Position numbers and translations under genes: made by a program
Notes under the pieces: generated by a model
Told to the model about the DNA's origin: nothing
The model's database searches: none
Seen by the model: only the letters and a program-made list of their open reading frames with translations
Part shown: positions 1-64,000 of the stretch, piece after piece
Numbering within the stretch: position 1 is the first letter of the stretch
How the letters are laid out: every line of letters begins with the position of its first letter
Assembly (NCBI RefSeq): GCF_020921035.1
Contig: NC_063154.1
Span: 27,165,948 to 27,229,947 of the forward strand
Direction of reading: 5' to 3'
Length of the DNA stretch: 64,000 nucleotides
Origin: Rhodamnia argentea
Taxonomy: Eukaryota; Streptophyta; Magnoliopsida; Myrtales; Myrtaceae

Positions 1-1371
1 CTCCGTGAGTATCCTCTTCTTGCAATCACCTCTGACCTTTTACTCGTTGTTTGTTCGTTGAATTATATTATGTGACGTTATGCATTTGGGCCTTCTTACG
101 CAGTGAACCGAACAAGAGTAATTGTGATGTATTTGTAGTGTTATGACATCATATAGGCTTGTTTATACTCTACACAGACATGGTATGATTATTTACCGGC
201 AAAGGAAAGCTGGTCTTAGTTTGTCCTATTCTCTGTGCTTCAGCAGTGAGTGGTTGCACTTCCAACTGTTGATGGATACATGCTTATGTGCTTGATACAC
301 CAGAATCAAACAATCTTTTGATGGAACGACCGAAATGAAAGAATGTTTTCGGGATATTCTGGCTGCTTGTGGGTCAATAAGGTCCTTCTTGGAAAGAGGC
401 TCTGGATAATCTGAATTTCCCAAGATTGTAACTCTCTTTGGGCTAAGGGTGATCGAGGTTAAAATGGTTTCATTCCCTGCAAGTGGTGTTCCAAGAAAGT
501 CTCAACCCCTCAAGGAGTTGGTGTTCGGAAATATATTGGAAGGTGGTGGGTCTGTTTTAGCCATGGATCAAGTTTGAAGTTGGTGATTCGGATTTCCCAT
601 CTCGATTCTGGTACAGCTTTTCAGAATCTAATTTTCATCAGGAAATTCCACTATCAAAAACTCAATCCATGTTGCTCATTTCTTGAGTCATGCAAAACAT
701 TCAAGGTTTTTTCTCTCTGTATGAGCAGGATTTGATGATGAGAAAGATTTTATACTTGCTAAGATTGGAGGAGAGAATTTAGTCACGTAGTTATGAACTT
801 GAAGTATGATATTGCATACTGCTCTTCTTGACACGGTCAAGAATAGAAATTCCACTTGGACTCTATGCAGTTAATACTCTGCAACTTCTTCCTACTCTTT
901 CTTATTTCTCTACTAGCCTTGGAGCCGGGGAAAGTATGCTGCATGTTGATGACATTTTACAACTCTTCCAGATATACATACTTCTGTCAGCATTCCACCA
1001 TGTCTGATATGCCTTGCAAGTTGCTTTGGGTCTTATGTTTCTGATTTTGATCTTTGAGCAATAATGTCTCTTCTTATATATGGCCACTTCTTACATTTCC
1101 CGTAAAAGTCATGTTAGCATACATATCTTTCTTTCCTTTTCTGTAAATGTATCATGATCTTTTCGAGGTTTGTTGTCAGCATTATTTGAGCAGTATGAAG
1201 ACTACTGTGATCTCGTCTTACTAGTTGATATTGCTAGCATTTGGTGCAGAAGACATAATCCTTTGTGTGTTTGGCTTTTTCATTCACTTGTTGCATGGAG
1301 CATCTCCCTTCAGTTAAATTAGGTAAGGAAATAGCACATTGTTTTGGTCTGACCGCTAACGTTTAGAGTGG

Positions 1372-1965
1372 CGGCACAGCTTTAAAGATTGGTCCCCAGA
1401 TCTCTTTGACATATCTGGGAACGAGGAGTCTCTGTGGTGCATTTGTATCGTTTCAATGATGGGATGATTGCTTGGACTATGGAATTCTTGAGGCAAGCCC
1501 AAGATCGGGAGTTCGGAGCGTTTGCTTGCTTTTTTGATGTTTTGTTTGACATGAAGATTGCTGCTGCTTTTGAGGATGTTTTGGTGTGGAGCAATGGAAG
1601 AAATGGAATTTTCCTGTAAAATATTACTTCAAGCTGCTAGATAGGGAGGTTGTTGGTGGTAGAATGAATTTCCCTAGGAAAGCGGTTTGGAGAGTGAGGG
1701 TTCCGACAAGACTTCCTTCTTTTACTTGGGAAGCAACTGTGGAAGGAATCTTTACTTCAGATAACCTACACTGAAGAGGCAAAGTACAGGTTAATAGGTC
1801 TTTCCTCTGCAAGGAGGCAGAGACCTTGCGGCATCGCTTCCTTCATTGTTCTTGGACTAGAAATGTTTGGACAGCTTCCTATGCTTGCACAGTAATACCT
1901 TGGATTATTGGGGTCTATTGGGCAAGAACTTTGGCCTTGGCAGGGCATTTGTTTATAGTGCAATA
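1372..1965 (+). mobile_element. LINE ORF2 3'-end remnant in the first visible PSD intron
   Basis: The reading frames match the end of plant LINE ORF2: the tract before the zinc-binding domain (about 1434-1619), then VWRVRVPTRLPSFTWEA and, after a stop, NRSFLCKEAETLRHRFLHC, the zf-RVT pattern with its C-x2-H spaced residues. A frameshift lies near 1615 and a TGA near 1772, so it is dead. No reverse transcriptase catalytic part is seen, as expected for 5' truncation. It lies in sense orientation with the host gene. The stretch to about 2440 (CCTTGGGGCCC, then a T-rich tract) may be its 3' tail, which is less certain. Confidence 0.75.
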
Positions 1966-2440
1966 GGAAAAGAAAAATGACTCTAATTCTTCTCTCTTTT
2001 TTTGGTTGCGGAACTAGAGTGCCTTTGTTGGACACTAATTTTCCATTTCCTTTTTTATTTATTTATTGAGAAGTGGCTTAAAGTTTTATGCTTTTGGTGT
2101 GGTGGAAACTTGCAAATGGATGCAAACGCGTTTGTTTATATAGTTGATGCTTTGCCCCGGAAGTGAGCTCACTTTTGGTTTTAAGAGCTTCTTTGTCTAT
2201 GTCTTTTGTTTTCAAGCTGTTTTTGCATATGGGTTTGCACCCCCTTGGGGCCCTGTAGTTAATCTTTTTACCTATAAAAAGATGCTGCACGAGTTCATCA
2301 TTAATTGGTGCCTTTCTTCCTTGTGCAGGAAAAGAAACTTGTTCTGGAAAGGAATGGGCCTCATATTGCAAGAATCTCCGTGTTTGAGGTTGAATATCAT
2401 TTCTTTGTTTATTGAATGGAAATACAACTAAGCAAGCCAG

Positions 2441-5183
2441 AGAAAATCATGTTCTGTGGAATTGAGGAGATTTCAGAAGCACATATCTTGACCTGTAAAA
2501 CAAACGAGAAACTACCAAAAAGGAACAAAGCAGACGCACTTGGAAGACTGTTGAGGCAAAAAGGTTTCTAGGATGTCAAAAAATGCTTACCTTGGGAATC
2601 TTCATTTAGATATTCTAATCTAAGGGATGATAATGATTTTTCTGAATGACGTCAAAAGCCTTATTGGCAATCATTTTTATACGGTCTAGTGTTTTCAGGA
2701 ACCAAGATCTTGGCAATGTGATTGAGTGAAGACATTAATCTATGTGTTCTATCATTTCAGACTTGATAAGCTACCTTTGTGGCATAACTGATTAGCATTT
2801 TTCTGAACTGGTGTGTAGATGATGTACAGATGCATGAAGAATGATGAGCTCCCAATTAATTAAAACTATGATAGTTGTTGAATATGGATGTATTGGTTCT
2901 TAGTTTCAAATTCTGCATGCTGCTGCAAGAGGGATACTCTTTTCTTTAGTATTTTAATCTATTGAATAAAACTGTGAATCAGTCGATTTAATTTTTCTAA
3001 TCAATGCCTCTTGAGGAACTGGAGAGTATACCAACGCTACCATCACACGTAATTCCTGTTGCTGTAAGCGAAAAAGAAATTGTGAACTTCTTCCTGTAGT
3101 ATGAATGTATAAGTTGACATATGCCCGTCATAGTGCAATTTCTTGCCTATATGAGTTTGATATCTCATTATATATCCATAACGAAACGTTTTAGGTAATA
3201 AATGTCATATATTTTTTCAAATTCAAACTTCTTTAGGTTTGGATTTTAAATGTTGTATCATATATCAGCAGTATATTTGGTCTACAATAACAGTTAATAA
3301 TCAGTGTCATACTCATGAGAAATATTGCAGAAACTTATAAGTACTTCTTCCAATTACAATTCAAAATGGATATCTTGTAGATAAGCAATTATTAGGCATT
3401 GTTGTAATTGTTCTAATGATATTGGATGGTGCGTCTGCCTAGAAGGAAATTCGAAAGACTTTTGGCTGCGAGAATATACTTCTGTTGATTCAAATGTGGT
3501 ACTTAAGTTGGGTCATTGTAATCATTAAGACTAACTACTTTGCATGTAATTTCCAAGTGCACAAAATTTAGTTAGTGTTTTCTAGAAGGCCTTATGTTTA
3601 ATGGTAGAACTCCAGTTCATATTATCAGATATAGGTTAGCTGCCTTTTGTGATTGTAAATACAGGTCATGCAAGTTCCATACTAAAACGGAAAGGTGAAA
3701 ATTGAGACCATAAGGTGACAAAGGTGGCTATTCTGATGTATTTGTCTGTTTTGCTAAATGGAGACCTTGTTGAAAATGTCACTTGCAACTAATCAAACGG
3801 AATGGCTGAAGAGAAGAAGTACATCCAATGTCTCGAGCACTAGCAAATTATCCTTGTAGCCATAGGGCAAATTCTATAAAAGTTGTCAGACAGATGATGC
3901 TAAGGGTACTGTAGGGCATGTAAGGCTCTTAACTATCAGCAAGCTCCTATAAGGAGATTAGTTGAAAGAAGACTGCTCTCATGTATGAGAGAGAAAAAAA
4001 TATGGATTTGGAAGTGAGTTTATTCTACAAAAGTTGATGTGGACACAATCGAGGATCAGATGAGAGAACTCTTTCGATGTTCAGACGTGTGAAATGATGA
4101 CAATCAGAGGTCCTAGTAAGATGATGAGACTTTTTCATTCGATTATCAGGAGAAATGAGTAGGGGATGACCTAAAAAGATGGGAGGAGATCTCGATTTGT
4201 GACAAAGGATTTGTTACTAGATAGAGTTGCAATGAAGAAAAAGGCTTGACGCAGTTGTAAAGGCTAGTTGTTGTTTTTCTAGTATTGTCCATGGTCACAA
4301 TTTTTTTTCTAGAAACTGTTCTGAAGTATCATGTCTAGTAATTTTGAGCGTACCTAGAGCGTTTTGTTTGAATGAATAGGAAGAATCTAGGAATGGAAGG
4401 ATGACTAGACAATGGGAACAAGTAGGATAAACAAATGGATAAATGATAGGAAGATTTGACTGGCCAAAATAGGAGGTTGATTATGTTATAAGATATGAAA
4501 CTTCTAAGCAGAGGGGAGGAAAAAAAGAAAAGAAAAGAAACAATCTAGTAAGGATATGGAAAAACCAAGGAGAAGGAAAGGATTGGAAAACAATAGTAGG
4601 TTCAGTTAACTGGAACTAACTAGTATGTGAACTTTCCAGTGTGGTCCATATGAGGAACTTTCATTGTAGTGCAGAACCAGCTAGTCCTTGGCATAATTAC
4701 CTTCACAACTTCAAGTATTAAACAGGTCATGTCACTGATTTGCCTAATGGATTTTTTTTAGAATGCTTAACAATGTAACTACCGATTTCCAAAGCATTCA
4801 TCACAAAAAACGTAAGTGCCATGGAGTTGCAAACCTTTCCTCATTTGGTTATTTACAAGTTCCCTAAGGGCACTTTTTGACAAAATCCATGTAAGATAAA
4901 TATGAGGGAAACCTCCTGGGGGAATTGAAGAGGAGGTTTGTGGCTAAATAACGATTGGTATGTCCCATTAATTGGAGGCAAACCAAACTTGACCACCCAT
5001 AGTTGGTGTGTATTAGGTATGGCCTATTTCTTCTTTTATCATTTTGTGCATTTGGTCGAGAGGTTGATTTTGTTTCTTTTGCAAAAGGAATCAAAATAAG
5101 TGTCTTGTGGAATGGCTTTGGTTGAATACCCTGGTCTATTGTCTTCCATGACAATCTTTTGTGTGTAATTTTTGGGCGTGCAG
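2441..5183 (+). other. Intron sequence without recognised content
   Basis: AT-rich sequence between the LINE remnant and the first clear PSD exon. I found no reading frame with family similarity and no convincing extra C2-domain exon. A purine-rich stretch near 4,500-4,590 is low complexity. The polypyrimidine tract and acceptor of the next exon lie at about 5171-5183. Confidence 0.5.
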
Positions 5184-8100
5184 ACTAATAGGATTTCAAA
5201 GAACAATCTAGTTGGTTATTGTGAGCTAGATCTGCTTGAAGTCTTGGGAAAGGTGAGTGATCATTTATATCTGACCATCATAAATTTGTCTAATGGTTAT
5301 ATTTCTTATTCTAAGTTCCTGTTCGTTCGAACCACATTAATTTTCTTTTTGCAGGACTCAGAATCTGAATCTGAGGTCTTGAATTTGTTAGACCCTTCTA
5401 AATCAGATGAAGTGGTGGGCACTATCTTGGTTTCATGTTCTGTCGAGGTGAGTGGACAGTACATGATTTTAGATCGGGGCCAATGTAATTGTGTCTGTTA
5501 TCAACATTATGTTGAAATGTCAATAGGATCCTGTGGAAACAGAGAAGAGTTTTGCAAGGCGCATCTTGTCAATTGTGGTATGTTCTACTGTTGTCTTTGT
5601 TATAATTAACATAAGTTCAAGTTATGTTGTGGAGGGTTAAGCTTCTGGTATTTTGCACCTTATACCATTCTTTCTTCAACACTTTGTAAGTTTATTAGTA
5701 CCGTCCAATAATTTTCATCGGTATGTTCATTGCCGGATGGAAAACCATAAAAACAAGTTATGTTTCATCCAAGTATGATGGCTAAGGGTAGAATTTTTTT
5801 TTTTTTTTTTTGCATGGGTAGACACTCAACTTTCGTTACATTGAAAGGGACAATAGGTGTGTAATTCTTTTATTTGATTTTGCTTGGAAACTTGAAGAAG
5901 GTCTTTATTCAATAGTGGTATTGAAGCTATGAATATTAGAAGTCCAAGATTTATGAGTGTCATAAGTGACAGACCATTATCATTTGTGAAGCTTCTTATT
6001 GCATATTCCATTTATATGCATAAGTTATGTACACTTTGTTTTTCATTTATCTGTGACATCTTGTTTTCAAGTAAGTTAAAGATATAAATTGAATCAAACT
6101 CGGTCTCTTCAACCAAAAGTCGGGAGTTGTGGTTGAACTTTCAAATATGTTATAACATCAGTTGTCTAGGATTCCAGTACCATACTGGCCATTCTTTCGA
6201 TAGGCTGCTTAGGTTTCTCTCTCTGCATATCTTAAGTTAATTTTAGACTTGGTTCTTGCTTGAAGTGAAAATGAAAATGGTGCGTCATGCTTACTTGACA
6301 TGCTGTGCTACTGCTAATGACCAATTTCATGTATGTAAAATCAAGTAGTGGGAAGGTGTTGACCATGTTTCGATGGCATCCAAATTCTTCCTCTTCACAA
6401 TCCTGTAATGCCACATATGATGTGGCTACTCATGATCATTTCCCTATAGCATGGGGTATCCGAACCTTTTGGCTTGAGTAAGCCACACATATGCACACAA
6501 ACAATTATGTCCATGTGGATGAGGGTAAATAGACTTTAATTAAATTGGCGTGGGTCAAATAAAAACTACTTTTGCTGGAGAAATTAAGAGAGTTGTGATT
6601 ATATAATCATGGGCAATATGGTGTGCCTCTGCACGATGAAAAAAAGCAACTGAATAACTGAAGTTAACTATTAGTTTGGTCACTGGACTGTGCAGAATCA
6701 TAGACAAAATGCGCTTAACAAAAACAGATGGACGCATATAGCAGGAAAGTTTCATCTCTTCTCTCTGTCTCAATCTCAATGCCCGTACCTCAAGCTTAAT
6801 TCCACTATCCTTCCGGGTCATAGGTTGATCCAAGTTCCAGTCACACATTTTTCCTTTGGAGTGTCTGACCACCATGCCATAATTAGGACATTCTTTTAGT
6901 GCTTCTGGAAGTAGTTCTACACAATGGAGAGTTCTGTATTGTGTCCCCTCTCATAAGTAGGTCTTTTTGTTAGGTGACAATCTAGGTCAATTTGTCATGG
7001 AACAACCTCTCTAAAAAAGCAGGGGTAAGGATGAGTACATCTAACTGTTCTAGAACATACACCTTGTGCACGGGACATCTTTTTTTCCTCTTAAAAAGTA
7101 GGCCTTCTGTTGTGTCGGTCAAATTTTTGTAGATTTTTCGTAACTGGTTGACCCCTTTATTTTTCCTCAGGACTACAATGAAGATGGGAAGCTCTCGTTC
7201 TCCGAATTTTCTGACTTGATGATTGCTTTTGGAAATCATTTGGCTGCTAAAAAGGTTAGAGTCAGTTGTTGAACTGCATTAGTTATTGGCATCTCTTTAC
7301 TTTGCGTTTCATTTGTAGGACTCATAAACTTAAATTGTTATATCTGTCACGGATATGTTTGGGAGGGGAATGAATGTAAGGGCACTTATTGTGCTCTAGC
7401 ATATGTAACACACATATACATGCATATTCACTTGCATGCTTATATGTCTAGTTATATATATAAATGCGTATATATAATGTGCATGTAAGAGCAAAACGGA
7501 TAACTGTACGTGCATGCAGCGCACAAGCATGCATACATGAAAGAAATTGATGGCCAGATACAGTGACAACACTGAAGTTACTTGTTTTAGTCTTCGCGAC
7601 TATAACAAGACTTGGCTTCCCATCAAGACAAAATAATTATTTGATTTTAAAAAAAGTGACTGAGAATATTCTACATGATTATATTTATAATTATCTTCTT
7701 CTGGTCGGAGTATTTTTCATAGATTTGAGGTGTTAAGTATTAAATAAAAGTCAAATCTTGAACTCCACAGGCAAAAACCATTCTAGACACACATTAAAGA
7801 ATATCTCTCCTTCTCAATCTACAACCCATGCACAACAGGTCTAATAAAAAGGAAGAACTGTAGACACCCAGTGAGCCAACTCTGCGGTATTAACTCTGTA
7901 CTTGCTTGATCTGGCTATAAATGGGATTGAGATTCACTCAACAATAAGCTCCATCTCATTACACTCCTTAACGATAAATAAATACATGACAAGTGCATAG
8001 AGATATCAGTGCTTGTGCAGAGATATCTAAATGTTGGGTCTCCGACTACTCTATGAATTCACATGAAAAGAACACCAATTAACCAAGTGCTTATCTTGAC

Positions 8101-11100
8101 ATGTACGGATATGCGTTTTAATTTGGTCCGCAACATTCCGCCTTTTGAGTGACATATGGTGCCTCTGGGAAGACCTGGACTGTCTGGCGGTTAATGCTTC
8201 CCTCTGTCTTTCTTGAGAGATGTCGTTCAATAAATTATGTAAAAGACTATTCAAATTAACCCTCTTGCAAAGCCATCTTGGGGCAGGAGTAGAAATATAC
8301 CTGGTTAAGGTTTAAAACAAAATCTGCGCAAATGAAGGATTGCTGTTGTTGCTTGGAAATTTTTCAAGGTCTATTTAATGATTATGTTTGCTGTTTGCCA
8401 GAAAGAGGAGCTCTTTGAAGCAGCAGACGTAAATGGGGATGGTGTGGTCTGCATGGATGAGTTAGCGGCCCTTCTTGCAATTCAACATGAAAAGTAAATA
8501 TTTGCATTGATTGATGAGCTTTAAATTTTTTATGCATTTCTTAGTTAAATTTGCAAATGTCTATAATGAGAATGAAGCACTTCAGTTTGCTTTTATTTTT
8601 CTTATAACTAGTGAGCTCAAGATATTGATAAAATATTGGTCACAGTCGTGTAACATTATAGAAGATTTACCAACAATTGGAGCACTGACTTTTTAAATTA
8701 TTAGTTCTCTTTAGTGTTAGCGTGATTTTGTTATTCCCAGGTGCTAAAGCCAAATGCGCTGATATCATGCCAACCAAGCAAACCACACCCCCCCCTTCCC
8801 CCCTCTTGGGCCCCGCCGCAAAAACCCCCACCCAGCCCCCCACAACCAACAAAAAAAAAAAAAGAGAAAGAGCAAAGAGAACCAAAATGAGGGAATTTTG
8901 ATGCAGCAGCAGGTGGCACGAGCAAAAAATCTCCCAGTTTGTGCATGATAATTGTGGATTTCTAAGATGATTTTCCATCACATATGGTGCATTTGATGGT
9001 AGACAGCCACTTCTCAAGGAACATTATAAATATAGGCTCTTACTAGTTTGTGCATTCATAAACTATTCTTGTCTTTGAGGGACCCATCCAAAGTTGTCAA
9101 AGGCCTTCTTCTAGACCTCATTCAAAGAGAAAGATATCGGTTGTTTGGAGTTTCTTTTTGTATATTATATGGATGATCCGCAGCTAAGTTCACGAGTTGG
9201 AGATAAGCGGACTTGAACTGTTGACATCCACCATAGGATAAACCACCACGCCCCGCCCCCCCGCTGATTCTTCATAGAGGCCAACAGTAGACTATAACTC
9301 GGCCACGAATACAGCTTACAACTTTCATCTATTGTGCTGCCAAATGCGAAGAATCAAAGAATTATAGATGAATATAAAACAAATTTTATTGTGCAAATCA
9401 AGAACTTAACATTGCCATTACGAGAATTACAAACCCTTATGCACATTGACACTTTGCATATCATTCGGTTGCAGGGAGCCGCTTGTGAATTGTTGCCCAG
9501 TCTGTGGTGACATTCTCAATGTTTCAGATAAGCTGAACACTGTAGTACACTTGACTCTCTGTTTTGATGAAGGGAGTGGAAACCAGGTTATGACTGGGGG
9601 ATTCTTGACCGATAAACAAGCTTCCTCAGGGTGAGGCCTTGTTTTCCTGGTCTTAATATTTTGGAAATGCTCTAATGCTTCTTACATGTTCATCTGTTAA
9701 TGGTCAAATATCATCTTTTAGGTGGATGTTCAAACTTAGTGAATGGGCCCATTTTTCATCTTATGATATTGGCCTGAACTATGGATCTAGTGCTTCAAAT
9801 ATAGTGGTATGTTTCCTTCTACTGATACTGGTCCTCCCTTTACTAGAACAAGTTGCACTCTAGGTCATATAATGAATTGGGCTGCCTTTTTGAGAATGAC
9901 GTGCTTGCTGGATTCATTGTCATGATTGACACAAAAGAATGCCTTTGAATTGTCATAATAGTAAGATGTGCAGTTCCATTCATTTATGTGCCCTGATGAA
10001 GTGGCCATGTGGGGACTGGATTTAGACACCAGCCTAAAACAGTTTAGTGGATGGTAAACTTCCTTCTTTTGGATCTTCTGTTTTGCTCTGCTGCATCTGG
10101 GCTGTCCTCTAGACACCTTTGGAAGGCAGGGAGTGTGACAACATATACGCTTCCCTTTACTCCATAGGGACTTCTCATCAGTTACAGGGTTTGGTGGCCC
10201 AAAATTGACTTGGTTTCGCCAAAAGGCATCATCTGTAGAAGCCCGAGTCGCAAGCTATCCCTCTTGCAGTGGGTTGGCCTCCTAAGTTAGGTTGACTTTG
10301 ACGAGGGTTGTAACAATATAGGTTTTCTACATTGGCTTAGTTCAGACCATATGGCCTCTCAGTGTTCAATGGATGGGGGTGAAGAATAGATTCTGTCACC
10401 TTGCCTTTGATATTGTACTGTACCTCAGCGTACCTCTAAGTCTTGAGCAGGAAGTTCTGAAACCTTTTCAAGGGAAAGAATGAATACTCCCCCTTGTGGC
10501 ATAATTGGCCCAGTGGTATATTGCTGTGGAAATGCTAATTGGCGCATGTTGTAATTGTAGCTCTTGAGAATGTGTTTTTTTTTTTTTTGGCTGAGCGAGG
10601 ATGTGCAGTTGCCAAAGGAGACAGTTTTTACCAAATCATGCTTTGACCCTGGGCTGCAAAATGAATTCCTGCTCTGTTTCCGTCCATTTCCCCGGTTTGA
10701 TAAGTTTTGGAGAGGAAGATGGAGCTTGAGAGATGTGTTGAAGGAATAGTAATTTCTAGACAAGCCGTTTCAATAGATAATCAAAAGCCTGAATCAAACT
10801 TGCTTGACCAATGAGTTAACTCCAGAAAAGGTCTCCGTAAAACCATGTTATTTCCATTTGTTGAGGGCTTCAGCAGGACATTAAGCTGGGGCTACGGCTG
10901 GGTATTTCATTGTTTCTTCCTGCGGTGCATTGGAAAATTTGCACTTGGGTAACTGCTAGCTAGCTAAGTTACCGATTTGTGACAAGGGAACCTTGGTGCA
11001 AGCTTTGCTTGTTGTTATATGCACTATTTCAGCAGTACTAAGACTAGTTTCCACCAGCATACATGAGGTCAGTATCTCATCCTTTCTACAATGCTAATGA

Positions 11101-14100
11101 ACTACAATATACGTGATTCTGTGATCCATTTTGACCTTTATTTTCCTTCAGTTGGAAGATGATTCTTCTGTAAGGCCATTTGTGATTATAAGAAGAAGCT
11201 TTAGCATTTGTGTCTTCTGAACTTTGCTTTTTTTTGTAAAATTGTTTAAGAAGCAAAATTCCAAAATTTGCAGCCATTGTTGAGGTCTGTTCTAAACTAT
11301 TTTTTTCTTATTTACTATGAGCATTCAAATATCATATGAACTATGCTGGCCTTTCATTGGTTACACATTTTCTTCTCATCCAAGTTGAAAGACATCACAG
11401 TTATTGTTTTTCAGGTATTTGACCGGAGGACTAAGAGACTAGTGGAAGAAATAATTGATGGAAAAATTGTATTGTCAATGAGAGCCATTTACCAATCGAA
11501 ATTTGGGCTAGGCCTTATTGATACAGGTGACTTATAACTTCTGCCAACTAGTAGAGGCTGGTTTTCTTAAACAGCTCTTTCCCTGCCTTTTCCTGCCTTG
11601 AATGTAGGGATGTGAAGGAGCAGAGTTGAGCTGAAAACTGCCAAGCTCACGCTCGACTTGTGATGGGTCGAGTATTAATTTTCATGCTCGAGCGGAACTT
11701 GATTGAAATATTGAGATGCTCAAGCTTGACTCGAGTGCAATTGATTTTTAAATAAAGATTGATCTTTAGCTGGAGCTCGAGTTTTATAAGCTCGATTTAT
11801 TATTTTTAAAGTAGTGTGTCTATTTTTATGATTTATTTAATATGCTTCACTCAAAAAATGAAAGCTCCTTTAGCTTATGAGCCTATCAAGCTGAGTATTA
11901 GCAAGCTCAAGCTCAATTCTATAAGATACTCGAGTAGCCTTGAGTAGCTTGGACTCGAGCTAGACTCGAAATTAGGCAGGTCAATTCCTATTGGTCAATG
12001 AGTTGAGCCCCAGCTACTCGCTAGTAGCTTGACTTGATTTAACTCCTACTCAAACTTTTTGTCTTGTGACATTCATATAAGACCATATGTACAGTAGGTG
12101 AACACTTCTAGCCTTAGAATGCAAATCATATGTAAGTGTCCCTAACCTTCTGTTTGTCCGATTAATGTCAGTCAAAAGTTTTACTGACCTTTCCGTAAGG
12201 TTTTCACTATGATTGTTTTGAGCTAGTTTGGTGATAGCGCATAAGCTTATGTGCCTTTTGAAATTCTTCGTTGGATTTTGTGTTTTAGAAGATGTGGTAA
12301 ATCATTACTTCTACAATGGGCTGAATTGCAGGAGCAAAAGAGATTTTGCAGAGTATTTCTGAAAAGCACGGCAGGAAAATGAATTCTGTAGAATCTGCAG
12401 AAGACATACCAAAGTTCCTTAAATTTTTCAAGGCACGTTGACCTCATGTTTATCGGTGAACTCAGGATTTAATCATATTATAAGTGGAAAAGTAATCTCA
12501 TGAATTTGTTATCAGTGCAAGGACATGATGGCTTACTCCCCGTTACATAACTTACCTATTCTTGTTTCTACTAATGTCATTGATGAGGTTGATGATACAG
12601 CCAATGAATCATTCATGGATTGGTGTTGTTCCATTGCTCTCTTTGTTAACGAAGTTCTGTTGCTTGATAGTTGCTATTGGATGTTCGCCATTAAACCAAT
12701 TTCCTAACACTAATCACTTTGCCGGATGGCTTATTTGTGTTCTATTTATCCAAACTCTGTGTGATTCTGTATGAATTTTGAAATTAATATTGCCCTGAAG
12801 TTCTGTTTTATAAAGATCTCCAGAGTTATGTTGGTCTTTAGCATCGATTTTTCTTTGCTTGCTTGCTTTTCTTTTCTCTGCTCTTGAGCCGCAGTAAGCA
12901 AATGCAAAGTTCACTATCTATTTTAGACTTAAAACTAAGCATCAGATGAAGATGTATTCTTTCGATGTTATTAGACTCCCAGAAGCTGAAACTATTGTAA
13001 TCTTTAGATGTTCTTTGCTGTAAATTATTCATTTTGTGGTTAGACCACTAGTACTTAAGGGCGGTCCTCGTGGTTTTGCTTGTAAATAGGGAAAATGTAA
13101 GAAGAATGCTTGCATAAAGTAATTGCGACATTGTTAGTTACAGCGTAGAAATGCTGCTTTTTAAAGATAATCTCGCTGTATTTAATTTCCGACTTCTGAG
13201 CTCTTTTTGGCTTTCTCGAAGTTGTATGTCTTTCCATACATATGCCAGTATTTTCCAAATCACTTGCTAAGTGAAGTCAATTGAACAAGTTCATATTCTT
13301 TCGAATTTTCAAGTCACTAATCTATCAACCAGCCACCTGAATACTAGTATGTGCAATTTGCTTGCTTATTTTGTGTGGCCAAATAGTACCTGTATCCAAA
13401 AATTAGATGCATAATGTTGGACTAACTACTAGTTACGTTCTTGTGCTTTCTGTGTTGTGAACATACATTGATGCATATGCGATTGTTCGTGATATAAGAT
13501 ATTTCCTTCATGTATTGTCAAGGGTGTTCTCATCATGTATACTGTTGATATCCTTTTGCATGAGAACCATTATAGATAGTCTAAATCTATATCAAGTGAC
13601 AAAGTAATGTTTCCAAGCCAAAAGAAGTACAAAACTATATTGTATGGCGAACAAGTACCTTGCCATGCCCTAATTAATGAGTTGCTCTCTGGAATGTTGT
13701 AGGATCAAATTAATATGGCTGAAGTCAAGTATCCGTTGGAACATTTCAAGGTAAGCCCCAAGATTTGGATATGTTCTTACTTCAAAGCCCCACGAAATGT
13801 TCTCTTAGCTTGTACACTGATTCATCGCAATGTTTCTAGAATATCTTTACTTGCTTGTGCTATAAGTTCAGTACATAAATCTTGAGTGTGACCTTCGTAA
13901 TTGTCCTGAAAATCTTTGATATAGTTGAATCTTTCAATTGTGGGCTTCTAACTCTCTATCAACAGACTTTCAATGAATTCTTCATAAGAGAGTTGAAGCC
14001 TTGTGCGAGACCCATTGCCGCCATGGAGCATGACAACATTGCTGTCTGTGCTGCTGATAGTCGTTTAATGGCTTTCAACAACGTTGAAGACAGTACTCGG

Positions 14101-16443
14101 TTTTGGGTTAAGGTATTTTCTACTCTCTGGAGCTGAATTAACTTTAACGTCTGTAGTAAGACTTCTGTCCGCCCCCTCCCCAGGAAAAAAAAAAAACCTA
14201 CTGTTTGTGGGCGCTTTTGAATTTCAGAGATGACTTTCCAAAAGTGGGACTTGCAGATAGGATTCACATGGAGGCAACTAGGGACATGTTATTAATTTCA
14301 TGCTTTGCTTGTAGGATCTGATTCATTTAAGGCACTACAGTTATTCACAGTTGTCAATTCTGAATAAATATATACATTATAAAGAGACTGAGAGAGAATG
14401 ATTTTCAGTGGCTTAACACTAATTGTTGGTGCCTTTGTCTGACATTTTCTGTTTCATGCTGCTCTTAGGGTAAAAAGTTTTCTGTTCAAGGCCTTCTGGG
14501 AAATGAGATAAGTTCGAGCTCTTTTGAAGGTGGGTCATTGGTGATATTCCGATTGGCACCACAGGTAACTAATATTGTCTGTTCTATGCAATGCAGGGCT
14601 TCTTTCTCTATAGTGAACACAAAATTCCAATTTTTGCAGGACTACCATCGCTTCCATCTCCCTGTCACTGGAATCATTGAACAATTTGTGAATATACCTG
14701 GATGCTTGTTCACTGTGAGTTGAGTAACAGTGCTTGTAAAGAACTTTGTTCTATGTGCTCTGTCAATCCTCTGAATGCATTGGCATGTCAATCTAGGTCA
14801 ATCCTATAGCTGTCAATAGCAAGTACTGCAATGTTTTCACGGAGAACAAGCGTGTTGTATCTATTATCTCAACAGAACATTTTGGAAAGGTTTGTACGCT
14901 TCCTTATTATGGATATCCTTTTGTTTTTAAATGTTGCATGCAGTCCCCGAAAATGACCTAGTGAGTTGCCTTGAAGTTTCTCATACATAGCCTGAACCAG
15001 GAGTACAAAATTGTACACTCATCTGGACTCGCTCTTTTTGCTGTTCTACAGCAGCCATTTTGCGTGCAGTACTTAGTGTATGTATATATGAATTTTGTTG
15101 GTGCTTTCCTCCTTATTTACGGGAAGAAGATTGACAAAGGTCGTAAAATTGTATATGCAAAATTACTTTATGTTCTAGCTTAATTGTTTTACATGAAATC
15201 AGATATTAAGTTTTTGTTTACATGAACTATCGACCTATTTCAATCCATCGTTGCCGTGGGCATCTGTACATTATGTTACTTTGTGTCTTTAATCAGTAAT
15301 ACTGAAGAAATTTAGCATTGCTTTATGACTTGTTTGACATATGGAAGTCTCTCTGCTCATTGCTCATTAAAGTAACTTGAAAAGAATATTAGATCCCAGG
15401 TCTGCTGCTGAACAGAATTCTTCGGGAATCTGATAGACCAAGAGAAGATGGAGCAGATGTGACCTTTGAATCTATCATGACAGTCACTGGAAAGTTGTGA
15501 TTATTAGAAGTGTGGATAAGAGTATCTAATATCCTTGCGGGGTTGGCATGTTTTCAAGTCAATGTCGCTGACTCTGGCTGCCGAGTGGGTTCGACACGTT
15601 CTGGACTAGTTCTTTGATGATTTTCCCTTTTTTCCCTAGAAACTAGTTTTGATCTTCTTGTGGAAACAATCAACTCCCAGTGATCTTTGCATCCACTTTA
15701 ACCTTTGAGTTTATTGTAGTCCATATATTAATCTATTACATGTTTTTGCCCCTCCTTTTATGTACATTTTCCTTTATTTTAAGAAATCTGGGTATGCCTT
15801 TCTTAGCTTCCTTATCTTTTTGTATTATCTTGGCTGCAGGTGGCATTCATTGCTATTGGAGCAACCATGGTAGGCAGCATCACTTTTCTGAAGCAGGAGG
15901 GTGATTGTGTTAAGAAGGGTGATCAGGTTAACAGTTATTAAGTTGATAATATTACTGTCTCTATTTGCATAAGGCATGAATTTTGATTTGCTTTTAAATT
16001 TGTAAAAATTGCAGTTTGGATATTTCTCATTTGGAGGAAGCACTGTTATTTGTGTCTTTGAGAAGGTCAGTTCCAGATGTACTTTTTATTCTGCTAATTC
16101 AGCTTCGAAAATGTATTTGTTGAAGAAGATTACATTGTTTGAGGGAATAATCAAGATTTCCTGTAACTGTAGATTGATTGGATACTCATGTATTTGGTCT
16201 GCATTATTATCTAGTTCTCTGCCCAAATGCTGTCTCTAGATGAACTTAGTTGCAAGTTTAGCAGCTGATTTCATCTTTCGGTTAATTCAACAGGATGTAA
16301 TTGACATAGACAACGATCTCCTAGAGAATAGTAGCAGATCACTTGAAACCCTAGTATCTGTGGGGATGAAGCTGGGTGTCGCGGCCAGAAAACAAGCAGA
16401 AACTGGGATACCAAATCTGGAGAAGATGGTCTTAGAAGCTTGA
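5184..16443 (+). CDS. PSD2: Phosphatidylserine decarboxylase, PSD2/PSD3 type (5' partial)
   Basis: Converts phosphatidylserine to phosphatidylethanolamine; plant PSD2/3 act at tonoplast and ER (family knowledge). Seventeen exons join in one frame of 529 residues plus stop: 5184-5252, 5355-5447, 5527-5577, 7171-7254, 8402-8493, 9475-9630, 9722-9806, 11415-11526, 12332-12432, 13703-13750, 13966-14112, 14469-14564, 14640-14714, 14797-14889, 15840-15926, 16015-16065, 16294-16443. Numbering from the first visible residue: end of a C2 domain (SKNNLVGYCELDLL), EF-hand loops at 72-83 (DYNEDGKLSFSE) and 108-119 (DVNGDGVVCMDE), a CCPVC cysteine pair, then the catalytic domain with AADSR, DYHRFH and the self-cleavage motif GGST (G471-S472) that makes the pyruvoyl group. 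The N-terminus is missing: bases 1-4 followed by gtgagt look like the end of the preceding exon, giving a 5.2-kb intron. PSD2 versus PSD3 cannot be separated here. Confidence 0.93.
5578..7170 (+). other. PSD intron between the C2 and EF-hand exons
   Basis: A 1.6-kb intron with GT at its left end and a ttttcctcag acceptor at its right. It holds a T-run near 5,797 and nothing else I can name; the open frames in it show no family features. Confidence 0.6.
7255..9474 (+). other. PSD introns flanking EF-hand exon 2, with C-rich and A-rich low complexity
   Basis: Two introns around the exon at 8402-8493. The first contains alternating TATA/TGCA simple sequence near 7,400-7,510. The second contains a striking C-tract followed by an A-run (about 8,786-8,867) and another C-tract near 9,250-9,263. 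No coding similarity was recognised. Confidence 0.5.
8786..8867. repeat. Poly-C then poly-A low-complexity tract
   Basis: Runs of C interrupted by a few bases, then a 12-base A-run and a purine-rich tail, inside a PSD intron. On the other strand this reads as poly-T followed by poly-G, the same arrangement seen on the plus strand near 34,970, 37,725 and 57,617. Confidence 0.7.
9807..11414 (+). other. PSD intron, no recognised content
   Basis: A 1.6-kb intron between the exons ending ASNIV and starting VFDRR. A T-run lies at about 10,577-10,588. The open frames on both strands have no domain features I recognise. Confidence 0.5.
11606..12052. mobile_element. Probable non-autonomous hAT-type element in a PSD intron
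   Basis: The block opens with TAGGGATGTGAA and its far end read on the other strand opens with TAGGAGTTAAAT, an imperfect terminal inverted repeat. Between them the motif GCTCGAG/CTCGAGT recurs many times in both orientations. CAGGGATGT-like ends with repeated subterminal GAGCTCGAG are typical of plant hAT MITEs. No open frame. I could not fix an 8-bp target duplication, so the edges are approximate. Confidence 0.5.
12431..12436 (+). other. GC-type 5' splice site (GC-AG intron) in PSD
   Basis: The exon ending KFLKFFK is followed by GCACGT, and the next exon (from 13703, DQINMAEV) continues the protein in frame. Using the nearest GT, four bases further, would break the frame. The intron therefore appears to be of the minor GC-AG class, which the U2 spliceosome accepts. 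Confidence 0.75.
15394..15500 (+). other. Short open exon-like island inside a PSD intron, origin unknown
   Basis: After an AG at about 15,393 a frame of 35 codons runs (starting IPGLLLNRILRESD, ending IMTVTGKL) to a TGA. Composition and open frame look protein-derived, but it does not belong to PSD: the exons on either side (EHFGK and VAFIAIG) join directly in frame. I do not recognise the source. It could be chance. Confidence 0.25.
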
Positions 16444-17281
16444 GGAAAGCTCATATCAGTTGATTTTTGGAATTGACTGCCTGTTGATTGTTTGTAAAGT
16501 AGCTCTGACAAACTCGTCCATCGGCTCTGGATACTTCACTCTGTACATTGGCATGTTTGTAAAGAAGAATTTGAACAAGAAGTTGGTTTAGGTTGTACAA
16601 TTTATCGTGTCTTCCATAACAAAAACTATAAGGAATTGCAAACAGACAGACGTGACAAACATTTGTAAACGGTGCCTTGCTGCTAGCTGGTACAAGCTTG
16701 GCATGATTATCTTCATGGTAAAAACTGTGTGCTTTTAGTTATACATGGATTTTGACAAAAGAAGTTGTACATGGATAAATTTGCAAGTAATGCAGGTATA
16801 TGCCCTTATTCATTGTGATCTACGATTAAGTACTCTTTATTTTTAACTGATCGAGTTAGAGGTCGAACTATTATATCGACACAACTCCACAGTCAATATT
16901 CGTGATTCAAGGTTTGTTCTATCATTAGACGATATTCTTACACAGCAGACTGTACTCGTGTGTGGTTCGTATTCTGCCGTTTCGTATTGTTAAATTTCCT
17001 GTTCAATGTGTGCATTTTTTTTTTTTTTTACACGTGTGAACCTTGAAACGTTCTAGTTTTCGTCTAGCACGGAGAACAATTAAGGTAGTCCATACAATGG
17101 AGTAATGCTAGTTCCGAATCAAGTTTTTTTCAGTTGAACGGCTCGTTTCTTGCAATTTTTTTCAGTATCACACGTGGAAGTAACATTTATATTACCGCGT
17201 ATTATCCCAAATTTGGAGTTTCGTGCAAAATTCTGAAGTAGATATCATAGAGATATATGATGTATATGGAATGTCACCCAG
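16444..17281. other. PSD 3' UTR and intergenic DNA
   Basis: Follows the PSD stop codon. AT-rich with a T-run near 17,017. No further gene recognised; no clear poly(A) signal could be assigned with confidence. Confidence 0.6.
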
Positions 17282-17630
17282 GAGAATTACTAAAAAGGTC
17301 CTAAATTTATTGCAATTGTATCAATTCAGTTATAAATAATTTTTTTTTCTGCCAATTCAAGTTTAAACCTTTTGCATTTGTGCCAATTCAGTGCATTTAA
17401 TCAATTTTGGCCGGTCGGTGTTGACTTGGATCTTTTAATAAAATTTTAATAGTTTTTTGAAATTTTTATGGTTTTTTACTTTTCTTTTCTTTTCTCTGGT
17501 TTTTTATTTTCCCAACATTTAGGGTCGGCAAGGGTTGTAAGTGCCACGTCAAGACAGCCGGACAAATTTGGTCTCGATGGATTGAATTGACACAAATGTA
17601 ACATATTTTAGGACTTTTTTGGTAATTCTC
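17282..17630. mobile_element. MITE-like repeat with near-perfect terminal inverted repeats
   Basis: Starts GAGAATTACTAAAAAGGTCC and ends with TTTTTTGGTAATTCTC; the inverted end differs at two positions over about 24 bases. Internal parts (CAATTCAG repeated; CCGGTCGGTGTTGAC) recur in related blocks at about 21,230, 22,480, 23,110 and 39,090. No coding capacity. No certain target-site duplication. Confidence 0.65.
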
Positions 17631-17947
17631 GCATCGTCACTCTACATTAATAACATCACTAAAGTACAGTGACATGAATTCAGAGAACGAATCCATTAGC
17701 AGAGAAAGAGGTAGTGAGGAAGGGAGAGAGAGAGGGACGAGGAAAGGAAAGGAAAGGAAAGTAAAAGCTCTCCGTGGACCTATTAAACACTTCAGAACAA
17801 TGCTCAGGATCGGTTTCTTCTTCGGCCTGAAGATGTGGAGAAGGCATAAATCCAGAACCTTGGTGTCTTCCAATGATTAGTCTTTGCATCTTGCTCTGCT
17901 ATCCACTTGCTCAGATCTCTGTACTTAGGAAACAATATAACACACCT

Positions 17948-19857
17948 TCAATAACTTCTAGTGTAACTTCCCATGTTGTATGTATTAGCCTGTAAGTTCG
18001 CCATCCCGAACTGCCCTCGCATTCCGTCTCTCGTGTACTGCTGCCACAAGAGCTGCTCGTCGACCAAAAGCCGCTGCTTCTTCTCCAGATCCGACATCTG
18101 CACGTACGGTGGTGGAGCAACGGTGAGTGATGCTGCAAACGGGTCGACGAAATTATCGGTTGCCCTAACAGCTGGAGCCGGAGGCGCGGGCAAAGCCAGC
18201 ATCGCCGACTTGTCGGCTGACCTGACCATGACACTACTTGCACTTCCATTGCCTGCATTTACTGCACTAGGCCTAGCTGCGGCTGTTGCTCCCTGCTGAT
18301 ACATTCCATTGAACAGCCACATATCCAAACCGCCGGCTAGTGTCGTCTTTTGATTTGATAAACCGCTTGCCGATTGCACAAGTGAGGATTCCCAGTCTGC
18401 CGTATCATTACCAAATGCCTCCCATTTGGGTGTCGGGTCAGGACCAACCGATGGTGCGCCGCCATCAAATAAGGCCCATGCTAGTTCATCTCCGAGTTCT
18501 CCGGTGGCAACCACATCGTCTCCTAGATTTAGCAGGTCATCTTGTTGCTGTGTGTTCTCTTTCTTTGGTTCTTCCTTCTCTTCGACAGTCGATTCGCAAA
18601 AGCCCTCGGGTGGAGGCAGTGCCTTGATCGAGTTCATGTCTGGTTCATTTGCTTCTGTTTCTTGCACAATAAGATTCTTTGGCTCTACACTGGGCGCTCT
18701 CTCACATTTCGCTGCTGCTACTCTGTCGCGAATGACATCGTCCATAAGATCGAGTTTCTTCTGTGTAATTCGCTCAATTTCCGGGTACTCGGAAGTACGA
18801 GCGATGCCGACATTCTTGCACCAAGCGTAAAATATTTCGAGCTCATCAAACTGCTTCCCTACTTTTGCGAAGATCTCATATACCTTGATGCATTCTGCAA
18901 TCTCCATCTCCGTGAATCTATCTACTAGTGTTGCCATGATCTCCATCATTTCATTATAGATTCGGAAGCTTTCTTTTACTATTGGGTAAAGGGCCACGAA
19001 AATCACTCTGTCGTTCTTCGCTCGACCTGCTCCATTTCAAAAGATTGCACATGAACAACATCAGCATCGACTTAAGCGGTAGTTCATAATAGCAAAATTC
19101 ATAACTACTTCGGATTCTTAGTAAATGTACTGCAATTATAGCTATAAAATTCGTGAACATTCCAATTGATCAGTTCCCCATAAGTGTTCTGAGTGATGCA
19201 TTTGATGTTGGACTAACCTGTTGGCTTGCACGCCAAGAAACGTTCGAGTAGTTGCTGCAAATGCTGCATCTTTGAAAAAATCTGTTCATTTTTCATGTCT
19301 CGAACCGGTGTGAATCTATCGCCAGCTTGCCCATTTTCTTCCTCTTCTTCATCGAGGCCGTACTTGCCACGTCTCCGTTTCCGTCCCAGCATCCTGTATT
19401 CTAGCTGTTCATCGAGGTACAGAGCGTACGTCCTGACAAATGCCGAGTAGTCCCACGAGTTCGACCGCGACATGTCGCGGAAGTCGGACATGTTGAGGAA
19501 GCGGGTACCGCGCCTCGTGGCGAAGAAGATCTCCTCCTTGTACGCGGGGTCCCCCTTGGCCAGGAGCCTCTGGATCAGAATAAGCGTCTTCAGCGCGACC
19601 GTCCAGTTCTGGGTCTTGTTGAGGCGCCTGGAGAGGGTGTCGATGCACACGGTGATGTTCGCACGGGAATAGGATGTCAAGCTAATGATCTCTTGGATGT
19701 GCTTCTCCTCAGCCGGGAATTCGTCGTGCCGAGTCGACTTCACTATTGCGACTTCCAGGTCGGCAACCGAGCTGCTGCTGGTACTAACTTTCGCTAGGCC
19801 GATGCTGGTGTGGTCCTTGACCGCTCCGAGGGCTCTCCTCAGTTTGCCTGAACCCAT
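17948..19857 (-). CDS. ANTH-domain clathrin assembly protein (AP180/PICALM5-like)
   Basis: Predicted endocytic adaptor that binds phosphoinositides and clathrin at the plasma membrane. Two exons on the minus strand, 19857-19218 and 19026-17948, joined by a 191-bp intron with GT and AG ends, give 572 residues. The start is the ATG at 19857 (MGSGKLRRALGAVKDHTS), the family's usual N-terminus; an upstream in-frame ATG at 19,899 would add an atypical leader. The ANTH domain covers roughly residues 25-340, with RRLNKTQNW, LIQRLL, FFATRRGTRFLNMSDFRD and ACKPTGRAKNDRV. The C-terminal tail is disordered and carries DDLLNLGDD (DLL-type clathrin motif) and VDPFAAS (DPF-type adaptor motif). Closest remembered relatives are At1g03050/At4g02650 (PICALM5 group, active in pollen tubes); orthology is inferred. 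Confidence 0.93.
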
Positions 19858-20368
19858 GGATTGAGTGCAAAAGGATGGATAAGGAGATGCTCTCACCAAT
19901 TGGTATTGTGTGAGAACCCTGACAAAGAAACCATTGAAAAGCAGTCAAATACAATAGTTTTCATGTCATATGCAGGTAATACATCCTGGAAGGTGAAAGA
20001 TCAAATGCAACTTTCACTGATTATTAGTTTTTTGACTTCCTAAATGAATTTGAACAGTTCGAGGTCCGAAGCACCAACCCAAGTTTGCGAATTTTTGCAG
20101 GATTAGGCGAACCTTGCCGGGTAACTTTCCGCAGCGCGACCCACCCGTTTGTCGGGTCTAAATGAAGTAGGGACCAAGGCAGAAGATAACAGCAGAACAA
20201 AGTCCTTCTGCAGCTCGAAACGGACCGTTTCCGGCAAGATAAACGTGGAAAGAACTGAACTTTAAAAGCTCCAGGAGAGGAGATGTCTGAGAGGAAGCAC
20301 AAGAAGAGAGGAAAGGGAAAGGGAAGATGTCTGAGAGTTGCCTCTCTCCTCTCTTCTCTGCGTTTCTC

Positions 20369-20371
<3 letters not shown>

Positions 20372-20402
<31 letters not shown>
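20372..20402. repeat. (CT)n microsatellite upstream of the clathrin assembly gene
   Basis: About fifteen CT units within a longer pyrimidine-rich stretch (20,340-20,440). It lies about 0.5 kb upstream of the start codon, and reads as GA on the coding strand, as is common in plant 5' UTRs and core promoters. Confidence 0.9.
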
Positions 20403-20404
<2 letters not shown>

Positions 20405-20740
20405 ACCCCTCTTTCTCTCTCTAACTCTCGTCTCAGTCTCTGTTATTCTGTTCCCATGCTTGTTTCGAACGCCTTCTCCTGCCGGTCGACCATGAATTGG
20501 CCGCAAAGTGAGCCGCGAAGCTCGGACGTTGTTGTGGGAGGGGTGGTGCCGACAACGAGCAAACGTATCTGTCAGATTGCCACGAATAGAAACGTTGAAT
20601 TTGACCAAAAATGGAAGTTTCTGGACTATTTGTCTTCGTGCCTTCTATTTTTCAGACGTAAGAAATTATTCCGAATTTTCTTTACATATATTTCTTATTT
20701 TTTAACTTTTTTTTTTTTCACTATGGATATCGAGGTCTAG

Positions 20741-21691
20741 GCTATGAAGCTCTAGGGGGTCTATATATCGTGTCTAATACTCTCCGACATGCGATCGACC
20801 CGTGGTCAGCACTCCAAATACTACAGCGATACGAGGAGTCCAGCATCCCGATAATTCATTTTGACATGCACGGGTCAATTTTAAGTATTTTCTATAAATT
20901 AGAGATCAAAATGTAAATTTGTCAAAGATATATATACCCAACCATTCCAAAATTAATATACTCAACTAGCAAAATAAAAAAAAAATAATCGTGATATAAA
21001 AGAAGAAGAAAAAAAAACTCGTCGCCGATATAATTTATCATGTATATGTAAAAATATATGTTTAATAACAATGTGTTCAACGTGTTGCAATTCTCTATAT
21101 TTTGAGAATGACGTACAAACGTGTCGTGTTATGTCGTATCGTGTGTTGATGCTACTTAGGGTCTAGGCGACCCTCCTTGGTCACAATGAAAAAAGAAAAA
21201 GAAAAAAAGAATATAAAAAATTAATCTTTTTAGAAAAAATTGCATAATTTCTCCACGTTAGCACCGGCAATATCACATAGGACGACCAGTGTCTACGTCT
21301 GTGATTTTTTGTCAAAATTGATAGGAAAGATTATGTTGGTAAATTATTAAAATGTTTGGGACAAAATTGATCAAATTAAAAAGTTTAAGACGAGATTAAT
21401 ATTGGTACAATAAATTTAATAATTTTTTTTGGTATAATTTTCTCGTAATATTCCACCCAAGTAATCATTGGAAAAATGTTTAAGCAATCTATGATTGGCT
21501 ATATGGATAGCCACGACACCGACGTACTTCAAGATCACCTAAAAATCCGTACAACAGTTACAATTTCTGAACGTGGTGAAACTTTGTTAACATCATGTCT
21601 TTACAAAAGGGGCAATTACTCCGAATGATCTAGGACAACCTATTCAATGAGACCAACAAATGCACATGTTAGTTAAGATGTGATCGAGTAA
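20741..21691. other. Intergenic AT-rich DNA with a repeat copy
   Basis: Between the clathrin assembly gene promoter and the peroxidase 3' end. The part at about 21,230-21,446 (tccacgttagcaccgg, then ggacaaaattgatcaaatta and ggtataattttctcg) is related to the MITE-like block at 17,282. Nothing else recognised. Confidence 0.55.
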
Positions 21692-23966
21692 TTAGTTAAA
21701 AGATTTGCAAACCCGTCTAATCTCTCCATTCGAACCTGTCTTGACACCAATTTGGCCCATTTTTACCATCGATTCGGCAAAATCCGCTTGGAATGAGGGC
21801 CCGAAGAGCGGGCTGAAGAGACCCACGTAAGATTCCATCACGCCCCGCGTCGCCGGGTCGTCGTTTAGCTTCGCATCCGATTCCAACACGGCCCATCCGC
21901 TCCTGATGTTGCGGAGGATTCGGTCGTCGAATGTCCGCTCGCTGCCGTGATCGATCCCTGTCCGCACGTTCACATCACCGTTCTGCGGGCACGTTGCTTT
22001 CAGCTCCGGCAAGAAGTTGGGATTGATCGAAGGATCCGATCCGCCGCCGGGCATGAAGTTGTATAGGCGTTCCGTCATGAAGAAGCACGCTGTGGTTCCG
22101 ATGGTGTGCGCGGCTGAAACATGAAAATTGGAAGTGATGTTATGCATGCTAGAGATTTACCAAATTGTTTTCTTCACTAATCAGTTGGATTAGACACTTA
22201 AGCAAGCGACCTTGCACAATTAATAAACGAACTCCTCTTAAAATTTACTTAATAATCTCAAAGTGGCTCATGGTCCAGGAGAAATCAACGTGTAGTTCAA
22301 GACATTGGCATTGTTACCTTCTCTTTATCCTTTGCAATTCGATGTTCTTTATATACAGAATACCTAAAATATATTCACATTTACAACCATGTGAACATTT
22401 TAAAAATAAAAATTATATATATTGCAAAGACTGAAGCTAGAAGTACATGCTCTTAGCTTAACTTTGTTGCATTGGTACTGATTTAATCTTGAATCTTTTT
22501 ACCTAAAGCCAATTCCATCATCATAGCTAATTTTAGCCGAATATCACCGACGTGGATTAGGGACGGCCTACGAGGCGTTGGCGCCGACATGAGCATCTTT
22601 AATAATATTTCAATAATTTTTTATTTTTGATTTTGTTTTTTTCCTTTCTTTTTTCTCCTATCTTTTTTCCAGGTTTCTCTTGAGGCTAACCCTCGCCCAA
22701 GCCAACCCAGCCTCGCCTTGGCCCGGGGGATGCCTTGGCTTGGGCAAGGGTCGGCCTCACAGTGCATTCGCCCTCGCCCGGCAAGGCCTATCATCTATTG
22801 TGCAGCGAGGGCCACCCTCATCGGCCACCGGAAAAACCTAGAAAAAATATAGGAAAAAATAGAAAGAAAAAGTAAAAATATCAATATTGTCAAAAAATGT
22901 TCACGTGAGCACCGATCGTGTCGCGTAGGCCATCCAAGATCCACGTCATCAATATCCTACAAAAATTTAGAGTGAAGGACTAAATTGGCTTCAGGTAAAA
23001 AAGTTTAGGACTATATTGGTGCCAATGCAATATATTTAAGACTTTTCGAACGCTTTTTCCTAGAAAATTTTGATCATATATGGAAGAAAGAGAGAGCACC
23101 TAATGTAGGCATTGAATCAATTTAGTCATAAACTATTTGACAAATTGTAAATATAGCTATTCCGACTAATTTTGGCTGAAAAAAAAAAAAAGAGACTTTG
23201 GCCGTCCTACATCACTTAAGGGGACAAATTTTCGTTTTTTATATAATTTTTTTCCTTTTTTCTGCTTTTTCTTTTTTTTTCCTATTTTTTCTTTCTTCCT
23301 AAGCTAGTCACCGGGCCTTGTCGAGTCCGGCCAAGGCTGACTTTGCCTTCCTCAGGCGAGGCTCTACCTTTCTAGATTTGGCAAGGTTCTTCCCTTGCGA
23401 GATTCGACAAGGCTCAACGGCTAGTGTAGGAAGAAGGAAAAAATTAAAAAAAGAAAGAAATTCAAATTTTTTATAAACAATTAAAAAATGCAAAAAAAAA
23501 AAAAAATCTCTATCAGCGACTAAATATGACGAGAGTACATGTTAATGATTTTCGATCAAAATTGATTGGAATGACTACACCGGTAATTTGTCAAGAGATT
23601 TAGGACTAAATTGATGAAATTAAAAATTTTAGGACCGAATTGATATCAATAAAGTAGTTTTAGGACTTTTTTGATCTTTCCCCAATCCTCATAGTCATGA
23701 ACTTTAGAACTGCGAAATTGGGGTATGACTAAGCAAAAGTGCAATTTTTACTACTCCAAGTCTAATTCCAAAGGATCATCATTGAAGGATGTGTTATGCA
23801 TGAAATTGAGAATGGGAGCAGAATAATCTGTTAATTACCCTTAGAAAACCCGCTGGCAAAATTCAATTTTTGATGCTCCAACTCCAACATGACGATTGAT
23901 GACACCTTTTTCATGTTTTCTAGGCTTCCAAACCAACATCAGCTCACCAAATTAGCATGGCTACCG

Positions 23967-24027
<61 letters not shown>

Positions 24028-25001
24028 GGAGGGGCTGTACCGCTTAGGAGGACGAGGTCCCTGTCGGAGAGACCTTTCTGGGAGAACTTGGACTTGAGCT
24101 GTTGGATGGAGTCGCCGACGTCCGGCATGTCCGCGGCCAGCGACACATTCGACACCCTCCCATCCAGCCGCCCCATCGGCACCTCGTAAGCCGGCCCATT
24201 TAGCTTCACACGCGTCAATGTCGGCGTATTGTCAGTTCGTCACATCCCTTCATACAATCATTTCGTAACCAGCCATTGTACTAATTTCGTGCATTATTCT
24301 ATTCGTGATCCATATTCTTTCATGATCCTGATTCATGAGTACGGGAACGATCCGTCCTAGAGATCTTAGGGAATTGACTCATGATACAGACATTTGTTAA
24401 TAGTCCTAAGCAGATAACTAATAGACATGCAACTCAAGAAAGCACCGAAAGAAAGAGCAGACTAACCATCGCGACAGCATCTCTAGCCGCTAAGGCGACG
24501 ATGTCGGCGCACGAGACGACGCCGGGGCATGCGGCCTCGAGTTGCTTCTTGGCTTCCTCGATCACCTCGAATCCGCCCACCCCTTGGTGCCCGAACGCAT
24601 TCCTCTCCGCACTTTGCCCGCTCTCTATAAGAATTGAACCATCACATCCCTAAAGCGCACACATCGTCAAAATCATGAGACGGACCTTAACATTCTCATT
24701 CCTAGATGAAAGGATACTATTAACGGGCATCATTCAACTTTCGAAGTATTACTAGTCATAATATGAGAACAACAGTGCGAGAGGAAGAGACCTCAACAAA
24801 GCAGTCATGGAAGTGAAGGCGAAGCAAGACGGCGGCCTTGTTGGGGTCGGACACGACCGCATTCCGGACGACGGATCTGACAACGGGCTCGGCGGAAGGG
24901 CAGGTTTGGCCGTAGAAGCCGACCCTGAGCTGGGCATCGCACGTTCCCATCAAGCAACAATAAGCGAGTAGGGTAAGAACCCATAAGAGCTCTCGATCCA
25001 T
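21692..25001 (-). CDS. PER43: Class III peroxidase, peroxidase 43-like
   Basis: Secreted haem peroxidase using H2O2 to oxidise phenolics in the cell wall. Four exons on the minus strand (25001-24792, 24649-24467, 24203-24041, 22113-21692) give 325 residues, the normal family length, with three introns as in most plant class III genes. Signal peptide residues 1-23 (hydrophobic, ending TCDA), mature start [11 protein letters not shown]. The active site [17 protein letters not shown] has the distal Arg and His; LSAAHTIG carries the proximal haem His; eight cysteines fit the four conserved disulfides. The phrases [19 protein letters not shown] and SERTFD point to the PER43 branch; orthology is from memory. 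The third intron is about 1.9 kb and full of repeats, including (AG)27 just 16 bp past the exon 3 donor. Confidence 0.93.
22475..23065. repeat. Dispersed repeat copy in the peroxidase intron (GC-rich core)
   Basis: AT-rich flanks with ccgacgtgg and gaccgatcgtg-like boxes enclose a GC-rich core of repeated CTCGCC/GGCGAGG words (about 22,680-22,820). The right end reads aggactatattggtgcc, matching the family seen at 17,282 and 23,110. No open frame. Confidence 0.55.
23110..23683. repeat. Second dispersed repeat copy in the peroxidase intron
   Basis: Same layout and orientation as the preceding block: an AT-rich left part, a GC-rich core of GGCAAGGCT-like words (about 23,305-23,420), then aggactaaattgatg and an end in ttaggacttttttgatc, close to the 17,282 MITE end. 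Confidence 0.55.
23971..24024. repeat. (AG)27 microsatellite
   Basis: Perfect dinucleotide run in the third peroxidase intron, ending 16 bases from the exon 3 donor site. It is CT-rich in the transcript sense. Confidence 0.95.
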
Positions 25002-26269
25002 GGAAGTGTGCTTGTGTCGTTATACGGTGAGTGTTCTACTGTGAATGTGAAGTTGAAGAAGATCACAAGTTGAGAGGAAGAGAGAGAAACAAAGAGGATG
25101 AAGATGAAAGGACTGAAGAAGAGAGAGAGGAGATTTAATTTTTTTTGGGGGGGCAGGTGGGAAGCTGACAACGTTGGTGTTCTGAAGCAATGTGTCAACC
25201 AAACTACTGCATGGCACTTTGTCACCTTCCTCTCTCTCTCTCCCTCTCTGCTTTGCTGCTTCTCCTGTTGCTTTTCATCTGACTTTCCAGGAAAAGACAA
25301 CAGTTCTGCTGGCCTTGTCCCAGGGGCATCTTAAATTAGATACAATAAAAGGTTGAAGGAACTTCTCAAGAAATTCAGTGAAATATCTTTTTTTTTTTCC
25401 GCCCAGTTTTTTCCAACATTGTTCCTGCGCTACTTTGTTTTCCCAACATGCATCCCGTATGGACAAACAATTCAAAATGTCTCGAGTTTTTTTCAGAACG
25501 GCTCGGAGCCAAATAGTAATGATTTGAAACACTTCTCTTTCTATTTATTTCTACGCTATTTTGAAAACCCAAAAACTCAATTGTGCGAATATATAAAATT
25601 TAAAATTTTTAATCTTAGCAGAAAAGGGAGGGAGTCGATTTCATTGATAAATACCTAACTCTATGAGAAGTCTTAATTGATGAAAGTTTGTACATAGGCT
25701 AGGAGGGAGATCTTTCTTCATATCTTCCTTCCATCAATATAACTGTCGTGTTCTCATGCCCTATTGTGTTGCTCCAGGGGCACTTCCAATGGCATAGATT
25801 CATAAAGAGTTGAAGGCTTAACATCGCAGTAATCTCTTACCACCACCCCTGATCGGAGCCCATGATGAACTTTCCTTGACCAACAATCAGAAAGCGCGAC
25901 TGCTCGCGTTCCGGTGATTTAATTTGCTAGTTCTAGAGGATCACAAATATGATGTCCTTACTGGAAATTATACATGCATAGATTCTTCAAGACTCAGCTA
26001 AGAGACCATTTATATCACAACTTAACTTGGTGAACAAAATTCGAGTGACATGAATACAACTAAACTAAATGGAATCGGTGTGGAAGGCAGGGTCGTCTCT
26101 TTCATATTGAGAAGGAACAAAATGCATCAGTAAACTGAATTGCTTTAAACTGACGAGAGTACCGCATCATAAGTTCGTAACTTCACTCCCTCGTCAATAA
26201 ATCTCTCTCTCTCTCTCTCTCTCTCTTCAGTCTAATAGCCTATTAAATTCTGCTTTTAGGAGGACTGCA
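25002..26269. other. Peroxidase promoter/5' region and intergenic DNA
   Basis: Just upstream of the peroxidase start the plus strand is GA-rich (25,070-25,130), followed by T and G runs (25,136-25,156). A (TC)n run lies at about 26,202-26,226, near the TRM11 3' end. No gene recognised. Confidence 0.6.
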
Positions 26270-29200
26270 CTACACGTATTTTCCTCTATACTTCGGCTTT
26301 GTTTCTTTACTAACTTTGGGGTCGCCCTCTGCAACAAATACCGACTCCCCTGGGCTAAAAACCGCAGAATGAAGATTACCGTCTTCCATCCACTTTAGGT
26401 GGTTTTCCTTGAACTCCAGATGTTTAAGCCTAGCCTCTTCTTCGATTTCCTCGGTGTAAGGACTGCTCTTCACCATCGTGAGTAAAACCCGGCTATATCG
26501 TGAACTTAATATCTGTTCTGATGCGGAAACCAATACGAAACATGGGTGCTCAGGGAAATGGTTTTCTGTGGACTCGTCTTCTCTCAATACAGGATAGAAG
26601 AACACTAGTCTGCCATTGAGTACGAGCATTTTAGCAGCGAGATCGAGCAAATCGTGCACACATTCTACCAAGCTGTAAGCTGCGGTCGATGGTATGTGAT
26701 CTGTCCTCTTGTCATCGGGAACAGTGTAAGGGCCCACAACCCCCTTCAGTAATTTACGGCCACCTGACTTGCGTCCTCCAGCACGAACTCCATAAGGTGG
26801 ATCACAGATTATGGCATCAAATACCTACAAAATTAACATGAGGGATCATTGCCCAACAAAAGGAGGACAGCAAAATTGAAAAAGTTAACCTTAGTTGTAC
26901 TTGAAGCAAACAACTAAAACTCAGTTGTGATTATTATTAGCATCACTAACAAAAATAACGAAATCAAGCTCGTATCTTTGTCATGGTAGTGATCAACCGA
27001 ACAGTTCAGTAACATTACCCTCCATCTCATCTTTAAAGTGGAAGATCCTGAGTAAAAACCAAGATCCTGTAGGTACTACTGGACTTGGTGGTACTCCCAA
27101 AGGAAGCACCACAATAATTCTGCTGATAAGAGCAAAGCCACCAAGTCTTTTCACTCAGTTATGAGATACGAACAGGAAAGACCACAGGCACTTACTTCTT
27201 TTAACCCAGGACGCCATGGAGGCAGGTTATTATCGGCCCTTAACAAACCAATTGGCGTAGGCAATCCATACTGCAAGGAGGGAATAAGTGATATGTTAGG
27301 TTTGTGCCTCCTTGATGGTCATCCATGAACTTTGTTCACTTAGCCAAAGGCAAAACTTCTAAGTTCCTGTGCGCAGTTAGTATTTTAGTTATCTAGATCC
27401 AGCTAGATATCACAAAGCAATTCAAATCACACTAACAAATGCTAAGGGTACCTGCTTAAAATTACTCCAGACATTACAATCAGGTCCACGCCCATCACGC
27501 ACTACCCTAATATCAATGTCTGCACCCTGAAAGTTTCATGTCAGTTAAAAGGCAAGAGAATCTTTCTCCATTCAACTAGCTTCCGGTCTACTTCAACATG
27601 GAGAGAAGAGCACGAACCATGGTCATTGCTCCAAAATGAGCTGCGGCAACAAGAATGCTTCCAGTGCCAACAAAAGGATCATAAACAAGTTTCCCCGGTT
27701 TTACCATTGCTTGATTGGCCATCAAGAAAGCCATTTCTGCATCCATGGCGGTAGGGCCAAGGTAGGTTCGACTTTTGAGCTGATATGTGGGCAAAAGCTT
27801 CCGGTCAGCACCACCAACTTCACGGCCAAAAAATATCCTCTTCTGAACCACTGGAGGGAGACCATTGTTGGTTCCATAATCATCTGTTTCCATGAGCCAG
27901 AACTTGTGATCTGGATTCCTTAGATTGACTTGCCCCTGCGACAACTTACACCAGCTTATACTTCCCACAGGGACCACAAACAGGTAACATTCTTTCAACG
28001 AGAAGCTGATAGAAAATAACCGCCAAATCATCAAGTGTTTGAAAAGACAATTATTTATGAGTCTCATTATCTTATCAACAATTTTGACAAGGAAATTCAC
28101 AAGCAAAAAAAGGTTTGTTGACTGGATTATTATCAGCTGTTAACACAAAATTGATCCAACCATTACATGACTGGGTTTGAGGGAGAACAGGAGTCCGGGT
28201 GTTCACTAACCCAAGTATGCCACATACTTCACCAACCAAAAGAAATTAAGATTCCCACCATTCAGCAATAAAAAATTAAAAAAGGATTCCCCTATCTCAG
28301 TCTTGAGTCCTCACTTGGAGGATAATCACTGTGATCTATCACAATCAGCAACAACCTGAAAAACTACCAGTTCCTGCTTTTGTCGACTCATAGAATACTT
28401 GCACATCTACCAGAGTAAAAAATGAATACTTCACAGAAATAAATTCATGTATGTTGGACTATGGATAGGTAGTGACCATATGATTTCCTAGGCACCGGCA
28501 GTTGAGTAGTGCAGCCTGGCCTCACACTGCAAGAATGCGTTTGAGGGATATGATAAAAGGGAAAATCCACTTGCTCAGATTTGATATCTAGGTCTGATTT
28601 ATAACAAAATTTTATTATGTGACTGAAGGGTACATGTAAGTACCTTAACATATAATTTGGCCGAAATGCAGATTCGTTCTGATATTTGGCATGGCCTAAT
28701 TGTATAAAGCTCATGCCAACTTCTGATGATGCACACACCATAACATCATTGAAAATTCATGCATTTATTAACACCTTGATTTTCTCTTTTCTCAAAATGA
28801 ACAGCAACTAAAACTCAGCAGAAGTCAACACCTACCTCCTCTCAAAGTCAGTAGCAACAATTAAAGGAAACCAGTATATTAAAAACACAATAACAAAAAA
28901 AAAATTTCCATCTTTGGCCATCAATCAATTAGCATCGTCATCTCATACAGTGAATCTGCACTGGTACTTCAGGACAAAGTAAAAATCTTTCATTAGGAAT
29001 GAGCTCCCAGGACCAAAAGGTTCAAAATTCAAGCCTCAGATGCATCATCCATATTCCCACTGGTAGGCACATGTGAATTTGCACAAGTGAGACATTCGAC
29101 TTTCAAATCCACAATTTAGCATTTGAAGATCCTTAAGACAAAATTTTAAGGCACCTTGAATGGGATGTAAGCAAGACTTTGAATGCGCTCATTTTGCTCT

Positions 29201-30672
29201 TGAAAGCTAATGACCTTCCCAAAACTGTCAACTGTGATTCTGAATGTGCTTTCAGGAGACAGATATGGTAGCTTACGCTCATCTGGGTAATCTTTTATAG
29301 CATCTTCTAGTTCTTCGTAGTTGTTCCCTTCTCCCCAGAGTTCGTATATGCCCTTGACTAGTATACCTACAGTTATGCAGATCCAAGAAAATAAAGCGAA
29401 GCTTTTTGCTAAACACAATTAAGTCTAAGGAAGAAAAGATGCCAAATATAGCCACTGTTATAGCATTAACTGTGAAGGAAGCGACACAAAGAAGAATACA
29501 TCAACAATACTGGTACTTCCAGCAGACAAAAGCTCCTTTACTTATTCTATGGAAAAGAAAAAGGTTTTTGTCCCAATGCTCGCTGGTGAATTATGGCTAT
29601 GAATCAGGTAGACAACGCACAATTAACCTTGTCCGCTGCAAAGGCTGATAAAGTGTTAAGGAACAAAATTTCTGTTTGTCGACTAGTTCCATCTCCAGCA
29701 TAATTTCATATCAAGTGATAGAATCACATAACTATCATGTCGATATCTAAGCACATGATGTTTAAATAATAAATTGAATTATTCCTTAAAAGCCACAAAC
29801 AAAGTCCCAAAATTCATTGTCCTTCATTTCAAGGTAGACTGCCACGGCAAGTATTTCATAGAAAGTAGAGTGTAACAACCCGTCTCATGGTTCAAGCAGG
29901 GAGTGGTTCATTAATTCCTAAAGTTCATTTTGAAGTCTACTCACGTGCCCTGGTTTGTCAGATCTTCTTCTTTAATCTAATTTCCAAGTACATCTTTCAT
30001 CTTCCACTAAAAATTACCATATCAATTTAACTTATGGCAGAAATGTTTTATCAGATACGTAGTAACATGACATTTCTTAGCCCACAGGAAACCAGCCCAC
30101 CATAGAATCAACATTCCTTCTCTTGTATTCAGATTACACTAACATTCTCTATATTGGCGATGGCTTTTCATTGACATCTCAGAAAATGTCAGGGAGATGT
30201 TACCCACAGCTACCATTATTGATCGTTAATCTGATGAGCACTTGAGGCATAATCGCTAGCACCGGATTCGACAATAGACGCAAGGCAGCATCCACAATGC
30301 AATCGTCGTAAAAACAGAAGATTCACAACTCACAATTGTTGTCATTCCCAGTCCCACAGGTTTTTACCCACTCAAACATCATAAAGCAACGAATACAGCT
30401 GCAGAGGCAAGAGATTATTAAAACGTCTAATGGAGGTGTTAAAAAAACTCACTTCGATTGGCGATATCGCGAGCGACGTCCTCGGAAGGAAGGTCGACAA
30501 AGTGGAAAGGAGAGTCGGGATGGTGGTGCTCGGGAAGCCTCCACTCCAAATGCTCCCCCCCGTCCTGTCCTCCGTCGTCGGAATCGAACGCTCCGAACAT
30601 CAGGGCGAGAGATTCGACCTCCGGTTTCCGGTAATCCAGCAGCCTGTGGTAGAACACGCACAGAAACCACAT
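26270..30672 (-). CDS. TRM11: tRNA (guanine-10-N2)-methyltransferase catalytic subunit TRM11
   Basis: Methylates guanosine 10 in tRNAs with S-adenosylmethionine; in eukaryotes it works with the small activator TRM112 (family knowledge). Six exons on the minus strand (30672-30453, 29366-29155, 27935-27618, 27526-27452, 27270-27196, 26824-26270) join in frame to 484 residues. The start MWFLCVFYHRLLDYRKPE and LPSEDVARDIANRSILVK match the N-terminal substrate-binding part. Residues about 145-250 include FWLMETDDYG, GREVGGADR, LGPTAMDAE and the SAM-binding motif VYDPFVGTGSILVAA. The catalytic motif CDPPYG is at about 307-312, preceded by FDAII. All splice sites are GT-AG. The gene ends GKYV. Its promoter faces that of the RZ-1A gene. 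Confidence 0.96.
27936..29154 (-). other. Large TRM11 intron
   Basis: A 1.2-kb intron between the exons ending YIPFK and starting GQVNLRNPDH. AT-rich, no family similarity in its short open frames. Confidence 0.6.
29367..30452 (-). other. First TRM11 intron
   Basis: A 1.1-kb intron splitting the serine codon in RSILVK. No recognisable repeat or gene; ordinary AT-rich intron. Confidence 0.6.
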
Positions 30673-31680
30673 TCCCTAGCTCTTCCGTCTTCCCGTTTTG
30701 CGATCGTTCCTCTGTTTCTAGCTCAGCTAAACGGAAGCTAGTCTATACCTCCCGGTGGTGAAGCGGCGGCGGTTGCGGCGGAGGAGGAGGAGGAGGAGGA
30801 GGTGGCGGAAGGGCAAAAAGCAGAAAGGAGAAGAGGGACCAGCCTGAACTGAAATTTGCTTCACTTCGCGAAACCCAAAACCCTGGCACTCGAAGGGAGG
30901 ACGACAACTCTTTCGAATAATTATACTTAGATCCCCATATTTCCTAGATTATTACAATTGGCCCCACAATATTCCCAAATGTTGTAACGATTCCTTTTTT
31001 TTTTTTTCGCCCTCAATCCTATTCTAAAGCTTTTTGCACCCTAGGCAAAATCAACCACTTGTCTCGAATCCATAAAGCATAAAGTGGTTTCAATGCTTAC
31101 TTTAAACTCGATAAATTATTCGAGATTTAAGAATCGCCAAAATATCATTCACAACTTTTTCTTATAAATATTAAATTTTAAAAAAATATATATTCTATTC
31201 ATTAATAGTGCTGAATCCCGAAATATCATTCAAATTTTCAAAAACAAATCATGAGTGAAGATTTAAGAAATTACGCATTCATAAACAAGTTAAAAAAGCG
31301 TGCTGTGTAAATTAGAATGAATCGAGACACGCACACACAATTATATATAAAATATCTTAAAAGAAATATAGATTTTGTGTTAAATAAAAGTTAAAATTAT
31401 GAGGAGGAGGGCAAAATTTGGAAGAGAGAAAAGGTCAAAAAAGTTAATATGAAATTTGTGGCACTAAATTGAAAAAAAAAAAAAAGATGAAATCGTGATG
31501 CACCAAAAAAGGCGAAGAAATTTACGAAAGTGCCATCGAGAGCGAGGGGAGCATGCAATTGCAGGGTACCGTATCCTGCAGCTTCTTTCACCGGAGATTT
31601 TCTCGGGCGCGTCCCTAAATTGCCCTCACAAGCCAGCCAAAGCCAAGCCATTTGCATTTGATGCTGATTCTCTCCCTCAC
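30673..31680. promoter_or_regulatory. Shared divergent promoter region of TRM11 and RZ-1A
   Basis: TRM11 reads left from 30,672 and the RZ-1A transcript reads right from roughly 31,680. Close to TRM11 lie a (GGA)n run and AAACCCAAAACCC words (about 30,869-30,884); the centre is AT-rich. I could not assign a TATA box to either gene with confidence. Confidence 0.5.
30779..30802. repeat. (GGA)8 trinucleotide repeat
   Basis: Perfect GGA/AGG run about 110 bp upstream of the TRM11 start, probably in its 5' UTR, where it would read as TCC. Confidence 0.85.
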
Positions 31681-31685
31681 TTTTT

Positions 31686-31694
31686 CTAGGGTTT
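31686..31694. promoter_or_regulatory. Telo-box (CTAGGGTTT) at the RZ-1A transcript start
   Basis: CTAGGGTTT, the inverse of AAACCCTAG, followed by a TTC/TCC-rich leader. Telo-boxes near the start site are typical of plant genes for RNA and translation functions. Confidence 0.6.
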
Positions 31695-31810
31695 CTTCTT
31701 CTTCTTCGTCTTCTCCTCCTCCTTCGTCTTCTTAGCAGACACGAGAGCGAGGTGAAGCGAGCTTGACCGGGCTATTGATCGTCACCTGCTTTGCTTTTCG
31801 TCTGGTTTTC

Positions 31811-33130
31811 GTAAGTCGGTCCCTTCTTTTGTTTGCCGAACGCTGACCCTTTGCCAGATCTGCTTCTTGTCTTGCTTTTTTTTTTTTTCCTTGGCTCTCT
31901 GTCGGAGGGTTTCGTGGGTATGATGGGTTGGGTTTGAGGTTGTTGATAGTGTTGGTTTTGAGGTTGTTTGGTGCTGAATTGATCACCTTTCGAGTTTGAA
32001 TTCGTCCGTTGCCTGGCGTCTCGCGTTTATGTTCCTTTGTTTAAGATGTTTTAACTTGGGAACGGAGGTTGGCGAAGCGTATGTGCTATGGGGGCTTGAG
32101 AAAGTGAATGATTCTCGATAGTTTGTCGAAATACCGAAGCAACCCGATTGATTAAAATTTTTCCTCTTATGAGATCTAACTTACCTTGGACGAAATGCTT
32201 TCGGGTTAAGAACTTTTTCTTTTTCGGTCTGAAATTCAATTTCCTCGGCTTTTAGTTCATATTGGGGAAACCTCCTCCTTGGGCCAGGTAGAAAAGGAAA
32301 GCTGTTCAATTTTAGCTCGTATGGTAGCAAGAATTGCCCTAAAATGGTCATATCATAGGGCTGTCTGTCTTTATCCACCGGGAGTAAATTTTCTATAGCT
32401 TTTTTTTGCTTGATAAATCTGCTAGCTGCGTTGATGTTGTGAGAAAGCTTCTGTTGATTGAATAAAAGATTATATTAGCATGTGGGATTACTTGTTCGAT
32501 TGCTGTCAATTTCTCTGTGAATGGACTGAGATGTCATAATGGAATGACGAACCATTCTCATTTCGAATGGACTTTTCCTGCTATCATTGTCATTTCTCAC
32601 CATGTTCCCATGATGAAGAAAGTAGATTGTCTTCAAGGATGAGTTTCATAGGTGTTTAAAAGAAATTTATTAACAAATGTAACATTGCTGTTTGTAAAAG
32701 AAATTGCATGTGTGCATTGAAGAATTTAGTCATAAATACTTGTGCAAACCCATGCCAAGTAGGCCCTGTGGTGTGATGGTAGTTTAAAAATCTTACTTCG
32801 AGAAGCTACTTGTTCTGGTTCTTTTATATATATGCTATGGTCTTTTGGAGCTAAAAATTCTGTAGAAGTATTAACTATTGTCCAAGCTTGTTGATTGCGC
32901 TTTGATGCACAAGCCCGCATGGTCTGATATCAAATCATTGACTAATGTACTTGAACTTGTGGATCGCTATAGTTCATTTGATTATTCACTGTTCTTTATT
33001 CTGCCTTATCTTCTTGAGAAGTTAAATTTATGAAGTTATGCTTGATATATACTTCATACTTTTGGCTGAGCTGATTTCTGCTCTATTTCTTGGGCAATTG
33101 CATTAGACGTGCTATGCTTGTTCTCTACAG
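31811..33130 (+). other. 5' UTR intron of RZ-1A
   Basis: Opens gtaagtcgg after a CT-rich leader and closes ttctctacag, 46 bp before the start codon. T-rich near its start. Long leader introns are common in plant RNA-binding protein genes. No other content recognised. Confidence 0.7.
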
Positions 33131-33176
33131 TTTGTTAGTTCCATGTCTAACATCACGCATTAAATATAGTTAGAAG

Positions 33177-35682
33177 ATGTCAGAAGAGGTGGAGTACCGC
33201 TGCTACATTGGTGGCCTTTCGTGGTCGACATCTGATAGAGGTCTAAAAGATGCTTTTGAAAAGTTTGGGCATCTGCTTGAGGCCAAGGTACAATTTATTA
33301 GCATCTATTAAATGTTTACAGTCCTTATCCATACGGTAACCATTAGACATGTATGACCGCCTCCTGGCTTCTAGAAATTACTTTTATGGTGGTAGAGAAT
33401 TTGATACTTCATGCTTTATAAGCTGCCAACCAAAGCAACAGGCCTAGTCTCATCAGGAAACTTCGGTACTTTAATTTGTATGCAAGAGATATTTGAACCC
33501 CATCCAATTGGGACAATTGGTAACTACATATTGTTTTGTGTCATTAATACATGCCAGCTAAATGAGGGTTGGCTGCATGGGTTATTGTGGTGAGTAAGTA
33601 GAAGATGCTCAACTTGCATAATCTACCTTAAGAGGCAATCTTAGATTGTGTTTAAGTAATGGACACTTGTTTTATGTTGCTGTTGAAACTCATTCACGTT
33701 ACGTTTTATAGATGTGAGCACTTATCGTTTATAGGACATGCTTGAACCAACATTCTAGTGATAGATGAGTGGGACGAAGTGTTGGTAGTATATTTAAACT
33801 TCTCGATCTACTACATTCTCAACCATACAGGTGGCTTGGATTGGTAACACTGCTATTCGTACATCAAGCAATGTCTTCACTATTCTTAGATCAAGCAATG
33901 TTTTCTTGCTTTCCAAGATGGTGCTTGCAACTACTTTACCTTTTCTCTGTCCTCTTGACTTAAGTTTCACGTCATTAGTCAGCCTTGGCTTCATCATAAT
34001 TGCTTGAACCAACTTGCGAAAAGTATATAGCAGTGTCTTTTGGAAACAAAGTGATTATTCTTATAAGGATGAGTTTGGTTGAGATACCATTTGCCACGCG
34101 TTCGATGGACATCTTAACTTGGTCCATGATGTCATTGATGTACATCATGAGCTGGGTTTTACTCACTTAAGGTGCGGTTCCTTGTCATCAGAAGAAGAAA
34201 AGGTGAAAAGGTACTAACAAGTAAAGCTGTTGGGGACTACTGTAAAAAGTTATCTTTTGAAGATTGAACTGGCGACGTTAAGAGCTCTAGAGGCTAATAG
34301 CATTGCTTTTTGAATGGATCAGAGTTGATACTCCATGTTCATGGGCAGATCTCACAAGTTCTGCATTGGTGCTTTTATCTACAAATTGGTTTTATGTTGT
34401 CTATTAAAATATCGTAGACTCTTTTTATAGATCAGTAGACAGAAAAAATCTAGCGACGGAAAATGTGCGTGGGAATTTGTATTTTCCATTGTGATCTAGT
34501 GTGGGTCAGTTGTATTTTCCATTGTGGTCTAGTGTGGGTCGCAATATTTTGTAATTTGATCGGTAAGGTCTAGTTCAGTGATTACGGGAAATAAGTGCTC
34601 TAGCATTATGATTAGTTTGTATGTTTAGGCTATTGACTCTATAAACCTAAGCTTCTTATTTTTGGAACATGAGATGCTTCTTTGCTGCAATTTCCTGAAA
34701 TTTCATTCGGTATTATTACTATCCTCATATGATAATGTGGGATGAAAAAAGCATTTTAATATCATTTAGGGCGTAATTGCAAAGCCATCCTCCCGTTTGC
34801 TCTTCATATCAAATATCCTCCTTGTCTTTCAAAGTCTACATTGTCCATCTCCCCAACCTAAAATGACCCATTTGCCCTGACGCATTCCTGAAATCTGCAC
34901 CCATAACGTGAAAATCCAATGTTGAGGATGGGATAATTTTGGGAAATTTGTGTGCGTATTTGTTTGTCTTTTTTTTTTTTTTTTTTGGTTTTTTGGGGGG
35001 GGGTTGGGGATGCAACTTTGATACCAATAAAAACAAAAAGTGAGGATGGTAAATTGTAGGTTTTGAAATGTAAGAATGGGGTGCTTGATATGAGGAGCAA
35101 AGTTGAGGATGATAATTTTCCGTTATATGACACAAACCAAGTCCAAGAAGAATATTTTTAATGCAGGTGGTGGTTGACAAGTTCTCTGGACGCTCTCGTG
35201 GATTTGGTTTTGTAACTTTTGATGAGAAGCAAGCAATGGAAGAGGCTATTGAGGCTATGAATGGGATGGACTTGGATGGAAGAAATATCATTGTGGAAAA
35301 AGCTCAGCCTCAAGGTTCGGGTAGAGACCAAGATGGTGATCGCAGTCGTGACCGTGGCCGTGATCGTGGCCCTAGTCGGGACTATGGTGGTGGACGTGGA
35401 GGTGGAGGGGGAGAGTGCTTTAAGTGTGGCAAGCCTGGGCATTTTGCAAGGGAGTGTCCTAGTGAAGGGGGCAGAGGAGGTAAGTATGGGGGGAGGGATG
35501 ACAGGTATGGAGGAGGAGGAGGAGGAGGTGGTGGTCGCTATGGTCCTGATCGAAATGGTGATCGCTCTGGCGGGCGCAATAGGGATAGTGGTACTCGAGG
35601 AGGATCAGGAAATGACCGCTATAGTCGGGACCGTTCTGGTCCCTATGAACGTCGCAGTACAGGAAACTTCCGTTCGGGGTAG
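33177..35682 (+). CDS. RZ1A: RZ-1A-like glycine-rich RNA-binding protein with CCHC zinc finger
   Basis: Nuclear RNA-binding protein of the plant RZ-1 group, linked to RNA chaperone activity and cold response in the family. Two coding exons (33177-33287 and 35167-35682) give 208 residues. The start [16 protein letters not shown] is the family's usual N-terminus. RRM at about 7-80, with RNP2 (CYIGGL, 9-14) and RNP1 (RGFGFVTF, 48-55), MNGMDLDGR, then an Arg/Asp/Gly-rich linker, the knuckle [14 protein letters not shown] (C121, C124, H129, C134) and an RG/RD/YGG-rich tail ending FRSG. The 5' UTR is split: first exon ends at 31810 (gtaagt), acceptor at 33130. A further intron in the 3' UTR (gtatgc at 35,700 to cttgtag at about 35,775) is likely. 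The last exon and the end of intron 2 have a broken copy at 47,796-48,246. Confidence 0.95.
33288..35166 (+). other. RZ-1A intron between RNP2 and RNP1 coding parts
   Basis: A 1.9-kb intron (gtacaa ... atgcag). It holds a two-unit tandem repeat at about 34,477-34,543 and a poly-T/poly-G tract near 34,971-35,008. Its last 370 bp are the part duplicated at 47.8 kb. Confidence 0.7.
34477..34543 (+). repeat. Two-copy tandem repeat of about 34 bp
   Basis: The unit TTGTATTTTCCATTGTG(A/G)TC, continuing TAGTGTGGGTC, occurs twice back to back with one substitution. Recent slippage or tandem duplication. Confidence 0.85.
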
Positions 35683-38600
35683 AGAGAATACTCCTGATAG
35701 GTATGCACACAATTTTTTCCAGTCATAGTAAAGCAGTCGATTCTGTGCTTATTGAAAAATATTTTGTGCTTGTAGGACACAGTTGGAGGTTCTGCTGTTA
35801 CTTGCTGGAGGTGTCAAAGTCTCTTCTGTTGCATCTCTTCTTTATGGCTGTCTGGGTGGACCAATCGGCTTGATCAGTCTTTGATGTGCGAACTATGGCT
35901 AAAAGATTCAACTGTTTAATGTCCGTGAATGCTCGTTTTGATGTTTTGGTCTGATGACATTGCTTGCTTGACTCCAAGAATCAAATTTGGTCTTACTCTA
36001 TCAATGCTATGATGGGTGCTGGATTCGCTTTCGGTTACATGCTTTAGCACTTGCAAATCCGTCCGAGATCAATATTGGTTGACTTCTTCATTGGCATTTG
36101 CGACTGCGGAGTGCGGACAGCTTTGCGGTGTCTAGATGGCTCTTTTGAGGATAGGGCGAGAGTTCACCTGTGGAAGTAATGCCTTTTCTCTTTGCAAAAG
36201 AGAAGCTGCCTTAGAAATGAATGCCCGTTTTGGCTACGGTTTTTCAAATGTCTAACTTTTTGAAAAGGAGTTAAGCGGGTAAACTTTTCTCATACACATT
36301 TAGTATGTGAGCTTTATGTCTATAGTTTGCACTATATTAACTCTGCTAAGCTTTTGGCAGGATTCTTGGCTGTTTGTGGTGTTTTGATACACGGTCCTGT
36401 TACTTTCATGTCGTAGGACGTGATTTTAGTCTTAAAAATTCTGAAAAGTTCTTTTGGCCTCAAGAAGCTATTCCTATATGCAATTAACTCGGTAAAATTC
36501 CGTCTCACCTTCCACACACTGTACTGATGGAGGAGTTCCTTTCTCAGTAAAATGCGGAGATCTTTGGAAGCTTTGGTGAGGATGGCAATTTGATTTGCAT
36601 TGTCTTCTTCCTAGCAATCTCCTGTCTTGTATCACCATCTTCGGTGGAAGATTGCTGGTATCTGTCTCCTCCATGTGCATGGTGCTGCTATCTTGTTAGG
36701 TTTCCTGGATAAGTTTCCCCTTCAGGCGTAATGACGGCTCTCCCTTTGAATCGGCAAATTTGCTTGATATACGTGGTTCTTTTTGCTTGGGCAGCTGCGC
36801 GTGCATCAACTTGCATCTCTGCATTAATGATCATCGCCGCACACTTTGAGCCGGCCGTTTGTGATTGCTCATGTATTTTGCCCCAAGTCTTTCAGAAGTT
36901 GTGCTTGCTGCAATCTGAGATTCGCTCTGGGCTTGTGACTTCTAGGGTTTACTCTTGGCATAAGAAAAAACTGGACATGATCATCTCCTTTTCAGTGGGC
37001 AGTCTTTTTGTCTGTAGTGACTTCGTTGAGTTTATTGTGCATTCTCAATAATGGCTCTGTAAATGGATATTTCCCTGCTATGTTTGTCAGAAAATTTAGA
37101 GATTAAATTTGCAATTTCATCAATGTGCTCAGCAGGAATTTCACCAACTATTGGGAAATTTTCAAGTAGAGGTTGACAGTTCTGCCAATTTTCTGTTATC
37201 CTATGGACTTTCTTTACAGTTGTTTCTTTAATGGAAGCGGGTGCTTGGGGTATGACTTGTGATGTGGGAAGCTGTATGCAGTGATTTGTATTAGTTTTAT
37301 CCCAGCTTCATTTGTAAGTGTGAGAGAGAGAGCTAGATGGTTGTGCTGATCTGTCTCTCTCTTCTCTTCAAGTTCTTGTTCACGCATGTCAATTAGGAAA
37401 GTAGTGCGAACCTTTCGTTTGATTATATTGTGCCTTTAGGTTTTGCACGATGTGTCCTTTTTCAAAGGGTAAGTCAACTTATTTTATGTTCCTCGTATTC
37501 TCTTTTTAAATGATAAAACTACTTTTGGCCCCTGATTTGGTCATTTTTTATCCAATCAATTAAGCTTGTGTAACTTTTCTAATCAAGTCCCTTCAGCTCC
37601 AGATCTAATCAATTTGGAACTGACAAATCTTGTTCCTAGACATTGCATTTTTCTGTTTTATTTTGATCACCTATGTGTGCTTTCTATCCTCAATTTTTTC
37701 TCCCAAACATAGTAGTAGAGGTTTTTTTTTTTTTTTGGGGGGGGGTCGAAAAACAAGGTATTAGAGCCATTCGTCTCACTTTTCAACAGTCGAGGAATCC
37801 ACTGAATTTTACTTAATTAAAGGGACTTTCCATTCAGTAGTTTCTTTGACAGAATTTTAGCATATTATTTCATTAGAATTTGTCTCCTTACTAATTCTAC
37901 GATCTACATGTGATTTGCACTAACTTATGCAATAAGTCGCAGGAATCTAATCTAATATAAAGTATACATGCAATTATAGCCTCGTGTTAGGGAAGTCTGT
38001 TCCTTTTTGTTAGGATAAAATCCGGTCTAGAAACTTTGGCCAAGGAATAAGCCAGTACTGCATGCGAACACGAGTTAAAGTGTGTTGATTTTTATCCGTT
38101 CCTTCGAAATTTAAGTTGGTGAGGCAAAAATAGGTCACAGGGTGTTAGAATCAAATCGAAACCTGATCGAAATAGAAAATTTTGGGTATTTTTGGGCAGA
38201 AGATACTGGAGTGAAGAATCTTCCTTGTTCCTTCGTCGCACGAGAACCCCTCACTTGACAAGCCAAGTGCATAAGCTGCACCCACTACACGAAGCAATAC
38301 ATGTTTTGTGCCAGGCTCCTCAACTCCAGTACACGTCAATGTTGCATGATCTCCCCTTCAACGGGTTCCTTTACCGCAACTTCCGCCTCTGAACATCCAC
38401 CGGAGCTCTTTGCTGCAACTACCTATTATCAGTATTGCGCTCGCTAGAGCAAGATTCGTGTGTTATCGTGCGGCCCAAGTTACTTCGCTACAAATCGGGG
38501 TCGAATGTGGAGTGTTAGGGTTACTTCGGATGGAGGAGAGGGCTCGTATCTGGGTGGTGAGGTCCAGAAATCACAGAGAGGCGCGGACACGGCGGTAATG

Positions 38601-39084
38601 GCAGCGGGGGTGTGGGGTGGCTTGGCAAAGCTCAACAGTGAGACGGTTGCCGGAGGTGATGGGGTGGGATCTGTCCACGGTGGTTTGGTGGTCAAGTGGA
38701 GGAGTGTGGAGGACAAAGGCCTGTTCAAGGGGACAGAAAAAAAAAAAAACAGAAAAAAGAAAAACCCACCCGAACCTGATTTTCAATTCAACTAGGTTGG
38801 GTCAAAGCATAAGCTCATCCCTAACGGTTCAATTCGGTTCGGGTTTTAAAACCCAAATCGAGCAGAACCTTTGACGCCCCTAGATATTGAGCTTAAGATG
38901 GAGAAAATGAGGTAAGGACCGGAAACTTTACTTGAGTCCATTGTGCAGCATTTATTGGCAAGCATATCTCAATTGGCTAGTCGCTAAAATAATATGATTT
39001 GGTTGAGACAAATGTTGTATGGTTCGAGCATGTGGCAAATTTTACCTGACATTTGATGGTTTGGTTCGGAAGTGCCTTTTTTTT
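35683..39084. other. RZ-1A 3' UTR and gene-poor region
   Basis: The first few hundred bases are RZ-1A 3' UTR. Beyond that I recognise no gene. Open frames at 36,731-37,051 and 38,460-38,795 show no family features. Simple-sequence landmarks are an AG-rich patch near 37,322 and a T-run plus G-run at about 37,720-37,745. Confidence 0.5.
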
Positions 39085-39305
39085 TTTTTTTTGGAAAAAT
39101 TGTTTAGAAATTCTTAAATCTATTGTCCAGTTGCAAATTTACTCATAATCTTTCAAATTTGGCCAATATAGTCTCAAACCTTTTGACAAATTTCTAGTGT
39201 AATTTATCTAGCCAATTTAACCTAGAAATTGTCAGCGTAGTTATCTAGCCAACGCTAGGGGTCCTATGTGACATGATTAGCAGCTTATAGGCATCAATAC
39301 TCAAA
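39085..39305. repeat. Fifth copy of the dispersed MITE-like family, truncated
   Basis: ttagaaattcttaaatctat, then ggccaatatagtc, aaaccttttgacaaattt, gtcagcg and gtcctatgtgacatg follow the same order as the blocks at 17,282 and 23,110. The GC-rich core and right end are missing. Confidence 0.45.
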
Positions 39306-39589
39306 CTTAAAAAAAAAAAAAAAACAAATGATATTCCAACCGCATAAGATGGGCCATTGTGTAGAGAAATGAACTATTTTACCATAACATTGTAATTTGT
39401 AGAAAGGATGATCTCAAATACTTCACTTCTATTGCAACTTTGACCTTTCTCTATGCTTTTCATTTTACACGCTCGGCAGGAAATAGTGATATAACAGTTT
39501 CATTGAGCCTGGACATTCGTTATTTTAGTCTCAATATGACTGGGAAGAAGACCATGCTAATTGTGCTCTGAGTACCTATATGCACGGAA

Positions 39590-39895
39590 AAGACTGAAGT
39601 CGTCGCCCCCTACTAAACGGCATGGGCAATTCAAAGATTCAAAGGTAGAATGGAGGTTATGGACGCAAGTGATGAACAGGGCCACGTGATTTTTTAGCTT
39701 TCATTGCTGACCTGATCATCACGGCCTTGTAAGTTTCTCAACTTGAGGGGCCCATGAAAGATCTGTCATGACTATTCTCACATTGACAACGTCCACTTTG
39801 TCTTGACATCGAATATCACCCGTCGATGTATTGCGCCAATTGCTTCGAGACAATGTCACCCGGACACCTAAAGAGACTTGAGCCCGTTGGGACTG
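39590..39895 (+). pseudogene. Relic of an LRR receptor kinase promoter and leader
   Basis: Matches the region 48,745-49,075 in front of the intact receptor gene: gactgaagtcgtcgcccc, ctaaacggc, then cacggccttgtaa, ctcaacttgag, catgaaagatctgtcatga, and a degenerate equivalent of ttgcttcgagacaatgtc. It stops short of the start codon, and a Copia LTR begins 77 bp later. Confidence 0.75.
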
Positions 39896-39971
39896 TGGGG
39901 GAATGATAGCAAAGTTCATTTTTGAGCGAAGCGATTGTAATTTGGCTCAAAAAATGAGTCAAAGTGAAGAT

Positions 39972-40974
39972 TGTTAAAAATATATTTCGAGTTTGAGCCC
40001 GTTTAATGAACCTAACCCGAATTGAATTATTCAGTATGTGAAAGTTCAAAACCAAATAATTCGGAATAAGTAAGTTGTTTTTGTGTTTGAATTATTGTGG
40101 AATTGAGACTTTGACTGCGAAAAGAAAACAAGAAAAGAAAATTACTGTATGGTAAATGTTGCGAAATTGGTACTTCAATAGAAGCGGATCGTGACCTTTG
40201 CAATTATATCGAGAGCTATAGAAATCGACAGAGAAATAAAACGAGAAACAATAAAGGGCACAAGATATACGTGGTTTGGTCTGAATGTCGGAACTTACGT
40301 CCACGAAAGAGCCAACAAAATAATCCACTAATAAATCGAAGAATTACTGGATTACAATCACTTGCGCTCAAATGTTTCCCAATCCTAGATTATACACCCG
40401 ATACCTACGGTGTTTAATAACTCAACTCGACGGACTAGAAGCGATGAACAAACCTTTCCAAGCTCTAGACTCTCATCGTCTCTTGAGCTCTTGTTCTCTT
40501 GCCTCTTTCTTTACAGAGGTCTTTGCTCCTTCTCATGGGATAAATAAAGGAGACAAGAAAACATAATCACTAGATTTCTTTTTGAAAAAGTCCATGATGA
40601 TATCTTACCTTTCGATTCCCACGTTCACTATAATCGATGGGGAATCTAATGATAATGGATGGTGGATGGATGCCAAAAGAAATGGGTGTGCACTCTTCTG
40701 ACCTTTACTTTCCTCTTGTCGCCCAAGTGATGAAAAGCTAGCAAAGAAATAAGAGCATAAAGGCAAGAAGACTAATGGAGCCCCATCTTTATTGAGCATG
40801 CACTTCTTTAATGTTAGAATTTCCATATCCTTCATTCTTTTTCTCTGAAAACAAATCTTCTGATTTTGCTTGTCATCCCACATGAAGAGAAAGGATGTGC
40901 GTGGCTTGAGCAATAAATACTCCACGTGTGTCGGATCTCGTAAATGGGCTCAAACTCGAGACACAATTATAACA
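39972..40974 (-). mobile_element. LTR (3' LTR) of a Copia element
   Basis: A 1,003-bp block with TG...CA ends next to the 3' end of Copia coding sequence on the minus strand. The adjoining minus-strand sequence gccaaggtagaga is a likely polypurine tract. Both ends carry the same extended inverted sequence (TCGAGTTTGAGCCC near each terminus). No second LTR is present in the window. Confidence 0.8.
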
Positions 40975-42811
40975 ATTCTCTACCTTGGCTCGACGTTTGC
41001 AGTCAAGTTATAGTGCTTAATTATTCATGCTAGCTCTCCCGGCGCCTCGACGGGCGCTCATACTCTACAGACGCCGATTGAGCTCAAGCAGAGCTCGAGC
41101 TTCGCCAAAGGAACCGACTTCATCATCATATCCACTGGATTCTCCGCTGTTGCTATTTTTATAACAACAATATTGCCCTTCGTTATGACATCTCGGATGA
41201 AATGGTACCATATATCAATATGCTTTATTTGCTCATGATAAATCGAGTTATAAGCCAGATGTATCGCACCTTGGTTGTTACAATATATAGTGACGCTTTT
41301 CTGCCCTAATCCAAGGTTTGAGAGCAAACCTTTCAACCATATCGCCTCTTTTGCTACAAAGGTTAATGCCATGTACTCTGCCTCGGTTGAAGACAAAGCA
41401 ACATGATCCCGAAAGGATGCTTTCCAACTTACCGCACCACCTGCTAGCTTAAATACGTACCTCGCTAACGATCTGCGGCCATCCAACTCACCGGGGTGAT
41501 CCGAGTTCACATATCCCGTGGTCTAACTTCCATTCCCATCCCTTCAGTATATGATACCAACGTCCGTTGTCCCCTTCAAATATCTAAGGATCCATTTCAC
41601 AACTTCTCAATGTGTCTTACCTTGGCGTTTCATGTAACGGCTGACAATGTTTACGACTTGTGAAATTTCAGGCCTAGTGCATAACATGGCGTGCATAATA
41701 CTACCCATTACACTAGAATATGGAACACGGGACATATGCTCCTCCTCTTCCCGAGTCTGCGGTGATAACTTATTAGAAAGTTTAAATTGTACAGCTAAAG
41801 GTGTACTTATAGATTTTGCTAACTACATGTTAAATCGTGCCACAATCTTCTCAATATATTTCTTTTGTTATAGACGTAACATCCCCGTAGCCTTGTCACC
41901 TAAAATCTCCATACCCAATATCTTCTTAACAGCACCTAACTCTTTCATTTTAAACTCAGCACTCAACCGCCGCTTCAGGATATCAATATCGGACATTTGT
42001 TTAGCTGCTATTAACATGTCATCAACATATAATAACGGATAAATCAAAGATCCACTCTCTAGTCTCCTAAAATAAACATAACTATCCATATGACTTTTCG
42101 AATAGTCCCGACTAGCCATGAAAGCATCAAAACGCTTGTACCACTGTTTAGGAGAGTGTTTCAGCCCATATAAAGATTTCCTTAATAAGCAAACATGATC
42201 CTCCTTATTCGAAATAGCAAATCCCTCCGGTTGCTTCATATAAATCTGTTCCTCCAACCATGAAGAAACGCCGTTTTTACATCTACCCGCTCCAACTTGA
42301 GATCCCGTGTAGCAACTAAAGCAAGTAATGCACGAATACAAGTATGTCTTACCACAAGAGAGAACACCTTATTGTAGTTGATGCCTTCTTGCTGAGTATA
42401 CCCCTTTGCAACGAGTCTTACATTGTACCTTGCTGCCTCGACACTGGGAATGCCTTCCTTTTGTTTGTAGACCCATTTGCACCCGACAATCTTTAGCTCT
42501 TAGGTTCTTTGACCAACTCCCATGTTTGATTCTGGTGGAGTGATTCTATTTCTTCACTCATAGCCTCTAGCCATTGTGATGACTTAGCACTAGCCATCAC
42601 CTTAGAGTAAGAAGAAGGCTCGTCTACCTCTACTTCATCACCTACAATCAATACATAGGCAATGTCAAAATAACCATAACATACAGGTGGTTTGATTTGC
42701 CTTTTCTATCTGTTCGTGGCTATATTGTGTTGAGGCTATGGTTGTTCTGTATCACCGTCTTCGAGAATTGTAGCCATATCCGCAGTCTCCTCATCGTGTA
42801 CCTCCGAATAG
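40975..42811 (-). mobile_element. Ty1/Copia polyprotein remnant (reverse transcriptase and RNase H)
   Basis: Minus-strand frames give, in order from the right: EPSSYSKVMASAKSSQW and LHQNQTWELV at the start of the reverse transcriptase; QIYMKQPEGF, SLYGLKHSPKQWYKRFD and the catalytic YVDDMLIA (41,868-42,341); PYSSVMGSIMHAMLCTRP; and RNase H with [22 protein letters not shown] and [13 protein letters not shown] (41,058-41,510). Several stops and frameshifts show decay. gag, protease and most of the integrase are absent: the element ends where the hAT remnant begins. Confidence 0.9.
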
Positions 42812-44161
42812 ACATGGCCGGCTCTTCGGAACCGGTGGTTCCGGTTCCACGAAAAGGTGGAACCGGAACCGGCGCATTCGGCCTGGTTCTGGTTCCGGTT
42901 CCTGTTCCGGCTCGGAACCGGCGGTTTCGGGCCGATTCCGATTTTGTTTTTTAATTTTAATTTTAATTTTTAAAATAATAAATAATAAAATAAACATAAT
43001 AAATTATAAATTATAATCAATAACCAAATTGTACATTGTAATAAAATGTGGGGAAAAAAGAGAGAGAGGAGGAATGGGATTGAACTTAATGAATTATCAT
43101 TAAGTGCCTACATATCTTCTTGGGGATAGAAAAATCAAAGTCCATGTAGTTCTTTTACCTTGATAACCCCAACTTACCTCATCCTCAATCGTCGCTACCC
43201 GTTGTGGTACCCGTGGCGGTGGTATCTCCACAATCCTCACTAAAAAATTTGTGTTCTCGATCCAGCTCTTGGTGTCAAAATTTAGCTTTCGTCTAATCGT
43301 CGACACAAGCTTGAGTTTCCACAGACTCCGGGCTTAATCTTGAAAGGCGAGAGTCCAAAACTAATCTTCCAGCGCTAAATGCTTGTTCAATCGCAACCGT
43401 TGAAGAAATGGTTGCTAATATCTGGCGAGCGATGAGGGCGAGAACCGGGTAATCGATTGAGTAACTCTTCCACCACTTTAGGATTTCGAAATCTATACCG
43501 TGTTCTGAATCACGAAATTCAAATTGAGTGGTTAAATATTTTTCTAATTCGGAAATACTATCTGTTGCCCATTTTTATTTTTTATTTTTTTGCTTACTCT
43601 TGAACATATTATATCCTCTACTAAGTGAACTACCAGCTTCACTACGTAAGGCATGAGATTGTAAAGATCCGTAATCACTTAAACCATATCTAGTACAAAA
43701 TTCTTCATATAATACTACTATAGATTCTTTAACATCTCCTTGCATATTTGAATATTTATTGAATCTTTCAAATGTAAACAATCATGGTAATACATATTCA
43801 AATAATCTAGTAAACCATCTAATTTAATATGTGGATAAAAAATAATACCAACTAAATAGACAAGAGGAATTTGGAAATAATAATGCAACCATTTTTCTCG
43901 CATTACTAAAATAGTCCGATTTAATTCAATATCTTTTTCATATTTACTAAAAACACTACCAATATTAACACACTCTATTAAAAATAAATGCGTAGTATGA
44001 TAATAAATACCGGATAAATTATAAGTAGTATCATTAAAAATTTTCAAAAAATCTAAATTTTTTTTGCAAACATCCCAATGTTGCGGAAGTAAAGTAATTT
44101 CGGGTGTAAAAGGGTCCAATGGTAGTTTCGTGCTCCTTTTTTTTTTAAATGTTGACGACAT
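42812..44161 (-). mobile_element. Decayed hAT transposon (RICESLEEPER-like transposase)
   Basis: Minus-strand pieces match plant hAT transposases: KNLDFLKIFNDTTYNLSG and NRTILVMREKWLHYYF (DUF4413-like central region, 43,718-44,161), and the C-terminal dimerisation domain with ISSTVAIEQAFSAGRLVLD and SRLSPESVETQACVDD (about 43,290-43,570). Frameshifts separate them. The end near 42,812 (CATGGCCGGCTCTTCGGAACC) is followed by repeated GGAACCGG/CCGGTTCC words, a common subterminal feature of this family. The other terminus is missing. Confidence 0.8.
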
Positions 44162-44189
44162 AGGTTGGAAATGATAAGGACTATTCCAC

Positions 44190-44416
44190 TAATCAGTAGT
44201 TGTCCTCCAACTTTGAGATGAAGGACATGGGTGAAGCTAGCTATGTGCTTGGTGTCAAGATCATCAAAGATAGATTTAAAAAACTTCTTTGTTTGTCTCA
44301 AGAGACTAACATCAAGAAGTTGCTTGAACGATACCAAATGCGCAATTGTAAACCTATAGAGACTCCCGTGGAAACGAATGTGGGACTAAGCCTTGGTATT
44401 AGTCCTAATACCCTAT
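44190..44416 (+). mobile_element. Copia reverse transcriptase scrap, plus strand
   Basis: Open frame starting SSNFEMKDMGEASYVLGVKI and running through LSQETNIKKLLERYQM to TPVE, the part of Copia reverse transcriptase after the catalytic site. Opposite in direction and different in sequence from the element at 40,975-42,811, so it is a separate insertion. Confidence 0.8.
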
Positions 44417-44424
44417 AAGAAAGA

Positions 44425-45430
44425 GAGAAGATGTCAAGAGTTCCCTCTTCCGGTGCAGTCAAAAGCTTTTTGACAAGCTTTAGACTAGTTTCTAAGCTCG
44501 ATCCTTCTTCAGCGGATCTGTCAAAGCCTTGCCTCTTTCCTCCTACCGAATCATTAGAGACATAGAATCACATTACCGTAATGAATGAAAGGGTTGGGTT
44601 GTCGAGTGATAGGGGTGATGAATAGAGCTCCCACACAACGAGCAAAGAGCAGAGTGACAATGGAAGGAGGCTCATATGAGTTAAGCTTCTTCCTTTCTAA
44701 GACAATAAGTGAAGAAAGCAAGAGCTGAGGAAGAAGATCAATGCGAGATAGAGCGGAGGAGAGTGTAGCAACGAAAGAAGGCAGGCAGCGAATGAAGGTG
44801 GAGGAAGAGAAAAGCTATTAAGACGACTTTTAGCTATAAGCCCTTATAGCGTAATTAAGCTAACCAATAAGCCGATTGCGCAAACGCCTTAAAAACTCTA
44901 GTAGCGACTAGCTCACTAGCTGATAGAGATGCTGCCTCGGAAGAGGAAAAAGCAGCAAGATACCGAAGGATGAAAAGTAAGGAGCGGAGCTTTACAATGT
45001 GGGCAATAGAGTAGCTTACACCTTGCTAGTGATATAAGTCAAGACAACAACTTCAAAGCCACACCACTAATTCTGAAAGATATAATTGGCCTAAGCGTTC
45101 TAGAGAAAATTCCTATTGATTGAGTCACCTACCCCGGGGTCACCGACCTCTCTTTCCCGAATCCCGTCTAGGGATTAGATTAGTCCTTCTTCTACCGTTA
45201 GTACCTTTTATTGTGAGAGCTTTCATCCTCCTCCCATTAACTCTTTAGTTGAAATGTCCGCTAAATTGCTAGCTAAACTCGAGTATGCTTTCCAATCCAT
45301 TATTATAGTGAAAGAGTATTCCTCTTATTTATATAAGGTTCATCCCATTAATTCTCATATATCCAATCGGCTGTGAACCCGAGCTAATTCTTTTCTATTT
45401 TGTAGCTGAATCTCCAACCAAAAAAAGGAA
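44425..45430. other. Possible mitochondrial DNA insertion (NUMT)
   Basis: Base use changes: balanced composition, purine-rich words such as gaagaaagcaagagctgagg and gaaagaaggcaggcagcg, and no transposon or nuclear-gene features. This resembles angiosperm mitochondrial intergenic DNA. No mitochondrial gene is recognised in it, so the call rests on style alone. Confidence 0.35.
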
Positions 45431-45479
45431 GAAGGCACTCACAGCACACTTACTATATTCAATGATTAACCAAGCATGG

Positions 45480-46570
45480 GCAAGGGCCACTGGAGATAGA
45501 GAAGAGTTTGAGAAGCTTCCCTCCACACAAATAGATTAAGATGGTATTCCCTTTGTTGAGTGGGAGGTGGAGAGGCTGCTGCTAACAAATAGCAGATACA
45601 AATTTTCTTTGACAGCACGATTCGGTGGTAGGAGGCCTACTCTCCAGGAGATTAGAGAGTGGTGCTCCAAGACATGGAGCTTGATTGGTAAGATCTCTCT
45701 TGCTGCTCTAAGAAAAGGTACGATTTGGATTCATTTTTAATGTTAAGAAGACATGAATAATGTTTTGGCGGAGTGGCAATATCGGGTAGGAAAGAGCGTG
45801 ATGTTCTTGCAGCGATGGTGCCCGGGGCTTGACTTGGACGAGTTGCTCCTATCGACATGAGTGGTTTGGTACGAAATGAGGGGGTTCCTCTGGAACTCTA
45901 CAATACTTGGGGACTTAAAAGCTTAGTTTAGTGGGAATGGTGGGAAAATTCATAGCTTTTAATAATCAAACAAGAGCACTTAGTTGCCCCACATCAGTCC
46001 GAGCATGTTGCGAAATCAATGCTTGGAGAAAACGACCAGAAGAAATGTTGGTGAAGCTGAAATTGAGAAAGAAGGAGCAAGTCGTTCCCATTAAAATTAC
46101 TTAAAACAAGTCTGCCTATGATTTGCCTAAATTGTGATCAATTTGGACATTCTATGGAAAAGTGTAGATTTGAGTCCAACGAGGGTGATGTCTTGGTGCC
46201 GGCTGGAGAAAGATCAGATTGCTCCCTCCCAGGTAAGAATCTAGTCGAGAAGATGGGGTGCATCAATAATGAAAATGGGGTATCTTAAGAGGAATAGAAT
46301 GAACAGAGATATATGCAGGTGGAGGGAGATGTTGCTAATGAAAATGTTAGGGTCGGCGGTGGTCAGCAGAAAGAGGAAAATAAGATTGTTGGAGAAGCGG
46401 GGAATGTAGCTATTAACAAGATATTAAGAGGGCAAGGGAATTGGCAGGATACCCAGCAAGGGAAGGGCAAGACTGCTGATCAGAAGAAGAGAGATAGATG
46501 GATCGAAAAGTGTTTTTCGTTAATTAAGTCATTTTTGGTGAGCCAAACAGGTGAAAGTCAGGAAAACTAA
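45480..46570 (+). mobile_element. Decayed LINE ORF1 (DUF4283 and CCHC knuckle)
   Basis: The frame reads FSLTARFGGRRPTLQEIREW, KTWSLIGKISLAALRKGTIW and VMFLQRWCPGLDLDEL, the DUF4283 RNA-binding pattern of plant LINE ORF1. A zf-CCHC_4-like CxxCxxxGHxxxxC knuckle (LNCDQFGHSMEKC) follows near 46,130-46,170 and a charged tail to 46,570. Several stops and frameshifts break it. No ORF2 follows. Confidence 0.75.
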
Positions 46571-46729
46571 TTCCTGAAAAATAATTGCACTCCAACAAAT
46601 GCACTCTAAGAAGTAATGAATTCTTCTTCACCGTAGTAGAGATTGGCCTATTTTAGGTGTAAGAACTTTTTCCAATTTTAATAATAACCAACAATACTAA
46701 AAATGTAGAAGTTATAGAAAAATATATAT

Positions 46730-46952
46730 TGTAATTGAAATGAAAGTAAAGTTGATTATAAATTGTGAAACAGACCTACTTACATGCACGGCCAATAGTA
46801 TTCTGATTTTGAGTACTGGAAAGTCAAGATTTTATATGTTCGTGGAAAAGACTGAAGTCGTTGCCCCTACTAAACGGCCCGGAAATTCAGGGATTGGAAA
46901 GAGGCAATTGACAATGAACAAAAGTAGAACCCCAATGGTGTTTCACCTTTCT
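46730..46952 (+). pseudogene. Second relic of the receptor kinase promoter
   Basis: Matches 48,630-48,850 closely: attgtgaaacagacctactt, ggaaagtcaagatttta, gaagtcgttgcccc, ctaaacggcccggaaattc, gggattggaaagaggcaatt and ccaatggtgtttcaccttt. Similarity stops after cacctttc, well before the TATA region. Confidence 0.85.
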
Positions 46953-47795
46953 CGTGCCCACGCGCTAAGAGTTCTGGTCCAAGCACTATTGTATAATCAT
47001 ATTATGAAAAATGATTTTTGATTTTCAAAAGATGAAACCATCTTCAAAATTTTGAGTGTAGATTTTCTATTGACTATGAAAAGATTTTGCGTTGGCTCAT
47101 TTTCCTACGCGGTCCGCAACGCCAAAAATAAGAAAAAATATTTATCCTAAAAAAATATTTCACGCAAACAAACAGAGCCATAATACTTGAAGTCTTCCCC
47201 ATCTACGTCCTGAAGAGTGCTTGGAATTTATTTGCCATGAGTCCCACGTTGTACTTTTTATGTTTTATTCTCATATTGCAGATGCTGAATTATCATAGGT
47301 AGAGGATGATAGTCCTTTAAATGCAACTAAAAAACTACGGCTATACCATACAAGATTCCATCTTTCGTATTTAAAGTTTTGCATACTCAATCACTCTTTC
47401 TAGTAAAGTTTCAAGACTTCCAATAAACAAATTTCAAATTTGATAGCATCCGGTCAAATTTAAAACTTTCGGCACAACTTTTATTTTTACAGATATAGAT
47501 GCATGACTATCTAGAAGCTCGTGAAACATCATGCAAGTTCCACGAATCGATCAAACCTAGACATTTGCCCGATACAACTGACCTTGATCCAAAATAATTG
47601 GCACGCAACCGATGAAATTTGATGTACGAAGTCTCATTCTTAGACAAGAAACCCTCCGACGTCCAAATCAATTACAATTAGAAGAAGACTAAGATGGTGT
47701 GGGAAACTGCAGCCCGCTATAACTTACCGAAGGCTAACATCATGAGTTGTGACATTCCGACGTCATATAAGTGCAGAGGCAAAAATCACCTCGAT
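46953..47795. other. No recognised features
   Basis: AT-rich sequence between the promoter relic and the RZ-1A duplicate. No gene, repeat end or RNA gene recognised. Confidence 0.5.
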
Positions 47796-48246
47796 TTTGC
47801 TTTTCATATAAATACCTTCCTCACATTTCAAAATCTACATCGTGAATCTCCTCAACCTAAATTGACCTATTTGCCCTTATGCACGCCTAAGATCTCAACC
47901 AAAATGTTGAATCCAACGTTGAGGGGGTAATTCGAGAAATATGTGCGGGTGGGTAATGCAAGTTGAAATCTATTTTTTTAAAAGGAAGAATGGTAATTGT
48001 AGGCTTTGAAATGTGAGAATGGGATGTTTGATATGAGGAGCAAAGTTGAGGACGATATCTGTAATTTTCCCTGTAAAACAAAATAACCTCGAGAATAATA
48101 TTTTTAATGCAGGTGGTTGTTGACAAGTTTTCTGGTTGCTGTCGTGGATTTGGATTTGAAGATTTTGATTAGAAGCAATTCAGTGGAAGAGGCTATAGAG
48201 GCTAAGAATGGGATGGACTTGGATGGGAGAAACATCATTGTGGAAA
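47796..48246 (+). pseudogene. Broken duplicate of RZ-1A (end of intron 2 plus part of exon 3)
   Basis: Parallels 34,797-35,305 in order and orientation: intron text (cctaaattgacctatttgcc, gttgaatccaacgttgagg, gaatgggatgtttgatatg), the acceptor tttttaatgcag, then exon 3 from gtggttgttgacaag to aacatcattgtggaaa. The copied coding part has a frameshift and a TAG (gattttgattagaag against gatgagaag). The poly-T/poly-G tract of the source intron is absent. It ends before the glycine-rich region. Confidence 0.9.
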
Positions 48247-48384
48247 CGACAGGTTGGAAGGGCGAAACACGTTCCCACTACTTTCCCCATTTTCCCATGT
48301 CAAAAGCAAACCAAAGGTTGGACAGATGAAACACGTTTTCTTTGACTTTTCCCATGTAAATTTGTCAATGGAAGAGTAAGGAGA

Positions 48385-48420
48385 GGAAGGATCGTTGACT
48401 TGACTTGACTTTAAGTATGG
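48385..48420 (+). promoter_or_regulatory. Triple W-box cluster upstream of the intact receptor kinase
   Basis: Three tandem TTGACT units at 48395, 48400 and 48405 in the context atcgttgacttgacttgact. TTGAC(C/T) is the binding core of WRKY factors, typical of defence-gene promoters. About 680 bp upstream of the start codon. The same block recurs at 54,154, 63,114 and 63,830. Confidence 0.65.
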
Positions 48421-49000
48421 CACTTTTCCAATTTAATATCATCTGCCAGCTGCTACTTATTTACTTTTTGACAAGCTATACACCCTTTGGATTAAATACG
48501 TACCCAGTTCTTTAAAATTCCAATAATTTCTTAAATAACCCTGTGACTAGATTAAAATTTTGAAATTCATAATATAAATAGCACAGAGCTTGTCATGATT
48601 AATTAGTAATTCATATGTATATTACAATTGAAAAATGAAATTAACGTTGATTGTAAATTGTGAAATAGACCTACTTGCAAGTTACATGTACGGTTAATAA
48701 TAAAGCTGCTTCTGAGCACTGGAAAGTCAAGATTTTAAACGCGTGGAAAAGATTGAAGTCGTTGCCCCCACTAAACGGCCCGGAAATTCTGGGATTGGAA
48801 AGAGGCAATTGACAATGAACAAAAGTAGAACCCCAATGGTGTTTCACCTTTCATTGACTGACTTGATCATCAATTATTAACTTGCTTGTCACGGCCTTGT
48901 AATTTTCTCAACTTGAGATGACCATGAAAGATCTGTCATGATATTCTCCCATTTGATGACATCGACATGTCTTAGTAGGGAACATCATGTTGTCCGCTAT

Positions 49001-49007
49001 TATATAA
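49001..49007 (+). promoter_or_regulatory. TATA box of the intact receptor kinase
   Basis: TATATAA in the context ctattatataatcg, 77-83 bp upstream of the ATG. The truncated paralogue has ctattatatactcg at the matching place. Confidence 0.65.
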
Positions 49008-49083
49008 TCGCGAATTGTTTCGAAACAAGGTCGCAGGAAGACAGAAAGACACTCAAGCTGAGAGCGCTTTGCTACACATCCTC

Positions 49084-52000
49084 ATGGACCTTTCCTATGG
49101 AGACCGAATTTTAGCCAGGTCAGTCTCATGCTTAACTATTATCATTCTCTTGTTAGGGAGTGTCCTAGCTTTAATAGAAGCCAGTGGAGACGAGACTGAT
49201 CGGCTGGCTCTGCTGGAATTCAAGGCTCGAATAGTTGATCCTGGTGGTGTTTTGAGCTCATGGAATGACACTAGCCATGTCTGCGGCTGGTATGGTGTCA
49301 CTTGTGGTCGTAGACACCGTAGAGTCACTGTATTGGACCTCAACTCCTCGAAACTGATTGGGATCGTGCCACCCCATATTGGTAACCTAAGCTTTCTTAG
49401 GAAAGTCTATCTGAAAAACAACAGCTTTCACTCCGAAATTCCCCCGCAATTTGGCCGCTTGTTTCGGTTGCAGAAGGTGTCCCTCAATAACAACTCATTC
49501 AGCGGACAAATCCCTTCAAATCTCTCCCATTGCTTTAACTTGCTCTTTCTTAACTTAGGCTACAACATGCTAGAAGGAAATTTGCCTGCGGAGCTCGGCT
49601 CCTTGTCCAAGCTCCAAATACTCGTACTTGAAGTCAACAGCTTGACAGGAAACATTCCGCTGACATTTGGGAATTTATCCTCTCTTCAAATCTTCGGGAC
49701 AGCGAGGAATAACCTCGTCGGTACGATCCCAGAGACTCTCGGTCGGCTGAGAAATCTAACTACCCTTTCTCTTAGCTTGAATAAATTTGTCGGTACGATT
49801 CCCATCTCAATCTTCAATATATCCACCTTAAAAACCTTTTGGGCGGGTATGAACCAATTAGAGGGGAGCTTACCCAGCGGCTTAGGCTTCACTCTTCCGA
49901 ATCTCGAGGTAATTGGCTTGAGTGACAACCACCTTGGCGGACCCATTCCTGAGTCAATATCCAACGCCTCTAATCTTGCTAAAATTCAAATCGGAACAAA
50001 CAACTTTATTGGGAAAGTTCCTTCTTTCTCAAAGATGAGAGGACTCTCTTGGCTTGAAATTGGGGTAAACAACTTAGGAAGTTGGCAACTTGCTGATTTG
50101 GATTTCCTCTGCTCTTTAACCAATTCCACAGTATTGTATACGTTGGGCGCAGGGGACAATGCTTTTGGAGGACCTATCCCCGACTGTATCGGTAACCTCT
50201 CTATCACTCTTTGGCGCTTTGTTTTATGTGCCAATCATATTTATGGAACCTTACCTTCTGGAATCGGAAATCTCATCAATTTAGAGATTCTAGCAATGTG
50301 GAGCAATAACATCTCAGGAAACATTCCTTCCGAGATTGGAAATCTGACCAAAATGAAGAGAATGGATCTCAGCCAAAATAATTTCTCGGGACAGATACCA
50401 GAACTTATCGGGAATTTAAGGATGTTAACTGAATTGGTCTTGTATGGAAATAGTCTTCGAGGCTCGATACCATCGTCTCTAGGAAACTGCCAGAATCTAC
50501 TTCTCTTGGACCTTTCGACCAATGACCTCAGTGGTAACATACCACTGAAAATTGTGGGCCTCTCGTCTTTGTCAATTTATCTCAACTTGTCACGAAATGG
50601 TCTGACTGGTTCCCTTCCAAGAGAAGTTGGAAACTTGAAAAATCTCGGCGAACTACGTCTTGATGGGAACAAATTATCTCAACATATACCAAGCAGTATC
50701 GGTAGTTGTTTATCCATGGAACGCCTATACTTACATGATAACTTTTTTGAAGGGCCCTTACCATCAACTATGGGTTCCATGAGAGGCCTTCAGGTTTTGA
50801 ATGTTTCCAACAACCGATTGTCCGGCCATATCCCGGAGTTTCTAGGGTATCTGAATCTGAAGAATTTGAGCCTATCTTACAACGATTTTGAGGGTGCATT
50901 ACCTACAAGAGGAGTTTTCAGAAATATCATTTCAACTTCGGTTGTTGGAAACGAGAAACTTTGCGGGGGTATGCCAGATTTTCAACTACCAAAATGTGAC
51001 TACAAAGAGTCAAAAAGAACGAGAATAAGTGGAACTGTAAAAATCCTGATATCCACTGTCTCTACTCTTGTAGGATTAGCCTGCGTAATCTCTTTGTTAT
51101 ACTTCTTCTGGTTTAGAAACAGTAAGAAAGCATCAGCTGCATCAGCTTCATGCTCTTCTGAAGATGGGCTTTTGCATGTTTCTTATTACAATCTATTGAA
51201 AGCGACAGGTGGATTCTCCTCCACCAATCTGCTTGGCAAGGGCAGTTTTGGATCAGTGTATAGAGGGCTTCTTGATCAGACTCAGTCGATCGTGGCCATC
51301 AAGATTCTCGACCTTACATGTCATGGAGCCTCCAAAAGCTTCTTAGCTGAGTGCGAGGCCTTGAGAAGAATTCGACACCGTAATCTCGTAAAGGTACTCA
51401 CGGCATGTTCTGGGTTTGATTTTAATGGAAATAACTTCAAGGCACTTGTCTATGAATTCATGTCGAACGGGAGCTTGGATGAATGGTTGCACCCAACTGC
51501 ATCGCAATTTACAGAGAGAAGCAAGTTGAGCCTACTTGAGAGAGTGAATATTGCCATCGATATTGCTTGTGCACTAGATTATCTCCATCATCACTGTGAA
51601 ATGTCGATAGTCCATTGTGATATAAAGCCAAGCAATGTCCTTCTTGATGATGAGAAGATTGGACACGTAGGCGATTTCGGACTTTCCAGGTTCATCCCAG
51701 AAGCAATGAATAAGTTACTAGCCAATCAATCAAGCTCTATCAGACTGAAAGGATCTTTTGGCTATGTAGCTCCAGGTAATGATGCACAGGTGGCGTCTTT
51801 TTCTATTTATCTCATTATACAGAGTACATGACAGTAGACAGATCCTTTGAGAAAAGGCACGTGAAACAACACCGACACAATATTTCAATCTCAATCATTC
51901 ACCTTGCATCACTATGCGCTGTTGATTGTTGTAGAGTACGGCGTAGGAAGTGCGGTATCCACACATGGAGATGTGTACAGCTTTGGAGTCCTTATTTTGG

Positions 52001-52332
52001 AGATGTTCACAGGCAAGAGGCCGACTGATGACATGTTTGAAGATGGGCTGGACCTTCATGGCTTTGCAAAGGCAGCTCTGGCAGACCGAGTGGGGAAGGC
52101 AATCGATCCAGTTCTGCTTCAGGAAATTGACGTGTCAGAGAAGAGACAAACTGTTGCTCCGAAGGGCAAGAACAAAAGCTGGTGTAGTATTCAGGAGTGT
52201 TTGGCTTCGATCGTCGAAATAGGAGTCACTTCCTCTTCTGAGTCTCCCAGGGAACGAATGGACATCGGCGATGCATTGACTAAACTCCAAGGAGTCAGGA
52301 AGAAACTTCTTGAGTTCCTTGTCATTGCCTAG
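49084..52332 (+). CDS. LRR receptor-like serine/threonine kinase, subfamily XII (EFR/Xa21-like), non-RD
   Basis: Plasma-membrane receptor kinase of the family that includes EFR and Xa21, which sense microbial peptides; its ligand is unknown. Two exons (49084-51775, 51935-52332; intron gtaatg...ttgtag inside the kinase AP|E motif) give 1,029 residues. Signal peptide about 1-33; LRR N-cap with WNDTSHVCGWYGVTC; about twenty leucine-rich repeats of the plant LxGxIP type; transmembrane segment about 651-675. Kinase: P-loop GKGSFGSVY from G718, catalytic Lys 740 (VAIK), HCD at 844-846 in place of HRD, DFG from D864, APEYG, GKRPTDDMF. The missing Arg marks a non-RD kinase, as in pattern-recognition receptors. 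An open frame extends upstream only from a TTG, so the ATG at 49084 is used. Preceded by a TATA box and W-boxes. Confidence 0.96.
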
Positions 52333-53317
52333 TTGCTGTAAATTGTGAACTTTATATGCAGTCATGTGGTCTTCATGGCCATTGCTTTGTCTGGAATTGG
52401 ATATGGAATTTTACCATTCACAGACGATTTGAATCTGGAAATAGAAAACCACAAGTAATAGAGACTAGTGGCTTAGCAACCCAAGACAGGTCAAAATTGG
52501 TTATGTGGTCTCAAGGAAAAGATCACTGCCCTTCAGCTGTATGGAAAAAAAAGGTACTCTGTTTTGCTTTAGCCCAAAAGAAAGAAACTGTTACCTGCTT
52601 GAGAGCTGCACCAAGAAAATGTAATAAAAGCATAATCATTAAAGCATAGCTCCTAATTAGTCTTGTCAAAATGGGTCTTAAACTCATATATGACCGTGAT
52701 GGGGGACATGGGTGACAACAGAATTTACGGTGGAGGGAGATTTTGATGTCCGAGATTACCAGGTTGCCGGTGGGCTATTTGAGTCGTCTAAGTAGATAGT
52801 AAGTGATTACTGTCCATGAGCATGAGTCAACAGATGTCGTCTTCTAAATCCATTATTTCGCCATAAAAAATGTTTGCAAAGAGAGAACAAGCAACATTAC
52901 ATGGTTTTGTCATTCTTCTTGTAAAGGGCAACAACGATAATGAGTTCTTTCTCTGCTGACTTACCCAATTCTCTGCCGACTTACACCAGTGTAAATCTAT
53001 ATAAGCATTTTATTTTCAAGAATAATAATCATTTTCACGTCAAAATGTGGCTTCAGTGCTCCTTCTCTGTCGTCCTTTGGTCTCAGTTCGGGCCATCTCT
53101 CGATCAATCTTCGTCATTCTGCTTTTACATTTTAAGCTATTCCAGTGTTTCATTTACTTGCTATAATCAGTAGTCCCTTGAACAGAACTCTCGCTCGTGC
53201 CTTTTACCTCCAATGGATCATTTCATAATAGTTAAGACTGTAGATTCCTCTCCTTCAGCTCTATAAAGGGAGCTGAATTTCGCAAAATAAACTTACTACG
53301 GACTGAAAAAGCACTTT
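52333..53317. other. 3' flank of receptor copy 1
   Basis: From about 52,356 to 52,550 the sequence (tgtggtcttcatggccattg, ggaattggatatggaatttt, ccaagacag) is repeated after copy 2 at 61,378-61,560, so the duplication unit includes the 3' flank. The rest is unremarkable AT-rich DNA. Confidence 0.7.
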
Positions 53318-54045
53318 TGTCACGCTCCGATCCTCGGGCTCGCTACATCCCTACCAAACTCGCCTCAGGTCACGAATGATAGTATTCCAAGTACACTATC
53401 GACCTACGAAATTACGGCACATGCGGAACGTGCAACTCTCCCAAACAATCAAGATCAGCGGGATAGAATAGTAGAAAGATCACTACAATCATTTCACAAA
53501 ATATGATTTCATTAATAAAGCAAGAGCAGATGAATTTTAACCTTTCGAAGCTACGGTAAACAAATACAACCCCGTGCTTCGAGTCGGCTCACTGGGATCT
53601 CAAAAAGACATATAGTCGGGTAAGGTTAAACTCTCATCTACTCCCAAAAGATCCTCCAACGACCCTCGCCTTAATGTCCACGGGCTCCATCACCGCTTGA
53701 AAATGGTTAACTACGACGATGTGAGAAATAAATGTCGGTGAGTCAATGCCTAAATCCGGCTAGGGCGTTGATTCGCTTAGACGTCCTAACAAACAATCAC
53801 GTCAACAAATAGCAGATATTTTAACCACATGTAATCTTACCCTCCATGCCATACATAATGCGATGCGGACCCGACTCAACAGTCAAATCAGCCAAACCAA
53901 TTTAATCAATTGGCAAAGCATCACAACACTTGCATGCACATGACATCACACGTAGTCCATTTATTATCAGCAACGACCCGTAGGTCCAGCACACTAGTTA
54001 GTTGATGCTCTCCTAGCAGTACCGGGCATCGTTCCTTGTTTTCGG
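53318..54045. mobile_element. LTR-terminus fragment related to the neighbouring solo LTR
   Basis: Begins TGTCACGCTCCGATCC, resembling the start of the element at 54,214 (TGTAACGCCCCGC); both continue to a ...CG(N)tacatcc box. It breaks off near 54,045, where receptor-promoter sequence resumes. Interpreted as a truncated relative. Confidence 0.45.
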
Positions 54046-54213
54046 GGTTGTTAGAGAAGCAAAGGTTGGACATATGGAGCAAATCTATGTTCCTACGACC
54101 GTTTCAAAGTGAGCCGTCCTGGTTATGCCCTAACGGAACAAAAAGAAGGACCGTTGACTTGACCTGGCTTGAACTCCCCCATTAAAATCTGCCGACCGCA
54201 ATTTGTTATTTGA
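54046..54213 (+). promoter_or_regulatory. W-box module of receptor copy 2, cut off from its gene
   Basis: gcaaaggttggacatatgg and gaaggaccgttgacttgacc match 63,017 and 63,105. Two W-boxes at 54154 (TTGACT) and 54159 (TTGACC). It ends at the 5-bp target duplication (TTTGA, 54209-54213) of the inserted element. Without the insert, the W-boxes would lie about 619 bp from the copy 2 start codon, close to the 684 bp seen in copy 1. Confidence 0.7.
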
Positions 54214-57200
54214 TGTAACGCCCCGCTTCCCTTACGAGCACGTACATCCATAACACGCTGTAAATACTATCCCAGGATACTCTTCATGTACGATGAATGA
54301 AAGGAAACTCGCAAGCAAGAAGCGAAAGAAAATAAACCCAACTCCAGTCCATCATCTCACTAAGTCACTTAATGAGATACGGGGAAACTAAAAGGCTTTA
54401 TCCACAGAAAAGAAAAAAATAAAATATAAATACATAGAGGTCTGTACAAACGATACCAAAAAAAAACTAACAATATACACAACCGAGGTCAAGGAGACAA
54501 GACGGCAAACCAAAAATGAAACCACCAAGCCCTAACCTAACATCGTCTCCAACAAAAAGTAGCATCAAAGTCGACCAACAACAGAGACTCTAGAAAGTAC
54601 TAGTGTCCTCGGCTTGGCTCGCGTACTCGTCGAGATCACACTCGGAGGAAGACTCCAACTGCACTTCGATTGAATCCTCGTCCATCTCGTCATCCTCTGA
54701 ATCTGAAATCTCTATTACTTCTAGATTTTCCTCTCTCGCTGGTTCTTTTTCAGGTATATTCCTTGAACCTACGGTAGGCGCTTCAACTTCTATTTCATCC
54801 CTGGTAGGGTGGCACCAAGAAGGTACAACCCCTTCTTGCACATCTTGGGGCCTTAACTGTTCAGATACGACCCCGTTTACTCTACGGAACCATGCCTCGA
54901 ACCTATGAGGCTTATAAGATGCTCCAGGCTCATCTACCCATACCACGGTCGTCCTTCTAATATATACTACATCTCCACCTTCAGGAAACTCCTCAATATA
55001 CCTAGTCATTTCTTGGGGTTCACCTAATCGGACAGGCAACATCTTCAATTTCTAGGATCTGAAAAAGAAAGGTCCCACGACGGGGTGAGATTTACATCTC
55101 AGTAAGGCAAGTCCTATCCCTAGGTTAGACCGACAGTTCATTCGAGCAAAAACAACATAAGCTCAATATGCATAGTAACGTGATGCATACAACAACCATA
55201 CAAAGCACATGTATAACAATAAGTATCAATTACTCAATCATGGCAATATGTCTCATCATTTACTTAAGACGATGCCCATAACCAAACCAAGCCACGCCTT
55301 CCTTTCTTTCCACCTTCATTCGATTCAAGCCCGCGTGTGAAACGCCTCAGGCTAGGTCTGCGTATTTACGCATCAGACCGTCTCATCGATAAAACCCACG
55401 TAAAACGTCTCGGGTTTTCAAAATCATCTCAGGCCTGTGTCGATACATCATAATTTCCGTCCCGCGTCACTTACGCATAAGGACGATGGCCATTTCCACC
55501 CCGCGTCTTTACGCATCGGGGTACCACAATTTTTCAAGCATACCAGCAATTCATCATAATCATGACTTCAAGTTCAAATATAGCTCACACATAGAGCTAA
55601 CAATAAAAGGCATGTGAGAACATAAATTTTCAACAAGCAAGAGGCAATCAATACATATCAAGGCTATTCAATGAGTCTTTAAGCAATTGGCACAACGCGA
55701 AATCATATATCAAACAACATCACCATAACTCACAAAAATTTGCACAATCCTCATCGTATTCACCCAATTGAACCCAATCGTTCTAGCCAAGGTATAAGAA
55801 CTTTCTTACCTTAAGCTTAATCAGCAAAACACTTCTTTCCTAGCCCTTAAACACCTCGGCTCCCACAATTTCAGAACAGGGCAGCAAGCAACCTAGAGGA
55901 AATCAATCAATTCATCAATATTCCTTCGCTTAAACGCCAAATCATCGATCATACACTTCCTCAACAAATCACTCCACACCCTAACATGGCTCAAGGATCA
56001 AATTACATCTCAATTCCATCACAAACAGCCCCCTCTAACTCAGCAAGAACAGAACCGAAACAGGGTACCCCCTGTTCTGTTTCAATCCAGCTCAAACAGT
56101 CCACAACTCAACCTAATCCTTCAATTTATCCATCAATATCCTTGCTAACACTAAGTTCTATGTATTAAGGGGCCTCACCGAAAATTTTGGCTCAAGGTGA
56201 CACCAGTTGGTCCTCGTTTGGCGCTAATTCCTTCTGATCCGCCATTGGACAGTTTCTGCTCCTTTGAACACAACAGTGGTTCAAGGTCAAGATATCATTC
56301 TTTTTCGCCCAAAAATTTACAGCAACATCATATACATGTCTACTAAACGTCACCAAAATTTGAGCTCAAAATTCGTCCGTTTGGTGGTCCAATGAAATAC
56401 CAACAGCAGCCTACCTCTGGTTGAGTCAGTTTCCGGCGACTCGCGGGAGATTGGCCGCCCTGAATTCCACAGTGGCTCAAACGGTGCACTTCCACTTGGA
56501 AAAGTTCGACAACAGGCTGATCTTCGCAGTGGTAGGTGGCTCACTGGCTGGTTGTCGACGGTTGAAAGGTTGGACGGCCGGGAAGTTGGCGATCAGAACT
56601 GGTCGGGTAAACTGTTCCTGTGCGTGAGGGAGTAAAGGAAGGAGAAAATGGAGGTGATGGTGGTGCTGTTCTGCTCTTGCATGTGAGTAACCAGATGATA
56701 GAAGAAGAAGATGGCTCATTCTCATCCAAATCCTCTTAGGTGTCAAGCTCATTAATTGAACACAATGGATTAATGACATTTGTCATTATACACATAATAT
56801 CACACTTTCCTTCCACTTTTGCCCCTCTAATTTCTGCTGATAAAAAAGGAATAATCAAATGACAATAATTCCCTTGTCCGATTAATAAAAATAGGGTCGA
56901 AGCTCCAGGGGCAAAATCGTCTTTTCACACCCTTCGTCCGAAAATCCATTTTTCACTGATTTTCATTCCCGACTAGGCGTCGTCCAATCTAAACTCATTT
57001 TTTTTTTTTAACAAATCTTCATTTCCATTTTTTTTCCCATTTCTGAGATCCCATTTCGTGATCGATTTCTCGTCGTCCGTAATTTCAATTTATCTCGAAC
57101 TAACGGGCGGCTTTTGCGGACATTACGCGTACCGACTCTGTGATTCTCATCACATTTAGAAAAATTCAAATCACGGCTATCTTGGTTGTCATGAAATCGC

Positions 57201-57557
57201 AAGGGTCTATTACTAGCCCCGACGGCCGCGATCGTCATAAATCGATTTAGGGAAATTCGCAAATCATACGTTGGTTATGCGGCATCACCCGCGTCCCAAC
57301 CGTATAACACTAGCAATGAATCCCTTAATCGTTTTCGGATCAGCCTCAGCTCTAAATATTCCCTCAACGACCCTTATGGTCAAAATGCCGTTTTCGAAAT
57401 GAATTTCCTAGGTCCACGTATCTCGTCACGCGTTAGCCTTTCCCCTTCGGTTAGTTAACTCGCGATTGATCGGATCCGAGCGAGATATAACTGAAATACT
57501 TCAGCGGATATCTTACGGTCAAAGATCTCGAAATGACAGGAAAATCAGACCGTCACA
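54214..57557 (-). mobile_element. Solo LTR or non-autonomous LTR element inserted in a receptor promoter
   Basis: 3,344 bp running from TGTAACGCCCCGC to CCGTCACA, flanked on both sides by TTTGA (54209-54213 and 57558-57562). TG...CA ends with a 5-bp duplication are the signature of LTR retrotransposon integration. No reverse transcriptase, integrase or internal LTR pair was seen, so a large solo LTR is most likely. It carries one 152-codon frame on the minus strand. A GC-rich area with repeated tttacgcatc words lies at about 55,340-55,520. Orientation is inferred from the frame. Confidence 0.75.
54590..55048 (-). CDS. Hypothetical 152-residue protein within the LTR-type element
   Basis: Open frame starting MKMLPVRLGEPQEM and ending in a strongly acidic tail (EVIEISDSEDDEMDED, then further Glu/Asp/Ser). 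A possible 3' splice acceptor (ctttctttttcag) lies just upstream on the same strand. I do not recognise the family. The N-terminal 75 residues have ordinary composition (VVYIRRTTVVWVDEP, HRFEAWFRRV). It could be an element-encoded accessory protein or a chance frame, and no function is proposed. Confidence 0.35.
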   Translation of the reverse strand: MKMLPVRLGEPQEMTRYIEEFPEGGDVVYIRRTTVVWVDEPGASYKPHRFEAWFRRVNGVVSEQLRPQDVQEGVVPSWCHPTRDEIEVEAPTVGSRNIPEKEPAREENLEVIEISDSEDDEMDEDSIEVQLESSSECDLDEYASQAEDTSTF

Positions 57558-58126
57558 TTTGATTATCAGACTTTTTAAAAAAATGCACTTGTCTAAATTG
57601 TGAAATAGACCTACTTTTTTTTTTTTTTTTTTGGGGTGGGTTGGGGCGGGGGCGGGGGTCGAAAGAAATAGACCTACTTGTCTGACAAAAAAAGAAAATA
57701 GACCTACTTATTTCTTTGCATTATTATGAATTGACTGTGATTTTATCTTGTGAATCAGACACTTGTCCAACTTCGAGCAAAACAATAGAATAAGACCAGG
57801 AGAATATGTGAAGAGAGCATTCTAAAGCAGCATGTAATTCACGACTGAACTTACAGACAAATCAGTATTCCAAAATTTTTTTTAAAAAAATCGCACTAGA
57901 AGTTTATTTAAACTAAATAGTGGCATTACCTCAAAGGCTTAATTTTCAATATTTTTACTAGTAGGGGAAATGTGATGCCTGCAAACTCTATTATATACTC
58001 GTAGCCAAAGATTTCAAAACTCTATGGAATCAAGAATACTCTCGTATTCACATTTACATCGTTTGGCCACTGCTTCGCACAAACGCCTAGAAAGGCTCAA
58101 GCTGAGAACAATCTGTTGCAAACCTC
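57558..58126 (+). promoter_or_regulatory. Proximal promoter of receptor copy 2
   Basis: Resumes after the second TTTGA. The phrase aatagacctactt occurs three times (57,604-57,712), the copies separated by a T-run/G-run and short spacers; copy 1 has it once. TATA box TATATA at 57992-57997 in ctattatatactcg, about 130 bp before the start codon. Confidence 0.6.
57617..57660. repeat. Poly-T/poly-G tract inside a duplicated promoter phrase
   Basis: Some 18 T, then G-rich sequence ending gggggtcgaaa. It sits between copies of aatagacctactt, as if an insertion had duplicated or captured that phrase. Confidence 0.7.
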
Positions 58127-61100
58127 ATGGACCTTCCCTATGGAGATCGGGTTTTATCCAGGTTATTCTCGTGCTTAACTACTGTCATTCTTCTGTTATG
58201 GAGTGTCCTAGCTTCAGCAGAAATGGGCAAGGACGAGACCGATTGGCTCGCTTTGCTGGAATTCAAGGCTCAAATAGCCGATCCTGGCGGTGTCTTGAGC
58301 TCGTGGAATGATACTAGCCACTTCTGCAAATGGTACGGTGTCACATGCGGTCGTAGACACCGAAGAGTCACCGTATTGAACCTCCAGTCCAAGCAACTCT
58401 CTGGAGTCTTGACACCCCACATTGGTAACCTGAGCTTTTTGACGGAAGTCTATCTGCAGAACAATAGTTTCTATTCCGAAATTCCCCCGCATTTCGGCCG
58501 CTTGTTTCGGTTGCAGAAGTTGTTCCTTAATAACAACTCGTTCAACGGACAAATCCCTTCAAATCTCTCCCATTGCTCTAATTTGCTTGTTCTTAACATA
58601 GGCTTCAACATGCTGGAAGAAAAATTGCCTACACAACTCGGCTCCTCGTCCAAGCTCCAACGACTCATACTTGGTGTCAACAGCTTGACGGGAAACATTC
58701 CGCCGTCCTTTGGAAACTTATCCTCTCTTCGAGCCTTCATACCAGCGGAAAATAACCTTGGCGGTACAATCCCAGAGACTCTCGGCTGGTTGAGAAATCT
58801 AAACATCCTTGCTCTTGGCGGGAATAAATTTGTCGGTACGATTCCTATCTCCATTTTCAATATATCCACTTTGACGATCCTTGATGTGACTGAAAACCAA
58901 TTAGAAGGGAGCTTACCCAACGACTTAGGCTTCACTCTTCCGAATCTCAACGAAATTGGTTTGAGTGACAACCACCTCACTGGAGCCATTCCTCGGTCAA
59001 TAACCAACGTCACAAATCTCGGGGTAATCGGAATCGGGTTGAACAACTTTAACGGAAAATTTCCTTCTTTTCCAAAGATGAGAGGACTCAATTGGCTTAA
59101 CATCGGCGGTAACAACCTAGGATGTTGGCGATGTTCTGATTTGGACTTTCTCTGCTCTTTAACCAATTCCACAAACTTGACAATGTTGGGAATAGCTGAC
59201 AACGCTTTTGGAGGACCGATACCCGACTGTGTTGGTAACCTCTCTATCACCCTTTCCGTTATTGGGTTAGGTGATAATCACATTTTTGGAACCTTACCTT
59301 ATGGAATCGGAAATCTCATCAATTTGGAGTTCCTGGGCATGGGGGGCAACAACATCTCGGGAAACATTCCTTCTAAGATTGGAAATCTAAGCAAAATGAA
59401 GTTTATGGATCTCGGCCGAAATAATTTTTCGGGGCAAATACCAGAATCTATCGGGAATTTAAGGATGTTAATCGAATTGTACTTGGATGGCAATAATCTT
59501 GGGGGCTCGATACCATCGTTTTTAGGAAATTGCCAGAATCTACTTCTCTTAGACCTTTCGAACAACGACCTCAGCGGTAACATACCCTCAGAAATTATGG
59601 GCCTCTCATCATTGTCGATTTATCTCAACTTGTCGCAAAATAGTCTTACAGGATCCCTTCCAGGAGAAGTCGGAAACTTGCAAAATCTCGGCATATTAAG
59701 TCTTGACCAAAACAAATTATCTCAACAAATTCCAAGCAGTATTGGCAATTGTATATCCATTGAATTCTTATACATACAAGATAATTTCTTCGAAGGGCCC
59801 CTACCATCGACTTAGAGTTCCATGAGAGGCCTTCAGGTTTTGAATGCTTCCAACAACCGATTGTCTGGCCAAATCCCGAAATATTTAGGGTCCATGAATC
59901 TGACGAATTTGTGCCTATCTTACAATGATTTCGAGGGTGCATTGCCTACAAGAGGAGTTTTCAGAAATGCCACCTCTACTTCAGTTGTTGGAAACAAGAA
60001 GCTTTGTGGGGATCTACCAGATTTTCAACTACCGAGATGTGACTATAAAGAGTCAAAACGAAGGAGCATAAATGGAACATCAAAAGTTCTAATTTCCATA
60101 GTCTCTGTTTTTGTAGGAGTGGCCTGCATGCTCTCTTTGTTATACTTCTTCCGACATGGACACAATAAGAAAACATCAGCTTTAAGCTCTTTTGAAGACG
60201 GGCTTTTGCATGTTTCTTATCACAGTGTACTCAAAGCGACAGCTGGATTCTCGTCCACCAATCTACTCGGCATGGGCAGCTTTGGGTCTGTGTATAGAGG
60301 GTTTCTTGGTCAGACTCAGTCGATCGTTGCCATTAAGATTCTCGACCTTACACGTCAAGGAGCTTCCAAAAGCTTCATAGCCGAGTGTGGAGCGTTGAGA
60401 AGAATCCGACACCATAATCTCGTGAAGGTACTCACGGTATGTTCTGGGTTTGATTTTAATGGAAATGATTTCAAGGCACTAGTCTATGAGTTCATGTCGA
60501 ATGGGAGCTTGGATGAATGGTTGCACCCAACTGCATCACAATGTATAGCAAGAAGCAAGTTGAGTCTACTTGAGAGAGTGAATATTGCAATTGATGTTGC
60601 TTGTGCACTAGATTATCTCCATCATCACTGTGAAATGCTGATAGTTCATTGTGATCTAAAGCCAAGCAATGTCCTTCTAGACGATGAAAAGACTGGACAT
60701 GTAGGCGATTTTGGGCTTGCTAGGTTCTTCCCAAAAGCAACACATAAGTTACTAGCTGATCAATCAAGCTCTATTGGAGTAAAAGGATCTTTTGGCTATT
60801 TAGCTCCAGGTAATGATGCAGAAGTTGAGTCTTTCAGCTTATATTCTATGTTGAACACGTAATTGGACAAAAAGGTATAAGCATGAAACATCACCTATAT
60901 TTCAATCTCAATTATTCACCTTGCATCAATATGCGCTGTTTATTGTTGTAGAATATAGCGGGGGAAGTGCAATATCCACAAAAGGAGATGTGTACAGCTT
61001 CGGAGTCCTCATTTTGGAGATGTTCACAGGCAAGAGGCCGACCGATGACATGTTTGAGAGTGGGCTGAACCTACATTGCTTCGCAAAAGCAGCTTTGGAA

Positions 61101-61349
61101 GACCAAGTGGAGAAGGCAATAGATCTCGTTCTACTTCAGGAAATCGAGGTGCTGGTCAAGAGACAAACAGTCACTCTGGAGGGGAATAACAAATGCTTGT
61201 GTAGTATTCAGGAGTGTTTGGTTTCGATCATCGAAATAGGAGTCACTTCCTCTTTCGAGTCTCCGAGGGCACGAATGGACATCAGCGATGCATTGACTAA
61301 ACTCCAAGGAATCAGGAAGAAACTTCTTGAGTTCATTGTCATTGCCTAG
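58127..61349 (+). pseudogene. LRR receptor kinase copy 2, nonsense-truncated
   Basis: Tandem paralogue of the gene at 49,084, in the same two-exon form (58127-60809, 60952-61349), 1,027 codons including the final stop. It begins MDLPYGDRVLSRLFSCLT and keeps the LRR domain, transmembrane segment, P-loop (GMGSFGSVY), VAIK, non-RD HCDLKPSN, DFG and APEYS. One in-frame TAG at 59813-59815 (codon 563), where copy 1 has ATG in PSTMGSMRG, stops translation inside the late LRRs. There is no other frame break, so the lesion looks young. If translated, it would give a secreted 562-residue LRR fragment without membrane anchor or kinase. The upstream LTR-type insertion may also impair expression. The tail GKRPTDDMFESG to FIVIA is intact. 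Confidence 0.93.
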
Positions 61350-61937
61350 TTTATGTAAAATGTAAACTTCATATGGAGTCGTGTGGTCTTCGTGGCCATT
61401 GCTTTGTCTGGAATTGGATATGGAATTTTACTATTCACAGACGATTTGGCTCTGGCAACAGCAAAACCATAAGTAATGGAGACTTGTAACTTAGCAGTCC
61501 AAGACAGATCAAAATTGGTTATGTTGTCTCAAGCAAAAGATTACTGTCCTTCAGCTGGATGAAAAACAAAGTAACCAGATTGAATATCTGCATGAAACCT
61601 CTTTTATCATGTATTCATACAAATATGGTGGACGCTCTTTCTTGTAAGCGATCTTTGATGTGGTACCCTTTTATTGACTATCTACATTTGAAAGATGAAA
61701 AAAACTTACCAGGATTGACGATTCAAATCCAAAAAGCTCGAGCTAATCAAAACTAGCATGGGGCATTGGGAAAGTAGGCTGCCAATATGGAAAGATTGGC
61801 AGCCTACAAAGGCATGGGAATTGAATGAAACATTGCAACTACATGGAAAGATCAGAATCTGTCTCACCGTTAGGGAGAGGCGATTAAAGTAAATTTCCCT
61901 GAAGTTGATTTACCAATTCTTGCTGATGATTGATCAG
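61350..61937. other. 3' flank of receptor copy 2
   Basis: 61,378-61,560 repeats the 3' flank of copy 1. A possible Ty3/Gypsy scrap (NMVDALSCKRSL, compare the common VADALSRK) lies at about 61,625-61,660 but is too short to call. Confidence 0.55.
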
Positions 61938-62084
61938 GTGTCCAGGCATTTTACTCACGGAGTAATGGCTCTCTCTGCTGCTACATTTGCATTCTGGAAC
62001 GTGGTTGGTTCGCGAATTCTACCTGCAGCTCTTAATCAAGGAAGTCCTGTATCTTTGCTCCTGCAGCTTTCATGTAGTGTTCAG
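61938..62084 (+). pseudogene. Isolated exon of a PAA1/HMA6-type copper-transporting P-type ATPase
   Basis: One 49-codon exon with an AG acceptor before it (gatcag) and a gtatgt donor after it: VSRHFTHGVMALSAATFAFW, then GSRILPAALNQG and LLLQLSCSV. This matches the membrane segments just before the CPC ion-binding motif in the chloroplast copper ATPase PAA1 (family knowledge). The next exon, with CPCALGLAT, is not found in the following 1.9 kb, nor are upstream exons. A stranded gene fragment is likely; an incomplete gene continuing past the window is possible but less so. Confidence 0.7.
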
Positions 62085-62699
62085 GTATGTCAGAACTTCC
62101 TCTGATGTTGTGTTTTCACCTCATGTGCTCACGTGCTGCAGCGATGCTTTTGTTAATTCCTTCATATGGTCACCGATAATTTGGTGAACCCTCATTGCAC
62201 TTCTGAACCTTGATGTCACGAGTATCCATTTCTAGTCCGGGCTATTGCTCATCCAGCTTTCTTCTTTTGTCTTTTGAGATTGGTAAAGTGAAATTAATTA
62301 CAGTGAGATCATCACTTTGTACTTTTGGTTTGACATTCTAGTACGTTTTTATTACTTTTGATAATAGTTTAATGTATTTTAGTATCTACATAATGTGAAA
62401 TTGGTGTTGGTATTATATGTATTATCTTTTAATCCTTAGGACAGACCATGAGCTTCTGAAATACGACAGGCTTGAACTCCGTCGGGTTAAGTTTTGTCCC
62501 TCGGGTTGGACCCTAGCCTAGCCACAATGAAGGACTAGGGGATGGGGTGTGCTGTGTAGTCAACGACCCTGAGTAATTTTTTGTTAAGTTGACTCCCTAT
62601 GAAATGAATCCTAGAAGAAATTGCTTTTCCGGAATATCAGAGAAAAAAATTTGAGATAAATGTGTCACAATGCGCATAGTTTAGGATTTTTGGTGACTT
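62085..62699. other. No recognised features
   Basis: AT-rich sequence after the ATPase exon. No further ATPase exon, gene or clear repeat end. Confidence 0.5.
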
Positions 62700-63275
62700 T
62701 TTTCCTATTTAAAATGGTCAATGTTATCCGTCGGCCATACATAGGACTGCCTGTGCGCGATTTCCTGCCTAAATTATGATTTTTATTAGCAATCGCGCCG
62801 TTGTCCCTCCAATGGATTGTCAAGAAATCATCGATCAAGACGGTAAACATGTCTTGTTATCAAAGGATTCACCCAATGGCTCGGACATATAAGTTGTTAG
62901 GTTAGGTTAGATCAGGATTGGTGATGCGTGTCCAATGATTAGTTAATTTGGTATTACTACTTTATATAATCCGGGACCTTTTTCAATTCATTGTTTTCAC
63001 GGAAATGAAGGGCAAACGAAGGTTGGACATATGGAACAAATCCACGTGCCTAACACTGTTCAAATGGGAGTCGGCTTGGCCATGCACTTCCAGAACAAGG
63101 AGAAGAAGGACCGTTGACTTGACTTGGCTTGAACTGCCGCACTTCTTCAATTAAATATCATGTGCTTACCGCGACTTGTTTAACTTTATAACAGCTACAT
63201 ACTATTCATTTTTTCCCTCCGCCGGCAGTCGATCACTTGCCAATGGCCCATGAAAGTCGCCAGCTATGATTGTGA
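62700..63275 (+). repeat. Direct repeat unit A containing the receptor promoter W-box module
   Basis: Shared with 63,505-64,000: aaaatggtcaa, cctaaattatgat, ttgtccctccaatggattg, aacatgtcttgttatca, gacttgacttggcttgaac, caattaaatatcatgtgct and catgaaagtcgccagcta. W-boxes TTGACT at 63114 and 63119. Unit A also has gcaaacgaaggttggacat, found at 54,050. Confidence 0.85.
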
Positions 63276-63504
63276 TGCCTTCACGCAGATTCGGGCGAGG
63301 GCCCCAGATCACCCTCACCCAAATTAGGTGATGGTGTCGCAACCCTTGCCATGCTCTTGTAGGCCATCACCGAGGTCCTGACGAACTGCAAAGTGAAGAA
63401 GATGAACCATAGAAGGAAATAATAGTACAAAAACAATAAAGAAAGGAAAGAAAAGAAATTAAATTTAGAAAGCTTACAAAAAAATTGCAAAAGGACGACA
63501 TTTT
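63276..63504. other. Spacer between the two direct repeats
   Basis: Contains a C/T-rich then AG-rich stretch with tcaccca and gaggtcctga; ends in A-rich sequence. It resembles the GC-rich cores of the dispersed repeat family, but this is not firm. Confidence 0.4.
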
Positions 63505-64000
63505 ATTTAAAATGGTCAATTTTATCCGTCAGACATTCCAAACAGGACATCATGTGCCCGATTTCTTGCCTAAATTATGATTGTTAGTAGCAATCATGCA
63601 ATTGTCCCTCCAATGGATTGTCAAGAGAACACTCATCAAGACGGTCAACATGTCTTGTTATCATAGTATAATATTCACCCATTTGGCTCGAACATAAGAC
63701 TTGTTAGGTTAGGTTTGATAAGGACAAGTGATGTGTGTCAAATGATAAGTTAATTTTGGTATTTCTACTTTACATAACCCGGGACCTTTTTTTGATTCAT
63801 TGGTTTCAGAACAAGGAGAACAAGGACTGTTGACTTGACTTGGCTTGAACTTCTGCACTTCTTCAATTAAATATCATGTGCTAACCGCAACTTGTTTATT
63901 TTTATAGTATCTGTATACTATTCATTTTTTGCCCTCCGCCGGCCGTCGATTACTCGCTAATTCCCATGAAAGTCGCCAGCTACAGGCAATGAACGTGATG
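63505..64000 (+). repeat. Direct repeat unit B, W-box module at the window edge
   Basis: Second copy of unit A, with W-boxes TTGACT at 63830 and 63835. It lacks about 90 bp (the ggttggacatatgg part) between gatcattg-like sequence and agaacaaggag. The repeat runs to the window edge, where gccctccgccggccgtcgat and catgaaagtcgccagctac still match unit A. Confidence 0.85.

Follow-up and report, generated by a model that had tools for sequence, protein, structure and literature searches.

A probable Del/Tekay-type solo LTR in the promoter of an LRR receptor kinase copy that also carries an in-frame stop codon

Solo LTRs arise by unequal recombination and may retain the target site duplication (PMC7251063). 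In the grape alleles described in PMC10249860, a full Gret1 element in the promoter of VvMYBA1a is held to block expression, and the solo LTR allele, VvMYBA1b, is expressed. Insertions are also described in families of LRR receptor kinases, as the rice Xa21 family is reported with as many as 17 transposable elements (PMC5056178) and one member, Xa21D, was reduced to its ectodomain by Retrofit and gives partial resistance (PMC3036077). Del/Tekay LTRs range from 1.1 to 4.8 kb, with eudicot subgroup means of 1,190-3,737 bp, and a U5 end of type A (GGG at -8 to -10) is given for every eudicot Del group and for the monocot groups except VII-IX (PMC4029996). The sugar-beet Tekay LTRs tabulated in PMC3605345 measure 2,561-3,000 bp, with one footnoted exception of 1,049 bp, and all have 5-bp duplications; the CRM and Reina LTRs among the rows listed there measure 0.4-1.3 kb.

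Each part of the locus described here has a known parallel; plant genomes commonly contain both solo LTRs close to genes and receptor clusters with broken members. The locus lies in a window of 64,000 nucleotides from Rhodamnia argentea (contig NC_063154.1, positions 27,165,948 to 27,229,947), numbered from its first letter, in which an apparent solo LTR stands upstream of the second of two related LRR receptor kinase copies. As in grape VvMYBA1b, where the solo LTR is that of the Ty3 element Gret1, the LTR occupies the 5′ flank of one allele or copy; unlike VvMYBA1b, which is expressed with visible colour, the gene here is a receptor gene whose coding sequence contains a stop (PMC10249860). 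The likeness to the rice Xa21 family is that of LRR receptor kinases with transposon insertions and a member reduced to the LRR ectodomain (PMC5056178, PMC3036077), although Xa21D was truncated by the retrotransposon itself, whereas the stop here comes from base changes and the LTR lies upstream (PMC3036077). A solo LTR combined with W-boxes in a receptor promoter did not appear among the matches listed in a literature search, which leaves its absence from print unproven.

The features of the interrupted copy 2 promoter are as follows.
54154..54164, plus strand, two overlapping W-box cores TTGACT/TTGACC (starts 54154 and 54159)
54209..54213, strand not applicable, target site duplication TTTGA, left copy
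54214..57557, minus strand, solo LTR, probably Ty3 Del/Tekay, 3,344 bp, with TG...CA ends and a 5-bp duplication
57558..57562, strand not applicable, target site duplication TTTGA, right copy
57563..58126, plus strand, proximal promoter and leader of copy 2, with TATATA at 57992-57997

The insertion at 54214-57557 is real. The original prediction had described an LTR-type insertion with TG...CA ends and TTTGA on both sides, placed between the W-box block and the TATA box, and both the boundaries and the placement were borne out. The left junction reads ...GTTATTTGA outside and TGTAACGCCCCG inside the element, and the right junction GACCGTCACA inside and TTTGATTATC outside. The TTTGA duplication alone is weak evidence and could be due to chance, identical outer 5-mers having been found in 4 of the 825 TG/CA pairs (25 TG x 33 CA) when the two border zones were searched; the insertion call is solid because the homology of the flanks breaks off at the junctions.

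This homology was assessed with 500 single-base shuffles for each test, using 48 nt of the left flank, 53 nt of the right flank and the ends of the element against three related promoters. The left flank matched the promoter at 63.8 kb with a score of 17.0 (shuffle maximum 13.0), the match stopping 2 nt before the junction, and narrowly matched the promoter at 63.1 kb (13.5 vs a shuffle maximum of 13.0), stopping 6 nt from the junction, while its comparison with copy 1 was not significant, with 90 of 500 shuffles equally good. The right flank matched the copy 1 promoter with a score of 25.0 against a shuffle maximum of 17.0, beginning 11 nt past the duplication, with 57574-57615 homologous to about 48628-48675 in copy 1; against the two downstream promoters it was not significant (83/500 and 142/500 shuffles equally good). 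All six tests of the element ends against the three related promoters were null, 299 to 489 of 500 shuffles being equally good. Self-comparison of the window related the left flank at 54062-54181 to 63019-63141 (78%). The copy 1 promoter at 48378-48478 proved related to two places, that block and the fourth site at 63.8 kb. Given the flank matches and the null element ends, the flanks are therefore best read as one old promoter with the element inserted between them.

As for the element itself, a solo LTR is the simplest reading of its 3,344 bp. It reads TGTRACG at each end in inverted order, and its self-comparison contained no internal long direct repeat of the LTR type, returning only one 40-bp pair (70%, E 0.25). 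No primer-binding site was seen, as judged by a TGG start in the 24 nt after the minus-strand end (TCAAATAACAAATTG...), and no polypurine tract before the minus-strand beginning (...GTCTGATAATCAAA). Provided that the ends are correctly interpreted, the sense strand of the element is the minus strand, on which it begins with TGTGACGGTC, the U3 end, and finishes with GGGGCGTTACA, the U5 end, and any transcription from the LTR would run away from copy 2.

Assignment to Ty3 Del/Tekay is probable on the basis of ends and length, after comparison with Del/Tekay, CRM and Reina LTRs. The GGG at -8, -9 and -10 of the U5 end is that of Del att type A, a type common to many monocot Del groups, and 3,344 bp falls inside the published Del/Tekay range and also inside the span of the eudicot subgroup means (all by comparison with PMC4029996). 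Del/Tekay eudicot group I (PMC4029996) and sugar-beet Bongo (PMC3605345), as described in these sources, resemble the element in LTR length (about 2-4 kb) and TG...CA ends; the 5-bp duplication is shared with Bongo (PMC3605345) and the U5 GGG at -8 to -10 with Del type A (PMC4029996). Unlike these Del/Tekay and Bongo elements, a single LTR is left here, without a coding region for placement in a tree. We consider it unlikely that the 3.3 kb arose from a different type of insertion (a non-autonomous element, for example) or from a long LTR belonging to a Ty3 lineage other than Del/Tekay (Tat/Ogre, Athila). Such an origin, which concerns the element only and is compatible with the rival readings of copy 2 discussed below, would accord with a lineage read from ends and length and with the lack of any retrieved relative in the window or in plasmids, phages and viral contigs, but it fits poorly with TG...CA and inverted TGTRACG ends, a 5-bp duplication and no internal long repeat. 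A duplication of this length is also a poor match for hAT, Mutator, CACTA and PIF elements.

Within the element, one reading frame stood out by length.
54590..55048, minus strand, ORF of 152 aa, the longest of the LTR and probably no gene, with two Pfam matches both below the cut-off

This ORF was rejected as a captured or LTR-borne gene, its Pfam matches being sub-threshold and its length unexceptional, since 196 of 1000 dinucleotide shuffles reached that of the longest stop-free frame (153 codons). Eleven of the 17 stop-free frames of at least 60 codons were scanned with Pfam, the other six being 60-65 codons long, and yielded no retrotransposon domain and no match above the cut-off; the ten scanned frames besides the 152-aa ORF gave a single match in all, in one frame and sub-threshold. 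No second copy of the element was found in the window by self-comparison. Searches of plasmid, phage and viral-contig collections, the last with one 21-base pattern and the ORF, returned no relatives, a result that says little as these are not plant collections; 20 stretches of viral contigs matched the peptide pattern of the ORF and none was confirmed. Rfam reported nothing in the window at gathering scores. An LTR-like start was also seen at 53318. The five bases before it recur behind a CA within 9 kb at a single place, 59044, which falls inside the receptor gene; with one mismatch allowed, and the search extending to 54100, they recur at 53434 alone. Comparison of this start with the element gave 12 short matches, all with E of at least 1.2 and none convincing.

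The two receptor kinase copies are arranged as follows.
49084..51775, plus strand, exon 1 of LRR receptor kinase copy 1, free of internal stops
51935..52332, plus strand, copy 1 exon 2, giving 1,029 aa in all; coordinates include the stop
58127..60809, plus strand, LRR receptor kinase copy 2, exon 1, with an in-frame TAG at 59813-59815 (codon 563)
60952..61349, plus strand, copy 2 exon 2, splice sites placed by reference to copy 1, uninterrupted as far as its own stop

Copy 1 has the predicted features of a non-RD LRR receptor kinase of the Xa21/FLS2 kind. Pfam identified LRRNT, LRRs and kinase, a hydrophobic (transmembrane) segment lies at about residue 654, the kinase reads HCDIKPSN, in which C replaces R ahead of the catalytic D, and the best solved relative is FLS2, the query for the Pfam and FLS2 comparisons being exon 1 extended by 56 nt of intron. 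Copy 2 could be aligned to copy 1 along 1,026 codons without a frameshift (3 gap columns, 77% amino-acid identity) and is open but for one codon. At codon 563 copy 2 has TAG where copy 1 has ATG, and both the transmembrane segment and the kinase (from about residue 710) lie downstream of this stop, so copy 2 does not qualify as an open non-RD LRR receptor kinase gene and, as assembled, could not encode a receptor kinase under any promoter. The stop had been missed in the original prediction.

Between the two copies dS is 0.39 and dN/dS is 0.33 overall, 0.34 before the stop and 0.32 after it, after exclusion of gapped codons, of stops and of codon pairs connected solely by way of a stop. The selection test on copy 2 thus gave no difference across the stop and no sign of long relaxed selection. 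Because dN/dS is equal on either side, the stop is recent relative to the duplication, or an allele, or an assembly error, and it does not mark copy 2 as an old pseudogene; to speak of decay may be too strong.

The W-box core is TTGACY, and related W-box blocks occur in three promoters of the window without an insertion.
48395..48410, plus strand, three overlapping W-box cores, copy 1 promoter, no insertion (starts 48395, 48400 and 48405)
63114..63124, plus strand, W-box pair, third related promoter, without insertion (starts 63114 and 63119)
63830..63840, plus strand, W-box pair, fourth related promoter, a tandem copy of the third, without insertion (starts 63830 and 63835)

The copy 2 block aligns with those at 48395, 63114 and 63830. 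Across the 64 kb, TTGACY occurs 55 times on the plus strand and 47 times on the minus strand, and neighbours within 12 bp on the same strand are found only in the four related promoters, all on the plus strand and none on the minus strand. This promoter family thus has the block in common, which suggests that these putative WRKY sites have been kept in it. The distance from W-box to ATG in copy 2 without the element is 624 bp for the first core (58127-54154-3349) and 619 bp for the second, and in copy 1 (ATG at 49084) it is 689, 684 and 679 bp, so that the arithmetic of the earlier figures, about 619 bp for copy 2 with the element and one TTTGA removed and about 684 bp for copy 1, holds. With the element included, the first W-box of copy 2 lies 3,973 bp from the ATG.

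The proposal that the pre-insertion promoter can be read directly stands in part. The two flanks do connect in the right order. Copy 1, however, is a paralogue that has diverged and undergone its own rearrangements, and no empty-site allele: apart from the insertion, the alignable patches of the copy 1 and copy 2 promoters are short (84 bp at 68%, 64 bp at 73% and 29 bp at 86%), and the W-boxes lie 243 bp from the shared TAAATTGTGAAATAGACCTACTT motif in copy 1 and 80 bp from it in copy 2 without the element. Since the promoters are unalignable outside these patches, the earlier regulation of copy 2 cannot be deduced from copy 1.

The description of the insertion as a concrete regulatory lesion of a defence receptor is not supported, since the copy 2 protein is broken independently by the TAG at codon 563; with copy 2 broken as assembled, receptor loss through the promoter insertion cannot be read from the sequence. 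The divergence of the promoters outside the insertion argues in the same direction, as does the compatibility of a solo LTR with expression in the grape VvMYBA1b promoter described in PMC10249860. One could still suppose that the insertion parted the W-boxes from the core promoter and thereby shut down a defence receptor that had been functional, and that the stop arose later, unselected. The move of the W-boxes from 624 to 3,973 bp from the ATG would suit this, as would the restriction of paired W-boxes to the plus strand of the four related promoters, suggestive of a block that was kept, and the equal dN/dS on both sides of the stop, which fits recent gene death. We regard this sequence of events as improbable, given that the promoters had diverged anyway, that the grape allele with a solo LTR upstream is expressed (PMC10249860), and that it presupposes both working W-boxes and an insertion older than the stop. 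Ordinary decay in a tandem receptor cluster is likelier than a clean promoter lesion, and the insertion is best read as adding little that can be shown to matter.

We think it likely that a Del/Tekay-type LTR element inserted in the promoter of copy 2 and was reduced to a solo LTR, and that copy 2, a decaying member of a receptor cluster, independently gained a stop. In this sequence of events, a tandemly duplicated LRR receptor kinase gene would have received, between its W-box block and its TATA box, a long-LTR Ty3 retrotransposon, most likely of Del/Tekay type, whose entry duplicated 5 bp of the target. By the usual route, the two LTRs would then have recombined with loss of the body, so that a single solo LTR of 3.3 kb remained, oriented away from the gene. 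The distal W-boxes, once about 0.6 kb from the start codon, now lie about 4.0 kb from it. Copy 2 would independently have acquired the in-frame stop at codon 563 and at most would yield a secreted or degraded LRR ectodomain without transmembrane segment or kinase.

The 562 open codons of copy 2 begin with a hydrophobic N-terminus and have LRRNT_2 and LRR matches, which, with a dN/dS of 0.34 over this part, would suit a functional but shortened receptor-like protein whose expression the LTR has changed. Nonsense-mediated decay is likely, however, when a stop sits this far upstream of an intron, and dN/dS is equally low past the stop, which argues against constraint confined to the ectodomain. 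Even with the precedent of rice Xa21D, whose ectodomain-only product confers partial resistance (PMC3036077), we consider a working truncated receptor very unlikely. Slightly more remote still is that copy 2 might live on as a secreted LRR decoy or co-receptor, created by the stop codon, with its induction re-tuned by the 3.3-kb shift of the WRKY sites that the solo LTR brought about; if true, copy 2 would be a second, independent route to an Xa21D-like molecule. The locus is of practical use, as it offers in one place three related promoters without the insertion, and haplotypes could reveal the order of insertion and stop. It also serves as a caution to check the coding sequence before a promoter lesion is named.

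A single LTR gives no insertion date. The CpG observed/expected ratio is 0.98 in the element, compared with 0.69 and 0.67 in the flanks, a level that would fit, weakly, a young or little-methylated insertion.

Comparison of the window with itself showed that a segment of the promoter of copy 1, the open LRR receptor kinase gene, at 48615-48852 recurs 1.9 kb upstream at 46722-46951 with 86% identity, indicating that this promoter has itself been rearranged. Directly upstream of copy 1, the stretch at 47980-48246 is an 83% match, in the same self-comparison, to 35036-35299, which overlaps the first of two further features:
35161-35682, open reading frame for an RRM/zinc-knuckle protein
41868-42341, minus strand, Ty1/copia-type reverse transcriptase remnant (Pfam RVT_2, E 2.2e-31)

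Close to the right edge of the window, a W-box promoter is present in tandem copies (62706-63266 and 63504-63982) that are 82-88% alike by self-comparison, an arrangement which suggests that a third receptor gene lies directly outside the window.

A second LTR-like end, TGTCACGCTCCGATCC, was observed at 53318, 0.9 kb left of the TTTGA-flanked insertion in the promoter of the related kinase, copy 2, and a search for its far end or a duplication produced no convincing one. The LTR-like stretch from 53318 to about 54031, a right limit guessed from the start of promoter homology, has a CpG ratio of 1.12. Copy 2 itself carries an in-frame TAG at 59813-59815, which may be an assembly error or an allele; apart from it the 1,026-codon gene is open, and dN/dS is equal before and after the TAG.
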